From NCBI RefSeq assembly GCF_009935845.1, contig NZ_QWEK01000010.1, positions 1 to 47,805 on the forward strand: 47,805 nt of DNA, written 5' to 3'. The position numbers and the translations under genes were made by a program. Below the pieces are notes generated by a model. The model worked only from the letters and a program-made list of their open reading frames with translations. It had not been told where the DNA came from and did no database searches. Origin of the DNA: Pseudoflavonifractor sp. 524-17 (GTDB lineage Bacteria > Bacillota > Clostridia > Oscillospirales > Oscillospiraceae). Positions 1 to 47,805 of the stretch are shown here, one piece after another; position 1 is the stretch's first letter; each line of letters starts with the position of its first letter.

Positions 1-1
1 G

Positions 2-268
2 CGGTATACCTTGCTGGCCGCGCTTTACACCTGCCGCAATGAGATGCTGGGGCTTTCCGCCGCCCAGCCGCAGATTGCGGCTTACGCTGAAGCTGCCGCA
101 GGAGCAGAGGACGCCTTGGACCAGTACGGCGACAGCGACTTTCTCCGCGCCGTGGCGGGGAGACCGCCCTCTAAAGCGTGGATGGTCATGGATGAGCTCA
201 TGGATACTCTCCGGGTGGTGAATCCAAGAGCCTATGACGGCGTCATGAGAAAGCTGCGTAAGATTTGA
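2..268 (+). CDS. hypothetical small phage-like protein, 5' end outside window
   Basis: The frame is open to the left edge of the window, so the true start may lie outside. The first possible internal start is TTG at 11, which would give 85 residues. The product is predicted to be helical and acidic in the middle (EDALDQYGDSDF), with a basic C-terminus (MRKLRKI). No membrane segment or recognised domain is visible. If the DNA left of the attachment site is phage DNA, this would be one of the last late genes, beyond the lysis module. If it is host DNA, it is simply a neighbour of the tRNA. I do not recognise the family. Confidence 0.6.
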   Translation, partial: RYTLLAALYTCRNEMLGLSAAQPQIAAYAEAAAGAEDALDQYGDSDFLRAVAGRPPSKAWMVMDELMDTLRVVNPRAYDGVMRKLRKI

Positions 269-327
269 AAAGAGGGGGCGTAAGCTCCCTCTTTTCATCT
301 CCAAATATATTTTCCTGTGTCGAGTGA

Positions 328-489
328 GAAAACAGCGTTTACACACGGCTGGCAGATATCAGCAACCAACTGATCGTTAGTGGGCTCTCCTGCGAAGCAG
401 AATATGACCTGGCCAGCCGAGACAGGACGTATATTTTTCCTGAGAACAAAGAACTGCATGGCCGGATAAAAGAAAAAGAGGAAAAGTAA
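328..489 (+). pseudogene. C-terminal remnant of an unknown gene
   Basis: After an in-frame TGA at 325 the frame stays open for 53 codons and reads as plausible protein (ENSVYTRLADISNQ, then SRDRTYIFPENKELHGRI), ending in a run of Lys and Glu. There is no start codon with a ribosome-binding site. It therefore looks like the tail of a gene whose front was deleted. The rest of 269-500 holds nothing else I can recognise. Confidence 0.3.
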
Positions 490-524
490 CGGTTACTTAC
501 ACGTTACTAACAAATCGGTTAAGA

Positions 525-568
525 CCATAAAAAAGAAAACTCCTAGAGCCGTTGCGGCTCTAGGAGTT
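525..568 (-). terminator. intrinsic terminator downstream of the tRNA fragment
   Basis: A perfect 13-bp stem (538-550 with 556-568, loop GTTGC) is followed, on the minus strand, by a T-rich run (TTTTCTTTTTT). It lies directly behind the 3' end of the tRNA-Val fragment on the same strand, where a tRNA terminator would be expected. Confidence 0.85.
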
Positions 569-572
569 CCTA

Positions 573-620
573 TGGTGGAGACTACTGGACTCGAACCAGT
601 GACCTCCTGCGTGTGAAGCA
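573..620 (-). tRNA. tRNA-Val(CAC) 3' fragment (attachment core)
   Basis: Only the 3' part of the tRNA is present, from the anticodon loop to the encoded CCA. There is no D arm or 5' acceptor strand on the right side, where the sequence turns AT-rich. The fragment would restore a complete host tRNA-Val on integration. It is not a functional tRNA by itself. Confidence 0.8.
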
Positions 621-743
621 AAAATAGAAAGAACTTGTATTGAATCATACCCATATATACCAGCATTTTCAACGGTTTTATGAAACTAAAATCAAGCATA
701 TAACGGTATGTATTGATTTGGTTACTAACAAATTACAAACAAA

Positions 744-1817
744 TCAGTCTCTCTCCACAGCCCTTACAAGTTCATCTACGTCCGTATGTACGTAGATGTT
801 TGCCGTTGTGCTGTAGTCCGCGTGTCCCAAAATCTTTTGGAGGATTTCTGGCGGCATCCCCACCTTTCGCGCCCGGCTGGCGTATGTGTGCCGGGTGGCG
901 TGAGGGGTCTTCCGCTCTATGCCCAGCTTATCCAGCAGGGGGTAGTAGTCCCGTTTGCGGAAATTGTTCGGCACACACTGGCCTGTGTATCCTGATAACA
1001 GCAGCGGCCCGTCTGCTTGGGCGGCGAAGTAGGCAAAATATCCACGCCCCTCCGGGCGAATCGGGATCACTCGGTTTCTTCCTGCTTCTGTCTTTTCCCC
1101 ACCAACAACATAGGTTTCGTGGTAGTCCTTTAGTGGAAGAAAAAACAGCTCCCCAATGCGCATCCCGGTGTAGATCAGCATGAGGATGATCTTTGCTGTT
1201 TCACTGCCGTCGGCCTCCAGCTTTTCAATGTCGGTATCGGAGAAGATTTCTTTTTCCTTTTTAATATTCTCAGGCAAACGGACAAATTTAGCAAAATTGG
1301 TGGCCAGCAGTTCTTCCCGCACAGCCCAGCAGGACATTTGCGTGATAAGCTGCTTGTGCTTGGAAAGGGTGGAGTGAGACTGCTTCATGTAAGGGTCAAG
1401 GACTGCTTGGAAGTCCGCTGTCCGCAGGTCCCGGAACTTCTTTTTGTGAAGCGGCTCAAATACATCATAGGCCCGATTGTAAGATGCAATACCATTCGGC
1501 CCAATTTCTTTATAATGTTCTGTTTTCCATGCCTCGAACACATCCGTAAAGGTCATATTATACCGCTCATCCAGAGAACGGCCCGTAAGGCGATTTAAGG
1601 CCTCCAGGGCGGCGGTTTTGGTCTCGTAGCATCCGATAATAGTCCTGTTCTTGGCCGCCGCCCACGGGCGTCTCCTGCGGCCCTGGAGCTTATATACGGT
1701 TCCTGCCCCGTTTGCTCTCTTTAGAGCCTTGCGTGGCTCTCGGTCTTGACGTATACCACAGTAGGGGCAGAATTTCCCATCGCCTGGGATATCAGCTCTA
1801 CACTTCCGGCATTGCAC
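744..1817 (-). CDS. int: tyrosine recombinase (phage integrase)
   Basis: Site-specific recombinase of the tyrosine family, expected to integrate and excise the phage at the adjacent tRNA-Val site. The 357-residue product begins with a zinc ribbon (CRKC at residues 3-6 and CPYC at 17-20), followed by an arm-binding region, a SAM-like core-binding domain (about 90-180) and the catalytic domain. Catalytic residues are visible: Arg in TGMRIGELF, HATRH, the LGHAD box, and Tyr in TANIYVHTD near residue 342. The start has an AGGAGG site 5-10 bp upstream. A perfect 12-bp inverted repeat separates it from the upstream zinc-ribbon gene on the same strand. An N-terminal zinc ribbon is a common variation in Firmicutes integrases. 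Confidence 0.97.
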   Translation of the reverse strand: MQCRKCRADIPGDGKFCPYCGIRQDREPRKALKRANGAGTVYKLQGRRRRPWAAAKNRTIIGCYETKTAALEALNRLTGRSLDERYNMTFTDVFEAWKTEHYKEIGPNGIASYNRAYDVFEPLHKKKFRDLRTADFQAVLDPYMKQSHSTLSKHKQLITQMSCWAVREELLATNFAKFVRLPENIKKEKEIFSDTDIEKLEADGSETAKIILMLIYTGMRIGELFFLPLKDYHETYVVGGEKTEAGRNRVIPIRPEGRGYFAYFAAQADGPLLLSGYTGQCVPNNFRKRDYYPLLDKLGIERKTPHATRHTYASRARKVGMPPEILQKILGHADYSTTANIYVHTDVDELVRAVERD

Positions 1818-1836
1818 ATAACCGCCTCCTATAGTT

Positions 1837-1862
1837 CCGCCCCGGTATGGATACCGGGGCGG
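1837..1862. repeat. perfect 12-bp inverted repeat between integrase and zinc-ribbon gene
   Basis: CCGCCCCGGTAT and its exact reverse complement are separated by GG. There is no T run on either side, so it is not a classic terminator. In the leftward transcript it sits between the zinc-ribbon gene and the integrase ribosome-binding site and could dampen integrase translation or readthrough. Confidence 0.6.
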
Positions 1863-1865
1863 TGG

Positions 1866-2120
1866 TTATCTTTTGGCTAAGACCCAACTGTGGCCGCAGT
1901 TTTGGCACAGGCAAACTTTTTGCATGACTGTTTTTGTTTTTGCCTCTCCTTTTGATTTCTTCCACACTAGGTTAGACATTCCGAACGTACACATTGCCGT
2001 GAGGGCTCGCGCGGTGTTGTTTGCGTGGCCTCCCAGCCCAACACCAGTCTTTTTGGTTTTACTTCCGATTTCTTCCATTGATATAGTGACGTTTTCTCCG
2101 CCACACTCTGGACAAATCAT
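1866..2120 (-). CDS. small protein with split zinc ribbon
   Basis: An 84-residue protein with CPEC at residues 3-6 and CQNC at 73-76, which would together bind one zinc ion. Between them lies a Gly/Ala-rich stretch with a possible single hydrophobic helix (about 28-50). Proteins of this shape are common next to integrases and in mobile elements of Clostridia, but their function is not known. It is the first gene of a leftward pair with the integrase, separated by a 12-bp inverted repeat. The upstream region contains two tandem perfect palindromes that may regulate it. Confidence 0.7.
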   Translation of the reverse strand: MICPECGGENVTISMEEIGSKTKKTGVGLGGHANNTARALTAMCTFGMSNLVWKKSKGEAKTKTVMQKVCLCQNCGHSWVLAKR

Positions 2121-2230
2121 AATTTTTCCTCCCTTCTATATTTACCGCTATCCAGCGGGTGGACCACAAAAAATTTTGACTTTCCTTAATTTTGACAAAT
2201 CACGCGCCCGTATAACTATATAATTTCGTC

Positions 2231-2272
2231 GAGCGCTATATATAGCGCTCATGCTGTAGGGCCCTACAGCAT
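2231..2272. promoter_or_regulatory. two adjoining perfect palindromes, likely operators
   Basis: Positions 2231-2250 read GAGCGCTATATATAGCGCTC, a perfect 20-bp palindrome. Positions 2251-2272 form a second, unrelated perfect 22-bp palindrome (half-site ATGCTGTAGGG). They touch without a gap. They lie between the leftward zinc-ribbon/integrase unit and a rightward gene, and just downstream of a TATAAT at 2219. The GAGCGCTAT half-site resembles the GAGCACTAT half-sites at 5520-5576. No T run follows, so operator is favoured over terminator. Confidence 0.6.
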
Positions 2273-2302
2273 GATATTCTTTGTATTCGGGGGATGAATT
2301 CA

Positions 2303-2542
2303 ATGGATGTGAGGGAAAAGCTGCTGAAACAAGCAGAACACATGGAAGAACAGGAACGTGAGGAATACATAGACTTTCTGCACCGGCTATTTGAACGTGT
2401 GGATAGCTTCGGAAAGCCAACAAACATACTAGAAAAATACGAACGTCTTACAGGTGAAAATAAGGTTAAGGCTGATCGTTATCTTGACGTTCTAGTAGAA
2501 AGTCAAGATAACTGTCAAGGAGGGCCGCGTTTTCAGTCGTGA
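2303..2542 (+). CDS. small protein related to the C-terminal tail of phage XRE repressors
   Basis: A 79-residue charged helical protein. ATG at 2303 is preferred over ATG 2294 because GGGGG at 2289-2293 is then 9 bp upstream. Its C-terminal third (LTGENKVKADRYLDVLVESQDN) resembles the C-terminal tail of the neighbouring convergent repressor (LTTENAALLDSYLDFLLERQDN). It has no HTH of its own, so it may be a truncated regulator or a partner that shares a dimerisation helix. Its 3' end overlaps the repressor gene by 77 bp in convergent orientation. A role in modulating the repressor is only inference. Confidence 0.6.
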   Translation: MDVREKLLKQAEHMEEQEREEYIDFLHRLFERVDSFGKPTNILEKYERLTGENKVKADRYLDVLVESQDNCQGGPRFQS

Positions 2543-2816
2543 GACGCTTTATTTTTCTATCCCTCTCCGGCTCCCCGCTTTGCGGGGGGCTTTCCTTTTG
2601 CCCTGCCGGGGCCGGGTCATCGGTGTTGCCGAGGAGGTAGTCGGTGGAGGTCGAAAGTTCCTGAGCAAGAATGAATATCTCTGTATTGCTCAAAGACGCC
2701 TTTCCCTTTCGGACCTCTGTCAGTTTTCCACGATAAGCCCCAATTGCATTATTAAGATGGGTTAATGATACGCCACGCTTTTCTCTCAAAAATTCAATCC
2801 TGTCTGATGTGGTCAT
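2466..2816 (-). CDS. XRE-family transcriptional repressor (CI-like)
   Basis: A 116-residue DNA-binding regulator. The N-terminal HTH spans about residues 5-62 (RIEFLREKRG, then SLTHLNNAIG, then LSTSTDYLLGNTDD, the usual end of this domain). A Pro/Ser/Glu linker follows, then a helical tail (about 90-113). It reads leftward and is divergent from the gene at 2888. The intergenic DNA contains a TTGATT-17-TATAAT promoter and TTCTGC/GCAGAA inverted repeats, the likely operator. Start: ATG with AGAGGTG 9 bp upstream. A plausible lysogeny repressor, though the second leftward XRE gene (5464-5243) is an equal candidate. Confidence 0.85.
   Translation of the reverse strand: MTTSDRIEFLREKRGVSLTHLNNAIGAYRGKLTEVRKGKASLSNTEIFILAQELSTSTDYLLGNTDDPAPAGQKESPPQSGEPERDRKIKRLTTENAALLDSYLDFLLERQDNDQP
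2478..2512. repeat. palindrome inside two overlapping convergent 3' ends
   Basis: A 35-bp inverted repeat has 11-bp perfect outer arms (GTTATCTTGAC), one mismatch, then 5 more paired bases around a single central G. It lies where the convergent genes at 2303 and 2816 overlap. Because of it, both strands encode the same short peptide motif (leucines, Glu, then QDN). Confidence 0.9.
2573..2600 (+). terminator. possible rightward terminator inside the repressor gene
   Basis: A CCCCGC-TTT-GCGGGG hairpin (2573-2587) is followed by GGCTTTCCTTTT. It lies about 30 bp past the stop of the rightward gene at 2303 and could end that transcript within the antisense repressor gene. The T run is interrupted, so confidence is modest. 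Confidence 0.4.
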
Positions 2817-2829
2817 GCAGAATCACCTC

Positions 2830-2858
2830 TTGATTTCTGCGGAAGTGCAGAATATAAT
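2830..2858 (+). promoter_or_regulatory. rightward promoter with overlapping TTCTGC operator
   Basis: TTGATT (2830-2835), a 17-bp spacer and TATAAT (2853-2858). The spacer contains TTCTGC (2835-2840) and GCAGAA (2847-2852), an inverted repeat with 6 bp between arms. Another GCAGAA is at 2817-2822. A regulator bound there would block this promoter. The same arm pair recurs at the 3754 promoter. Confidence 0.8.
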
Positions 2859-2887
2859 ATACCTATACCAACAAAGGAGGAAAAATT

Positions 2888-3361
2888 ATGATGCCTGATG
2901 AATACATGGAATACAGAGAGTACAGCAAAAAGCACGATGGCATGACCATTGTAGACAGTCAAGGGAACGAACTGTATAATCCGCTGTACGATGTGGACGA
3001 AAGTTCTTTAAGCAAAGTAGACCGTCTCGGTCTTGCATACTGCCGATTTAATAATTACCATTGGGACGAGATTGTTTGTCCAAAACCGGAAGGGTTTGAC
3101 GATTTGCCAAATCACGATAGATACGGCCTTGAAAGAATTTCCCATCCGTTTATTATGTCTGTTCTGTCAAAGCTGTTTCCGAAAAAATACGCAAAAAAAG
3201 TTACAAAGTATGATCTCGTTATGCCTATTATGCGCGGTATTGAATCAGAAATCGGAGAGCCCAATACATCCCGCTGTCATTGGGTCTATGGCATGAAAAA
3301 GACAGAGGAAGAATGGAGAGAGTGGTACTACACAGAGCGTTTTAAGGGATTAGATTGCTGA
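2888..3361 (+). CDS. hypothetical early protein
   Basis: A 157-residue soluble protein with many Tyr, Asp and Lys and no membrane segment. ATG 2888 follows AAAGGAGG; a second ATG is the next codon. It is the first rightward gene from the repressible promoter at 2830, so it should be expressed early or on derepression. I do not recognise the family. The His/Trp/Asp-containing stretches (NNYHWDEIVCPKPEGF, SRCHWVYGM) are distinctive. Its 3' end overlaps the convergent gene at 3641 by 20 bp. Confidence 0.75.
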   Translation: MMPDEYMEYREYSKKHDGMTIVDSQGNELYNPLYDVDESSLSKVDRLGLAYCRFNNYHWDEIVCPKPEGFDDLPNHDRYGLERISHPFIMSVLSKLFPKKYAKKVTKYDLVMPIMRGIESEIGEPNTSRCHWVYGMKKTEEEWREWYYTERFKGLDC

Positions 3362-3641
3362 TTCTGTCAAGCCATTTATCTACGCCCTCTTTTTGGGCCT
3401 GTTCTACAACCGCCCGTCCCTCTGGGCGTATGTGATAAGTCACCTTAACAGTTCCATTAAGAAAGCCGCCCTCACCATCGGGAATGCCGCCGGAAGCATG
3501 GGACGATATTAAGTTCTCTTTTCTTAAGAGATTTATTGTTTCGTTGGGGCGTTCCCCAGCCAGCGCATCGACTTCCGATTCACTCAAGTCATGTTTGTAA
3601 AGCGACTCCAATAAATTGAATGATATTTTGTCGATCAGCAT
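3342..3641 (-). CDS. small winged-helix-like protein
   Basis: A 99-residue protein with a predicted helix-turn-helix (residues about 5-45: LLESLYKHDLSESEVDAL, then PNETINLLRKENLI), followed by a beta-hairpin-like part (GTVKVTYHIRPEGRAVVEQAQ). That pattern is usual in small winged-helix DNA-binding proteins of Firmicutes phages and mobile elements. Start ATG follows AAAGGGAG. It is convergent with the gene at 2888. It probably helps regulate the switch region, but target and sign are unknown. Confidence 0.65.
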   Translation of the reverse strand: MLIDKISFNLLESLYKHDLSESEVDALAGERPNETINLLRKENLISSHASGGIPDGEGGFLNGTVKVTYHIRPEGRAVVEQAQKEGVDKWLDRISNLIP

Positions 3642-3661
3642 ATTTATTTCTCCCTTTCTGA

Positions 3662-3690
3662 CCCCGCCAATGGCGGGGTTGTTTATTTTT
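3662..3690 (+). terminator. strong rightward intrinsic terminator
   Basis: A CCCCGCC-AAT-GGCGGGG stem-loop followed by TTGTTTATTTTT. It ends rightward transcription from the 2830 promoter after the antisense gene 3641-3342 and insulates the promoter at 3754. Confidence 0.9.
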
Positions 3691-3753
3691 AACAGCAGAA
3701 ATAGTGTTTATTTAGTTAATACGACAATATTCTGTGAAAGTGCAGAATTAGAC

Positions 3754-3782
3754 TTGACTTCTGCAAAAACACAGAATATAAT
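3754..3782 (+). promoter_or_regulatory. strong rightward promoter with TTCTG/CAGAA operators
   Basis: TTGACT (3754-3759), a 17-bp spacer and TATAAT (3777-3782). TTCTGC and CAGAA arms lie within the spacer (3759-3776), and another pair (TTCTG at 3730, GCAGAA at 3742-3747) lies just upstream. These match the arms at the 2830 promoter, so one regulator probably controls both. It should drive the rightward genes from 3929. Confidence 0.85.
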
Positions 3783-3790
3783 AATCTCAT

Positions 3791-3901
3791 GCTTGACTTG
3801 AGGGCAACAAAAACCCAGGCCCCCAATTTTGCGGGCTTTTGAAAAAATATTAGGTTTGTTGGCACTTCCTATATTAAATGGTTTCTGTTGCAATGTCAAG
3901 C
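3791..3901 (+). promoter_or_regulatory. structured 5' leader with long-range inverted repeat
   Basis: GCTTGAC (3791-3797), GCAACA (3804-3809) and AAACC (3811-3815) pair in order with GGTTT (3880-3884), TGTTGC (3886-3891) and GTCAAGC (3895-3901), which would close a loop of about 65 nt. Inside, GCCC and GGGC followed by TTTT (3819-3840) resemble a weak terminator. It fills the otherwise gene-free 3790-3928. Confidence 0.45.
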
Positions 3902-3928
3902 TCAACTTATTATTTCTGGAGGTGAAAC

Positions 3929-4129
3929 ATGGGACTGAAAGAGGCTCGAAAGCGGGCCGGACTTACGGCGGCAGAGGCTGGGCGGGCCGTTGGGGTTTCC
4001 GCCCAAAACGTCTACAACTGGGAGGCCGGGTCTTATCTGCCGGAGGCGGCACGGCTAAAGCAGCTGGCGAAGCTGTATGGCTGTACGGTGGACGAGTTGC
4101 TTTCCGACCTGGATAGCGATTCAGTATAA
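3929..4129 (+). CDS. small XRE-family HTH protein (Cro-like)
   Basis: A 66-residue protein that is almost entirely one HTH_XRE domain: LKEARKRAGLTAAEAGRAV, then the recognition part VSAQNVYNWEAGSYLPEA, then LKQLAKLYGCTVDELL. There is no sensor or dimerisation domain, as in Cro-type regulators. ATG follows GGAGGTGAAAC. It is the first gene behind the promoter at 3754 and is followed within 12 bp by a second small HTH gene. The likely job is early control of the switch promoters. Confidence 0.85.
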   Translation: MGLKEARKRAGLTAAEAGRAVGVSAQNVYNWEAGSYLPEAARLKQLAKLYGCTVDELLSDLDSDSV

Positions 4130-4141
4130 GGAGGTGGTAAT

Positions 4142-4336
4142 TTGTTGGAAAAAATCAAGGCGCTGTGCAAGGAGCGCGGCGTTTCCCTTCAAGAGGTCGG
4201 GAGATCGTGCGGTTTCGGCGAAAAGAGCATCTACGCTTGGGGGGAAAAGCCCCCAGCAGCCATTGAACGTGTCAAGCGTGTGGCGGACTATTTTGGCGTT
4301 ACCGTGGACGAGCTGCTGGCCGATACCAGCACGTGA
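4142..4336 (+). CDS. second small XRE-family HTH protein
   Basis: A 64-residue single-domain HTH protein (IKALCKERGVSLQEVGRSCG, then EKSIYAWGEKPPAAIERVKRVADYFGVTVDELLAD). It starts at TTG 4142 with AAGGAGG 7 bp upstream. It resembles its neighbour at 3929 in size and in the DYFGVTVDELL end, but diverges elsewhere, which suggests an old duplication or a two-protein switch. Same operon as 3929 and 4360. Confidence 0.8.
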   Translation: MLEKIKALCKERGVSLQEVGRSCGFGEKSIYAWGEKPPAAIERVKRVADYFGVTVDELLADTST

Positions 4337-4359
4337 AAACAATAAAAGGAGGAAAAGCA

Positions 4360-4581
4360 ATGGACACCATTGAGACAATGACCGCGGCGGAGGCGACAGA
4401 ATGGCTCCGTGCGCGTGGCATGAGGATTTCGTCGCAGATGCTGGTACGCGGCATTCGGGCGCACGAGTTCCCGTTCGGGAATGTGATTCCGCCGGAGAAG
4501 GACGGGGAAGCACCGCGTACGTTTGTGTATAAGGTCCTGCTGGAGGAGTGGGCGGCGGAACGCATTAGGCGGAAAGAATGA
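4360..4581 (+). CDS. small HTH protein, possibly excisionase-like
   Basis: A 73-residue protein. ATG 4360 has AGGAGG 8 bp upstream; the in-frame GTG at 4333 overlaps the previous stop and has none. The pattern TAAEATEWLRARGMRISSQMLVRGIRAHEFPFG, then FVYKVLLEEWAAERIRRKE, resembles short DNA-binding proteins in the excisionase position of phages. It may direct excision or act as an accessory regulator. The family assignment is by resemblance only. Confidence 0.6.
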   Translation: MDTIETMTAAEATEWLRARGMRISSQMLVRGIRAHEFPFGNVIPPEKDGEAPRTFVYKVLLEEWAAERIRRKE

Positions 4582-4586
4582 AAAAT

Positions 4587-4614
4587 CCCCACTCCTGCTG
4601 ACACAGGGACGGGG
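4587..4614 (+). repeat. hairpin repeat, copy 1
   Basis: CCCC and GGGG arms enclose a second partly paired block around CTGACA, ending ACACAGGGACGGGGAA. A near copy lies at 6693-6720. Both copies follow directly after a small HTH gene. There is no T run. Confidence 0.7.
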
Positions 4615-4643
4615 AAGGCATCAAGCGGAAAGGAGGAGACGCT

Positions 4644-4799
4644 TTGACGAAAGCAGATATTTTTCACGCCACGAAAGAGGTTTTCGAGAGTAAAGACGCA
4701 CATGAAGTTGCAAAAATGATCCAATCTGAGCAATGGGTGATTGTAAACGCAGCGTTTCAGGGACCGGATATTTGCTGGTGCCTGGTGAGGATACTATAG
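4644..4799 (+). CDS. hypothetical 51-residue protein
   Basis: A short gene starting at TTG 4644 with AAAGGAGG 8 bp upstream. The product begins MTKADIFHATKEVFESKD and ends in a Trp/Cys-containing stretch (DICWCLVRIL). The strong ribosome-binding site and clean frame support translation. No family is recognised. Its last codons overlap, in convergent orientation, the 3' end of the gene at 5030-4794. Confidence 0.55.
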   Translation: MTKADIFHATKEVFESKDAHEVAKMIQSEQWVIVNAAFQGPDICWCLVRIL

Positions 4800-5030
4800 G
4801 CTTCCCTCCAAATATCCGGGATCGTATTTAAAAGGGACAGGCTTTGGATAGACTGGCTCACCTTCGGCCCACGCAAGAACATAATGCGGAGTTTGATGGT
4901 TGCTGCCTGGTGTCTGAGTATCATAGGCGGAGTGATAGATATGGATGAGCGTCCACCCATGGGATAAGTAGTTGTTCGCCTCTTTCCAGTCTGTAAGTTC
5001 TTGAATGACACGAACTTCTGAATAGTCCAT
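4794..5030 (-). CDS. hypothetical 78-residue protein, DUF1737-like
   Basis: The N-terminal part (VIQELTDWKEANNYLSHGWTLIHIY) has the look of small single-domain proteins in which a helix is followed by an 'unable-to-end' GW-strand, as in DUF1737-type proteins. ATG follows AAAGGAGC. The C-terminus is KYDPGYLEGSL, nearly the same as that of the DnaD-like replication protein (VYDPGDLEGSL at 15233), although the two proteins are otherwise different. It is divergent from the XRE gene at 5083. Function unknown. Confidence 0.6.
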   Translation of the reverse strand: MDYSEVRVIQELTDWKEANNYLSHGWTLIHIYHSAYDTQTPGSNHQTPHYVLAWAEGEPVYPKPVPFKYDPGYLEGSL

Positions 5031-5082
5031 TGGTTGCTCCTTTCACAATGAGGTCAGTTTTACTGGCAAGGAGGGTCTGCCC

Positions 5083-5295
5083 ATGCGAGAAAACCTGAAA
5101 GCCGCCCGCAAGGCGGCGAAGCTGACGCAGCAGGAAATGGCGGACAAGCTGGGGGTACATGAACGCTATTACAAGGCGATAGAGAGCGGCGAACGCCTGG
5201 GGGCCATTTGGATGTGGGACAAGCTGGAAGATTTGCTCGGCATCAATCAGCGTGTTTTGCGAGAAATTCATCCCGGCAAAGAAGATAGTCAGTAG
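5083..5295 (+). CDS. small XRE-family HTH protein
   Basis: A 70-residue HTH protein: LKAARKAAKLTQQEMADKLG is a canonical first half of an XRE domain, followed by VHERYYKAIESGERLGAIWM and a short tail. ATG follows AAGGAGGG. It is convergent with the XRE gene at 5464, overlapping it by 53 bp, so the two transcripts are antisense at their ends. That arrangement mirrors the convergent pair at 2303/2816. Confidence 0.85.
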   Translation: MRENLKAARKAAKLTQQEMADKLGVHERYYKAIESGERLGAIWMWDKLEDLLGINQRVLREIHPGKEDSQ

Positions 5296-5464
5296 ACACG
5301 TCCAGATAGTCAGCAATCTTAATTAGGGTTGAAAAGTATGGCTCCCTATCTCCGCTTTCATAGGCCCTATACGACCGAAGACCTATCCCGAGTATTTCAG
5401 CCATTCCCTGGGCCGTTTTGCCGTGTTCTTTGCGGGCCTGGTTGAGCCGCTCCCCGAATGTCAT
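5243..5464 (-). CDS. XRE-family repressor
   Basis: A 73-residue HTH regulator: FGERLNQARKEHGKTAQGMA, then LGIGLRSYRAYESGDREP, then LIKIADYLDVSTDYLL. ATG 5464 is preferred because AAAGGAGGGGG precedes it and because a longer start would overlap the TACAAT box at 5492-5497. The divergent DNA between this gene and 5592 holds the best promoter in the window (5515) and two AGTGCNCTA-type palindromes. This gene therefore most likely represses the gene at 5592 and itself. Confidence 0.85.
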   Translation of the reverse strand: MTFGERLNQARKEHGKTAQGMAEILGIGLRSYRAYESGDREPYFSTLIKIADYLDVSTDYLLCRDEFLAKHAD

Positions 5465-5514
5465 AGCAAACCCCCTCCTTTTAGTGTTCATATTGTACAC
5501 CATAAAAATAGTTC

Positions 5515-5543
5515 TTGACAGTGCGCTAATAGAGCACTATAAT
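5515..5543 (+). promoter_or_regulatory. consensus rightward promoter
   Basis: TTGACA (5515-5520), exactly 17 bp, TATAAT (5538-5543). It perfectly matches the sigma-A consensus. It drives the gene at 5592 and is overlapped by operator 1 (5520-5538). Confidence 0.95.
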
Positions 5544-5576
5544 AAAGGCGAGAATAGTGCTCGAATAGAGCACTAT
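5520..5576. promoter_or_regulatory. two operators with GAGCACTAT half-sites
   Basis: Operator 1 (5520-5538) and operator 2 (5556-5574) are 19-bp near-palindromes of the form AGTGCTCTA-N-TAGAGCACT, each with one mismatch, and start 36 bp apart. Operator 1 covers the spacer of the 5515 promoter. The half-site also resembles the palindrome at 2231-2250 (GAGCGCTAT). Confidence 0.8.
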
Positions 5577-5591
5577 AAAGGAGGAACCAAC

Positions 5592-5900
5592 ATGGCAATG
5601 ACGGCAACCCAGCAGATCACCATCAGCTCCAAGGAGCGGGTCTGCATCAACTGTACGCAGTACCGCCAGTGCTGGCGGGAGGACCCCGTACCGGGGGAGG
5701 TCTACAAGACCATGACCCCGCTCAGCTTTGGTTACTGCATCCTGCATGAGCGCCAGCGCGGGGTCCTGTACCGGCCCTGCAGGGACTACGAAGTAAAAGA
5801 AAACTCCCGGCATCTGGAAAGGCAGACGCCGGAGAGAAAAGAGGTGAGAGACGATGGCGAAACCGAATCGAATGGTCAGCGTACATCGCTGTTTCTTTGA
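5592..5900 (+). CDS. cysteine-cluster protein
   Basis: A 102-residue protein. ATG 5592 follows AAAGGAGG; the upstream open frame runs through the promoter and is not coding. Residues 18-25 carry CINCTQYRQC, with another Cys in FGYCIL and RPCRDYEV, a likely zinc- or metal-binding cluster. Several other small proteins here share the C-x2-C pattern (22430, 24038, 30833, 32695, 47709). It is the first gene behind the repressible consensus promoter, and its 3' end overlaps the next gene by 47 bp. Function unknown. Confidence 0.7.
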   Translation: MAMTATQQITISSKERVCINCTQYRQCWREDPVPGEVYKTMTPLSFGYCILHERQRGVLYRPCRDYEVKENSRHLERQTPERKEVRDDGETESNGQRTSLFL

Positions 5901-6087
5901 AAACCATGCAGCAGAGGTCAAGAACGTGATCGGCCTGATGACAAAAAGAGACAGCCTGAGCAATGATGACCTTCAGGCTGTCAGGGTATTGACGGACCTC
6001 TACGAGGACCTGATTATTCACGGCAAAGGAATTGGTGCGCTGAATCAGGCAGATTGTAGAAGTAATGGTTCTTTAGAATCCCAATGA
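5854..6087 (+). CDS. hypothetical 77-residue protein
   Basis: ATG 5854 follows GAGGTGAGAG inside the previous gene. The product is helical (AAEVKNVIGLMTKRD, then LSNDDLQAVRVLTDLYEDLI) with one early Cys and His. The overlap suggests translational coupling with the cysteine-cluster gene. It is convergent with the gene at 6307. No family recognised. Confidence 0.6.
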   Translation: MAKPNRMVSVHRCFFENHAAEVKNVIGLMTKRDSLSNDDLQAVRVLTDLYEDLIIHGKGIGALNQADCRSNGSLESQ

Positions 6088-6307
6088 AAATGATGCCTTC
6101 TTCGCCGGTGAACTTCTCAAAGTGGTCGTAAAAGAGATGTTCTTCTTTTGTCAAAGGATTCCCGTCAAATCCATCTGGGTACCTAAAGAACCACAAGCTA
6201 TTGGTGGCCTGTACATATGAATCTGCGAACTTGGACAACTCCTCGTTAATGTCCTGTGCGGTGCACTTCATTGTGGATAGGTCGCAATACAAAACAAATT
6301 GGAGCAC
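6014..6307 (-). CDS. small protein resembling the Cas2/VapD/SinR-type ferredoxin-like fold
   Basis: A 97-residue protein. I choose GTG 6307 because GAGGAGG lies 7 bp upstream. The sequence begins with a hydrophobic strand (LQFVLYCDLST), then a helix (AQDINEELSKFA), a strand reading VQATNSLWFFRYPDG, an acidic helix and a strand EEGIIFIGIL. This beta-alpha-beta order with a conserved-looking 'ATNSLWF' resembles small SinR/VapD-like proteins, some of which are RNases. It has its own promoter (TATAAT at 6359-6364 on the minus strand) and stands alone against the rightward genes, like a moron. The fold is inference. Confidence 0.55.
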   Translation of the reverse strand: MLQFVLYCDLSTMKCTAQDINEELSKFADSYVQATNSLWFFRYPDGFDGNPLTKEEHLFYDHFEKFTGEEGIIFIGILKNHYFYNLPDSAHQFLCRE

Positions 6308-6358
6308 TTGCCTTCCCTCCTCTCTCCGAATACTCGGCTTGGCAGAGCCTGTACTTGG

Positions 6359-6427
6359 ATTATAGCAGGAGGACAACCACAAAACAACAAAAAGCGCCCT
6401 TGCCGGTAAGTGCATACCAGCAAGGGC
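6359..6427 (-). promoter_or_regulatory. leftward promoter preceded by a leftward terminator
   Basis: On the minus strand, a hairpin (6396-6427, arms GCCCTTGC/GCAAGGGC plus GGTA/TACC) is followed by GCTTTTTGTTGTTTT, an intrinsic terminator. Immediately after comes TTGTTT-17-TATAAT. This insulates and then starts transcription of the gene at 6307. Confidence 0.65.
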
Positions 6428-6443
6428 AGAGGGGAGTGACATA

Positions 6444-6650
6444 ATGCCACGCTCAAAAAAGACAGACGCCCAGCGGCGGGCGGAGCGATTCAACGAGCAC
6501 TATCGCGTTGGAAAGGCCCGTCTGCAATTACATGAGCCGGAAATTGCCGCCACGCTGGGCATGGGAGAATCTACGCTCCGGAAGTACAAACGAAGACCAG
6601 ATATGTTCTCTCTTGGGCAGCTCGTACGGCTGGGCCGGGTGTTCGATTGA
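6444..6650 (+). CDS. small HTH protein
   Basis: A 68-residue basic protein with a helix-turn-helix in its second half: EIAATLGMGESTLRKYKRRP, then MFSLGQLVRLGRVF. The first 30 residues are rich in Arg and Lys. This pattern occurs in small phage regulators downstream of the switch region. ATG follows GGGGAGTG. The copy-2 hairpin repeat follows 40 bp after the stop. Confidence 0.7.
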   Translation: MPRSKKTDAQRRAERFNEHYRVGKARLQLHEPEIAATLGMGESTLRKYKRRPDMFSLGQLVRLGRVFD

Positions 6651-6692
6651 CCTGATGAGGTCTTCCTGGACATCATTAGAGCGCAAAAATAG

Positions 6693-6720
6693 CCCCATCC
6701 CTGCTAACACAGGGACGGGG
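6693..6720 (+). repeat. hairpin repeat, copy 2
   Basis: CCCCATCCCTG and CAGGGACGGGG form an almost perfect stem around CTAACA. It is closely related to 4587-4614 in sequence and in position after a small HTH gene. Confidence 0.75.
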
Positions 6721-6798
6721 AAGCAGGACCCAACCAGCCAAAATCAGCCCCACTGTCTTGATTATACCTCAGACAGTGGGCAGAAGCAAGGAGGAGAA

Positions 6799-7725
6799 AT
6801 GGACCACTTTATAATTGACCCGGAATTCCGGGACAAGATACCAGCTCCGTCTGCGGAGGAATTTTCCAAATTGGAGGAGAACATCCTTTCTGATGGAGAA
6901 GTCCGAGAGCCGATTGTTGTCTGGAACGAAACGATTGTTGACGGACACCACCGTTGGAAGATCATCCAAGCTCACCCAGAAATTAAGTACAAGGTAAAGC
7001 AGATGGATTTCCCTGACAAATGGGCGGCGATTGCCTGGATGTGTAGGAACCAGTTGGGGCGGAGGAATCTTACCGATAGGCAAAAAGCATATCTGATTGG
7101 AAAGCAATATGAAGCGGAACGAATGACCGAAGGTGCCCCCGCAGGGAACCAAAATGCAAAAAAACAACTTGACCAAAATGGTCAAGTTGATTCGCTACCC
7201 ACTCGTAAACGCATTGCAATTGAAACTGGAACCAGCGAAGGACATGTACAACGCTCAACCGAATTTTCTAGTGGTCTCGACGCAGCCGAAGTTGCTTCCC
7301 CTGGCATCCGGGAATCCGTCCTTTCCGGCGAAGTGAAGGCCCCCAAGAACTTGATTTCCGAAATCCGCAATATCCCGGAAGAGCGCCGCGCGGAGGTAGT
7401 AGAGGCAATCAAGCATGGGGACACCGACACAGCGAAAGCGATTATTCACTGCGCGTCTCCAGCGTATGAGGAACAGGATGAGGTGCAGGAGGAAGACCGC
7501 CCCGCTTATAACATCGAGGATTTTCGGGGTGACCTCACCGCGGCGGTAAAAACGTTTGAGTTTGCGCTCCGACAGCACATGGTCCTGGCCCATATGGATA
7601 TCCTCAAGACCGAGGATGGACGGGAAACGGCAGAGGCTGTCCTAAAGAAAGCGCAGGAGATCATCAAGCGCTATTTCCTGCATATTGAAAGTATCAAACG
7701 GGGAGGAAGCAGACGTGGCACCTAA
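6799..7725 (+). CDS. ParB-like nuclease-domain protein
   Basis: A 308-residue protein. ATG 6799 follows AAGGAGGAG; upstream in-frame codons run through the previous gene and hairpin. The ParB/sulfiredoxin-type domain spans about residues 10-95, with EEFSKLEENILSDGEVREPI and the signature IVDGHHRWKI. A middle part (RRNLTDRQKAYLIGKQYE, then a TSEGHVQR helix) resembles the ParB HTH. The C-terminal third is acidic, then helical. In phages such proteins often stand beside PAPS-reductase-like proteins (IbrA/IbrB pairs), as at 9222 here. It may bind DNA or control transcription; it need not act in partitioning. Confidence 0.85.
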   Translation: MDHFIIDPEFRDKIPAPSAEEFSKLEENILSDGEVREPIVVWNETIVDGHHRWKIIQAHPEIKYKVKQMDFPDKWAAIAWMCRNQLGRRNLTDRQKAYLIGKQYEAERMTEGAPAGNQNAKKQLDQNGQVDSLPTRKRIAIETGTSEGHVQRSTEFSSGLDAAEVASPGIRESVLSGEVKAPKNLISEIRNIPEERRAEVVEAIKHGDTDTAKAIIHCASPAYEEQDEVQEEDRPAYNIEDFRGDLTAAVKTFEFALRQHMVLAHMDILKTEDGRETAEAVLKKAQEIIKRYFLHIESIKRGGSRRGT

Positions 7726-8497
7726 GATTGATTATGTCCTTTTGGATATTAACACAAAGGACATCTACATCGACGAGCTGGGCCAGCGGGACGTTAACCG
7801 CCGCCGCGCACAATTTAATACCATCATGAGGACCTTTGACGAAAACCTTGTGCAGCCTGTTTCGGTTGCGTTTATCGACGGGAAATATTACTGCTTCGAT
7901 GGGCAGATGACGATGAAGGTCTTGAAGGCTAGGAACGGGGGCCGGGACCTGTGTGTAAAATGCAGGGTCTATAACGGCATGACAAAGCTGGACGCCGCAA
8001 AAATGTTTATCCGGCAGCGCGGTACGACCAGCCGGATAAATCTGGCGGACCAGATCAGGGTCAACGGCAATTACGGAGACCAAGCATCTATTGATTTTCA
8101 ACGGCTCACAGAGGAAAACGGATTGGAAATCTCATGGACGGGAAGCAAGGCAAAAAACTCCGTTGTCGCAGTCAGTACATTATGGTCAGAGTTCAACGCG
8201 TTCGCGGATAATGAGATGTATTCCTCTTATATTCGTGTCATCAAGCAGGCCTGGGATGGTGACCCATCCGGAAGCCAAGCGGCGATTTTAAAGGGCCTTG
8301 GGCTGTTCATGCGGACCTATAAGGGCAAGGCCAAAGAGGATATCCTTATTGCGAAGCTGAACAAGAAGCGGCCAAACGACATCGTGCGGGACGCCCAGGC
8401 AGACCGGACAAGCGGCCCCAGGAAGTACGCCGTCCAAATTTTACAGGCCTACAATTTTTCCGCCCGAGAAAAGGACAGACTCCCAAATCTCCTGTAA
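7715..8497 (+). CDS. DUF6551/ParB-like protein
   Basis: A 260-residue protein starting at GTG 7715 (GGGAGG 9 bp upstream), overlapping the ParB-like gene by 11 bp. The N-terminal 110 residues have a ParB-like layout: QRDVNRRRAQFNTIMRTFDENL, then PVSVAFIDGKYYCFDGQMTM, where a diverged DGQ-x3 replaces the usual DGHHR, then AAKMFIRQRGTTSRI. Known DUF6551 proteins have this architecture. The rest is helical and unrecognised. Tight coupling to the gene before it suggests that the two ParB-fold proteins act together. Confidence 0.75.
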   Translation: MAPKIDYVLLDINTKDIYIDELGQRDVNRRRAQFNTIMRTFDENLVQPVSVAFIDGKYYCFDGQMTMKVLKARNGGRDLCVKCRVYNGMTKLDAAKMFIRQRGTTSRINLADQIRVNGNYGDQASIDFQRLTEENGLEISWTGSKAKNSVVAVSTLWSEFNAFADNEMYSSYIRVIKQAWDGDPSGSQAAILKGLGLFMRTYKGKAKEDILIAKLNKKRPNDIVRDAQADRTSGPRKYAVQILQAYNFSAREKDRLPNLL

Positions 8498-8508
8498 GCA
8501 AAAAGAAT

Positions 8509-8540
8509 GCCCCGTCGGATGTAGGGCATCCAACGGGGCG
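8509..8540 (+). repeat. intergenic hairpin before the transglycosylase gene
   Basis: GCCCCGT and GGATG pair with CATCC and ACGGGGC across a short loop. There is no T run, so attenuation or mRNA processing is more likely than termination. The remaining 8541-8630 holds only the AAAGGAGG site for the next gene. Confidence 0.6.
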
Positions 8541-8631
8541 CGAGGGCCTTTGACCTGCCCCTGATGCGCTCCCTGCTGGAGGAGGCGGTGGAACGCCTTG
8601 AACTCAAACGAAATACAAAGGAGGAATTCCA

Positions 8632-9219
8632 ATGCAGCGGAGTAAGTACCAAGGAAGAGTGACGGCGATTACGGGGGCGCTTCTGGCGGGGCTGTGCCTT
8701 TTGCCGGCGCCGGGCGGACGGGCGCAAGCGCCCGGGGCCCAAGCCCTCACGGCGGCGGGGCTCCAGGCGGCGGCGCCGGAGCTGGAATTGGTCCGGCATC
8801 GCTATTTGTCCGCAAACCATGTTGCGCCCATGGCGGCCGCGCCTGGGGAATCGGCGTACCGCCCAGATGTCCCCCTGAGTCCGGAGCTGCAAGGGGCGCT
8901 CTATGACGCCTGCGATACATACGGCATCCCCTACGCGGTAGCCCTGGGCCTCATTGAGGTGGAGAGCAATTTTGACCCAATGGCAGTGAACTCAACGTCC
9001 GGCTGCTATGGCCTGACCCAAATCTCTCCGGTATATTTCCCCAGCGGATTGAGCCCCGCGGAGAACATCCGCGCCGGGATGGCCTACTTAGGGGAGCAGC
9101 TGGAGCGGTATGGTGGGGACCTTCCCGCCGCCCTGCAAAGCTATCACGACGGACACGACACAGGAAAACGCTGGTACGCCAACGCCGTGCTGGAGGCGGC
9201 GCGAAAATATGGTAAATAA
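8632..9219 (+). CDS. secreted lytic transglycosylase (SLT domain)
   Basis: A 195-residue murein hydrolase. The N-terminus is a signal peptide (basic RSKYQGR, then ITGALLAGLCLLPAPGG, then AQA). A 60-residue low-complexity Ala/Pro linker follows. The SLT domain (about 85-195) has the catalytic Glu in GLIEVESNF, then STSGCYGLTQISP, AENIRAGMAYLGEQL and ALQSYHDG. It would cleave peptidoglycan outside the membrane. Its place among early regulatory/replication genes, far from tail and lysis genes, suggests a prophage-expressed cargo function rather than lysis or DNA injection. ATG follows AAAGGAGG. Confidence 0.9.
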   Translation: MQRSKYQGRVTAITGALLAGLCLLPAPGGRAQAPGAQALTAAGLQAAAPELELVRHRYLSANHVAPMAAAPGESAYRPDVPLSPELQGALYDACDTYGIPYAVALGLIEVESNFDPMAVNSTSGCYGLTQISPVYFPSGLSPAENIRAGMAYLGEQLERYGGDLPAALQSYHDGHDTGKRWYANAVLEAARKYGK

Positions 9220-9221
9220 AA

Positions 9222-10013
9222 TTGGGTAAAACAGGAAAAGTATGCGAATATGTGTTAAGCCTGTCCTACGGAAAGGATAGCCTGGCCTGCCTGGGTGCCA
9301 TAGAGGAATTGGGCTGGCCGCTGGACCGCATTGTACATTCTGAGGTGTGGGCTACAGATACCATACCAGCAGACCTACCGCCAATGGTTGAGTTTAAGGC
9401 AAAGGCGGACTCCATTATCAAGGATTGGTGTGGGATCGAGGTGGAGCGCATTCGAGGCCATTTGACCTATGAGCAAGCATTTTATAGGATTCTTGGCGGA
9501 GATAAGCGCTCTGGAGAAATATATGGGTGGCCGTTTCCGAAAGGGCCGTATTGCAACAGTGATGTAAAAATGCCACCACTTGACAAAGTTGAGCGTAGCG
9601 GAATTGTTTATGTTGGTATTGCCGCAGACGAACCGAACCGCTTTCACAATCTATCAGATACCAAAAAAAGCCCACTTGTTGAGGCCGGATGGACAGAATC
9701 GATGTGTCAAGAATGGTGCAAGGAGAACGGCTTGTTGTCTCCAATTTATACCACAGTTACTCGTGGCGGTTGCTGGTTTTGCCACAATCAAAGTGTTAAT
9801 CAGCTACGGCTTCTACGCCGGAATTATCCGGAATACTGGACGCTGATGCTCAAGTGGGACAGCGATAGTCCTGTATCATTTCACTCAGATGGACATACGG
9901 TTCACGATTTTGAGCGGCGATTTCAAGCGGAAGATGATGGATTTCTATCAGCGGATGATAAAAATTTTCGGTGGTCTATGCTAGATGAATCATTGAATTA
10001 CAGACTTTTTTAG
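9222..10013 (+). CDS. PAPS-reductase-family PP-loop protein (IbrA/DndC-like)
   Basis: A 263-residue PP-loop ATPase-like protein. The motif SLSYGKDSLACL (about residues 13-24) is the nucleotide-binding PP-loop. Further on are VHSEVWATDTIPADLP, KGPYCNSDVKMPPLD and a Cys-rich part (GGCWFCHNQS). Family members adenylate or reduce sulfur-containing substrates; the phage forms are largely uncharacterised. Together with the ParB-like genes upstream, it recalls IbrA/IbrB or DndB/DndC pairs, so a role in regulation or DNA sulfur chemistry is conceivable but unproven. The start is uncertain: TTG 9222 is 2 bp past the previous stop, without a good ribosome-binding site. Confidence 0.85.
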   Translation: MGKTGKVCEYVLSLSYGKDSLACLGAIEELGWPLDRIVHSEVWATDTIPADLPPMVEFKAKADSIIKDWCGIEVERIRGHLTYEQAFYRILGGDKRSGEIYGWPFPKGPYCNSDVKMPPLDKVERSGIVYVGIAADEPNRFHNLSDTKKSPLVEAGWTESMCQEWCKENGLLSPIYTTVTRGGCWFCHNQSVNQLRLLRRNYPEYWTLMLKWDSDSPVSFHSDGHTVHDFERRFQAEDDGFLSADDKNFRWSMLDESLNYRLF

Positions 10014-10026
10014 AGGAGGAATCAGG

Positions 10027-10200
10027 ATGCGAGTGAACACCTGGGTAAAACTGACCCACTTTGCGGCGGAGCTGCTATGCGGGGAGCAGGTGAAGCTGTG
10101 CAGCGCGGGGGAGACCCTGCTGGCGGCGTACCTGGACGGGCGGATGGTGCGCCTGTGCCTGGATGCCGCGGGCGTCCCCGTTGTGTCTTCAGCGGAATAA
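10027..10200 (+). CDS. hypothetical 57-residue protein
   Basis: ATG 10027 follows AGAGGAGG. The product (MRVNTWVKLTHFAAELLCGE, then a Leu- and Asp-rich end) is compact and has no membrane segment. Its good ribosome-binding site and position in the operon support it. Function unknown. Confidence 0.6.
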   Translation: MRVNTWVKLTHFAAELLCGEQVKLCSAGETLLAAYLDGRMVRLCLDAAGVPVVSSAE

Positions 10201-10206
10201 AGATAG

Positions 10207-10239
10207 CCGCCTATCCGGCGAGCAAAACCGGACAGGCGG
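10207..10239 (+). repeat. intergenic hairpin
   Basis: CCGCCT...CCGG pairs with CCGG...AGGCGG around a GCAAAA-containing loop. No T run follows. It sits just before the zinc-finger gene at 10259. Confidence 0.6.
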
Positions 10240-10258
10240 CGGGAAAGGGCGTATCACA

Positions 10259-10534
10259 ATGAAATACATAGCTAGAATACCACAGCTTCAGCTGAATTGC
10301 AAGTGGTCCGGCGTGATGTTCAGCTCTTGGGGGGACGTGCAGCAGGATGAGCCGCGTGGATACTGCGCCGTCTGTCAGGCGGAGCTCTACCAATACGACG
10401 AGGGGGATCTATGCCCAGAGTGCGGGGCAGAACAAGGAGGGGATGACGCCTCTTGTGAGACCCGGATGTTCAGCCAGGATAGGGAACCCGCTGCTGCTGC
10501 GGATTTGAGCAACATCCCTGTAAGGCATCTGTAA
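10259..10534 (+). CDS. small zinc-ribbon protein
   Basis: A 91-residue protein. ATG 10259 is preferred over upstream in-frame codons that run through the hairpin; GGGAAAGGG precedes it. CAVC and CPEC (about residues 36-56) form a likely zinc ribbon. The N-terminal KYIARIPQLQLNCKWSG and the tail are unrecognised. Such proteins are frequent before recombination operons in phages; role unknown. Confidence 0.6.
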   Translation: MKYIARIPQLQLNCKWSGVMFSSWGDVQQDEPRGYCAVCQAELYQYDEGDLCPECGAEQGGDDASCETRMFSQDREPAAAADLSNIPVRHL

Positions 10535-10576
10535 AAAAGTAGTTGTCCCTATTTGGGACAGAAAGGATTGACTGCT

Positions 10577-11536
10577 ATGATTGTTCAGCCTGCGTCTATG
10601 GATTTTTCCAATCAGAGGTTTTCCTCCATTATCTACGGTTCCCCAGGCGTTGGAAAGACCACCCTTGCCCTGTCTGCCCCAAACCCGATTCTCATTGATT
10701 TTGATCGAGGCGTGTCCCGGGTCAGGGCCAATCACAGGACGCCCACCATTATGTGTGATACCTACGAGGAGGTTTTGGCTGATATCCGCTCTAAGGAAAT
10801 GGCGGAGTATGAGACCATTGTCATTGACACCGGCGGCAGCTTTGTGACCTTTCTGAAGGACTGGGCATTTCGCACGCAGCCCGGATGCAAAACCAAGGGA
10901 GGCGACTTCAACTCCCTGAAGGGCTTCGGCTTTGTAAAGAACGAGTTTAACCGATTTACAGAGGAGCTTAAAACCATCCAAAACAAGAATGTTATCTATG
11001 TGTTCCACTCCCAGGAGCAGAGCGACAAGGATGGGAGCGCTACCCAACGCCTGCTCTGCGAAGGTTCCGTACGGAACACGGTGTGGAACCCCTGCGACTT
11101 TGGTGGATACGTGCAGATTATCAACGGCAGGCGATATATCTGTTTCTCTCCAGAGCAGGAGTACTTCGCCAAGGGCTGCCACGGCGTCACCGGTAAGCGT
11201 GAGATTCCAGAGCTTGGTGAGGATGACGTTAATTGCTTTATGACCCGACTGTTTGAAGAGGCAAGGACTAATATCACAGCGGAAAATGAGCAATTCGCCC
11301 CTCAGCGTGAGAAATATGAGGCGGCAATGGAGCGGGGCAGGGCCCTGATTGGGGCAGTGGTTGACGTGGATACCGCAAATAAGACCCTTCCGGATTTTCA
11401 GGCGATTGATCATGGCCTGACCTCCAGGAAGGAGCTGACTATACTGTGGAATGCTAACGCCAAAAAGCTGGGGCTTTTCTATGACCGGGTGCTTGGGAAG
11501 TACACACCGGCCCCAGAGCCGAAGGAGGTGGTCTGA
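10577..11536 (+). CDS. phage RecA-like ATPase (Sak4-like), recombination
   Basis: A 319-residue P-loop ATPase. Walker A is YGSPGVGKTTL (about residues 20-30) and Walker B is ETIVIDTGG (about 83-91). ILIDFDRGVSRV and VIYVFHSQEQ fit the RecA/Sak4-type ATP-binding proteins that act with SSB in phage recombination and annealing. ATG 10577 follows AAAGGA. The next gene, a PD-(D/E)XK nuclease, overlaps by one base, and SSB lies downstream, so this is a compact recombination module. A plain 'nucleotide-binding protein' is the safe name. Confidence 0.85.
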   Translation: MIVQPASMDFSNQRFSSIIYGSPGVGKTTLALSAPNPILIDFDRGVSRVRANHRTPTIMCDTYEEVLADIRSKEMAEYETIVIDTGGSFVTFLKDWAFRTQPGCKTKGGDFNSLKGFGFVKNEFNRFTEELKTIQNKNVIYVFHSQEQSDKDGSATQRLLCEGSVRNTVWNPCDFGGYVQIINGRRYICFSPEQEYFAKGCHGVTGKREIPELGEDDVNCFMTRLFEEARTNITAENEQFAPQREKYEAAMERGRALIGAVVDVDTANKTLPDFQAIDHGLTSRKELTILWNANAKKLGLFYDRVLGKYTPAPEPKEVV

Positions 11537-12153
11537 TGGCTTTTCTCATTACCCAGTCGCTGGTTTCCGCATGGGCCTATCTGTTTGACTGTGCGGAGGG
11601 GCAGGAGGACGTGGCCAGGGCGGAATTTGAGCGGACGCTCCACAGAGAAACGGGGGAGCGGACTGAGGCGATGCAGGCTGGAATTGACTTTGAAAATGCC
11701 GTTTACGCGGACGCCGCGGGCTTGCCCTACAGCGCCCCCATGTGGGAGAACGGGATAAAGAAGGTGTCTGACTTTATTCAGGGCGCTCAGGTGCAGGTAA
11801 AGCTTTCCCGGCCCATTGAGGTGGACGGCGAGGAATATCTGGTCTACGGAGTCCTGGACGCCCTGCGGGCCGGAATCATCTACGATGTGAAGTTTACTTC
11901 CGCAAAGGGGGGGCTGGGAGGCCGTGACTTTTATGGGAAATACCTCGACAGCCCCCAACACCCTTTCTACTTCTATCTGGTCCCGGAGGCCCGAGCGTTT
12001 TGCTACCTGCTCTCTGACGGGGAAGACGTCTATGTGGAGCCCTATTTCCCAAATGAGTGCCGGAGCGCTGAGTCCATCATTCGAACGTTTATCCATTCAA
12101 TTGCTGAAATGGGCTATCTGAACCTTTATAGGGAGAAGTGGGTGGCGAAGTGA
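11536..12153 (+). CDS. PD-(D/E)XK nuclease-like protein (phage exonuclease)
   Basis: A 205-residue protein. The nuclease core appears in the middle: a Glu in QAGIDFENAVY, the Asp in VYGVLDALR and the Asp-x-Lys of IIYDVKFTS are in the right order and spacing for a PD-(D/E)XK fold. It would resect or process DNA for the ATPase encoded just upstream. ATG overlaps the previous TGA (ctgATG). Similar ATPase/nuclease pairs occur in many Firmicutes phages. Confidence 0.8.
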   Translation: MAFLITQSLVSAWAYLFDCAEGQEDVARAEFERTLHRETGERTEAMQAGIDFENAVYADAAGLPYSAPMWENGIKKVSDFIQGAQVQVKLSRPIEVDGEEYLVYGVLDALRAGIIYDVKFTSAKGGLGGRDFYGKYLDSPQHPFYFYLVPEARAFCYLLSDGEDVYVEPYFPNECRSAESIIRTFIHSIAEMGYLNLYREKWVAK

Positions 12154-12842
12154 AATCACCTGTTGATACTGCGAAGGGCCGGATTGTGGGGTACGACGAA
12201 AAGCGTGGCGAGCTTTTGATTCGAGCCACCTATGACGATATTCACAATTTGTGCAAGCGGAAGTATAGGGAATGTCTGGTGCAGCTGGTAGATAGCCGCC
12301 CCCTGTCAGATAAGCAGCGAAGAACCTGTTACGCGCTGATCCGGGAGATATCCAACTATACCGGAATGGGGGCGGACCCGACAAAAGAGTGGATGAAATT
12401 GAAATTTATCTTGGATGACCTAAACGAGACTGCTGATAAGATTTTCAGCCTGAGCAACGCCCCTATGTCTCTGGTGTGCGCCTTTCAACGATTTTTGGTG
12501 CGCTTCATCCTGGATTGGGATATCCCCTGTTCTTTTCCACTGCTGAACTTCGTGGACGATGTGCAGGATTATATCTACGCCTGTCTAATATCCAAAAAGT
12601 GTTGCATAACCGGACAACCCGCCCAGCTCCACCATGTGGACCGGGTTGGCATGGGCCGGGACCGCAGCGACATCCTCCACGAAGGGCTGGAGGCGCTGCC
12701 GCTCTCTCCAGAGCTGCATCAGGAGGCCCACACCATGTCGGACCGGGAGTTTTTCGACAAGTACCATCTCCCCGGCGGGATCGTCTTGGATAAGACCCTG
12801 TGCCGCATCTGGCACTTGGGAAAGCAACGCCGGGGCCAATAG
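12150..12842 (+). CDS. HNH-type nuclease of phage recombination module (HNHc_6-like)
   Basis: A 230-residue protein. GTG 12150 gives the GTGA overlap with the previous stop; GTG 12138 is possible, but its GGGAG is too close. The N-terminal half (GRIVGYDEKRGELLIRA, then SRPLSDKQRRTCYALIREI) resembles phage proteins called 'putative HNHc nuclease'. The C-terminal part carries CCITGQPAQLHHVDRVGMG and LSPELHQEAHTM, which supply the metal-binding His residues and Cys. It probably acts in recombination or repair with the two genes upstream. It is not a mobile endonuclease. Confidence 0.8.
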   Translation: MKSPVDTAKGRIVGYDEKRGELLIRATYDDIHNLCKRKYRECLVQLVDSRPLSDKQRRTCYALIREISNYTGMGADPTKEWMKLKFILDDLNETADKIFSLSNAPMSLVCAFQRFLVRFILDWDIPCSFPLLNFVDDVQDYIYACLISKKCCITGQPAQLHHVDRVGMGRDRSDILHEGLEALPLSPELHQEAHTMSDREFFDKYHLPGGIVLDKTLCRIWHLGKQRRGQ

Positions 12843-12883
12843 CAGGTATGTGTTCCTGCATCAACACAAAAAGGAGAGTAAAC

Positions 12884-13195
12884 ATGGTGACTAAAAATTT
12901 CCCCCGCGACTATTTGCGCCGGGAGTTGGATTTACCTTTTGCATCTGTTGAGAACCACATTGTAGACCAGAGCCGCTGGTCCATCCATCACGAAATTGTT
13001 TTCCGGGACAAGGACGGAAAATTCTACCAGACCTGTTACAGTGTTGGCGCAACGGAGTGCCAGGACGAGGGCCCTTGGGATGACGAGCCTGTTGTGCAGT
13101 GCGTTCAGGTCGAGCAACAGAAGGTGCTTGTGCTGAGGTGGGTTCCTGTAGAGGGAGACGAGAAGGAGACCCCTGATGGACTGGACACCCCTTGA
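12884..13195 (+). CDS. hypothetical 103-residue phage protein
   Basis: ATG 12884 follows AAAGGAGAG. The product begins TKNFPRDYLRRELDLPF and continues with beta-strand-like segments (HHEIVFRDKDGKFYQTCYSV, then VQCVQVEQQKVLVLRWVPV). Small proteins with this opening are common between recombination and replication genes in Firmicutes phages. Function unknown. Confidence 0.65.
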   Translation: MVTKNFPRDYLRRELDLPFASVENHIVDQSRWSIHHEIVFRDKDGKFYQTCYSVGATECQDEGPWDDEPVVQCVQVEQQKVLVLRWVPVEGDEKETPDGLDTP

Positions 13196-13325
13196 CATCA
13201 ATACCCCCGCCGAGCGGGACGCGGTGTGCCTGGCGCTTTACCACGCTGGGTACACCGTCCGCCAGCGGCGGCGGAAGGACGGGAATAAGACCGTAATTTA
13301 CATCGAATACAGGAGGGAGACATAG
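13176..13325 (+). CDS. hypothetical 49-residue protein
   Basis: ATG 13176 follows AAGGAGACC, within the end of the previous gene. The sequence (TPAERDAVCLALYHAGYTVR, then basic) ends at TAG 13323, whose last G starts GTG 13325 of the interrupted ssb 5' end. That one-base overlap shows that the original neighbour was ssb. Confidence 0.65.
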   Translation: MDWTPLDINTPAERDAVCLALYHAGYTVRQRRRKDGNKTVIYIEYRRET

Positions 13326-13375
13326 TGCTCAATCACATTACCATCATGGGCCAAATTGGGTGTTGTCGCTTGTGA
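13325..13375 (+). pseudogene. ssb: remnant of the original ssb 5' end
   Basis: GTG 13325 starts MLNHITIMGQIG and then runs into unrelated CCRL and a stop. The first eleven residues are a typical SSB N-terminus and parallel MLNKIFVQGRL of the intact ssb at 14024. The remnant directly precedes the HNH endonuclease gene, so the insertion cut the old ssb here. Confidence 0.75.
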
Positions 13376-14034
13376 GAACCTGGAGCCATGAGGAAGTAAA
13401 AGTTCTAACAGAAAACTATAATTCTGTTTCAAATTCAGAACTTTTACGTTTGATACCGACCAAAAGCGCACAAGCCATATATAAAAAGGCTTATAAGATG
13501 GGCTTTAGAAAGAAAAAAGAGATCGAGTTTCGTAATAGGTCAGAAGCAAGGAGGAGAGAAAATTCCTTGAACTGGAACGGTGGCCGTAGGCACACAGCAA
13601 AAGGCTACGTACAAATACTTATGCCAGAGCACCCAAGGGCTGATTCTTCTGGATATGTTATGGAGCACATTGTTGTATGGGAGAACGCAACCAGGATTCC
13701 TGTTCCCAATAATTGCTGTGTTCACCACCTAAACGGAGATAAAAGCGACAATCGAATTGAAAATTTGTGCTTAATGGATTCTATAGCACACACAAAATTT
13801 CACCACATCGGGAGTAAGCGAAGCGAAAAAACAAAGTTAGTCCTTTCTAAAAAAGCAAAAGAGAGATTTGCAGACAAGAGAAATCATCCATTTTATAAAG
13901 ATATAGATGTAGCAGAGCTTGTGAAGAGACGGGGGTGCGGTGAGAAAGTTTCTGACATATGCGCCGAATACGGAATATCAAAAAGCACGTTTTATTGCAA
14001 ATTGAAGGAGGCTTTTACACAAAATGCTCAATAA
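13360..14034 (+). CDS. HNH homing-type endonuclease inserted in ssb
   Basis: A 224-residue endonuclease starting at GTG 13360. Residues 6-50 (TWSHEEVKVLTENYNSVSNS, then AQAIYKKAYKMGF) form a Myb/SANT-like DNA-binding part. The HNH core has HPRADSSGYVMEHIVVWE, CCVHHLNGDKSDNRIENL and the following His residues. The C-terminus carries an HTH (KVSDICAEYGISKSTFYCKL). The gene is clearly more AT-rich than its neighbours, which indicates recent transfer. Its last 11 bp overlap the start of the intact ssb. Confidence 0.9.
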   Translation: MLSLVRTWSHEEVKVLTENYNSVSNSELLRLIPTKSAQAIYKKAYKMGFRKKKEIEFRNRSEARRRENSLNWNGGRRHTAKGYVQILMPEHPRADSSGYVMEHIVVWENATRIPVPNNCCVHHLNGDKSDNRIENLCLMDSIAHTKFHHIGSKRSEKTKLVLSKKAKERFADKRNHPFYKDIDVAELVKRRGCGEKVSDICAEYGISKSTFYCKLKEAFTQNAQ

Positions 14035-14458
14035 AATTTTCGTTCAAGGCAGGTTAACAGCTGATCCAACTTTGCGCAGCACCCAGTCCGGCACCTCCGT
14101 TGCCAACTTCGCCCTGGCGGTGGACCGGGATTTTAAGGACAAGCAGACCGGCGAAAGGGCCGTGGATTTTATCGACGTTGTGGCCTGGCGGCAGAAGGCG
14201 GAGTTCGTGGCAAAGTACTTCTCCAAGGGCAGCATGGCGGTGGTGGATGGCAGGCTTGAGATCCAGGTCTGGACGGACAAGGAGGGCAACAAGCGCCGCT
14301 CCGCCCAGGTTGTGGCGGAAAATATCTACTTTGGCGGCGCAAGGCGGGAGAGCGACGGGGGCAACGCCCCAGAGTCATCCCTGCCTCCCTACGAGCCCAC
14401 AATGGATGGAGACGCCTACGGGGACCTGCCGGACGACGACGGCGATCTGCCCTTCTGA
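14024..14458 (+). CDS. ssb: single-stranded DNA-binding protein
   Basis: A 144-residue SSB with the complete OB fold (GRLTADPTLRSTQSGTSVAN, DRDFKDKQTGERAVDFIDVV, FVAKYFSKGSMAVVDGRLEI) and the acidic C-terminal tip DDDGDLPF that recruits partner proteins. It coats ssDNA in replication and recombination. The first roughly 45 bp are AT-rich like the HNH gene, while the rest is GC-rich like the phage. This suggests that the start came with the inserted endonuclease. Confidence 0.97.
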   Translation: MLNKIFVQGRLTADPTLRSTQSGTSVANFALAVDRDFKDKQTGERAVDFIDVVAWRQKAEFVAKYFSKGSMAVVDGRLEIQVWTDKEGNKRRSAQVVAENIYFGGARRESDGGNAPESSLPPYEPTMDGDAYGDLPDDDGDLPF

Positions 14459-14474
14459 TTTAAGGAGTGCGATT

Positions 14475-14522
14475 ATGGATGGATTGAATATAGCTTGTTT
14501 TCCGTGGCTACCGAAAGAATAG
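14475..14522 (+). CDS. candidate 15-residue leader peptide
   Basis: ATG 14475 with AAGGAG 8 bp upstream encodes MDGLNIACFPWLPKE and a stop. The next gene starts 12 bp later without a clear ribosome-binding site, so this tiny ORF may couple its translation. Weakly supported. Confidence 0.35.
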   Translation: MDGLNIACFPWLPKE

Positions 14523-14534
14523 GGATATGTTTGT

Positions 14535-15233
14535 ATGACGTACATTGACTATCTGAACGACTTCAACCAATGGCTCGAAAGCAACCCTCTGCCGGGAAAT
14601 GCTCAGTTACTGTACTTCAGGTTATTGAACGTCTTTAACCGGGCTGGATGGCCGGAGCAGGTGCAAGTAGATACCCTGCGATTGATGCTTATGATGGATT
14701 GTCGGAAAGACGCCGCTTATCGCGCGCGGGACAGGCTGCGGGATGCCGGGTTTATCCAATACCGGAAAGGGAAAAAAGGTTCGCCCACGGCTTATTTTCT
14801 GTCCGATAAAGCGACAGTATCCGCGACAGAAAACGCGACAGTATCCGCGACAGAAAACGCGACCCATATAAAGACTAAGACTAAGACTAAGACTAAGACT
14901 AAGACTAAGACTAAGACTAAGAGAGTATCACCCCCTGTATCCCCCTCGCCGGGTGAGGTGTTTGGCGGAGCACTGTTGGAGGCGGTGGAGGAATGGCTTG
15001 CTTACAAGCGGGAAAAACGACAGGGGTATAAACCCACGGGGCTTCGGTCACTGCTGTCCCAAATCCGCAAGAAGGCGGACACCCACGGCGAGGAGGCCGT
15101 CTGCGCGCTTATCCGGGAGTGTATGGCGTCCAACTGGCAGGGGATTATCTGGGAGAGGCTGGAAAAGGGAGCAAAACGGGAAAAAGAAGCTGGGTTTGTC
15201 TACGACCCGGGAGACTTGGAGGGCAGCTTATGA
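14535..15233 (+). CDS. DnaD-like replication initiator
   Basis: A 232-residue protein. The N-terminal winged-helix part (DYLNDFNQWLESNPLPGNAQ, then VDTLRLMLMMDCRKDAAYR) reads as a phage replisome-organiser domain. The middle is a linker with two copies of ATVSATEN and then eight Lys-Thr repeats. The C-terminal region (VEEWLAYKREKRQGYKPTGL, then ALIRECMASNWQGIIWERL) is the DnaD/DnaB2 type. It should bind the origin and recruit the loader encoded next, which overlaps by ATGA. It ends with VYDPGDLEGSL. Confidence 0.85.
   Translation: MTYIDYLNDFNQWLESNPLPGNAQLLYFRLLNVFNRAGWPEQVQVDTLRLMLMMDCRKDAAYRARDRLRDAGFIQYRKGKKGSPTAYFLSDKATVSATENATVSATENATHIKTKTKTKTKTKTKTKTKRVSPPVSPSPGEVFGGALLEAVEEWLAYKREKRQGYKPTGLRSLLSQIRKKADTHGEEAVCALIRECMASNWQGIIWERLEKGAKREKEAGFVYDPGDLEGSL
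14811..14921 (+). repeat. tandem repeats inside the initiator gene
   Basis: A 24-bp unit occurs twice (14811-14834 and 14835-14858), encoding repeated ATVSATEN. Then AAGACT is repeated eight times plus AAG (14871-14921), encoding (Lys-Thr)8. Both periods are multiples of three, so slippage would change linker length without a frameshift. Confidence 0.95.
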
Positions 15234-16045
15234 GTGAGTTTGACACAATCATTAACAGCCTGACGCACAAATCGGAGAAAAGAGCGGCGGAAGGGGACTA
15301 TCAGCGGGGCGGTCTGCTCCACTGCGGCGTATGCGGAATGCCAAAGCAGTGCCGAGTGGAGTACGGCGGGAAGATACTGACTGTGGGCTGTATGTGCCGG
15401 TGCGAGGAGGTGGCCTGGGAGCGGGAGAAACGGAAATCCGAGGAAGAGCAGCGGATGATCCGGATCAAAAAGCTGCGGGTGAACGGGATCCAAGACAAGG
15501 CGGTGCGGGAGTACACGTTTCACACGGCGGAGCCGTCAAAGAATATTTCCCGCTGCCGGAAATATGTGGAGCGCTGGCCGGAGATGCTGTCCAGCAACAG
15601 CGGCCTGTTGTTCTGGGGGAATGTGGGGACCGGAAAGACCTACGCCGCCGCCTGTATTGCCAACGCGCTTATTGACCGGGGGGTGCCGGTGCTGGTGACC
15701 AGCTTTCTCAAGATTCTCAATTCCGGCTGGGATAAAGCGGCGATCGCCGGCGAGATGAAGCATTTCCCGCTGCTGGTCATCGACGATCTGGGCGCGGAGC
15801 GGGAGAATGACTACGCCCTGGAGATTGTGCAGTACGTAGTGGACGAGCGGTACAAAACTGGGAAACCGCTGATTGTCACCACCAACCTGACCAAAAAGGA
15901 GCTGGAGAATCCAAAAGACATGCGGTTCGGGCGGATTTACGACCGAGTACTGGAGATGTGTGTGCCAGTATATTTCGACGGCCCGTCCCGCCGGAAAAAG
16001 GCGGCGGAGGAGAAAATGCGTCTGGCCCGGGAGGTGTTCGGGTGA
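15230..16045 (+). CDS. dnaC: DnaC-like helicase loader
   Basis: A 271-residue AAA+ ATPase. ATG 15230 overlaps the previous stop (ATGA). An N-terminal zinc-ribbon-like Cys group (CGVCGMPKQC, then CMCRC) precedes the ATPase: Walker A WGNVGTGKTYAA, Walker B LLVIDDLGAER, sensor PLIVTTNLT, and an Arg finger region MRFGRIYDRVLEMC. It would load the host replicative helicase at the phage origin together with the DnaD-like protein. Confidence 0.93.
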   Translation: MSEFDTIINSLTHKSEKRAAEGDYQRGGLLHCGVCGMPKQCRVEYGGKILTVGCMCRCEEVAWEREKRKSEEEQRMIRIKKLRVNGIQDKAVREYTFHTAEPSKNISRCRKYVERWPEMLSSNSGLLFWGNVGTGKTYAAACIANALIDRGVPVLVTSFLKILNSGWDKAAIAGEMKHFPLLVIDDLGAERENDYALEIVQYVVDERYKTGKPLIVTTNLTKKELENPKDMRFGRIYDRVLEMCVPVYFDGPSRRKKAAEEKMRLAREVFG

Positions 16046-16479
16046 TTTACATAGGCATAGACCCCGGCAAGGACGGAGCGGTGGCATTCCTGTACGAAGA
16101 AGAGCCGCCGGTTATTATGACATTTGAGCACGAGGTATACGCAAAGGCGCTTTCCATAGTAACTGAGCAACTTTGCAAATGCTGCCTGGAGCGCGTATGG
16201 ACGATGCCTGGAGAAGGCCACAAGAGCCAGGGGGCCCTGATGGAAAACTTCGGCTTCATCAAGGGCCTTTTGACCGCTTACTCTATCCCATATGAGCTTG
16301 TAACGCCTCAAAAGTGGAAAAAGGAGTTTCAGATCACCGGAGATAAAAACAGCTCCATCGCCGTATGCAAGCGTCTGTTCCCGGGCGTGAGTTTGAAGAG
16401 GACTGACCGCTGCAAAAAAGACCACGATGGAATGGCGGAGGCGCTGCTGATGGCGGAGTATGCGAGGAGGCGGCTGTGA
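16042..16479 (+). CDS. RuvC-like Holliday junction resolvase
   Basis: A 145-residue protein starting at GTG 16042 (GTGA overlap). YIGIDPGKDGAVAFL carries the first catalytic Asp, and KKDHDGMAEALLMAEYARR the C-terminal acidic/His residues of the RuvC fold. Phages use such enzymes to resolve branched DNA before packaging. It belongs to an operon of GTGA/ATGA-overlapped genes running from 15230 to 18252. Confidence 0.85.
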   Translation: MIYIGIDPGKDGAVAFLYEEEPPVIMTFEHEVYAKALSIVTEQLCKCCLERVWTMPGEGHKSQGALMENFGFIKGLLTAYSIPYELVTPQKWKKEFQITGDKNSSIAVCKRLFPGVSLKRTDRCKKDHDGMAEALLMAEYARRRL

Positions 16480-17288
16480 AGGGGAATGTTCGGTGCGCTC
16501 TGTACAATGACAATTTCCAGAATTACAAGCGCTATGGAATTCCGAAAGCGCAACTTGTGATTGCGGACATCCCGTACAACATCGGTGTAAACGCTTATGG
16601 AAGTTCGCCGCTCTGGTGGAAGGGCGGAGACAGCAGGAATGGAGCAAGCGAAAAGGCCGGAAAAGCGTTTTTTCATACAGACTTTTCCTTCAATATCGCA
16701 GAATATTTCCATTTTTGCAATCGACTTCTCAAAAAAGAGCCGAAGGAACGAAATGAAGCCCCGTGCATGGTTGTTTTTTGCTCGTTTGAGCAGCTATCAA
16801 CGGTTATCCAATACGGAGAGAAATATGGTTTTAAGCACCATATCCCCCTTGTTTTTGTTAAAAATTTTTCTCCACAGGTACTTAAAGCAAATATGAAGAT
16901 TGTTGGGGCGACAGAATACGGGATGCTGCTGTACAGGGAGAAGCTTCCAAAATTCAGAAACAGCGGCCAGATGGTTTTTAACTGGTTTCCTTGGGAACGG
17001 GATGGCTCGAATATTCCTAAAATCCATCCAAACCAAAAGCCCGTCAGAGTGTTGAAGCGTCTGATTGAGGTTTTGACGGACCAAGGCGACGTGGTGATAG
17101 ACCCGTGCGCTGGAAGCGGAACAACGCTGAGAGCGGCGTATGAGCTTGGGAGAAACGCATATGGGTTTGAGGTTTCAAAGCATTTTGCAAAAGAGGCAAA
17201 TGCGAAAATGCTGACTGATTTGGAAATGCAGATTGCTGCGGATGAAAAACAGGAAACACTGTTCGATTTGATGGGAGGGCAACTATGA
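16476..17288 (+). CDS. DNA methyltransferase (N6-adenine or N4-cytosine type)
   Basis: A 270-residue methyltransferase starting at GTG 16476 (GTGA overlap). The catalytic motif IV appears early as IADIPYNIG (DPPY-like), and the SAM-binding motif I near the C-terminus as VIDPCAGSGTTLRAA, with NQKPVRVLKRLIEV before it. This is the order of the beta class of amino-methyltransferases. It would protect phage DNA from host restriction. AT content is higher than in the surrounding genes. Confidence 0.92.
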   Translation: MKGNVRCALYNDNFQNYKRYGIPKAQLVIADIPYNIGVNAYGSSPLWWKGGDSRNGASEKAGKAFFHTDFSFNIAEYFHFCNRLLKKEPKERNEAPCMVVFCSFEQLSTVIQYGEKYGFKHHIPLVFVKNFSPQVLKANMKIVGATEYGMLLYREKLPKFRNSGQMVFNWFPWERDGSNIPKIHPNQKPVRVLKRLIEVLTDQGDVVIDPCAGSGTTLRAAYELGRNAYGFEVSKHFAKEANAKMLTDLEMQIAADEKQETLFDLMGGQL

Positions 17289-17626
17289 CCATAGAAAAAG
17301 CGATTAAAACCTTAGAACGAAAAACGACTATTCCAGGAGATGGCTTTTCGTTTGTGCAAATTGAAGAGGCACTAGAAATGGCAATCTCCGCCCTCCGTGC
17401 CCAGCAGTCCCGTACACTGGAGAGTTGCGAGATGTGCAGCACCCAATGGACTCAAGCTGACTGGGCAGATGGTGGAGCGCATGATTTCCGCATCGATGGC
17501 GACACGCTCTACTATTTTGACGCACAGTTTGGATGGGAAGGTGTCAAAATTAACTACTGCCCATTCTGCGGGCGACCTCTCACCGAGGAAGCTTGGGCGG
17601 AGCTGGAACGAAGGATAACGCCATGA
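17285..17626 (+). CDS. small zinc-ribbon protein
   Basis: A 113-residue protein overlapping the methyltransferase by ATGA. CEMC in the middle and CPFCGRPLTEEAWAELERR near the end form a probable zinc site. The N-terminal helix (EKAIKTLERK) and EEALEMAISALR are typical of small proteins scattered in Clostridia phage early regions. Function unknown; sandwiched between two methyltransferases. Confidence 0.7.
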   Translation: MTIEKAIKTLERKTTIPGDGFSFVQIEEALEMAISALRAQQSRTLESCEMCSTQWTQADWADGGAHDFRIDGDTLYYFDAQFGWEGVKINYCPFCGRPLTEEAWAELERRITP

Positions 17627-18252
17627 GAATCCTTGTTGCCTGTGAAGAATCTCAGGCGGTTACAAAAGAACTGCGCCGCCTTGGGCATGAGGCGTATTCC
17701 TGCGATATCGAGCCGTGTTCCGGCGGACATCCTGAGTGGCACTTACAGGTGGATGCGCTGGAACTGCTCAAAATGAAATGGGATATGATTCTCGCTTTTC
17801 CGCCCTGTACATACCTCTCCAACGCTGGGGCAAAACACCTTTTTCGAGGCGGACAACTGAATCAAGAGCGATACCAAAAAGGGCTTGAGGCAAAGGCGTT
17901 TTTCCTGCGGTTCCTTTCTGCGGACTGCCCAAAAATTGCCGTAGAAAATCCCGTTTCCAGCCGCATTTATGAAATGCCGCCGCATACGCAGGAAATCCAG
18001 CCGTGGCTGTTTGGACATCCCATGCAGAAAAAGACCCGCCTTTGGCTGAAAGGACTGCCGCCGCTGATGCCGACGGATATTGTGCAGTATAACTGCGGGT
18101 GCCATGAGGCGGGGACGTGGTTTATGAAAGGCGGGAAAGACCGCCAAAAGAACCGTGCAAAGACCTTCCCGGGCGTGGCCCGCGCTATGGCGCAGCAGTG
18201 GGCCGGGGAATGTACTGAAACGGAGGATTGGAGGAAACGATGGAACGGCTGA
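17623..18252 (+). CDS. C5-cytosine-methyltransferase-like protein
   Basis: A 209-residue protein starting at ATG 17623 (ATGA overlap). MRILVACEESQAVTKELRRL is a SAM-binding-like opening. AFPPCTYLSNAG holds the Pro-Cys catalytic motif, and IAVENPVSS resembles the Glu-Asn motif of cytosine methylases. Length and the lack of an obvious target-recognition domain place it with short phage 'DNA cytosine methyltransferase' homologues. It is probably an enzyme, but specificity cannot be read. Confidence 0.75.
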   Translation: MRILVACEESQAVTKELRRLGHEAYSCDIEPCSGGHPEWHLQVDALELLKMKWDMILAFPPCTYLSNAGAKHLFRGGQLNQERYQKGLEAKAFFLRFLSADCPKIAVENPVSSRIYEMPPHTQEIQPWLFGHPMQKKTRLWLKGLPPLMPTDIVQYNCGCHEAGTWFMKGGKDRQKNRAKTFPGVARAMAQQWAGECTETEDWRKRWNG

Positions 18253-18686
18253 CAATTAAAAGCATTTTTGGAGGATGGACAATACACGTTCCAAGGCAGG
18301 AGGCAATCGACCGCCTCGCCGCCTACGAGGACACCGGGCTGTCCCCTGAGACAGTGAGTGATCCACTGGAGAGATTTACTTACTTTTACCGTACAGTTGA
18401 AGGGCTTGATCTTGTTGATCCTGTACATTTCGGTGCATTTGTGGATCGGGTTAAACGCTGGCAACAGGCCGAGAAGGACGGGCGGCTGATGGTGCTTCCA
18501 GTAAAAGAAGGGGCGAAAATATACCGTGTTAGATTTAATTTCGATGGAAATTGTTATGAAATAATAGAAAAGGATTTTGATTTGGGTTTTTTCCGGCCTG
18601 GAGACTTTGGAAGGATTATATTTCGGACCCGCGAAGAAGCCGAGGCGGCGCTGAAAAAGAGGGAGGAGGAAGACAATGACAGTTAA
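18240..18686 (+). CDS. hypothetical 148-residue protein
   Basis: ATG 18240 follows TGGAGGAA. It opens with MERLTIKSIFGGWT, followed by RLAAYEDTGLSPETV, a very common segment of Clostridia phage proteins ('AYEDTGLTPEEV'). The C-terminal half (VLPVKEGAKIYRVRFNFDGN, then ending EEAEAALKKREEED) resembles their usual small beta-barrel-like end. Function unknown. Overlaps the next gene by 11 bp. Confidence 0.7.
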   Translation: MERLTIKSIFGGWTIHVPRQEAIDRLAAYEDTGLSPETVSDPLERFTYFYRTVEGLDLVDPVHFGAFVDRVKRWQQAEKDGRLMVLPVKEGAKIYRVRFNFDGNCYEIIEKDFDLGFFRPGDFGRIIFRTREEAEAALKKREEEDNDS

Positions 18687-19359
18687 AGAGTTGGCGGGAA
18701 TATTGTCCGGTCGTGAATATGGCGGTGAAATTTACCCACTAGAGGAACGAAACGCCCAAGCTGCTGGCCTGGTTGTGGTGTACGGCTACTCCGATGATAA
18801 TGTGGAATTTCGGGGTGCCATCGACGACGAGATCGGGGCTTATGAGGAAACCACCATTTATATCAACAAAAGCGGGATTCTTTATGCTCCAACCTCCGAG
18901 TGCGACATGGATGAATGCCCTTATCTCAACCAGGCGGTCAAGGAGGCCCGGTCCATCAGAGCCGTATGGCACGACGAGGGCAACCCCTGCTGGACGTTTG
19001 AGACGGATATTCCCCATGAGACATTCGACATCTGTGAGGATGGAGAGCTGTTCTGCGTTGGTATCGTGTTCGCTTTGGACGATATTCAGGCTAAAACGCC
19101 CAACAACGACCCTTTGACCCTGGACGAACTGCGGGAGATGGATGGTATGCCAGTGTTTGTTACAAAGAACGGGGAAAGCATAGGATACGCTTTGATATAC
19201 TCACCTTGTAGCATTGTTTACATAACCTGTGCGACAGGAAGTAAGCGGGATTTTTCAGAAAGAGTACCAGGGCCACAAAATCGACCCAGACCATCTGAAA
19301 AAGGAACTGGGCGACTGCCTGTGGATGATTGCGGAGGCCTGTACCGCACTGGGGCTTGA
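18676..19359 (+). CDS. hypothetical protein with a foreign C-terminus created by deletion
   Basis: A 227-residue ORF. The first part up to about residue 175 reads as normal protein (LAGILSGREYGGEI, IYINKSGILYAP, then LTLDELREMDGMPVFV). After GYALIYS the sequence becomes low-quality, Arg/Pro-rich (RVPGPQNRPRPSEKGT). That part is out of frame with a MazG-like segment underneath (19229-19462). The likely cause is a deletion near 19195-19235 that fused this gene to the end of a MazG-like gene. Its own original C-terminus seems lost. Confidence 0.6.
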   Translation: MTVKELAGILSGREYGGEIYPLEERNAQAAGLVVVYGYSDDNVEFRGAIDDEIGAYEETTIYINKSGILYAPTSECDMDECPYLNQAVKEARSIRAVWHDEGNPCWTFETDIPHETFDICEDGELFCVGIVFALDDIQAKTPNNDPLTLDELREMDGMPVFVTKNGESIGYALIYSPCSIVYITCATGSKRDFSERVPGPQNRPRPSEKGTGRLPVDDCGGLYRTGA

Positions 19360-19462
19360 CTTGGAAAGCGTGATGCGGGCCAACATCAAAAAGCTCAAGG
19401 CCCGGTATCCGGACGGATTTGACACCGGCCGCAGCCTTCACCGGGAGGCTGGGGATGTTTAG
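19229..19462 (+). pseudogene. C-terminal half of a MazG-like NTP pyrophosphohydrolase
   Basis: The frame reads KEYQGHKID, LKKELGDCLWMIAEACTALG, then MRANIKKLKARYPDGF. These correspond to the second half of the all-alpha MazG-like fold, with the ExxD metal motif in ELGD. The first half, with the other metal-binding Glu residues, is absent. GTG 19229 has no ribosome-binding site. An intact MazG-like gene lies at 26029. Confidence 0.7.
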
Positions 19463-19503
19463 AGAAAGTATGGTGATGGACTTGGAAGAGGAGGCGGAAC
19501 GCC

Positions 19504-20052
19504 GTGGTTGACTGGACCAGACCGTTCAGCGTTGGGCCAATAGCTGTATGGGACGGCGGAAAGCTGCCGGGGGCCCGACGGCCCTGGAGCGGCGGAGATC
19601 CGGCAGATACAGAGGGGAAACACAAGGCAGGAATTATGTGCTACGACAGCCAGGAGCGGATTGACGGCTGCCTTGAGCGCTGCCCTCTGCCTGAGTGCAA
19701 TCCACACAAAAAGGGATGCCTTCTACAAGTGAGGGAAATACCAAAGCCAACGAAAGTCAGCCGGGAAATCTACGCTCTGTGGAACAGCGGACTGGGCATA
19801 AAGGAGATCGCCGAAAAGACAGGGAAGACACAGGGCTGCATCTCAGGGCACTTGAGACGGTTTGGCCCTGTGGTAAAGGAAAGAGCCGCGGCACAGCGCC
19901 AGAAGGCGCTGGCGCAGGCGAGAGAGATGATCGGCCAGGGGTACAGGGCAGAAGAGATTGCCGCGCAGCTGGGTTTAGGGAAAAGAGTGGTCCTGCAATG
20001 CGAAAGAGAACTGAAAAACGGGAAAAGAGGTGAAAAAAATGAAACTCTTTGA
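19504..20052 (+). CDS. protein with two HTH segments, possible regulator
   Basis: A 182-residue ORF from GTG 19504 (GAGGAGG upstream). ATG 19636, with AGGCAGGA before it, is an alternative that removes 44 unrecognised residues. A Cys cluster (CLERCPLPECNPHKKGC) is followed by two HTH-like units: IYALWNSGLGIKEIAEKTGK and AREMIGQGYRAEEIAAQLGL. The double HTH resembles resolvase/sigma-like DNA-binding parts and suggests late-gene regulation. A possible 18-residue ORF (19455-19511) precedes it. Confidence 0.6.
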   Translation: MVDWTRPFSVGPIAVWDGGKLPGARRPWSGGDPADTEGKHKAGIMCYDSQERIDGCLERCPLPECNPHKKGCLLQVREIPKPTKVSREIYALWNSGLGIKEIAEKTGKTQGCISGHLRRFGPVVKERAAAQRQKALAQAREMIGQGYRAEEIAAQLGLGKRVVLQCERELKNGKRGEKNETL

Positions 20053-20188
20053 GTTTATGGTTGGTGGATTTTACTTCGCGGTTGGAACGGTATGCGTGTG
20101 TGCCGCGGCGGTGATTGTTGTGTCCGCTGCCTGTGTAATCTATAAGATTATCAGAGACAGCACCCGGCGAGAGGACAGGGGGAACTGA
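20039..20188 (+). CDS. small single-pass membrane protein
   Basis: A 49-residue protein from ATG 20039 (AGAGGTG upstream), overlapping the previous gene by 14 bp. One long hydrophobic segment (FYFAVGTVCVCAAAVIVVSA) spans the membrane. The end (KIIRDSTRREDRGN) is basic, so the C-terminus probably faces the cytoplasm. Function unknown. Confidence 0.6.
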   Translation: MKLFEFMVGGFYFAVGTVCVCAAAVIVVSAACVIYKIIRDSTRREDRGN

Positions 20189-20189
20189 T

Positions 20190-20405
20190 GTGGCTGAAAG
20201 CGAATTCCCAAAGAGGCTGAGAAGACTGAGAGAAGAGCAGCGCAAGAGCCGTAAAATTGTTTCGGAGCTGTGCGGACTTCCATCAGATGCTGTACGGAGG
20301 TATGAAAGAGGGGAATCAAAACCGACAATGGATGCGCTGATTAAGATTGCGGACCATTTCGAGGTATCACTTGATTACCTGACCGGGCGCATAAATTATC
20401 GATAA
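20190..20405 (+). CDS. XRE-family HTH regulator
   Basis: A 71-residue HTH protein from GTG 20190: FPKRLRRLREEQRKSRKIVS, then LPSDAVRRYERGESKPTMDA, then LIKIADHFEVSLDYLTGR. It closes the early operon, just before the non-coding block, and could control entry into late transcription. A GGGGGA site precedes the start, which lies 1 bp after the previous stop. Confidence 0.85.
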   Translation: MAESEFPKRLRRLREEQRKSRKIVSELCGLPSDAVRRYERGESKPTMDALIKIADHFEVSLDYLTGRINYR

Positions 20406-20418
20406 AATTTTTAAAATT

Positions 20419-20474
20419 CCCCTTTTAAGGGGATCTTGGATGACCCGCATGGTTTACACTGACTATGCGGGTCA
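20419..20474 (+). terminator. pair of hairpins ending the early operon
   Basis: CCCCTT-TT-AAGGGG (20419-20432) is followed by a 10-bp stem TGACCCGCAT/ATGCGGGTCA (20441-20450 with 20465-20474). Neither has a long T run, so termination is likely but not certain. A third stem, GGGCGG/CCGCCC with outer CCTG/CAGG, lies at 20515-20557. Confidence 0.5.
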
Positions 20475-20566
20475 GTCTATGCCCCGTGTTCATTCCATCC
20501 TCCTCCCTCCTTGCCCTGTAATGGGCGGTGGGGCAAACGCTTCGCCGCCCTATCAGGGTCCTCCAT

Positions 20567-20642
20567 GCCGCTGTAGCTCAGTTGGAAGAGCAGCACGAGG
20601 TACGCCTGTGGACAGTCGACCGTTCGAGTCGGTCCAGCGGCT
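20567..20642 (+). tRNA. tRNA-like element A (aberrant anticodon arm)
   Basis: The acceptor stem GCCGCTG/CAGCGGC is perfect, TA follows at positions 8-9, the D arm GCTC-AGTTGGAA-GAGC is canonical, and the T arm GACCG-TTCGAGT-CGGTC is perfect. Between them are 25 nt without a normal anticodon stem-loop. The best fold is CAC-AGG closing on a TACG tetraloop with CCTGTG. Position 33 is not T in any fold. No CCA is encoded. It is either a mutated tRNA or a tRNA mimic. Confidence 0.6.
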
Positions 20643-20644
20643 GT

Positions 20645-21240
20645 TTGTGTCGTAGTTCTCGGCACAGCATTTACATTGCCCCTTGTGATAGCCTCCCACG
20701 ATCCGGGATGTGCCGGTAACATGCGGGCGCAAGAGAAACCGCTCCAAAGTACACGGAGCAGCTTTAAACTTCCTGGTAAATGTCAGGCTCTTGAAATCAG
20801 GGGATAGAAGAATAGACGGGGGCGCCGCTCGCTACGGCAGAAGGCAGGATAAACACCGGAGACCCGTCCTGCGGAAAAGTTTAAAGCAAGAACCGCCAGC
20901 CCCGCGGGACGGAATGGGGCAACCTCCGCTGAAAATCGCTCTTCTGCTGAAAGGTTTCGACTACTGGCCTTATGAATTAGGGTTCGGCGATGGGGAGAAC
21001 GGGATAAGCGGAAAATATGGGACGCGCACAATGTTGTTAAGGGCGGCCGCCTGGTAGGGAGTGCGCAACGCTGGAGAGGTCGAGAGGGAGAGTATCCAGC
21101 AAAAAATGAGCGCCGGGTCATATCAAAAAACGGCCAGCCGGGGAAGGACCGGCACGGCGCTCAATATACGCAGAAACCCGGTGCATGAGCCGGAAACTGC
21201 GCCAAGAGAGGAAACGCATGGCGGGATATAACCCCCGCCG
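20645..21240 (+). ncRNA. probable large structured non-coding RNA
   Basis: No convincing gene exists here, yet the DNA is dense with complementary arms: CGGCACA/TGTGCCG (20660/20709), GCTCC/GGAGC (20741/20755), GCAGGA/TCCTGC (20844/20867), GCCCC/GGGGC (20899/20916), GCTGG/CCAGC (21070/21096), an 8-bp GAGCGCCG/CGGCGCTC (21108/21155) enclosing GCCGG/CCGGC (21137/21149), and GGCGGG/CCCGCC (21220/21234). A-rich loops separate the arms. Size of about 600 nt, phage setting and tRNA-like neighbours recall the ROOL and GOLLD classes of ornate phage RNAs. Membership cannot be shown from reading alone. The exact ends are guesses. Confidence 0.6.
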
Positions 21241-21275
21241 CCTCTCCAATCAAATTATGAAAGGAGACCTCTCGA

Positions 21276-21980
21276 ATGAACAAACTGCAAATTTTCAACA
21301 ACCCCGAGTTTGGGACTGTCCGCACCGTGGAGATTGACGGTGAGCCGTGGCTGGTGGGAAAGGACGTGGCATCGGCACTTGGGTATGCCGACACAAAATC
21401 TGCCCTGTCTGACCATGTCGACGCCGAAGACAAGCGAATAATCCAAAGGGGGCAAATCGCCACCTTAGATATTCCGAACCGAGGGCTGACCATCATCAAC
21501 GAGAGCGGCCTGTATTCGCTGGTTCTCTCCAGCAAGCTCCCTGGCGCAAAGAAGTTCCGCCGGTGGGTAACAGCAGAGGTCCTACCATCCATCCGAAAGG
21601 ACGGAAGGTACCAGATTAGGCCCATGACCAGTTATCAGCAGCAGAATATCTGCATCCAGAAGGCAAAACTGCTCAATCAGATCGCGTCTGAGTACGATGG
21701 TACATACAAGCAAGTCCTTCAGGCCTACGCCACAAAGGAACTCACCGGAGAATTTCTCTTGCCTCTGCCTGCACTGGAGCGTAAGACCTACTCTGCTGCC
21801 GAGATCGGTGTGGCGCTCGGGATATCCGCCCACAAGGTCGGAACGATGACCAACTCGAACGGCTTGAAAACCGATAAGTACGGGAAATGGTTCGTGGACA
21901 AGTCCGCACACTCCAGCAAAGAAGTGCAGTCGTTCCGATATTATGAGAGTATCATACCCATTCTGCGGGAACTGTTATAA
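21276..21980 (+). CDS. BRO-type phage antirepressor
   Basis: A 234-residue protein. The N-terminal BRO domain has LQIFNNPEFGTVRTVEIDGE, VGKDVASALGYAD and YSLVLSSKLPGAKKFRRWV. The C-terminal domain (LTGEFLLPLPALERKTYSAA, then EIGVALGISAHKVG and SSKEVQSFRYYE) is the antirepressor C-domain also found in the ORF6N protein at 31160. Such proteins counter the lysogeny repressor. ATG follows AAAGGAGA. It is framed by the structured RNA region upstream and tRNA-like elements downstream. Confidence 0.9.
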   Translation: MNKLQIFNNPEFGTVRTVEIDGEPWLVGKDVASALGYADTKSALSDHVDAEDKRIIQRGQIATLDIPNRGLTIINESGLYSLVLSSKLPGAKKFRRWVTAEVLPSIRKDGRYQIRPMTSYQQQNICIQKAKLLNQIASEYDGTYKQVLQAYATKELTGEFLLPLPALERKTYSAAEIGVALGISAHKVGTMTNSNGLKTDKYGKWFVDKSAHSSKEVQSFRYYESIIPILRELL

Positions 21981-22018
21981 CATTTCGGCGGCGCGGGACC
22001 TGCGATAGTGCCACATAT

Positions 22019-22074
22019 GCACAGTGCAGGTAGCCGGGGTCGCTCCCCGCAAGGTTCAAGTCCTTGGCTGTGTC
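22019..22074 (+). tRNA. tRNA-like element B (no D arm)
   Basis: A perfect T arm (CAAGG-TTCAAGT-CCTTG, 22050-22066) is preceded by a GGGG-CCCC hairpin (22036-22049). GCACAGT (22019-22025) can pair along all 7 positions with GCTGTGT (22067-22073), using two G-U pairs. There is no D arm; 9 nt (GCAGGTAGC) replace it. An alternative fold pairs GCGGGAC (21993) with GTCCGC (22072) and treats the GGGG-CCCC hairpin as a Leu-type long variable arm. Confidence 0.45.
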
Positions 22075-22140
22075 CGCAAGCAGAGCGGGCGGGTCGCGAA
22101 CCACAAACCTGCAAAATAGCCAACAAAGGAAGGAACCATA

Positions 22141-22443
22141 ATGCAGCAAGGCGAAAGCCCCTATGCAGAAACAGCGTTGGCTATAAATACGGGCGCATGT
22201 ACCAAGGCGGCGAGGGAGACTCCAAATCTCCTTGCGGTGGGTTCGATTCCCTACCGTCCGTGCCAGGCCAGGGAGAAGAAACCGATGATAGCCGCAGATT
22301 TATTTGCGAACAGATTCGGTGTGAGTTGGTCGGAGGTCTCCTTGGTCTTATACGGCCCATTAGCTCGAAGGTCGAGCAACCGGCTTTTAACCGGTAGGCC
22401 ACCAGCAGAGGATTGGGGGAGAAAAGAAAATGAAGGGAATTGA
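22141..22443 (+). CDS. uncertain 100-residue ORF overlapping tRNA-like elements
   Basis: ATG 22141 has a good GGAAGGA site 6 bp upstream, and the frame stays open to 22443. However, it runs through tRNA-like elements C and D, and its translation there has the look of tRNA shadow (NLLAVGSIPYRPCQ, LARRSSNRLLTG). A second ATG at 22284 gives a 53-residue product. Translation is possible, but I would not assume a real protein. Confidence 0.25.
   Translation: MQQGESPYAETALAINTGACTKAARETPNLLAVGSIPYRPCQAREKKPMIAADLFANRFGVSWSEVSLVLYGPLARRSSNRLLTGRPPAEDWGRKENEGN
22189..22265 (+). tRNA. tRNA-Trp(CCA)-like gene with weak D arm (element C)
   Basis: The acceptor stem ACGGGCG/CGTCCGT (one G-U pair), discriminator G and encoded CCA are complete. 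The anticodon arm GGAGA-CTCCAAA-TCTCC is canonical, with T33 and anticodon CCA (Trp). The T loop TTCGATT is canonical, but the T stem needs a bulged T. The D arm has at most two or three pairs (CC-AAGGC-GG), and position 8 is C rather than T. It could be functional; it is the most tRNA-like of the group. Confidence 0.6.
22354..22404 (+). tRNA. tRNA-Lys(UUU)-like element lacking the T arm (element D)
   Basis: GGCCCAT is followed by TA, a perfect D arm (GCTC-GAAGGTC-GAGC), A, and a perfect anticodon arm (ACCGG-CTTTTAA-CCGGT) with T33 and anticodon TTT (Lys). Then comes AGGCC plus ACCA, i.e. four bases that can pair with the 5' GGCC, a discriminator A and CCA. The whole T arm is missing. It looks like a tRNA-Lys with a clean internal deletion that kept both ends. 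Confidence 0.5.
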
Positions 22444-22657
22444 AGTAAGGCACGGAAGCAAAATACAACTTTGCAAAAATGACAAAAGCAAAATCAAGGC
22501 ATATCAATGCGAACTTTGTGCGCACTTTGATGTTGATGATTTATCCGACGAAACCTTTTGTCATCGGGGATTTTGGCCCGGATGTGGTGATCCAGATGGG
22601 TGCAGGGAAGCATTTGAACCAGTAAAAGGGCGAGGAATTATCGGGGCGCATTTATAA
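22430..22657 (+). CDS. cysteine-cluster protein
   Basis: A 75-residue protein from ATG 22430, with a GGGGGAGAA site upstream. The N-terminal stretch is basic. CELCAHFDVDDLSDETFCHR and GCGDPDGC carry at least six Cys and two His, a probable zinc site. It belongs to the C-x2-C-x-H-F group of small proteins scattered in this phage (24038, 47709 and others). Overlaps the next ATG. Confidence 0.65.
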   Translation: MKGIEVRHGSKIQLCKNDKSKIKAYQCELCAHFDVDDLSDETFCHRGFWPGCGDPDGCREAFEPVKGRGIIGAHL

Positions 22658-22872
22658 TGAACCGCCACAAAATCACAACCGCCCGACGGGTGGGTGAAGT
22701 CTCCAGCAAATACGGCTATCAGCCCGAATTGTTTGAGAGTGACCTGGAGCAGCATGCAACTGAGAGCGAAGCGCTGTGGCAGGATTTCCGGGCCTGGATG
22801 ATAGAGCGCAAGGTTGACCCGGAGAAGCTGCGGTATCTGTTCCTTCGGCTGTGGGAGGAGTTTTTGAAGTGA
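22657..22872 (+). CDS. hypothetical 71-residue protein
   Basis: ATG 22657 overlaps the previous stop (TAATGA). A charged helical protein, beginning NRHKITTARRVGEVSSKYGY and ending in LRYLFLRLWEEFLK. No domain recognised. It leads into the packaging region and overlaps the next start. Confidence 0.65.
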   Translation: MNRHKITTARRVGEVSSKYGYQPELFESDLEQHATESEALWQDFRAWMIERKVDPEKLRYLFLRLWEEFLK

Positions 22873-23501
22873 TGGTGACAATCATAGCGGCTCTAGCTGT
22901 ACCGTTTCTGATGGTATTATCTGCGCTGATTTACCGTATCGGATTGTGGACAAGGCCACAAAAAGAACAACTACCAGAACATTTAGAGCCATTTGTAATT
23001 TCCGAATACTATGCCCGCACAGAGCAAGCCGCCATCGATATTCTTGAAACCCAGGAACCAGTTGACCAAACTATCATCCTCTGGTGGGGGCTAGACGGGC
23101 TGCGGCTGACAGAGGACGGAAAACTGGAGTGGGTGAGCAGGAGAAAACCGAGGCCGGTCGATACAGGGGAACTGCGAGGCTTTGGGAAATATATGGTATT
23201 GCAGAACCCGGAACAGCAGATAGCCGCACAGATGGAGCAAATGCGCCAACAAATAAATCAGCCGATGGAACAGACGACGGCTCAGATAGATCAACAGATA
23301 AACAGCCTAAGAGCGCAAAACGGCGGTTTGGAACTTCAAATGATACAAAATCTGCGTGCGGCAGCAGTGATGAGTTTACTTCCCATGCCTGGATACATGG
23401 GATACAGACCACAGTATCAGCTGACACAGTGCTGTGTGCAACATCCGGCGCAATATCCGCCGTACTTTTATGGCGGGTGCTGCGGGAATTATGTTGGATA
23501 G
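22872..23501 (+). CDS. membrane-anchored protein with Gln-rich coiled coil
   Basis: A 209-residue protein from ATG 22872 (overlapping the previous TGA). Residues 1-25 are one hydrophobic segment (TIIAALAVPFLMVLSALIYR). A soluble part follows, then a Gln-rich helical stretch with repeated QQINQPMEQTTAQIDQQINS that should form a coiled coil. The C-terminus has Pro, Tyr and Cys clusters (YPPYFYGGCCGNY). Function unknown; the position immediately before terS is unusual for a membrane protein. Confidence 0.65.
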   Translation: MVTIIAALAVPFLMVLSALIYRIGLWTRPQKEQLPEHLEPFVISEYYARTEQAAIDILETQEPVDQTIILWWGLDGLRLTEDGKLEWVSRRKPRPVDTGELRGFGKYMVLQNPEQQIAAQMEQMRQQINQPMEQTTAQIDQQINSLRAQNGGLELQMIQNLRAAAVMSLLPMPGYMGYRPQYQLTQCCVQHPAQYPPYFYGGCCGNYVG

Positions 23502-23526
23502 ATGATTTTGAGGAGAGGTGGTGGGG

Positions 23527-24033
23527 ATGGCATTAACGCCGAAGCAAAAACGATTTGTACAAGAATATCTGGTGGACCTCAATGCCACTGCCGCTGCAAT
23601 CAGGGCCGGATACAGCAAAAAGACGGCTGAGGTTATTGGTTATGAAAACCTTAGAAAACCTCAGATTGAAACTGCAATAAATCAGGCCATACAGGAGCGC
23701 GAGAAACGAACCAAAATCACCCAGGATATGGTTTTGAAGGAAACCGCGAAATTGGCTTTTTTCGATATTCGGAAGATGTTCGATAAGAACGGGAAGCCGT
23801 TAGACATATCAAAGCTGGACGACGATACCGCCGCTGCGCTGGTTGGCCTAGATGTGCAGGATGTTGCAGATAGTGATGGGAACTATGTGGGATTCATCAA
23901 GAAATATAAGCTGGCCGATAAAGTTAAGGCTCTTGAGTTGCTTGGAAAGCATTTCGGCACATGGGAGCCGCAGAACAAACAACAGACCTCCATGGAGGAC
24001 TTGACCGCGCTGGCGGAGAAATTGAGGGTGTGA
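23527..24033 (+). CDS. terS: terminase small subunit
   Basis: A 168-residue protein. ATG 23527 is preferred over GTG 23518, which lies within the GGAGAGGTGG site. The opening LTPKQKRFVQEYLVDLNATA, then IRAGYSKKTAEVIGYENLRK, is the classic Terminase_2 DNA-binding domain. The rest is helical, for oligomerisation and TerL contact. It recognises the pac/cos site. Two small Cys-rich genes separate it from terL. Confidence 0.93.
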   Translation: MALTPKQKRFVQEYLVDLNATAAAIRAGYSKKTAEVIGYENLRKPQIETAINQAIQEREKRTKITQDMVLKETAKLAFFDIRKMFDKNGKPLDISKLDDDTAAALVGLDVQDVADSDGNYVGFIKKYKLADKVKALELLGKHFGTWEPQNKQQTSMEDLTALAEKLRV

Positions 24034-24037
24034 GAAG

Positions 24038-24220
24038 ATGGAGAAAATGGAAATTAAGCTGAAAGAGTGCTGTTTGACTTGCGAACATTTTTATCTACGC
24101 ACAGACTTGCTGGGAATTTGCGGCCCTTGTGTTGGTCGCAACAGGGAAATAAGTTGTGTGCATATGGAAGTTTGCAAGATTTACAATGCGAAAGAGCGAG
24201 GGGAAGAAGATGAACCGTGA
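24038..24220 (+). CDS. small cysteine-cluster protein
   Basis: A 60-residue protein from ATG 24038. CCLTCEHFYLRTDLLGICGP, then CVGRNREISCVHMEVC, give eight Cys in about 35 residues, arranged C-x2-C-x-H-F as in 22430 and 47709. It is probably a zinc-binding cargo protein inserted between terS and terL. Overlaps the next ORF by 11 bp. Confidence 0.6.
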   Translation: MEKMEIKLKECCLTCEHFYLRTDLLGICGPCVGRNREISCVHMEVCKIYNAKERGEEDEP

Positions 24221-24401
24221 GGATCTCATTTCTTGGTTGAGATGCAATCAGAACCTATCAGACCCAAAAGTTTACGAATTTTGTGGAATTATGGGTTGCC
24301 ACGGTATGAAATGTTCGGCTTGTAGAGAGGAAGCGGTAAAAGAGGCTGCTGCTTTCATTGAGGCGTTTTTGGGAAAGACGAGTGAGGCAAATGCGAGATG
24401 A
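24210..24401 (+). CDS. small Cys-containing protein
   Basis: A 63-residue protein from ATG 24210 (GGGGAAGAAG upstream). It contains CGIMGCHGMKCSAC in the centre, flanked by helices (REDLISWLRC and VKEAAAFIEAFLG). A likely metal-binding small protein; function unknown. It overlaps terL by ATGA. Confidence 0.6.
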   Translation: MNREDLISWLRCNQNLSDPKVYEFCGIMGCHGMKCSACREEAVKEAAAFIEAFLGKTSEANAR

Positions 24402-25759
24402 TTCTCACCCAAACCATCCCCTGGGCGGACTTCTCCGACAAGCACAAGCGCTACATAAACGCCGCCCTCGAAAACAAAATATGTGTCGCCGAGGGCGCGA
24501 TTCGCTCCGGCAAGACAATCGACCACTGCATTATCGCCGCCGCGCACCTGGAGCTGTGCCGGGACAGGATTCACCTTGCGTCAGGCTCTACCATCGGCAA
24601 CGCGAAGTTGAATATCGGCGTATGCAACGGCTTCGGTCTGGAGGCTCTGTTTCGTGGCCGCTGCAAGTGGGGGAAGTACCGGGACAACGAGGCGCTGTTC
24701 CTCTACACCCAGACCGGCGAGAAGGTAGTGGTATTCGCTGGGGGCGGCAAGGCCGACAGCTACAAGCGTATCTTGGGCAACTCCTATGGTTTATGGATTG
24801 CTACGGAAATCAACGAGCACTACGACAGCGACGACAGCCGGGAGAGTTTTATCAAGGTCGCCTTTGGCCGTCAAGTTGCGGCGCTGGACCCGCTGGTTTT
24901 GTGGGACCTGAACCCCTGTAATCCCAAACACCGGATTTATGAGGACTACATCGACAAGTACCAGCGGGACAAACAGCCAGGGTACCTGTACGAGCATTTC
25001 ACCATAGATGATAACCTGTCCATTACAGATGAACGCCGGGAGGAAATCAAATCCAGATATGACCCGAACAGTGTCTGGTACAAGCGGGACATTCTGGGCA
25101 AGAGGTGTATAGCGGAGGGCTTGATCTATCAGACCTTTGCGGACAACACCAGCGATTTTCTGATTGACGATCCCCTTTCATGGTGCCGCGAGAACAACCA
25201 GCGCATCACCCGCGTGATGATTGGTGTGGACTTCGGCGGGACCAAATCGGCGACCACGTTTGTTGCGGTGGGGATCACCAACAAGCTGACCGTGCTGGCC
25301 CTGGACCAAGACTGGATGGACAGCAACGACCTGGATCCGGACAAGCTCAACCGGCGGTTTGTGGAGTTTGCGCGGCGGGTGACGGCGATTTACGGTGAGG
25401 CTCAGACCAGAGCGGACAATGAGGAATCGGTCCTGATCCGCGGCATCCGAAACGCCGTGCAGCGGGAAAACCTGCGGTGCAGTGTCCACAACGCGAAAAA
25501 GATGGAGATCAAAAACCGGATCAAGCTGACCCAACTGCTGATGGCGCAGAAGCGGCTGTATGTGGCCCGGAAGTGTGAGCACCTGATTGATGCGTTCCAG
25601 ACGGCGGTCTATGACCCGAAAAGCTATGAGGACGTCCGCTTGGACGATGGCACAAGCGATATTGACAGCTTGGATGCGTTCGAATACGGATTGGAGCCCT
25701 GGTATCAGCAGTTGTTAAAGTACGGCGAAAAGCCGTACCAGTCAATTTTGGGGAGGTAG
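24398..25759 (+). CDS. terL: terminase large subunit (PBSX family)
   Basis: A 453-residue packaging motor. The ATPase has an adenine-binding/Walker A region CVAEGAIRSGKTIDHCII and a Walker-B-like GLWIATEINEH. The C-terminal nuclease domain carries IGVDFGGTKSATTFVAVG, with its catalytic Asp, and DSLDAFEYGLEP near the end, as in the PBSX/XtmB-type Terminase_3 group. It translocates DNA into proheads and cuts it. ATG 24398 overlaps the previous stop. Confidence 0.96.
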   Translation: MILTQTIPWADFSDKHKRYINAALENKICVAEGAIRSGKTIDHCIIAAAHLELCRDRIHLASGSTIGNAKLNIGVCNGFGLEALFRGRCKWGKYRDNEALFLYTQTGEKVVVFAGGGKADSYKRILGNSYGLWIATEINEHYDSDDSRESFIKVAFGRQVAALDPLVLWDLNPCNPKHRIYEDYIDKYQRDKQPGYLYEHFTIDDNLSITDERREEIKSRYDPNSVWYKRDILGKRCIAEGLIYQTFADNTSDFLIDDPLSWCRENNQRITRVMIGVDFGGTKSATTFVAVGITNKLTVLALDQDWMDSNDLDPDKLNRRFVEFARRVTAIYGEAQTRADNEESVLIRGIRNAVQRENLRCSVHNAKKMEIKNRIKLTQLLMAQKRLYVARKCEHLIDAFQTAVYDPKSYEDVRLDDGTSDIDSLDAFEYGLEPWYQQLLKYGEKPYQSILGR

Positions 25760-25763
25760 GGGG

Positions 25764-26027
25764 ATGGAATGGATTAGCGTAAAAGACAGATTGCCAGAAT
25801 ATAAAATTCCAGTCTTGGTTTTGTTCAACGATAATATCCATAGCCGAAAAAATGTTTTTGCTGTTGGTTACATCACAACAGACATAAAAAATAGAAAGGC
25901 AAAGGCGTGGGAGTTTAAAAGCATACGAGGGTGGAACGCCGAACAAATTTCGAGCTGGATGCAATATGAAGTCACCCACTGGATGCCGCTGCCCACGCCC
26001 CCTGACCGCGAGAGGACGGAGAGATAA
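25764..26027 (+). CDS. DUF551 protein
   Basis: An 87-residue protein with the complete DUF551 signature: MEWISVKDRLPEYKIPVLVL at the start and VTHWMPLPTPP at the end. DUF551 proteins are frequent small accessory proteins of phages; their function is unknown. It starts a run of AT-richer accessory genes placed between terL and portal. Confidence 0.85.
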   Translation: MEWISVKDRLPEYKIPVLVLFNDNIHSRKNVFAVGYITTDIKNRKAKAWEFKSIRGWNAEQISSWMQYEVTHWMPLPTPPDRERTER

Positions 26028-26028
26028 C

Positions 26029-26301
26029 ATGGACAATAAAGAAATATTCAGAACTGCGCTGAACAGATGGGGTGCAGACGCGCAGACTGTCATGGTTTTC
26101 GAGGAAATGTCCGAACTTCAGAAGGAACTGTGCAAGCACTCCAGAGGCGCAGACAACACAGAACATATTGCGGAAGAAATTGCAGATGTTCAAATCATGC
26201 TGGAGCAGATGATTATTTTGCACGGCTGTGAAGAAGCTGTGCGGGAATATAAGCGCAGTAAAATTGAGCGGTTGAAAATCAGACTCGGAATTGCTGATTA
26301 A
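26029..26301 (+). CDS. MazG-like nucleotide pyrophosphohydrolase
   Basis: A 90-residue all-alpha NTP-PPase-like protein. FEEMSELQKELCK gives the ExxE part and IAEEIADVQIMLEQM the ExxD part of the metal site, in the correct order. It would hydrolyse NTPs or alarmones to monophosphates. ATG 26029 follows the DUF551 stop by 1 bp. A broken paralogue is at 19229. Confidence 0.85.
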   Translation: MDNKEIFRTALNRWGADAQTVMVFEEMSELQKELCKHSRGADNTEHIAEEIADVQIMLEQMIILHGCEEAVREYKRSKIERLKIRLGIAD

Positions 26302-26341
26302 CCCCGCCCGATAATCCCCGCTGAAAACGGAGGAAGGATAT

Positions 26342-26812
26342 ATGGAGAAGGTTCTGAAGATTGAGGAAATCACCGGACTGAAATTAGGGAATGCAGGTAG
26401 GCCGACGGAGCGTGTCAGTCTTGGCATGGCTCAAATGCTGAATGTTCTGTGTGGTTGCAGCGAATATGACGGATATAAAATCACTACGACGGAACACGAG
26501 TACATGATTTTGATTGACAATGGTCAATCCTGCTGCGAAAGCTGGGGATATTTCTCCAGTGATGATGATTTTGAAAAATTCATCGGACAAAATCTGAATT
26601 CTGTTGAACTGACTGATACAGCCCTTAACGAAAAGAAACTGGATGAATTTGAGCCGTATGGTTTCTACGAGGGTGGAATCCAGTTTGTTGATTTCAAAAT
26701 GGGGAATGGCTCTGTTTTACAGTTTGCCGTTTATAACGCCCACAATGGATATTATGGGCACCCGATTATTGTTGCAAAGGACAAGGATATTCTTTTGCTG
26801 GATACGCTGTAA
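26342..26812 (+). CDS. DUF7448-like protein
   Basis: A 156-residue protein from ATG 26342 (GGAGGA upstream). The central DNGQSCCESWGYFSSDDDFE and the following GQNLNSVEL match my memory of DUF7448-type phage proteins, which have a 'CCSES.W' core. Beta-strand-rich with no membrane segment. Function unknown; cargo between terL and portal, AT-rich. Confidence 0.6.
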   Translation: MEKVLKIEEITGLKLGNAGRPTERVSLGMAQMLNVLCGCSEYDGYKITTTEHEYMILIDNGQSCCESWGYFSSDDDFEKFIGQNLNSVELTDTALNEKKLDEFEPYGFYEGGIQFVDFKMGNGSVLQFAVYNAHNGYYGHPIIVAKDKDILLLDTL

Positions 26813-26835
26813 AAGCCGCCCAGAGGTGAGAGAGT

Positions 26836-27087
26836 ATGAAAATCGTTCCGTTGCCAGCAAAAGGGCGAGTGGATGTAATTATTGATTCAGAAGATGATGT
26901 GATTATTCCAACGCTCTTAGACTTTGACATGGGGATATTCTCTTACTCTGATGGTAACGGAAACAGGCTGTTCGTCGCAAAATGTACTGATGTTGACTTT
27001 TACATAGTGGATGATGTGTATAGGAAAAAGATAGTAAGGAGAAACATTACAATACGGCTCATAGAAGCTGGCATTCAAGGGTGGTGA
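26836..27087 (+). CDS. hypothetical 83-residue protein
   Basis: ATG 26836 with AGAGGTGAGAG upstream. A short beta-rich protein (KIVPLPAKGRVDVIIDSEDD, then FYIVDDVYRKKIVRRNITIR). No family recognised. AT-rich, like other inserted accessory genes. Its stop is 5 bp before the proposed ATC start of the portal gene. Confidence 0.55.
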   Translation: MKIVPLPAKGRVDVIIDSEDDVIIPTLLDFDMGIFSYSDGNGNRLFVAKCTDVDFYIVDDVYRKKIVRRNITIRLIEAGIQGW

Positions 27088-27091
27088 TACC

Positions 27092-28501
27092 ATCAAAACC
27101 TATCAAGATTTGCTGGAGGCCCGCGCAAGCGGCAGAGAGGCGGACGTGATTGCGTTCATTCAGTCTGCCATTGCTGACCACAAGGCGGGCCGCATTTACC
27201 AGACTGCTGCTGACGCGCAGTTATACTATGACGGCGAAAACCCCACCATAAACCGGTATGAGAAAATCATCTACGATATGCAAGGCAGGGCCCACAGAGA
27301 TATGTGGACGGCGAACCACAAGATCGCCAGCAAGTTTTTCGGCATTGTGGTAGACCAGGAGACAGGCTACCTTCTGGGCAACGGCGTGAACTTCAAAAAG
27401 GATTCCACCAAAAAGAAGTTAGGCAAGAAATTCGATCGACAAATCCATTCCGCCGGAGAATACGCCCTAATCGGCGGCGTGTCGTTTGGCTTCTGGAACC
27501 TGGACCACTTAGAAGTGTTTCCGGTAACAGAATTTGTCCCGCTGGAGGACGAGGAAAACGGCTCTCTTTCCGCTGGCATCCGCTTCTGGAAGATTGCGCA
27601 GGATAGGCCCCTGCGGTGTACGCTCTACGAGCTGGACGGCTTTACGGAGTACATCCAGCGCCCTGGAGAGGAAATGAAAATTATGGATGGCGGAGAAAAG
27701 CGCCCCTACATACTACACGTGACGGAAACGGCGGCAGACAGAACCAAAATTTACAACGGAGAAAATTATCCGACATTCCCGATTGTGCCGCTGAAAAATA
27801 ACCGGCACTGCAAGTCGGAGTTGGTAGGCAGGCGGAACACGGTGGATGCCCTTGACCTGGCCTGTTCCAACATGATTAACAATGTCGATGAGGGAAATCT
27901 GATCTATTGGGTCCTGACCAACTGTGGCGGAATGGATGAGGAAGGCGCGGTAAAATTCCTTGATCGCGTGAGAACTACACATATTTCGTGGGCCGAAAAC
28001 GGAGACGAGGGCTCCAGCGCTGCGCCCCACGCCATTGAAGCCCCCTTCGAGGGCACACAGACCACCATCGACATGCTGGAGAAGAAGCTCTACCAGGACT
28101 TCCAGGCGTTTGACAGCTCCGCCGTAACGGCCAGCAACCAGAGCGCCACGGCAATCAAGGCCAGCTATGTGCCGCTGGATTTGAAAGTGGACAAGTTTGA
28201 GCGTCAGGTGACGGAGTTCATCAGCGGCATTCTGGCGCTGGCTGGCATCGACGACGAGCCGACCTACACCCGCAACCGCATCATCAACGAGCAGGAGGAA
28301 ATGCAGACCGTCCTCATGGCGGCGCAGTACTTCGACGAGGAGTACATCACCCGCAAGACCCTGACCATCCTGGGCGACGGCGACATGGCCGACGAAATCC
28401 TGAAGCGCCGTGCGGCTGATGATTTGGGGCGGTTTGACGGAAACAACCCGCAGGACGGCGGGAATGAGCCGGAGGAAGGAGAGGAAAACGGAAATGGTTA
28501 A
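27092..28501 (+). CDS. portal protein (SPP1 gp6-like), probable ATC start
   Basis: About 469 residues. It forms the dodecameric channel at the head vertex. IVVDQETGYLLGNGVNF, GVSFGFWNLDHLEVFPVTEF, LACSNMINNVDEGNLIYWVL and QSATAIKASYVPLDLKVD are typical of the SPP1-like portal family. The first TTG (27110) lacks a ribosome-binding site. Reading back, ATC 27092 gives IKTYQDLLEARASG, the usual portal opening, with GGTGGTGAT 4 bp before it. A rare ATC start is therefore likely. The acidic tail (NNPQDGGNEPEEGEENGNG) is normal. Confidence 0.9.
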   Translation: MKTYQDLLEARASGREADVIAFIQSAIADHKAGRIYQTAADAQLYYDGENPTINRYEKIIYDMQGRAHRDMWTANHKIASKFFGIVVDQETGYLLGNGVNFKKDSTKKKLGKKFDRQIHSAGEYALIGGVSFGFWNLDHLEVFPVTEFVPLEDEENGSLSAGIRFWKIAQDRPLRCTLYELDGFTEYIQRPGEEMKIMDGGEKRPYILHVTETAADRTKIYNGENYPTFPIVPLKNNRHCKSELVGRRNTVDALDLACSNMINNVDEGNLIYWVLTNCGGMDEEGAVKFLDRVRTTHISWAENGDEGSSAAPHAIEAPFEGTQTTIDMLEKKLYQDFQAFDSSAVTASNQSATAIKASYVPLDLKVDKFERQVTEFISGILALAGIDDEPTYTRNRIINEQEEMQTVLMAAQYFDEEYITRKTLTILGDGDMADEILKRRAADDLGRFDGNNPQDGGNEPEEGEENGNG

Positions 28502-28802
28502 AGTTTACGGTGCAAGCGACGACCTCTGTGAAATTGAGGGCAGCGCATACAAAGAAGATGAAATCGGATGCTTTGACAGTGATGTTAGGGTTCGATTTGT
28601 TGACGGAACTGTAATCCGTGTCGGCTACCCAAAAGCAGATGCCGCCATTTGGTGGATTGAGGTTGAAAAGAAGGGAACGGCGGCGCAGTCGCTGACAGTC
28701 TGTGACAATGAGGACGCAAACCCTTATAGCGATATTTTTGAGATTGACGCTGAAATCAAAAGCCATTCCATCATAAAGCGGAAATATCCCGACAGGCCAT
28801 GA
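28494..28802 (+). CDS. hypothetical 102-residue protein
   Basis: ATG 28494 lies inside the end of the portal gene, with GGAGAGGA upstream. A beta-rich protein opening MVKVYGASDDLCEIEGSAYK and continuing VRFVDGTVIRVGYPKADAAI, WWIEVEKKGTAAQSLTVC. Similar short proteins appear as accessory genes in Clostridia phages. Function unknown. AT-richer than the portal, so probably cargo. Confidence 0.6.
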   Translation: MVKVYGASDDLCEIEGSAYKEDEIGCFDSDVRVRFVDGTVIRVGYPKADAAIWWIEVEKKGTAAQSLTVCDNEDANPYSDIFEIDAEIKSHSIIKRKYPDRP

Positions 28803-28882
28803 GCAAGCCTGACCTCGCCCACCGCCTGACCGACCAAGAGCTTGCCGCCCTTGAAAAGCGCATCGCCGCCAGAAAGAGGTGA
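28799..28882 (+). pseudogene. remnant N-terminus of the MuF-like head gene
   Basis: ATG 28799 encodes 27 residues (MSKPDLAHRLTDQELAALEK, then RIAARKR) and a stop. They align with the first residues of the real head gene at 29089 (MKPDEAHVWTDAELEKLERR, then IAAEYKK). The DNA shares CGCATCGCCGCC at the end. It appears to be the decapitated original 5' end, separated from the rest by the gene at 28887. Confidence 0.7.
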
Positions 28883-28886
28883 AAAA

Positions 28887-29099
28887 ATGATTAGAGGGAA
28901 ATATGTCGGAACTATCACAATAGAATTTTGCGTAGATGAAAATACAAATGGGCTTCTTCCGTTCGACTGCTTGCAAGCAAGCGTAAAAGAGGAGTTGAGC
29001 GGGGTTATCAAAAAAATAATCGAAGAAGAAGTATCTGACATCGGAACTGTGACGGTCGAACAACAGTTTGCTGATTTGTACATCTGCAATGAAGCCTGA
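28887..29099 (+). CDS. hypothetical 70-residue inserted protein
   Basis: ATG 28887 follows AGAGGTG. The product (IRGKYVGTITIEFCVDENTN, then VKEELSGVIKKIIEEEV) is acidic, with two beta-strands followed by a helix. It is AT-rich and lies exactly between the old and new N-termini of the MuF-like gene, so it is an inserted cargo gene. Overlaps the head gene by 11 bp. Function unknown. Confidence 0.65.
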   Translation: MIRGKYVGTITIEFCVDENTNGLLPFDCLQASVKEELSGVIKKIIEEEVSDIGTVTVEQQFADLYICNEA

Positions 29100-30072
29100 C
29101 GAAGCTCACGTTTGGACAGACGCCGAACTCGAAAAGCTGGAACGCCGCATCGCCGCCGAATACAAAAAGGCCGCTGACGAGCTGACTGATAAAATCGACG
29201 CCTATTTTACCTCCTTCGCCAAGCGGGACGCGGAGCAAAAGGCGCTGATTGGCACGATCGTTAACGGGAAGGTTTACACCAACCAGGATTATAAGCAGTG
29301 GCGGCTGGATCAAATCGGGCGCGGGGAGCGGTTCAAGGCCCTGCGGGACAGGTTGGCGGAGCGGATGACACGGGCGAGCGAAGTGACCGCCGCCTATATT
29401 AACGGTGATCTGCCGAAAATCTACGCCCTGAATCACGCATACACAATAAACAGCGTGAAGGGCCAGGTTGGAGGTATTCTGGATGGCATCGACTTTGCCC
29501 TGTTCGACGAGCACACCGTAAAACGTCTCCTCCTGGAACGGCCTGACCTAATGCCATACTATCCAGAGGCCAGAGCGATCAAACGCGGCATTGATTTGGC
29601 TTATGGCAAGCGGCAAATTACCTCAGTTGTCACCAGCGGGATTTTGCAGGGCCAGAGCATTAACCAGATGGCGCGGCACCTGATGAGCAGGGTAACGGAC
29701 ATGAACCGCACCAGCGCCGTTAGAGCGGCCCGCACAGCCGTTACAGAGGCGGAAAACGCTGGGAGGCAGGCGGCGAGAGACGCATTAGAAGAAAAAGGAG
29801 CAATTCTCACTAAAAGGTGGGTTGCTACTCCTGATAACCGTACACGTCATGACCATATGGAGGCAGACGGACAAGTAGTTCCAAATAAAGAACCATTCAT
29901 TGTTGGTGGCGAAAAACTGATGGGTCCGGGAGACAAGAGTATGGGGGCAAGCCTATGGAATACGATAAACTGCCGTTGCACAAGCGTTACAGATGGAATT
30001 CAGTTCAAATCAATCCTGACCGCCGAACAGCGAAGACGAGCAAATATAAGGGTGGAAATCAAAAATGACTAA
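29089..30072 (+). CDS. MuF-like minor head protein
   Basis: A 327-residue protein from ATG 29089. The N-terminal two thirds are helical, with AVRAARTAVTEAENAGRQAA before the MuF signature RWVATPDNRTRHDHMEADGQ and the closing NTINCRCT. Members act in head assembly and DNA packaging, next to the portal. The 5' end appears to be a replacement copy supplied with the upstream insertion (see 28799). It overlaps the next gene by ATGA. Confidence 0.9.
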   Translation: MKPDEAHVWTDAELEKLERRIAAEYKKAADELTDKIDAYFTSFAKRDAEQKALIGTIVNGKVYTNQDYKQWRLDQIGRGERFKALRDRLAERMTRASEVTAAYINGDLPKIYALNHAYTINSVKGQVGGILDGIDFALFDEHTVKRLLLERPDLMPYYPEARAIKRGIDLAYGKRQITSVVTSGILQGQSINQMARHLMSRVTDMNRTSAVRAARTAVTEAENAGRQAARDALEEKGAILTKRWVATPDNRTRHDHMEADGQVVPNKEPFIVGGEKLMGPGDKSMGASLWNTINCRCTSVTDGIQFKSILTAEQRRRANIRVEIKND

Positions 30073-30516
30073 AATCATTGTACATATTGACGACCATAGC
30101 CAAGAAGCGCTGGAAGCGTTGCAGAACGCCATAGACCGCGCCGCAATGGCAATCGGTGAGACTGCTGTTAAGCACGCAAAGGACAATATCACAGCGCAGG
30201 GCGCGGTTGATACGGGACGTCTGCGAAACAGTATCACCTATATGGTGCAAGAGAAATGAGGTGGTCAAATGGGGGTTGTAATCTACGTGGGGAGCGCGGT
30301 CGAGTACGCTCCTTACCCAAGTAAGTGGAGTTAGGCACTGGGCAATATGCCTCCACCGGCGGCGGCACAACCAAGCCCAGCTGGGTCTATCAGGACGAAT
30401 TTGGGAATTTCCATAGAGCCTATCCACAGAAACCAAGACCGTACTTAAAACCGGCTGTTGCCGACCATGCGCAGGAGTATTGGGACCTGTTGAAACGATC
30501 TCTGGAAAATGCGTGA
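30065..30516 (+). pseudogene. HK97 gp10-like tail-completion gene, broken
   Basis: The three pieces form one HK97-gp10-like protein. Piece 1, from ATG 30065, covers KIIVHIDDHSQEALEALQNA to VDTGRLRNSITYMVQEK, then TGA 30257. Piece 2, in the same frame from ATG 30269 (GGTGG before it), covers VVIYVGSAVEYAPY. Then 8 extra bases (CCAAGTAA) shift the frame. Piece 3 continues VELGTGQYASTGGG to QKPRPYLKPAVADHAQ. Normally the protein is continuous through EYAPYVELGTG. Either this gene is dead or it is expressed in parts. Its usual place is after the head-tail adaptor. Confidence 0.8.
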
Positions 30517-30537
30517 GAGAATAAAGGTGTTGTACAT

Positions 30538-30840
30538 ATGAGCGAGAGTCTATTACAGGCAGCAATTTCCAAAAACACAGAGGAATTTGCAAAAATTTTT
30601 CGGCAAGAGTTTCTTGCTGGGATGAGAATGAAAAAGGAGGCCCACACCATGCAAGTAATCTACAACGGCTTCACCGGGGAGCTGGTGAAGTTGGAGCGGA
30701 AGGACTTTCGCAGCTGCGGATGTGGAATCACCTATATGCTGGAAATCTACGACAGCGAGAAACAGGTCACCCACTCCTTCACCGGCGTCAATCTGGAGGA
30801 TGTGAAGTTTCTGGGCGGGGCGGTGACGTTCGGTGGGTGA
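30538..30840 (+). CDS. hypothetical protein, two possible starts
   Basis: ATG 30538 (AAAGGTG upstream) gives 100 residues. ATG 30649, with a much better AAAGGAGG site, gives 63. The shorter form (MQVIYNGFTGELVKLERKDF, then CGCGITYMLEIYDSEK) looks like one compact beta-rich domain. The extra front (SESLLQAAISKNTEEFAKIF) is helical. Both products may be made. Function unknown. Confidence 0.6.
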   Translation: MSESLLQAAISKNTEEFAKIFRQEFLAGMRMKKEAHTMQVIYNGFTGELVKLERKDFRSCGCGITYMLEIYDSEKQVTHSFTGVNLEDVKFLGGAVTFGG

Positions 30841-31126
30841 GAAGAGCGCCAAACCCGTCCCCACCGCCACCGTGGACGACCTCCCCCTCATCAACGCCAT
30901 CATCGCCAAAGGTGACCGGGCGGAGGTCGGGCCGGGGCCCAACGGAACCATAAAAATCTCGCACGTCAAGCGAGTCATTGTAAAATCCGGTCAAAACAAA
31001 GACGCGCCAGCATCATGTATTGATTGTAAGTCGCATTCGAGGTGCATGAAAGCCGCATATGACGGGAATGTGTTGAGGTGCGTTAACTTTGGACATATGC
31101 AAAACTTTGTAAAATCCGGGCGGTAA
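30833..31126 (+). CDS. cysteine-cluster protein
   Basis: A 97-residue ORF from GTG 30833, overlapping the previous stop by 8 bp. GC content falls sharply halfway. The second half has CIDCKSHSRCMKAAYDGNVL, then RCVNFGHM, a C-x2-C cluster like those at 5592 and 24038. The first half (KPVPTATVDDLPLINAIIAK) is unrecognised. Probably accessory cargo. Confidence 0.55.
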   Translation: MGEKSAKPVPTATVDDLPLINAIIAKGDRAEVGPGPNGTIKISHVKRVIVKSGQNKDAPASCIDCKSHSRCMKAAYDGNVLRCVNFGHMQNFVKSGR

Positions 31127-31159
31127 AAGGACCACCTGAAAGCTGAAAGGAGCTATAAA

Positions 31160-31921
31160 ATGAGCAAGGAACTGAAGGTAACCGTCAACAAAATGGAACT
31201 CCCGATTAAGGAGTACAAGGGCCAGCGTGTTGTGACCCTAAAGGAGATCGACGCTGTGCATGAGCGCCCGGAAGGGACGGCAGGGAGAAACTTCTACACC
31301 AACAAGAAACATCTTATTGAGGGCGTAGATTACTTCCAACTCACCTATGAAGAGGCTCGTTCTACGGATTTCGTAGAGCGCCCCAACTCGCAAGGCTTGA
31401 CCCTCATCACCGAATCCGGCTATCTGATGCTGGTGAAGTCCTTTACCGACGATCTGGCCTGGACAGTCCAGCGGCAGCTGGTGAACGTCTACTTTTGCGC
31501 CACTCCGGAGCAGCGCCGGGAAGCGGCGGCAAACACAGCAAAATCCGCATTGGCCGAAGCCAAAGCCAAGAACGCCCGCGCCAGGGTGGCGTCCATGTGG
31601 CTGAAAATAGCTCAAGTCAACCCGATCCCGGAATACCAGCAGATATGCGCCCACTACGCCAGCGCGGAGCTGACCGGCGGCACAGCAGTGCTCCCTCTGC
31701 CAGAGGTCAGGGAGCGTACATACACCGCCGAAGAGGTGGGGAGGATGCTGGGGGTCAGCGGGAATAAAATCGGCAGGCTGGCCAATGAGCACCACCTAAA
31801 AACACCCGAGTTGGGCGTGGAAGTGTGGGACAAGTCCCGATACAGCAGCAAGCAGGTCCCGGCATGGCGCTACAACGAAAAGGCCGTGGCCCGCCTGCGG
31901 GAAATACTTGGCAACAACTGA
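31160..31921 (+). CDS. ORF6N-domain antirepressor
   Basis: A 253-residue protein. The N-terminal ORF6N domain reads YKGQRVVTLKEIDAVHERPE, FYTNKKHLIEGVDYFQL and GLTLITESGYLMLVKSFTDD. The C-terminal antirepressor domain (LTGGTAVLPLPEVRERTYTA, then EEVGRMLGVSGNKIG) is clearly homologous to that of the BRO protein at 21276. ATG follows AAAGGAGC. Its presence among head genes suggests an inserted immunity or induction module. Confidence 0.9.
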   Translation: MSKELKVTVNKMELPIKEYKGQRVVTLKEIDAVHERPEGTAGRNFYTNKKHLIEGVDYFQLTYEEARSTDFVERPNSQGLTLITESGYLMLVKSFTDDLAWTVQRQLVNVYFCATPEQRREAAANTAKSALAEAKAKNARARVASMWLKIAQVNPIPEYQQICAHYASAELTGGTAVLPLPEVRERTYTAEEVGRMLGVSGNKIGRLANEHHLKTPELGVEVWDKSRYSSKQVPAWRYNEKAVARLREILGNN

Positions 31922-31975
31922 ATGACGAAACCCGGCGGAACGTTCCGCCGGAAGGGCAGAAAGAAGCTATAAAAA

Positions 31976-32698
31976 ATGAACGACCTGCAAATTTTCGAGA
32001 ATCCCAAGTTTGGGCAAATCCGCGTCATTGAGCGAGGCGGAGAACCATGGTTTGTGGCGGCGGATGTGTGCCGGGCGCTGGAGATTTCCGATACCTGGAA
32101 CGCGCTACAACGGCTGGACGACGACGAAAAGGGTACGTGTTCAATCAGTACCCCTGGTGGCGAGCAGAAAATGAACATCGTCAACGAACCTGGCCTGTAC
32201 TCCCTGGTGCTTGGGAGCCGGAAGCCGGAGGCCAAAGCCTTCAAGCGCTGGATCACGCATGAGGTGATCCCCTCCATCCGCAAGACCGGAAGCTACACCT
32301 TTGACGGAACGTCCAAGGAACTGCAAGCAATTTTCATGCTGGACAGCCGGACGATGAAGCACGAGCAAAGGATCACCGCTCTGGAAGAAAGCATGGTCAT
32401 CGACTACAGCCAGCAGCGTACCCTTGCTTCTCAGGTCAACGCCGTGGTCATTAACGCGCTGGGCGGTGCGGATGCCCCAGCCTACCACGACAAGAACGTT
32501 CGGGGCCGTACATACAGCGAGTGCAACCGGGACATCCAAAAGTGGTTCCGGGTTAACAGCCGCAACAACATCCCCCGCAAGCGCTTTGACGAGGCGGTGG
32601 AGTACATCCAGCGTTGGAGGCCCAGCACCAATGTGTCTATGCTTATCCGGCAGACCAACCAGCAGACGCAGCTTTGCGGAGGATGGCGGTCAAAATGA
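31976..32698 (+). CDS. BRO-N/ORF6C antirepressor
   Basis: A 240-residue protein. The BRO-N domain has LQIFENPKFGQIRVIERGGE, FVAADVCRALEISD and YSLVLGSRKPEAKAFKRWI, closely paralogous to 21276. The C-terminal part (EQRITALEESMVIDYSQQRT, then RIYSE-like RGRTYSECNRDIQKWF) is an ORF6C-type domain. Together with 31160 it makes a pair of tandem antirepressors placed before the scaffold gene. The ATG has only a weak ribosome-binding site (AGAAAGAAG). Confidence 0.9.
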   Translation: MNDLQIFENPKFGQIRVIERGGEPWFVAADVCRALEISDTWNALQRLDDDEKGTCSISTPGGEQKMNIVNEPGLYSLVLGSRKPEAKAFKRWITHEVIPSIRKTGSYTFDGTSKELQAIFMLDSRTMKHEQRITALEESMVIDYSQQRTLASQVNAVVINALGGADAPAYHDKNVRGRTYSECNRDIQKWFRVNSRNNIPRKRFDEAVEYIQRWRPSTNVSMLIRQTNQQTQLCGGWRSK

Positions 32699-32874
32699 CA
32701 ATAAATGAGTGGCGAAATCGACATAGGAAATGCAAATTTTGTAAAAACCTTTGCTATGTATCAACTCCCCCGAACTACATTGGACCAGATACATGGTGCA
32801 AGGCAAAAAAGAAATTTGTTTCGGATGAAATCCCACGCCCGTTTTGCAGGGTATTTGACATTATAGCTCAGTGA
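32695..32874 (+). CDS. small cysteine-cluster protein
   Basis: A 59-residue protein from ATG 32695, overlapping the antirepressor stop (ATGA). RKCKFCKNLCYVSTPP, then TWCKAKKKF and PFCRVF, give five Cys in the pattern of small zinc proteins of this phage. AT-rich. The composite hairpin element follows. Confidence 0.6.
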   Translation: MTINEWRNRHRKCKFCKNLCYVSTPPNYIGPDTWCKAKKKFVSDEIPRPFCRVFDIIAQ

Positions 32875-32894
32875 GACAAACAATTGAATATTTC

Positions 32895-32974
32895 CCTGCC
32901 CGAAATGGTGGGCAGGAAGGGCGAAAAGGCGCCAGCTTGTAAGGATTTCTTGTAAGTTGGTGCCTTTTTATTTT
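32895..32974 (+). terminator. composite twin-hairpin element, copy 1
   Basis: CCTGCCC/GGGCAGG (32895-32916) is followed by AAGGGCGAAA and a 13-bp stem (32926-32938 with 32954-32966) ending in TTTATTTT. The second stem is an intrinsic terminator. The same two-stem design, with near-identical linker, precedes the tail tube gene (39102-39177). Here it lies 75 bp upstream of the scaffold gene. Confidence 0.85.
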
Positions 32975-33049
32975 GGTAAGACCCGCTCAGGCGGTTTTTA
33001 TACAACGTTCGCCCCCGAAGAACAGGGGCCAAAGAAAAGGAGAACGAAC

Positions 33050-33628
33050 ATGCCATTTACACGCGAATTTATCCGTAAGGCCGCAAAGGAAAGCGGCATG
33101 GAACTTCCCAAGGAGTTTGAGGATGTCCTGGTGCAGGAGCATCTTTCGGCCAGAGATGCATATGCGGCAGGTCAGGTGAAAACGGCCCTTGAGGAGAACA
33201 AGCAAGACCCTCCTCCTGCTGTCAAAGACACACAGGAGTACAAGGACCTCAAAAAGGAATTTGAGGACTTCAAGGCCGAACAGGCCAAAAAGGACACCCG
33301 CACGGCGAAGGAAACCGCCTACCGGGCGATCCTGAAGGAGGCCGGAGTGAGCGAAAAGCGCATCGAGGCCGTCCTGCGCGTCAGCGACGTGGACGGCGTG
33401 GAGCTGGATGACAAGGGCCAAATCAAGGGCGCGGACAAGCTGTCCGAGTCCATTAAGACCGAGTGGGCCGACTTCATCCCCACCACCCACACCGAGGGCG
33501 CACCGACTGCGACGCCTCCTGCCAATACCGGCGGCCACACGATGACGAAAGAGCAGATCATGGATATCAAGGATATCGACGAGCGCTATAAGGCAATGGC
33601 CGAACACAGCGACCTTTTCGGTATCTGA
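33050..33628 (+). CDS. capsid scaffolding protein
   Basis: A 192-residue charged helical protein from ATG 33050 (AAAGGAG upstream). TQEYKDLKKEFEDFKAEQAK begins a coiled coil. TAKETAYRAILKEAGVSEKR and IEAVLRVSDVDGVELDDKGQ then match the DUF4355/gp20-type phage scaffold. The C-terminus (TMTKEQIMDIKDIDERYKAM) should contact the capsid protein. It precedes the capsid gene by 15 bp, as usual. Confidence 0.92.
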   Translation: MPFTREFIRKAAKESGMELPKEFEDVLVQEHLSARDAYAAGQVKTALEENKQDPPPAVKDTQEYKDLKKEFEDFKAEQAKKDTRTAKETAYRAILKEAGVSEKRIEAVLRVSDVDGVELDDKGQIKGADKLSESIKTEWADFIPTTHTEGAPTATPPANTGGHTMTKEQIMDIKDIDERYKAMAEHSDLFGI

Positions 33629-33643
33629 TGAAAGGAGCAACTT

Positions 33644-34588
33644 ATGGCTACAGTAAACACCACCGCCGAGACCAATCTGATCACGGCGGAGAAGATGAAG
33701 AAAATCCGGGAAGTGGATTTTGTAAACCAGTTCCAGCATAAGAGCCTGGCGAAGCTGATCGAGGTGCTGGGCGCCACACGCAAGATCCCCATGATGGAGG
33801 GAACCACCCTCTACTACTACACCACCACCGGCGAGCTCCAGGACGGCAACGTGGCCGAGGGCGAGATCATCCCATTGAGCGAGTACAAAACTGAGAAGAC
33901 GCCTATTGGAGAAATCACGCTGAAGAAGTGGCGCAAAGCTGCCAGCGCTGAGGCAATCAAGAAATCCGGCTACACTGCCGCTGTCCGGGATACAGACGCG
34001 GCCCTGCTGCGGGACGTTCAGGTGAGCACCCGCAAGGACCTGTTCGACTTCATGAACGGGACCATCACCAATTCCACGCCTGTGTCTGGGGACGGTCTTC
34101 AGGCCGCGCTGGCCGCCGCATGGGGCCAGCTTCAGGTCAAGTTTGAGGACGACACCACCCAGCCTGTCCACTTCCTGAACCCGCTGGATGTCTCCGACTA
34201 CCTGGGCAAGGCAAGCATTACCACCCAGACCGCATTTGGCATGAATTACATCGAGGACTTCCTTGGCTTGGGCACCGTAGTCATGTCCTCCCGCATCACT
34301 CAGGGGACCTTCGTGTCCACGGCGAAGGAGAACTTCATCATGTACTACCTGACCATGAACGGCGACGTGGCAAATGCGTTTGGCCTCACCGCCGACGATT
34401 TGGGCCTGATCGGCATCAACAGCGGCTACCGCAACGAGGAGCGGGCCCAGATCGAGAGCCTGGTCATGAGCGGCATCCAGTTCTTGGTGGAGTATGCAGA
34501 GGGCGTCGTGAAGGGCACCATCGGCGGCGCGTCGCCCGCTACGGCGTCCGAGCCCGCTGCGGCGTCCGCCAAGACAGCCAGCAAGTAA
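33644..34588 (+). CDS. major capsid protein (HK97 fold)
   Basis: A 314-residue protein. ATG follows AAAGGAGC. LITAEKMKKIREVDFVNQFQ, then GTTLYYYTTTGELQDGNVAE and IPLSEYKTEKTPIGEITLKK, resemble the N-arm and E-loop region of Firmicutes HK97-fold capsids. The last 25 residues (Ala/Ser/Thr-rich, ending SAKTASK) are a flexible tail. Highly expressed; position after the scaffold confirms it. Confidence 0.93.
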   Translation: MATVNTTAETNLITAEKMKKIREVDFVNQFQHKSLAKLIEVLGATRKIPMMEGTTLYYYTTTGELQDGNVAEGEIIPLSEYKTEKTPIGEITLKKWRKAASAEAIKKSGYTAAVRDTDAALLRDVQVSTRKDLFDFMNGTITNSTPVSGDGLQAALAAAWGQLQVKFEDDTTQPVHFLNPLDVSDYLGKASITTQTAFGMNYIEDFLGLGTVVMSSRITQGTFVSTAKENFIMYYLTMNGDVANAFGLTADDLGLIGINSGYRNEERAQIESLVMSGIQFLVEYAEGVVKGTIGGASPATASEPAAASAKTASK

Positions 34589-34603
34589 GAAGGAGGTGGC
34601 GTG

Positions 34604-35035
34604 ATGCTGGAGCAGGTCCTGACGCATATCCACAACTGGTTCCAGGTGGGCATCTATCGTGGTACATATATCATCCAGGACGGCGGTATCACGCTGCCCT
34701 TCCTTAAAGACGGCCAGTATTTCCGCATCACAGGCAGCGTGTTCAACGACGGCCTCCACCGCTATGGCCCGGAAATGGAACTGTTGCAGGACGAAACCTT
34801 TGACGGCTCCATTTGGTCGCTGGCAATCCCCAAATCCGTAGTAAACTTGGCAGCTGAAATCGCCGCATGGAAAGAAAAGTATGGGGCGGTCATTGACAGC
34901 CCTTACACCAGTGAGAGCTTCGGCGGCTACAGCTATAGCAAGGCCAGCGGCGCAGGGGATAGCACCGGTTCCGGCGGCTGGCAGGCAGCGTTCCGGGCCC
35001 GGCTGAACCCGTACAGAAAGTTGAGGGAGATTTAA
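34604..35035 (+). CDS. head-tail connector protein
   Basis: A 143-residue protein. ATG 34604 follows GGAGGTGG. ITLPFLKDGQYFRITGSVFN and EETFDGSIW-like DETFDGSIWSLAIPKSVVNL resemble the phage gp6/gp8-type connector of Clostridia siphophages, followed by a Ser/Gly-rich part. It would bind the portal ring. Position directly after the capsid supports this. Confidence 0.8.
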   Translation: MLEQVLTHIHNWFQVGIYRGTYIIQDGGITLPFLKDGQYFRITGSVFNDGLHRYGPEMELLQDETFDGSIWSLAIPKSVVNLAAEIAAWKEKYGAVIDSPYTSESFGGYSYSKASGAGDSTGSGGWQAAFRARLNPYRKLREI

Positions 35036-35181
35036 TGGAGGAAACCAAGAAAATAGTCAAAACAACGGAGACTATCCGTGAATACGACTATGAAGGAAAC
35101 ATGGTAAAGGAAGTTGTTACCGAAACCTGGGAACCCCCGCTTTTCCCTGGTTATGGGTTCAACGGAGGAGGACGCACATGA
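35035..35181 (+). CDS. small accessory protein in the connector operon
   Basis: A 48-residue ORF from ATG 35035, sharing one base with the previous stop (TAATGG). It reads METKK-like MEETKKIVKTTETIREYDYE, then a Trp/Pro-rich end (TWEPPLFPGYGF). It overlaps the next gene (ATGA). Small proteins at this place are common in related phages. Function unknown. Confidence 0.6.
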   Translation: MEETKKIVKTTETIREYDYEGNMVKEVVTETWEPPLFPGYGFNGGGRT

Positions 35182-35534
35182 GCCTGATTGAACAATGGCA
35201 GGAAAAATGCACCATCATCGAGAGCAAAAAAGTCCCGGACGGCGAGGGCGGCTGGACCACCGGCTGGACGGACGGCGCAGAGTTTATGGCTGCGGTGGTG
35301 CTGGACACCTCCACCACAGCGGTCATCGCCGAACGCCAGGGCATGGCGAAAATCTACCGTGTGACCACACCAAAAAATGCTCTGCTGTCCTTCCATGACG
35401 TGTTCCGCCGGGAGAGCGACGGACAGACGTTCCGCGTGACCTCCGATGGCAAGGACGTGCAGACGCCGCCCACCTCCGACATCACTCCGTTTTCCCAGGT
35501 GACGGCGGAGGAATATTCGTTGCCGCTGGGATAA
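35178..35534 (+). CDS. head-tail adaptor
   Basis: A 118-residue beta-rich protein: IEQWQEKCTIIESKKVPDGE, GGWTTGWTDGAEF, then VFRRESDGQTFRVTSDG and TSDITPFSQVTAEEYSLP. These are hallmarks of the phage head-tail joining (H_T_join, SPP1 gp16-like) family. ATG follows GGAGGAG. The tail-completion gene expected next is missing here; a broken homologue sits at 30065. Confidence 0.85.
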   Translation: MSLIEQWQEKCTIIESKKVPDGEGGWTTGWTDGAEFMAAVVLDTSTTAVIAERQGMAKIYRVTTPKNALLSFHDVFRRESDGQTFRVTSDGKDVQTPPTSDITPFSQVTAEEYSLPLG

Positions 35535-35583
35535 CGCAAACAATGTGTACCTTGAAAACTTCATAGAGATAGCGGAAATTTTG

Positions 35584-35613
35584 AACCCCCTCCGCTATAA
35601 AACGGAGGGGGTT
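35584..35613. terminator. bidirectional-type terminator after the connector genes
   Basis: AACCCCCTCCG and CGGAGGGGGTT pair across CTATAAAA, followed by GTTCATCTTTT. It stops rightward head transcripts before the opposite-strand lipoprotein gene and may also stop the leftward one. Confidence 0.85.
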
Positions 35614-35615
35614 GT

Positions 35616-35790
35616 TCATCTTTTGAAATCCACATAATCTGACGGTGAATAATGTTCGATGCGAAACTCGTCGTTGCATTTTAGGTCTTTTTGTTCGGCC
35701 CGCTTATCAACAAAGTGTAGATAGCAGAAACCAACCCAAGGTATTCCGAAATGGGTTCCCCTCGATATGGTCTGTGGTGGTAAGTATCAT
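35616..35790 (-). pseudogene. fragment of an unknown gene
   Basis: A minus-strand frame without a start reads as plausible protein (SRGTHFGIPWVGFCYLHFVD, then KRAEQKDLKCNDEFRIEHYS) and ends at TGA (35618-35616). It may be the tail of another cargo gene, carried in with the lipoprotein gene. The rest of 35535-35800 shows only the terminator. Confidence 0.3.
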
Positions 35791-35803
35791 TCTGTGTTCA
35801 TCC

Positions 35804-36769
35804 TTAAAATTCAAAATCAAACGTTGCGCTGACCACGTTTTCACCTGTTATGCTATCCGTTTCAACGTAAGGGCCCTCAATGTATTCTCCGTTTTCCCCT
35901 ATTATAGAACGAACATAATCGGATTGCAAACGCGGCAAGCCCATGGAGACTGTTAATAAATAATCTCCACTTAATGGAGCGCCTTTGTCGGAAAATGCTT
36001 CGCTTGTTGCTTCACCATTTTTGACTATAACCTTTGTTTGGGCTCTGGAATCATCCCTGTCCAACGTTAACATAAGCACGGTTTCGTCCGGTAGGTTAGT
36101 TTCGATGTGGAATTCCGGTTTTCCAGTCGAACCTTCCACATTTACGGAAAAGCCAACTGAAATCATTTCTTGAGGGCCTTCTGCGCTTTCTGTGACTTTT
36201 GGCTTCTTGGAATCGGGTGAAAACAAAAATTCTCTCTGCTCATCTATCCCTGATACTGTTATTTCTGTTTCACCAATTATGTGAGTTTTAAATTCATCGT
36301 ATGCCTCAAATCTGTTTGTTGAGTAATTAGCCATAGAAACTTCGCAATTTGTTTCGGCCTGATAATAGCTAATCAAATATATAATTTCATAATTAGCTTC
36401 GTTTGGCAAGAAAGTGATAAAAACATAGTCGCCTTCTTTGCCTAAATCAAACACTTTAATTTGTCCGAGGTCATCCGTCGTGGGTTCTGTTATTTCTGTT
36501 TCGTAATCGAGTTCCTCAACAAATGCTTTCACATCATCAAACGCAAGGGATTGCTTTCTCTCTGCGTATGTTATGTAAACATCCTCAAAGAGTGGCGTAC
36601 CTACAAACTTCGGTTCTTTGCTTGGTTCAGGCTTGGGTGTAGGTGTAATTGCAACCTCTTGTGTTGGCGGTGGTGTAGAATCTGCGTTTCTTTCACCTTC
36701 CACGCACCCAGCCAACGAAACCGCCATTAGTCCCGCTAAGATTAGTGCAAGAATTTTCCTTTTCACCAT
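35804..36769 (-). CDS. predicted surface lipoprotein, lysogenic cargo (moron)
   Basis: A 321-residue protein with a lipoprotein signal peptide (VKRKILALILAGLMAVSLAG, then Cys at residue 22: the lipobox is SLAGC). A Thr/Pro linker (STPPPTQEVAITPTPKPEPS) is followed by a beta-rich extracellular region of unknown fold. It is AT-rich, with its own promoter-like TTGAAC-TATATC on the minus strand, and is opposite to all surrounding structural genes. It should be made in the lysogen and anchored outside the host membrane, perhaps altering superinfection or host interaction. Confidence 0.85.
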   Translation of the reverse strand: MVKRKILALILAGLMAVSLAGCVEGERNADSTPPPTQEVAITPTPKPEPSKEPKFVGTPLFEDVYITYAERKQSLAFDDVKAFVEELDYETEITEPTTDDLGQIKVFDLGKEGDYVFITFLPNEANYEIIYLISYYQAETNCEVSMANYSTNRFEAYDEFKTHIIGETEITVSGIDEQREFLFSPDSKKPKVTESAEGPQEMISVGFSVNVEGSTGKPEFHIETNLPDETVLMLTLDRDDSRAQTKVIVKNGEATSEAFSDKGAPLSGDYLLTVSMGLPRLQSDYVRSIIGENGEYIEGPYVETDSITGENVVSATFDFEF

Positions 36770-36848
36770 ATTTCCTCCTTCTTTCTCATAAGATATACTT
36801 ACTGTAGCACAATGTTCAAAATTTGTCCATAATTTTTTGAAAAAGCAC

Positions 36849-36877
36849 TTGACTTTTGGAAGGCATAAATATATAAT
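36849..36877 (+). promoter_or_regulatory. promoter flanked by direct repeats, operator of the RHH gene
   Basis: TTGACT (36849-36854), 17 bp, TATAAT (36872-36877). GACTTTTGGAAG (36851-36862) and GACTTATGGAAG (36878-36889) are direct repeats 27 bp apart, one within the spacer and one just after the -10 box. The gene behind encodes a ribbon-helix-helix protein, so autoregulation is likely. Confidence 0.85.
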
Positions 36878-36908
36878 GACTTATGGAAGACAAAAGTGAG
36901 GTGATTGA

Positions 36909-37082
36909 ATGTCTCCGCGTACAGGTCGTCCTACTGACAATCCAAAACCCTACAAAATCACGGTTCGCCTTGATGAAGAAGCAGAGTCCACATTGAGTAC
37001 CTATTGCAAACAAAAAGGCGTAGAGCGCGGTGAAGCTGTAAGGAGAGGTATCAAAAAGTTGGGGGACGACATAAAAAAGTGA
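36909..37082 (+). CDS. ribbon-helix-helix (CopG-like) regulator
   Basis: A 57-residue protein from ATG 36909 (GAGGTG upstream). The first strand is KPYKITVRLDEEAESTLSTY, followed by CKQKGVERGEAVRRGIKKLG, the typical one-strand two-helix fold. The N-terminal tail RTGRPTDNPKP is common in this family. It probably binds the direct repeats in its own promoter. A TGAAACAG/CTGTTTCA inverted repeat begins at its stop codon. Confidence 0.8.
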   Translation: MSPRTGRPTDNPKPYKITVRLDEEAESTLSTYCKQKGVERGEAVRRGIKKLGDDIKK

Positions 37083-37201
37083 AACAGCCCGCCCCTCGTC
37101 AAAGTAGCAGACTGTTTCAGAAACACCAGGAGGTTCCCCAACTGGATACCTTAGTATACCACACGGGAGGCCTCCGCGCAAGAAAAAAGGAGGTTTTCAC
37201 C

Positions 37202-37336
37202 ATGAGCGAGAAAAAGACAAACAACGAACGATTCAACGAAATGCTGAACACATGCCAAAACCCGCAAGCCGTTGCTGCGGCCCTGTTGATTCTGGCAGAA
37301 AATGGCCTCTTTCAAAGAAAGGAGGCGACGGTATGA
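37202..37336 (+). CDS. small hypothetical protein
   Basis: A 44-residue protein from ATG 37202 (AAAGGAGG upstream): KKTNNERFNEMLNTCQNPQA, then VAAALLILAENGLF. Mostly helical. It overlaps the next gene by 4 bp. Unknown. Confidence 0.55.
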   Translation: MSEKKTNNERFNEMLNTCQNPQAVAAALLILAENGLFQRKEATV

Positions 37337-37539
37337 CCATCAAAGAACTTGCTGCCGTTATGGCAGACGACACCACATTCACCGTCCTTATCGGCCCTGA
37401 CCAGGAAGTAGTCATCGGCAAAGAGGACAAGGCCCTCATGGAAGCCCTGGGCGACGTACTGATTGACCACGCTATTGTCAACACGGCCAACCGCCTGTGC
37501 ATCTATGCCTGCGTGGACTTGAGGAGGGCAATGGCATGA
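37333..37539 (+). CDS. small hypothetical protein
   Basis: A 68-residue protein from ATG 37333 (AAAGGAGG upstream): IKELAAVMADDTTFTVLIGP, then KALMEALGDVLIDHAIVNTA. Resembles short proteins found next to Rha genes in Clostridia phages. Function unknown. It overlaps the next start by ATGA. Confidence 0.6.
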   Translation: MTIKELAAVMADDTTFTVLIGPDQEVVIGKEDKALMEALGDVLIDHAIVNTANRLCIYACVDLRRAMA

Positions 37540-38099
37540 ACGAGCTGAAAGCCCATGACTTCCACGGCAAGAAGGTTGTGGACAGCCGGGATGTGGCCCA
37601 GATGGTGGATCGGCCCCACAACGACCTGATGAAGAGCATCCGGCAGTATGTGAAGTATCTTAACGAGGGAGAAATCTCCCAGGTCGATTTTTTCATCGAA
37701 AGTACTTACACAGCCAGCAATGGGCAGGAGCAGCCAAACTTCCTTATCACCAAGAAGGGCTGCGACATGGTGGCGAACAAGATGAACGGCAAGAAGGGCG
37801 TCCTGTTCACCGCCGCCTACGTCTCAGCCTTTGAGGAGATGCGGCAGACCCTGACAACGCCGCCCGTCCCAAAGCGTATCCCAGATGTGTCTCCCAGCGG
37901 TCTTGCCAAACTGATTACTGTCACCCGGCAAGTCATGTTGGACATGGGGAACAGCCCGGTCGAAATCGGAGCCATGACCAAGAGCGTGTTGGAGACTTGG
38001 GGCATTCCGGTTCCGGTGGCGTTCTCCCAGCAGATACCTGGGCAGCTGTGCTTGTTTGAAAACAGCGCACTGGGAGAAGGACGGGGGGCGTCGGCATGA
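37536..38099 (+). CDS. Rha-family phage regulatory protein
   Basis: A 187-residue protein from ATG 37536. The Rha domain spans residues 10-105: VVDSRDVAQMVDRPHNDLMK, SIRQYVKYLNEGEISQVDFF and TKKGCDMVANKMNGKKGVLF. The C-terminal part (SGLAKLITVTRQVMLDMGNS) is helical. Rha proteins affect phage growth, and some act with antirepressors. It is the fourth regulator of this general type here and again lies among structural genes. Confidence 0.9.
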   Translation: MNELKAHDFHGKKVVDSRDVAQMVDRPHNDLMKSIRQYVKYLNEGEISQVDFFIESTYTASNGQEQPNFLITKKGCDMVANKMNGKKGVLFTAAYVSAFEEMRQTLTTPPVPKRIPDVSPSGLAKLITVTRQVMLDMGNSPVEIGAMTKSVLETWGIPVPVAFSQQIPGQLCLFENSALGEGRGASA

Positions 38100-38185
38100 G
38101 CAAGACGATTACCCTGACAGGCGACGCCGCGCAGGCCCAGGCGGCATTTCCCGGAGAGGAGGTCAGCGCCTGTGAAACGCTTTGA
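38096..38185 (+). CDS. very small protein, 29 residues
   Basis: ATG 38096 overlaps the previous stop (ATGA) and encodes SKTITLTGDAAQAQAAFPGE and EVSACETL. The overlap structure is the main support. Function unknown. Confidence 0.4.
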   Translation: MSKTITLTGDAAQAQAAFPGEEVSACETL

Positions 38186-38327
38186 GATGACCATCCGTGA
38201 GGACGGCATTACCATCCGCCGGGAGGCAGAGGAGCGGCTGACCGGAACGCAGAAATTTCAACTTCTGGCGGGGCTGATTGGCACCGCGGCAATCCTTGGC
38301 TTTTTCTGGATACTCACTTCAATCTAA
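38172..38327 (+). CDS. small membrane protein, 51 resid.
   Basis: GTG 38172 with GAGGAGG 9 bp upstream. A basic and charged front (KRFEMTIREDGITIRREAEE) is followed by one hydrophobic segment (LLAGLIGTAAILGFFWILTS) at the very C-terminus, so it is probably tail-anchored. Unknown. Confidence 0.55.
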   Translation: MKRFEMTIREDGITIRREAEERLTGTQKFQLLAGLIGTAAILGFFWILTSI

Positions 38328-38341
38328 CAACCAAATCAATC

Positions 38342-38380
38342 AAAATTCCCGCTATCTCTATGAGGTGGCGGGAATTTTTT
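38342..38380 (+). terminator. intrinsic terminator of the regulatory insert
   Basis: AAAATTCCCGC pairs with GCGGGAATTTT across a 15-nt loop and runs on in T. It ends the 36909-38327 unit, supporting the idea that this is a separate module. Confidence 0.9.
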
Positions 38381-38397
38381 ATGCAAGGAGTGAGAAT

Positions 38398-38724
38398 TTG
38401 ACAATCAATATTTTGGGAGCACAGTACACCATCACACAAAGCCACAATGACCCGCGCCTGGAAAATATCGACGGCTTTTGCGATGAAACCACAAAAGAAA
38501 TCGTTGTAGAGACCTACGAGGGCGATGATGGGAAACCCGGAGTAAAGGGACAGCTGGACATTCAGCGGAAGAAAAATGTCCGTCACGAAATTGTCCATGC
38601 TTTCCTGTTTGAGTGCGGCCTTGCCGAAAACAGCCCGTGGGCGCAGAACGAGGAACTTGTGGACTGGATTGCCATTCAAGGCCCGAAAATCTGGAAAGCG
38701 TGGCAGGAGGCTGGGGCGGTATGA
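38398..38724 (+). CDS. HExxH metallopeptidase-like protein
   Basis: A 108-residue protein from TTG 38398 (AAGGAG upstream). VRHEIVHAFLFECGL carries the HExxH zinc motif, and NEELVDWIA downstream supplies a possible third ligand. The first part (TINILGAQYTITQSHNDPRL) is beta-rich. Small HExxH proteins are found in Firmicutes phages, but their substrate is unknown. It lies between regulators and tail genes and overlaps the tail gene start (ATGA). Confidence 0.75.
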   Translation: MTINILGAQYTITQSHNDPRLENIDGFCDETTKEIVVETYEGDDGKPGVKGQLDIQRKKNVRHEIVHAFLFECGLAENSPWAQNEELVDWIAIQGPKIWKAWQEAGAV

Positions 38725-39092
38725 CCAAAGCCGCATCTCTCTATCAATTCTTTTCCTCGTTTGGGATGCCAGCCTACACCGCCACCAGTGTTCCGGACGA
38801 TGTGACATTCCCCTATTTGACCTACGAGCTTATCACCAGCGCCTGGGGCGGGGAACCGGTCGGCCTGACGGTCAACCTGTGGTTCTACACAACGTCGGAG
38901 GCTGTGCCAAACGCAAAGGCGGAGGAGCTGTCTGAAGCAATCAGTTTGGGTGGGAAGATCATCCCCTGTGACGGCGGTTATATCTGGCTCAAGCGCGGCA
39001 CGCCCTGGTGCCAAAGCCTGAGCGACGAGACATCGCCGACCATCAAGCGGCGGTACATCAACGTTACTGCCGAATATCTGACAAAAAACTGA
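38721..39092 (+). CDS. tail terminator / minor tail-joining protein
   Basis: A 123-residue protein from ATG 38721. SLYQFFSSFGMPAYTATSVP, then FPYLTYELITSAWGGEPVGL and VNLWFYTTSEAVPNAKAEEL, resemble the gp17-like tail terminator group ('minor capsid/tail completion') that precedes the tail tube gene in these phages. It caps the tail tube. Position directly before the tube gene supports it. Confidence 0.8.
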   Translation: MTKAASLYQFFSSFGMPAYTATSVPDDVTFPYLTYELITSAWGGEPVGLTVNLWFYTTSEAVPNAKAEELSEAISLGGKIIPCDGGYIWLKRGTPWCQSLSDETSPTIKRRYINVTAEYLTKN

Positions 39093-39101
39093 ACGTTGTT
39101 C

Positions 39102-39177
39102 CCCGCCCAACGCTTAGGGCGGGAAGGGCTAAAAGGTGCCGTTTATTCGATAATTTTGAATAAATGGCACCTTATTT
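39102..39177 (+). terminator. composite twin-hairpin element, copy 2
   Basis: CCCGCCC/GGGCGGG (39102-39123) is followed by AAGGGCTAAA and a 16-bp stem (39133-39148 with 39158-39173), then ATTTTCTG. It closely resembles copy 1 at 32895. It lies 19 bp before the tube gene start, so if it terminated fully the tail genes would be silent. Partial termination, processing or mRNA protection is more likely. Confidence 0.8.
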
Positions 39178-39195
39178 TCTGAAAGGAAGTGCAAT

Positions 39196-39795
39196 ATGGG
39201 CAAATTTACCGTTATCCCCCAGGATACCTTTGAGGGCTTGCAGCTGGACGCAGGCGTACTGCTGAGGACATTTAACCCGGAGACCGGTGCGGCCCCCAAG
39301 GATGAAGACATCATCTGCGCCACCACCGGCGGCATTAACCCGTCCTGTGTACCTACATACAGCGACTTTGCGGAGGATGTGGACAACGCGCCTATCAATC
39401 TCATGGAGTTTAAGCACCTGGACGGCTGGGAGTGCAAGATGGGCTTTACCTCTCTGGGCACATCTGCGGAATCCATCCGCCTTGCCCTGGGTGCGGCGGA
39501 CATCGACGCCGCCACCGGCAAGATCACTCCCCGGCGCAGCGTGAAACTAGAAGACTTCTCCGATGTCTGGTGGGTGGGCGACCGGGCGGACGGCGGCATG
39601 GTCGCTATCCGTCTGATCAACGCTCTGTCCACCGGCGGCTTCTCCCTCCAGACAACCAAAAACGGCAAGGGCCAGGTCTCTATGGAGCTGACCGGACATG
39701 TCTCCATCAAGGACCAGGACACCATGCCAATGGAGTTTTACAGTGCGGCTCCTACCAATTCTGATACGGAGGTGGCGGAATATGAGGCTGTCTGA
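39196..39795 (+). CDS. major tail tube protein
   Basis: A 199-residue protein from ATG 39196 (AAAGGAAG upstream). DAGVLLRTFNPETGAAPKDE, ICATTGGINPSCVPTYSDFA, EDVDNAPINLMEFKHLDGWE and the beta-rich remainder match phi13/gpV-like Firmicutes tube proteins. It should polymerise into the tail tube around the tape measure. It overlaps the chaperone gene by 14 bp. Confidence 0.88.
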   Translation: MGKFTVIPQDTFEGLQLDAGVLLRTFNPETGAAPKDEDIICATTGGINPSCVPTYSDFAEDVDNAPINLMEFKHLDGWECKMGFTSLGTSAESIRLALGAADIDAATGKITPRRSVKLEDFSDVWWVGDRADGGMVAIRLINALSTGGFSLQTTKNGKGQVSMELTGHVSIKDQDTMPMEFYSAAPTNSDTEVAEYEAV

Positions 39796-40135
39796 TTTCA
39801 GGGACAAAAAGGGCATTGAAGTAGTCGCAAAGCTGCTGGTGCCCATCGGGAACATTGCCGCAGACAAGGAAATGGCGAATGCGCAAAAAAGCAGTAAGCA
39901 TATGGGGGAGTTTGCCTCCCTGCTTCTGCAAAGGCACGCGCAGGATGTCATGACCATGCTGGCCACGCTGAACGACCAAGACCCGGCGGACTACCACTGT
40001 ACCGCCGCCACAGTCCTGGTTGACGTGTTCACCATGATCTCCGACCCCGAGCTGATGATGCTTTTCGGATTGCAGGGTCAGACCCCGGCCTCCTCTGGCT
40101 CTGCATCGGAGAGTACCGAGGCCCCCAAAACGTAA
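39782..40135 (+). CDS. tail assembly chaperone, first frame
   Basis: A 117-residue helical protein from ATG 39782: SDFRDKKGIEVVAKLLVPIG, NIAADKEMANAQKSSKHMGE, then VLVDVFTMISDPELMMLFGL and a Ser/Ala/Thr-rich tail. It sits between tube and tape measure genes, the usual chaperone place. A second reading frame (-1) overlaps its end, as in gpG/gpGT-type pairs. Confidence 0.85.
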   Translation: MRLSDFRDKKGIEVVAKLLVPIGNIAADKEMANAQKSSKHMGEFASLLLQRHAQDVMTMLATLNDQDPADYHCTAATVLVDVFTMISDPELMMLFGLQGQTPASSGSASESTEAPKT

Positions 40136-40344
40136 ACGCACTGATCCGCTATTTCGAGGCCCGAATGGACCAGGCCCAGAAGGAGAAGGTGTATCGGATA
40201 TACGTCACAGACACCTTATGGGGCCTGGCCCACGGGCGCGGATTGGAAACGAGGTATAGAGACCTGTTTCAAAAAGAGGTTCAGGAGACCAGAACGGCGG
40301 AAGAAATCGTGCAGCATATCAAATCAAAACTCGCCGCTGTATAA
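40024..40344 (+). CDS. tail assembly chaperone extension in -1 frame
   Basis: Opened by a stop at 40021, the -1 frame reads ADDAFRIAGSDPGLLWLCIG, EYRGPQNVNALIRYFEARMD, then KVYRIYVTDTLWGLAHGRGL. It looks like real protein, better than the Ser/Thr tail of the first frame. Production by a -1 shift from 39782 is the standard arrangement. I see no canonical slippery heptamer; candidates are CCCCCAAAAC (about 40123) and CTTTTC (about 40062). Internal ATG 40165 could also start a separate product. Confidence 0.7.
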   Translation, partial: RVHHDLRPRADDAFRIAGSDPGLLWLCIGEYRGPQNVNALIRYFEARMDQAQKEKVYRIYVTDTLWGLAHGRGLETRYRDLFQKEVQETRTAEEIVQHIKSKLAAV

Positions 40345-40376
40345 GTCCCATTTTGTAAGAAAGGAGGAATTCCGAA

Positions 40377-42902
40377 TTGAATGTATTTGACCTTGTGGCG
40401 CGAATCATTCTGGACACAAGCGATTACGAAAACGGGCTGAGCAACGCGAGCAAGCTAGCCAAAAGTTTTGGCAATGGCCTAAAAACGATAGCAAAAGTAG
40501 GCGCTGTTGCTCTTACGGCGGCAACTGGGGCCGCGGCTGCATTTGCTGGTGCCTCTGTAAAAGTTGGCGCTGATTTTGATTCTTCGATGTCTCAAGTTGC
40601 GGCAACGATGGGCACCACTGTGGATAAAATTGGGGCACTTCGTGACTTCGCAATGGAAATGGGGTCAAAGACCGCTTTTTCTGCCTCACAAGCTGCGGAC
40701 GCACTGAATTACATGGCCCTCGCCGGATATGACGCCGAGCAGGCTATGGAGGCTCTTCCAAACGTTCTAAATCTTGCAGCAGCGGGTGGAATAGAACTGG
40801 CCGCTGCTTCGGACATGGTGACAGACGCGCAGTCTGCCCTTGGCTTGAGCATGGAGGAATCTGCCGAACTGGTAGATAAGATGGCGATGGCCTCCAGCAA
40901 GTCCAATACCAGCGTAGCGCAGTTAGGAGAAGCAATCCTGACGGTTGGCGGCACCGCGAAGAACCTTGCGGGCGGCACAACTGAGTTGGCCACCGCTTTG
41001 GGCATCCTGGCGGACAACGGCGTAAAGGGCGCAGAGGGCGGCACGGCGCTGAGAAACATCATTCTTTCACTTACCGCTCCTACAGATACAGCGTCTGCAC
41101 TCATGGAGAACTTGGGGATTAAAGTGTTTGATGCGTCCGGGAAGATGCGCTCTCTAAACGATATATTTTCGGAACTAAATATAATTCTGTCCCATATGAC
41201 GCAAGAAGAAAGGATGGAGGTACTAAGCAATATTTTCAATAGCAGGGACTTAAAATCGGCAGAAGCCCTGTTGGCTAATGCGGGGGCTAGATTCTACGAA
41301 CTTGGCGGATATATTGATGCGGCGTCTTTCTCCATCGACAATTTTGAAAAGGCGCTAGACGAGACGAATAATATCAGTATGTCAAAGTTGGAACAGAATC
41401 TTGAAAAGCTCGGAGTGAGCGCGGAAGAGCTTAATTACGTTCTTTCCACGTATGGCAAAAAGGGCGCTAAAGCTGTCGCGTCTGGTCTGTTCGAGGTGGT
41501 TGACGCCGGGGTTTCTGTTGACCAAATCATACAAGCATTGGGCGGCGACCTGGAAAATTTGCAGTTAGCTTTTGATGAGTCTTCTGGCGCGGCGGCGCAG
41601 ATGGCGGAAACGCAACTGGACAACCTTTCCGGCGATGTCATAAAGTTTAAATCCGCGCTGGAAGGAGCACAGATCATCCTATCAGACCAGCTCACACCCG
41701 GCCTCCGGGAATTTGTCCAGTTTGGAACCGATGGAATCAGCAGCATTACGGACGCGTTCAAAGAGGGCGGTTTATCCGGCGCGATGGAGGCGTTCGGAAC
41801 GTTTTTAAGTGACGGCCTCAATATGATCATCGAAAACCTTCCGTCAGTAATCAATGCCGGTATGGAGGTTGCGGGAGCGCTTGGGCAGGGCCTTATTGAC
41901 AACCTACCAACGATTATAGATTCTGCTATCGAGATTGTAACTACATTGGTAGACGGCCTGGTTTCTGCATTACCGCAATTAGCGGAAGCGGCAATCGAAA
42001 TCATTACCTCTCTGGCTGCTGGGGTTTCAGAATACCTTCCAGAGCTAATCCCGGTGGCAATAAGCGCAATTTTGCAATTTGCAGAGACGCTTTTAGATAA
42101 TGCGGACAAAATTTTGGATGCAGGGATGGAATTGCTGGTATCCCTTGCGGAAGGTATAGCCAATGCTTTGCCTGAACTCATCGAAAAAGCGCCAGAAATA
42201 ATAACAAAACTACTAAGCACACTCAACAAGAGTACACCAAAGTTTGGAGCGGCTGGAGTAAAAATTGTGATAGCTCTTGCAGGCGGAATGTTAGAATCTC
42301 TCCCTCAGCTGGCATTAGTTATGCCCAAAATGTTTTTTGGGCTGGTCCAATCTATTACAGACAGGCTTGGCAGTATGACAGAAGCCGGATTTGAAATTAT
42401 ATCCGCCGTTGGAGAAGGTATAGACAACGCGATTAAAGGAGCGGCTCAGTGGGGCGCGGACCTGATTGACAATTTTGTCCAAGGGATTAAAGATTCTATC
42501 GGAAAAGTCGTAGATTCTGTAAAAAACATAGGGAAAACAATTGCGGACTACATTGGCTTTTCGGAGCCGGATAAAGGCCCTTTAAGCAACTTTCACACCT
42601 ACGCCCCTGATATGATGCAGCTTTTTGCAAAGGGGATTAAAGACAATGAGGCCCTGTTAGAGAGTGCGTTTGGCGACGCGCTGGATTTTGGATTCAAAAC
42701 GCCGGACCTTAATTTCGAGACTACCGCAAATATCCACTCTGGGATTGGGCAAACGCAAAACTCTGGCGGCGTTATGGCGGAACAAGGAGGAGACATTGTG
42801 ATTAACATCACAGAAACCATTGACGGGGAAATTTTGTCCCGCCGGATGTTCCGGTACAACAGGGCCGAGAGCGAAAGAATCGGCGCGGCGATGGTGCAGT
42901 AG
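40377..42902 (+). CDS. tail tape measure protein
   Basis: An 841-residue protein starting at TTG 40377 (AAGGAGG 8 bp upstream). The first region (VARIILDTSDYENGLSNASK) and the PhageMin_Tail domain (MSQVAATMGTTVDKIGALRD, then ALNYMALAGYDAEQAMEALP) are clear. The middle (about 480-720) is a series of hydrophobic helical repeats such as LPQLAEAAIEIITSLAAG and LPELIEKAPEIITKLLS. The end folds back into a compact region. It sets tail length and helps DNA entry. No peptidase or lysozyme domain is visible. Confidence 0.97.
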   Translation: MNVFDLVARIILDTSDYENGLSNASKLAKSFGNGLKTIAKVGAVALTAATGAAAAFAGASVKVGADFDSSMSQVAATMGTTVDKIGALRDFAMEMGSKTAFSASQAADALNYMALAGYDAEQAMEALPNVLNLAAAGGIELAAASDMVTDAQSALGLSMEESAELVDKMAMASSKSNTSVAQLGEAILTVGGTAKNLAGGTTELATALGILADNGVKGAEGGTALRNIILSLTAPTDTASALMENLGIKVFDASGKMRSLNDIFSELNIILSHMTQEERMEVLSNIFNSRDLKSAEALLANAGARFYELGGYIDAASFSIDNFEKALDETNNISMSKLEQNLEKLGVSAEELNYVLSTYGKKGAKAVASGLFEVVDAGVSVDQIIQALGGDLENLQLAFDESSGAAAQMAETQLDNLSGDVIKFKSALEGAQIILSDQLTPGLREFVQFGTDGISSITDAFKEGGLSGAMEAFGTFLSDGLNMIIENLPSVINAGMEVAGALGQGLIDNLPTIIDSAIEIVTTLVDGLVSALPQLAEAAIEIITSLAAGVSEYLPELIPVAISAILQFAETLLDNADKILDAGMELLVSLAEGIANALPELIEKAPEIITKLLSTLNKSTPKFGAAGVKIVIALAGGMLESLPQLALVMPKMFFGLVQSITDRLGSMTEAGFEIISAVGEGIDNAIKGAAQWGADLIDNFVQGIKDSIGKVVDSVKNIGKTIADYIGFSEPDKGPLSNFHTYAPDMMQLFAKGIKDNEALLESAFGDALDFGFKTPDLNFETTANIHSGIGQTQNSGGVMAEQGGDIVINITETIDGEILSRRMFRYNRAESERIGAAMVQ

Positions 42903-42923
42903 CAGTAAGGGAGGTGAGCCGTC

Positions 42924-43304
42924 ATGACGGACGGGAAGCGGCTGAAAATCAACGGCACGGACTACAGCGGCTATTTTACCAGAACCGGCTATTCGGTTGG
43001 GTATGAGAGCGTACAGGGGAGCAACGCGGGCCAGATGCTGGACGGCACCTATATGGAAGACGAGCTGAAAATCCGGACCGTAGTCACGCTGAACTGTATG
43101 CCCCTGACGCAGGAGCAGCTATCCGCCCTTTTGAATGAGGTATACGGGAGGGTATACCACATGGTTGAGTATTTTGACCCAAAGACAAACGGATACAGGG
43201 AAGAGGAAATGCGCAGGCATGTGACCACGCAGACCTACCGCGGCTTTGGCGCGGGAGGGGATGAGTATTGGACCCGCACGTCTGTCACGTTTACATCGAG
43301 GTAG
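42924..43304 (+). CDS. small distal tail protein
   Basis: A 126-residue protein from ATG 42924 (GGGAGGTG upstream): LKINGTDYSGYFTRTGYSVG, LDGTYMEDELKIRTVVTLNC and GYREEEMRRHVTTQTYRGFG. Lies between tape measure and the large fibre gene, where distal tail (Dit-like) proteins are encoded. Much shorter than a typical Dit, so probably a Dit-core or hub component. Confidence 0.7.
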   Translation: MTDGKRLKINGTDYSGYFTRTGYSVGYESVQGSNAGQMLDGTYMEDELKIRTVVTLNCMPLTQEQLSALLNEVYGRVYHMVEYFDPKTNGYREEEMRRHVTTQTYRGFGAGGDEYWTRTSVTFTSR

Positions 43305-43310
43305 AGCAAC

Positions 43311-45437
43311 ATGGGCCATAAACTTGTGATAGGGGCGGACATAAACAACCCGGAATGTCAGATTGAGGACGGGGATATTGTGGGCATGAACGGTATCACC
43401 GCCGTAGATTTGGTAGGCAGCGAACTTTCCATAGACACGCTCACGGCCAGCGTGGATTTCTACGGCGGCGATACCTCCTACCAGCTCATTGTCCCAAAGT
43501 ACAGCGATATTGCCATCAGCACGGACGGCTACGCCATTGCGTCCAACCAGGTCTATGCAAACCCGAGGAATCTGAACTACGGGACGTTGGTAAGGTACTT
43601 CCGGGACGGTACCCTTGCCTGCAAAATGTATCTCTCCGATGTGAAGCGTATGGCGAAAAACAGATACTGGCTGCACTGCGTATCCCCCGTCGGCCTTCTG
43701 GAGGGCCAGATGCACTACGGGGGGATCTATCACGGCGAGAGCTTTGCCTCGGTAGCGTCTGAGATTATCGGGAATTCGGTCCCTTTCAGCATGGCGGAGG
43801 AGGTCAGGAATATCAAAGTGTACGGCTGGCTTCCCTACGGCACGAAGCGGTCAAACCTGCACCAGCTTTTATTCGCCACCGGCGTTATGATTGGCCGGAA
43901 CGCCGCGGGGGATATGGAGTTTCGGTTCATTTCAAACAAAGACGTGAAGGACATCCCTAAAAAAAGGATCTATTACGACGGGTCCGTTGAATACCCCGCC
44001 CTGGTATCCGCGGTGGACGTGACGGAGCACAGCTTCTTCGCCCTGAGTACAGATGAGACCGTCACCGTATACGACAATACCGACGGTTCCGAAACGGCAG
44101 ACAATACCTTTCTCGCGTTTCCCAACGGTCCGTTACACAGCCTGTCAACCACCGGTTCTTTGGTGATCCATTCAAGCGGCGTCAACTGGGCTGTCGTCAC
44201 CGGGACCGGGATTTTGACCGGGAAGAAATTCACCCACAGCACCCGCATCCTGCGCAAGCAAGCGCCCGGCAGGGATACGCAGCGGGAAAATGTGAAGAAA
44301 GTGGCGGAGGCGTATCTGGTCAACGCGACGAACAGCGACAATGTGGCAAGCCGCGTCCTGGCGTATTTCAGTTCACACAAAACCGTCACCGCCTCCATCG
44401 TGGAGGACGGGGAGCGCCCGGGGGACATGATTACAGGCTATGACCCCTACGACGAGCCCATCTCTGGCATTATCGCATCCATGCAGTCCAACGTCTCAAG
44501 CAATATTAAGTCGGAGTGCAAAATTATCACGGATTATTCCCCCATTTGGCAGGGAAACAATTATACGAAGTACACCATTTTGACGGGGAGCGGGGTGTGG
44601 ACTATTCCGGCAGAAATCCTGGCAAAGCCCCGGCCCATCCTCCAGGCTGTCATTATCGGCGCGGGAGATGGCGGATTTGCGGGGGCGGACGGAGAGCCGG
44701 GGGCGAACGGCGTGTATCAGTCCTATGACTATACCCCGGCCGCCCCGCCGGGTGGGAAGGGCGGGGCGGCCGGTGGCCCGGGAACCCCGGGGAAAGTACT
44801 TACCGTGACGATAGACTGTACCGGCCTGACTGCAATCAATTACGCCTGCGGGGTGGGCGGCGCGTCCAATGCAAGGGGCGGCGCGTCTGTTTTCGGCGCC
44901 TATTCTTCCGACTCCGGCGTGACGCCCCAGAATGGGATAGCCAATATATTTTCCGGCGAGATCTACGCGACAAAAAACGTCCCCGGTGTAGATGGAGGCA
45001 GGGGACGCGAAGCAAATGACTACGATTTTCCCGGAGAACCGACTGTATACGGTTGGAAGCCAGGAGAAGACGGACAGAGTGACAGATCGGAAGGCCATGC
45101 GCCGGGGGCAGCTACCGCGGTTTGGGTTGGCGTAGGAGGCCACGGCGGCGGAGCAGCTTATGGGTCAAACGGCCAAAACGGTGGAGATGGAAGCGGAAGA
45201 GGCGATTCTGGGTACGGCGGCGCAGGCGGCGCTGGCGCAAACGGGGCAAACGGCGCAAACGCAACTGTGTTGGGCGGAGCAGGCGCGGGCGGAAACGGCG
45301 GCGGCGGCGGCGGATCCGGCGGCAACGCCTACTCCTACAGGGGGCAAGCCTACGCCCGTGGCGGCGCAGGCGGTCCAGGCGGAAAGGGCGGGGCCGGAGG
45401 CAACGGTGGCCCCGGCGGAATCCTCATTTACTATTAA
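43311..45437 (+). CDS. large tail protein with glycine-rich receptor-binding tip
   Basis: A 708-residue protein from ATG 43311. The first 400 residues (MGHKLVIGADINNPECQIED, DTLTASVDFYGGD, YHGESFASVASEIIGNSVPF) resemble baseplate/Tal-like proteins of siphophages. From about residue 460 to the end the protein is dominated by Gly-rich motifs (PPGGKGGAAGGPGTPG, GGAGGAGANGANGANATVLG, GGAGGPGGKGGAGGNGGPGG), closing with ILIYY. This resembles adhesins built from packed polyglycine II helices, known from gp38 of T4-like phages. It is a strong candidate receptor-binding protein. Confidence 0.85.
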   Translation: MGHKLVIGADINNPECQIEDGDIVGMNGITAVDLVGSELSIDTLTASVDFYGGDTSYQLIVPKYSDIAISTDGYAIASNQVYANPRNLNYGTLVRYFRDGTLACKMYLSDVKRMAKNRYWLHCVSPVGLLEGQMHYGGIYHGESFASVASEIIGNSVPFSMAEEVRNIKVYGWLPYGTKRSNLHQLLFATGVMIGRNAAGDMEFRFISNKDVKDIPKKRIYYDGSVEYPALVSAVDVTEHSFFALSTDETVTVYDNTDGSETADNTFLAFPNGPLHSLSTTGSLVIHSSGVNWAVVTGTGILTGKKFTHSTRILRKQAPGRDTQRENVKKVAEAYLVNATNSDNVASRVLAYFSSHKTVTASIVEDGERPGDMITGYDPYDEPISGIIASMQSNVSSNIKSECKIITDYSPIWQGNNYTKYTILTGSGVWTIPAEILAKPRPILQAVIIGAGDGGFAGADGEPGANGVYQSYDYTPAAPPGGKGGAAGGPGTPGKVLTVTIDCTGLTAINYACGVGGASNARGGASVFGAYSSDSGVTPQNGIANIFSGEIYATKNVPGVDGGRGREANDYDFPGEPTVYGWKPGEDGQSDRSEGHAPGAATAVWVGVGGHGGGAAYGSNGQNGGDGSGRGDSGYGGAGGAGANGANGANATVLGGAGAGGNGGGGGGSGGNAYSYRGQAYARGGAGGPGGKGGAGGNGGPGGILIYY

Positions 45438-45450
45438 GGAGTGATTGATT

Positions 45451-46593
45451 TTGCCAGAGAAAATATGGCGTCTGCCGTACACAGCGGCGCAGATTGACGC
45501 CAGCGTCGGCAAGTCTCCCATCATAAAAAACGGCACCTGGTGGACCTGGGATATTGGCACATCTTCCTATAGGGATACCGGCGTACTGCTGGGCACAACC
45601 GGGTTTTCGAACCGCAACCTGCTGGACAACTGGTATTTTGCAGACCCCATAGACCAGCGGCATGGGTACATGATCCCCAAAGGTGCAGTAATATACAGGG
45701 ACTCAGGATTTACAGAGCTGATTGGCCCAGCCGCTGCTGCCTGCGAGGTCGTGGAGAAGACAGCAGCTTACGCAAAAGTAAGGGATCCGGCGTATCACCA
45801 GTCTTTCTATTATGCGGCTCCGAGTGCGGCAGTAAGGGGATACTGCGAGAATGGGTACACCATCGACAGGTGGTACTCATACGAGTGCGTGTCTGTAAAG
45901 CTGCTTGAATCCAGGGTACAAATCATAGCCAAATCATCTGGGAGCCAGTTCGTTCAAGCTATTCCATTAGAGGAGATCGAGGAAAATACTTTGCTCACGC
46001 TGTCATTTTTAGACACGGATGGAGAGCTGACCGTGTGTACAGGAAGGGCTGCACACAATGCAGAACATAGCTTATATGCAAATACCGATTGGGGGTGGAT
46101 TTCGTTTAGAAACCTTCCAAATGTTCCGTATTGGCAAGCAGTTTTTCATACCACAGTTAATAAAACACTTGTCGCAGGTAAACTGGAACTTGGCTCACAC
46201 CAAACCCTTGCCCATAAAGAGGGCGATACCTGGGTGCTCAACGACCCGCCGCCCAACAAGGCCCTGGAGCTGGCGAAATGTCAGCGGTATCAATATGCGA
46301 CTAGTTCGTACTATGGCGCCGGTGAAGTGGATGGCGCAGGTATCAATATTGGAGTGAATTTCCCCTGCACTATGAGGAGTACGCCGACGATGCAGACCAA
46401 AACGGGAATCAGAGCACAAATGGCTGGTTATGGCGGGAATGGGTTCTACGAAAATTTAACAGCGAGCTTCAGGTGGGGATCGTCAACGTCATGTAACATT
46501 TTAATTAACGTTCCAGACACATCCAAATTTGTACCTGGATACCCTGTAACCGCAAGAATTGACACGCCCTTGTTATTTGACGCCAACTTGTAG
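45451..46593 (+). CDS. tail fibre / minor tail protein
   Basis: A 380-residue protein. TTG 45451 has AAGGAG 9 bp upstream, better than TTG 45445. The opening PEKIWRLPYTAAQIDASVGK is typical of upper fibre proteins that bind the hub. Then come NLLDNWYFADPIDQRHGYMI and NGYTIDRWYSYECVS, which match fibre shaft/head modules seen in Clostridia phages. The C-terminal part (LAKCQRYQYATSSYYGAGEV) resembles a fibre head. It probably contributes to host recognition with 43311. Confidence 0.85.
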   Translation: MPEKIWRLPYTAAQIDASVGKSPIIKNGTWWTWDIGTSSYRDTGVLLGTTGFSNRNLLDNWYFADPIDQRHGYMIPKGAVIYRDSGFTELIGPAAAACEVVEKTAAYAKVRDPAYHQSFYYAAPSAAVRGYCENGYTIDRWYSYECVSVKLLESRVQIIAKSSGSQFVQAIPLEEIEENTLLTLSFLDTDGELTVCTGRAAHNAEHSLYANTDWGWISFRNLPNVPYWQAVFHTTVNKTLVAGKLELGSHQTLAHKEGDTWVLNDPPPNKALELAKCQRYQYATSSYYGAGEVDGAGINIGVNFPCTMRSTPTMQTKTGIRAQMAGYGGNGFYENLTASFRWGSSTSCNILINVPDTSKFVPGYPVTARIDTPLLFDANL

Positions 46594-46603
46594 GAGGTGC
46601 AAC

Positions 46604-46714
46604 ATGGATAAGTTTTATAGCAGCCATTACATCAACGTAGACGAGCAGGGCCGCACCAGGGGCGCGATACTACAGATGCAATCTGCATCAACGAGGAGGA
46701 GACGTGAGGTTTTT
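46604..46714 (+). pseudogene. remnant N-terminus of the interrupted tail gene
   Basis: ATG 46604 has a perfect AGGAGG site 6 bp upstream. MDKFYSSHYINVDEQGR parallels MDFDFKNSYYLKVRNDG of the intact gene at 47365. After a frameshift, another frame continues with DAICINEEE, as in related genes just before their GGYQ motif. The remnant frame then runs into the HNH gene, so a fused product is possible. Confidence 0.7.
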
Positions 46715-47362
46715 ATGCAAGATTTAACTGGGAAAAGATTTGGAAACTGGGCAGTCGTTAAATTTTCCCACAGAAATAAAAGCCGGGTTCCTTATTGGGA
46801 GTGCAAGTGTGATTGTGGAACAATTTCAACTGTCAATCACTATTCTCTTACAAAAGGGCACAGTCTTTCTTGCGGATGCACATCAAGGCAAAGAACGGTA
46901 GAGAAGATAATTACTCATGGAAAATCAAAAACCAGACTTTATAGAATCTGGAAGGGTCTAAGAAAGAGATGCTATAACTCGAACTCAACCGTCTACAAAT
47001 TTTACGGAGGACGTGGAATTTCCGTATGTGATGAATGGGAAAAGAGCTTTGAATCGTTCTATGAATGGGCTACTGCCAACGGATATACAGATAACTTGTC
47101 TATTGATAGGATTGACGTAAATGGCAACTACTGCCCTGAAAATTGCAGATGGGCAGACGTTGAAACGCAACACACAAACATGAGAAGCAACCACCATATT
47201 ACAATAGACGGGGAGACGCATATACTAAGGGACTGGTCCAAAATATCAAAAGTTCCGGAGCCTACCATTGTCAGACGGCTCAAATGCGGATGGAGTGAAA
47301 AGGACGCTGTTTTTATCAAGCCGCATTGTGGAAACCGATACTCTTCCATGAAGGGGTGTTGA
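46715..47362 (+). CDS. HNH endonuclease inserted in a tail gene
   Basis: A 215-residue protein. ATG 46715 is chosen because QDLTGKRFGNWAVVKFSHRN is the usual start of this phage endonuclease family; upstream in-frame residues belong to the interrupted gene. A zinc finger (CKCDCG, then CGC) precedes the nuclease part: YKFYGGRGISVCDEWEKSFE, NLSIDRIDVNGNYCPENCRW and the closing NMRSN. The C-terminus (ITIDGETHILRDWSKISKVP) is a DNA-binding NUMOD-like unit. AT-rich, a mobile insert. Confidence 0.9.
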   Translation: MQDLTGKRFGNWAVVKFSHRNKSRVPYWECKCDCGTISTVNHYSLTKGHSLSCGCTSRQRTVEKIITHGKSKTRLYRIWKGLRKRCYNSNSTVYKFYGGRGISVCDEWEKSFESFYEWATANGYTDNLSIDRIDVNGNYCPENCRWADVETQHTNMRSNHHITIDGETHILRDWSKISKVPEPTIVRRLKCGWSEKDAVFIKPHCGNRYSSMKGC

Positions 47363-47364
47363 AT

Positions 47365-47712
47365 ATGGACTTCGATTTCAAAAATAGCTATTATCTGAAA
47401 GTAAGAAATGACGGTTCTGTCATTGACGCATTTTCGGACGGCCCCCACAATGGGCGCACAACAGAAGGGTATGTAAAGTTTGGCAGTGGAGGCTATCAAC
47501 TGAGATTGTTCCCAGGCGGCGAGGAAAACCCGCCGCTCTGCACCATGGACAGTATCCCGCTGTACCGCTGGGATGGGGAGACGGTAATCCCTCGCACCGA
47601 GGAGGAGATCGCCGCGGACCGGGCTTCTAAGCCCGCGCCCCCGCCCAGTGAGACGGAGCGGCTGAGGGCGGATATTGACTTCCTGGCGGCCATGCAGGGG
47701 GTGAGTTTGTGA
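47365..47712 (+). CDS. tail accessory protein with regenerated N-terminus
   Basis: A 115-residue protein from ATG 47365 (GAAGGGG upstream). SDGPHNGRTTEGYVKFGSGG, then YQLRLFPGGEENPPLC and IPLYRWDGETVIPRTEEEIA, are conserved features of a small protein near the tail fibre/lysis border in Clostridia phages. The first 130 bp are AT-rich like the preceding HNH gene, and the remainder is GC-rich, so the 5' part was probably replaced during insertion. It ends PSETERLRADIDFLAAMQG. Confidence 0.75.
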   Translation: MDFDFKNSYYLKVRNDGSVIDAFSDGPHNGRTTEGYVKFGSGGYQLRLFPGGEENPPLCTMDSIPLYRWDGETVIPRTEEEIAADRASKPAPPPSETERLRADIDFLAAMQGVSL

Positions 47713-47805
47713 GAACGTGCGAAGATTGCAGACATTTTGAAAAGGATTCGATACGCTCTCAAAAACTTGGAGAACCGCTTGGTCAATGCCTCAACCAAAT
47801 TGACC
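47709..47805 (+). CDS. cysteine-cluster protein, truncated by window edge
   Basis: GTG 47709 overlaps the previous stop (GTGA). The visible 32 residues begin RTCEDCRHFEKDSIRSQKLG and carry CEDCRHF, the same C-x2-C-x-H-F pattern as 22430 and 24038. The gene continues outside the window. Probably a small zinc protein. Confidence 0.6.
   Translation, partial: MRTCEDCRHFEKDSIRSQKLGEPLGQCLNQID

Follow-up and report, generated by a model that had tools for sequence, protein, structure and literature searches.

Phage tRNA clusters of the T4 type hold tRNA genes with additional small RNAs in between, and the C4 antisense RNA is located in a leader, its precursor being processed by RNase P. In phages P1 and P7, C4 is able to base-pair in the region of the antirepressor's ribosome binding site (PMC12197685). 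The RNAs ROOL and GOLLD are located near tRNA islands (PMC12286853). With regard to processing, bacterial RNase P cuts hairpins made of an acceptor stem, a T stem and a T loop (PMC11143913, PMC4919922), less accurately than complete substrates; the B. subtilis enzyme prefers U(-1) and A(-2), and the 3′ RCCA of a substrate base-pairs with the RNA of bacterial RNase P (PMC4919922). Here we analyzed a 47,805-nt stretch of Pseudoflavonifractor sp. 524-17 (contig NZ_QWEK01000010.1, from position 1), hereafter “the window,” in which a first-pass annotation had singled out the interval 20645–21240 as a possible ROOL/GOLLD-like RNA. We present the locus as a candidate modular leader array akin to phage tRNA/sRNA clusters and to antirepressor-controlling RNAs, in which a two-part hairpin, E1, is a candidate new antirepressor leader element. 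Like the T4-type clusters, the array mixes tRNA genes with extra small RNAs; unlike them, it has units that lack whole arms, recurrent minihelices and a position between early genes and terminase genes.

A small HTH gene (20190–20405) precedes the interval, and an antirepressor gene with a Bro-N domain (21276–21980, on the forward strand, as are the array features and the terminase small subunit gene below; Pfam PF02498, E 1.1e-26, with matches to PHROG anti-repressor families) follows it. The array spans roughly 20.42–22.40 kb, with the early genes on one side and the terminase genes on the other, and is followed by the terminase small subunit, at the start of the packaging genes (23518–24033, phrog_51, E 3.5e-42), the large subunit (24398) and the portal (27110). 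Read by hand, the units of the window come in the order T1-E8-E0-E9?-E3-hairpin-E2-E1-antirepressor-E4-TL2-tRNA-Trp-like-E6-TL3. Ahead of the first unit stand two hairpins (20442–20473 and 20523–20550, together 20442–20550; folding windows 20420–20539, z -5.1, and 20500–20619, z -2.4), and a G+C hairpin can be seen by eye at the equivalent place in other arrays. A weak promoter-like site, CTGACC-18-TAAAAT, with 9 of 12 consensus matches, lies at the head of the array (20379–20408); the 2.4-kb region holds four promoter-like sites vs 1.5 expected, and extended -10 boxes of the TGCTAYNAT type, also weak, were noticed by eye in sister arrays. Among named relatives, those closest to the interval are Flavonifractor phage Chenonceau, which has a similar layout, and metagenome-assembled contigs labelled Oscillospiraceae and Oscillibacter (L071, L080); they suggest a host of the Oscillospiraceae type. 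On the minus strand at 573–607, close to the contig's left end, there is the 3′ end of a tRNA, with T arm and CCA end (GGAGGTC..AGTCTCCACCA), as a tRNA attachment site of the prophage would lead one to expect.

That the interval lacks a credible gene was borne out: five ORFs in and around it (20710–21054, 21061–21228 and 20440–20652 on the plus strand, 20783–21118 and 20477–20719 on the minus strand) gave no PHROG or Pfam match at E ≤ 0.1, and with these scans empty the coding reading was dropped. Unusual hairpin density across the interval, which had also been claimed, was not confirmed. The 616-nt fold reached -222.9 kcal/mol vs -210.5 ± 10.3 in 20 dinucleotide shuffles (z -1.2, with 3 of 20 folding at least as well), the minus strand gave z -2.2 (0 of 20 as good), and 2 of the 12 120-nt windows inside the interval had z < -2, the 12 as a group being no different from 60 control windows elsewhere in the contig (Mann-Whitney P 0.52); when the 51 windows of 20420–22540 were taken together, the comparison with the controls gave P 0.07. 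What stood out in these windows were the stretches of about 20420–20620 and 21060–21340, the part from 20660 to 21060 being unremarkable. The nested hairpin placed at 21108–21162 by the first-pass annotation is real (21107–21163; z -4.6 and -4.7 in two 120-nt windows). No convincing homologue of it was found; G153 and G208 gave weak matches of 34 nt (E 6e-4), both at its 3′ edge.

The size of the interval, its phage location and its tRNA neighbors would suit a new ornate RNA of the ROOL/GOLLD kind, folded as a single unit across the interval, and like ROOL and GOLLD it combines a phage or prophage setting, tRNA islands nearby and several hundred nucleotides without genes (PMC12286853). Unlike them, it consists of separate small modules with no extended fold. 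The models for ROOL, GOLLD, HEARO and OLE gave no match even at E ≤ 5 over 20400–22500, nor did those for C4 and c4-2, and in the whole 47.8-kb window no Rfam family reached its gathering score. Searches for relatives of the whole interval gave a single match of 55 nt among 50,697 phage records and four matches in 300 family genomes, the window's own included, and no homologue spans it. Homology came in separate blocks, with no extended conserved structure of several hundred nucleotides among them: about 213 of the 596 nt, summed from BLAST blocks against fetched loci, are conserved in related phages, and about 380 nt had no homologue in the searched sets. Because its pieces occur separately and in differing orders in relatives, the interval is part of an array of small modules, and a single ornate RNA is very improbable. 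The stretch 20645–20888 (about 240 nt) had no homologue in phage records, in the 300 family genomes or in the fetched loci, and mostly shows no excess of structure.

The modular organization is apparent from the BLAST blocks shared with fetched loci, which cover 20564–20593 (T1), 20889–20935 (E0), 21015–21101 (E3), 21162–21298 (E2, E1 and the antirepressor start), 21988–22020 (E4), 22187–22265 (tRNA-Trp-like), 22277–22339 (E6) and 22350–22400 (TL3). The partner contigs change from block to block, and both the order and the presence of units vary among relatives. E0 (20889–20935) is 82–87% identical to L133, L125 and L148 (E 7.9e-7 to 4.1e-4), and its sequence motif is also present in L122–L124. 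E3 (21019–21100), with AUAU ahead of it, is 94% identical over 87 nt to L124 (E 5.7e-34), and a palindrome change from GGCGGCCGCC to GGTGGCCACC preserves its pairing. The hairpin E4 (21990–22013; GGCGC-loop-GTGCC-A) is 87–97% identical to L125, L124, L148, L149, L131 and L142, the last of which has GCGCC in place of GTGCC with the pair kept; a further match, L151, was judged to be chance. E6 (22277–22339) is 98.4% identical over 63 nt to L148, where, unlike in the window, it sits ahead of E5 and E2. Two units are tentative: E8 (20740–20760), a short hairpin CGCTCCAAAG..CACGGAGCA common by eye to L125 and L148 and not among the BLAST matches, and E9 (20925–21012), a closing helix TCCGCT...AGCGGA whose ends match those of L131, L133 and L149 by eye and in a MAFFT alignment, and whose interior is hardly alignable.

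Unit orders in the sister arrays, again read by hand, are T1-E0-E9-E2 in L133, T1-E0-small ORF-E2 in L080, T1-E8-E0-E6-E5-tRNA-Leu-like-E2-E4-tRNA-Met in L148 and T1-E7-E0-E9-E5-tRNA-Leu-like-small ORF-E2-E4 in L131. No base separates E1 from E2 in the window, L010, L046, L119, L120, L122, L123 and L124, whereas in L125 and L080 they are kilobases apart. Near-identical contigs did not count as separate genes (L049 with L040; L048 and L050 with L046; L012, L013, L115, L116 and L118–L120 with L010). Two Rfam families belong to the sister arrays, and neither reaches its gathering score in the window: E5 is DUF3800-VIII RNA (RF03075; 67.2 bits in L148, 65.6 in L131), and int-alpA RNA (RF02996) lies between E1 and the antirepressor gene in Chenonceau (L040, 49.6 bits) and L044 (45.1 bits). 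DUF3800-VIII also occurs in L159–L161 and L164, in L159 and L161 without other visible units; in L161 (1477–1543) it lies outside any array, directly ahead of a gene that resembles, by eye, one for a terminase small subunit. The array of L148 had no match in phage records; that of L131 matched two Bacillus phages there, through its DUF3800-VIII unit only, and in 250 family genomes gave seven matches at E ≤ 0.001, of which four are DUF3800-VIII, one is part of the tRNA-Leu-like unit, and two (L162, L163) were dropped as chance. A small ORF of about 54 codons (..LLICCSSP..VILTP.T.GENLTRPE..) recurs in the arrays of L125, L124, L131, L149 and L080; it was not noticed in the window, and two copies had no PHROG match.

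The tRNA-like elements that had been reported on both sides of the interval do occur upstream (T1) and downstream of the antirepressor gene, although ARAGORN calls T1 only. This unit (20567–20642), named tRNA-Val(tac) by the program, has complete acceptor (7/7), D (4/4) and T (5/5) stems in the window and 4/5 pairs in the anticodon stem, and the Rfam tRNA model did not list it over 20400–22500 at E ≤ 5. T1 is the leading unit in L125, L131, L148, L149, L133, L080 and the window; the Chenonceau copy, whose acceptor sequence differs, was assigned by position and architecture. On dissection of eight copies, all acceptor pairs form in six and 6/7 in two, and the T stem is complete in all eight (4 or 5 bp, as cut by hand). 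The D stem is 4/4 in five copies, 3/4 in two and absent in Chenonceau, and the segment that replaces the anticodon arm ranges from 1 to 52 nt. Decoding by T1 is unlikely, judging from the sequence, because the base before the called anticodon, position 33, is not U; it is G in the window and C in L125, whose T1 ARAGORN calls tRNA-Cys.

Further tRNA-like units follow the antirepressor gene. TL2 (22019–22073; script scan and sequence) has an acceptor of 7/7 pairs and a T arm but no D arm, with AUAU ahead; a tRNA-Trp(CCA)-like unit ending in GCCA (22189–22265) is 86% identical over 80 nt to the tRNA-Trp of L125, which ARAGORN calls, unlike the window copy; and TL3 (22354–22404) is tRNA-Lys-like, with no T arm and an ACCA end, matching L124 (97% over 34 nt) and L148 (80% over 51 nt). 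A complete tRNA-Lys(ttt) is present in L108. By eye, the tRNA-Leu-like units of L131, L124 and L148 keep the acceptor and T arm, their anticodon region being swapped for sequence of variable length. The recurrent loss of the anticodon arm with the acceptor and T arms kept raises the question of what use non-decoding tRNA mimics are to a phage. One answer is none: the locus could be a phage tRNA cluster decaying by deletion and recombination, with arm-less tRNAs as pseudogenes, conserved pieces as debris and perhaps only E1 of importance. That the missing arm differs between units, that 20645–20888 is without homologue and that overall folding is ordinary all fit such decay. We nevertheless consider it unlikely, given that T1 holds 6 or 7 of its 7 acceptor pairs and its T stem in every copy as its lower half turns over, that E3 is so close to its L124 counterpart and that, as described below, E2 covaries and A(-2) precedes nearly every unit.

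E2 (21170–21204) is a minihelix like an acceptor/T arm, ending in GCCA; the model R2, whose training set includes the window, matches it at 21164–21204 with 53.9 bits. Eleven sequences, selected by the loop and mostly also by an inner stem of 4 bp or more, were aligned; inspection by eye removed 14 of the 22 viral stretches that showed the pattern (L132, L134–L141, L143–L147). The structure comprises a 7-bp stem, a bulge of 0–2 nt, 4 bp and an 8-nt loop, which reads UGCAUGAG in 9 of the 11. Pairing was possible in 86.8% of cells, vs 77.5% in shuffles and 25–47% (maximum 46.9%) in slid versions, and 7 of the 11 pairs show changes on both sides, vs a shuffle mean of 3.5, a count reached by none of 500 shuffles. 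Five of these seven pairs belong to the outer stem, on which the sequences had not been selected, and two of the outer pairs fail to form in 5 and 6 of the 11 rows. The covariation in homologues that had been called for as a check is thus seen for at least one element, E2. When R2 was run on 49 sources, it recovered the training copies and Chenonceau (L040; 26.7 bits, E 1e-5), the next match having 17.9 bits (E 0.013). In 250 family genomes five matches reached E ≤ 0.001: the window's own, genome G071 and three judged to be chance (L154–L156). In G071 (L153, 30.1 bits, not in the model) E2 stands alone ahead of a terminase small subunit gene.

In its architecture E2 resembles the model hairpin substrates of RNase P, which join an acceptor and T stem-loop with CCA. 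The features of such substrates, namely a 7-bp stem on a shorter stem, RCCA, U(-1) and A(-2), are found in most E2 relatives, RCCA being present at the 3′ end in 7 of 11 and G(+1) in 10 of 11; in the window, E2 shows the GCCA end and A(-2), but its -1 base is C and just 4 of the 7 outer pairs form. Unlike those laboratory constructs, E2 has a loop, UGCAUGAG, that is not a T loop, and is known from sequence. A bias ahead of the units points the same way. Among 35 hand-placed unit 5′ ends in 12 arrays (tRNAs, tRNA-likes, E2 and E3, leaving aside E0, E1 and E4–E9), A(-2) occurs in 34, A(-4) in 32, U(-1) in 29 and the full AUAU in 22, and the six units of the window have these in the proportions 6/6 for A(-2), 4/6 for U(-1) and 2/6 for AUAU. 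Copies of T1 and E2, which are related, dominate this list, so that binomial values are descriptive only. Thirteen other tRNAs in the fetched loci lean to U(-1) (9) and A(-4) (10), with A(-2) in 6 and AUAU in 2, and the linker therefore speaks of tRNA-type processing only. Cleavage of the array by RNase P would be the specific reading that these sequence features suggest.

Immediately behind E2 in the window is E1 (21205–21248), the two-part hairpin of the antirepressor leader, with the layout GAGAGG-AAACGCAU-GGCGGG-loop-CCCGCC-G-CCUCUC and an internal loop holding an SD-like GAGG and an AUG. We searched for its 17-base core and found it in 11 viral stretches, of which 10 were kept (L051 was dropped), and in 51 stretches of genome contigs, of which three (L062, L071, L080), those with the whole hairpin, were kept; more loci came from degenerate patterns and from model R1, which gives 66.4 bits for the window, itself in the training set, a set chosen by the core. 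Matches without the core (AACGCATG; L109–L114, L128, L129) were judged to be chance, as was a pattern match, L121. R1 gave 10 matches at E ≤ 0.001 in 400 family genomes, of which the four with the core were judged real; together with the two real R2 matches in 250 family genomes, this shows the array units to be rare. In 394 genomes of the order there were five matches, the window's own included; two of them (L126, L127), from other families of the order and outside the R1 model, carry the hairpin 65 nt ahead of Bro-N genes. We also ran R1 on the window and 32 further contig pieces, 33 sources of which almost all had been picked up through their antirepressor. Its hits were strong in seven, three of them near-identical, and in just two, the window and L024, does E1 lie directly ahead of the antirepressor that had been matched. 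We found no description of E1 or of such arrays in the openly licensed literature.

E1 precedes antirepressor genes of several families. Domains of this kind were found in 17 of the 20 genes scanned behind it, with the N-terminal families Bro-N, Phage_pRha, AntA and P22_AR_N, and the other three encode an HTH_Tnp_1 protein, an HNH endonuclease and one protein of no recognised kind; L123 and L124 were left out of the scan since their ORFs begin like those of L125 and L122, and L107 has no long ORF. The distance from the start of E1 to the antirepressor start codon is 64–72 nt (in L042 counted to an inner ATG), and 151 nt (L040) and 159 nt (L044) where int-alpA intervenes. In L117 (1834–1876) E1 stands ahead of a NUMOD4/HNH homing-type endonuclease gene in place of an antirepressor gene. 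Since the variation that keeps standard pairs is of the G-U type, with no two-sided compensatory change in the loci compared and one pair broken in L019, L023 and L024, E1 is not proven by covariation, and the case for it as a predicted RNA element is carried by its spacing and by the neighboring genes. The AUG in the loop opens a reading frame (MAGYxPAASP in many loci), and a leader peptide was considered. We set it aside as the main explanation because the frame breaks and the hairpin stays: the window, L125, L123, L108, L122 and L124 have one extra nucleotide that changes the frame, and in L044 and L117 the peptide stops after MAG. Initiation at this AUG may possibly serve to open the hairpin.

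Being inverted repeats upstream of the terminase small subunit gene, E1 and E2 could also act at the level of DNA, as a packaging (pac/cos) or regulator-binding site. The G-U type of variation in E1 and the compensatory changes in E2 suit RNA better, the tRNA-like units have CCA ends, and E1 has other positions too, such as in L125 and L080, where it follows a gene that resembles, by eye, the one for the large terminase, all of which leaves a DNA element with a very low probability in our estimate.

A candidate target of E1 lies just downstream, where the Shine-Dalgarno sequence GGAGA of the antirepressor gene is followed by a CCTCTC stretch (21260–21273). The 5′ arm of E1, GAGAGG, is complementary to CCTCTC at 21268–21273 in all six bases. 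Across 18 loci the summed match between 5′ arm and pre-start stretch was 81.5, vs 75.7 when partners were permuted (P 0.003, related loci being treated as independent) and 52.6 (maximum 63) with shuffled stretches. Ten of the 18 loci reach at least 5 of 6 (with G-U counted as half), L041, L107, L117 and L126 score 3 or less, and in L108 and L122 an AAGAGG arm pairs with CCTCTT, which may be one event. By analogy only, this recalls C4, in that E1 is complementary to the antirepressor ribosome binding region; unlike C4, E1 is proposed to act in cis in the same leader, and it precedes several antirepressor families.

These relations could also mean that the leader is the only functional part, E1 (with E2) being a cis-acting translational control element carried along with antirepressor cassettes and the rest a passenger. 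The kinds of gene behind E1 and its nearly constant spacing from them would agree with this, as would the presence of E1 with its antirepressor gene away from the array in L125 and L080. Against it, E0, E3, E4, E6, T1 and E2 are conserved partly without E1, and five loci that carry array units (L131, L133, L142, L148 and L149, all with E2) contain no E1 according to R1, as L153 also has E2 without E1. On balance such a restriction of function to the leader seems rather unlikely.

The explanation that we favor, with a confidence somewhat above even, is an RNase P-punctuated leader of exchangeable RNA units whose E1 tunes antirepressor translation. The interval would be the central part of an RNA-unit array of about 2 kb in the prophage of an Oscillospiraceae-type host, with tRNAs, tRNA-likes lacking one arm, the E2 minihelix and other conserved hairpins as units that phages swap as modules. 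The whole array would be transcribed as a leader; RNase P would cut on the 5′ side of each tRNA-like unit, behind a brief linker rich in A and U, in many cases AUAU, and processing of the 3′ side at the CCA would define the other boundary, breaking the leader into small stable RNAs. In the window, E2 and then E1, with no gap between them, would form the leader of the antirepressor mRNA, where the 5′ arm GAGAGG may pair either with its own 3′ arm or with the CCTCTC just before the start codon. With E1 closed, the ribosome binding site would be free; with E1 open, the 5′ arm would lie on CCTCTC or the 3′ arm on the Shine-Dalgarno sequence, a direction that is our guess. Against this leader model stand the number of loci, 10 of 18, that pass the complementarity threshold and the antirepressor relatives, the majority, that have no E1.

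More tentatively, as a possibility to which we give less credence, the array may represent an undescribed type of phage locus: a leader of interchangeable cassettes delimited by RNase P (cut-down tRNAs, CCA minihelices and small RNAs, int-alpA and DUF3800-VIII included) that are reshuffled, with E1 as a portable riboregulator among unrelated antirepressor genes. Were it so, int-alpA and DUF3800-VIII, two orphan Rfam motifs, would gain a common setting, RNA arrays of phages close to the late genes, along with a processing mechanism that can be put to the test, and E1 would be a candidate family of cis-acting RNAs that control antirepressors, which influence lysogeny, in prophages of gut bacteria. 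Skipping-rope and DUF3800-VIII RNAs are annotated within one gene-poor stretch of the SPbeta-like Bacillus phage Goe14 (L157, 1682–3053), where R1 and R2 found nothing, and this suggests that mixed RNA stretches are wider spread.
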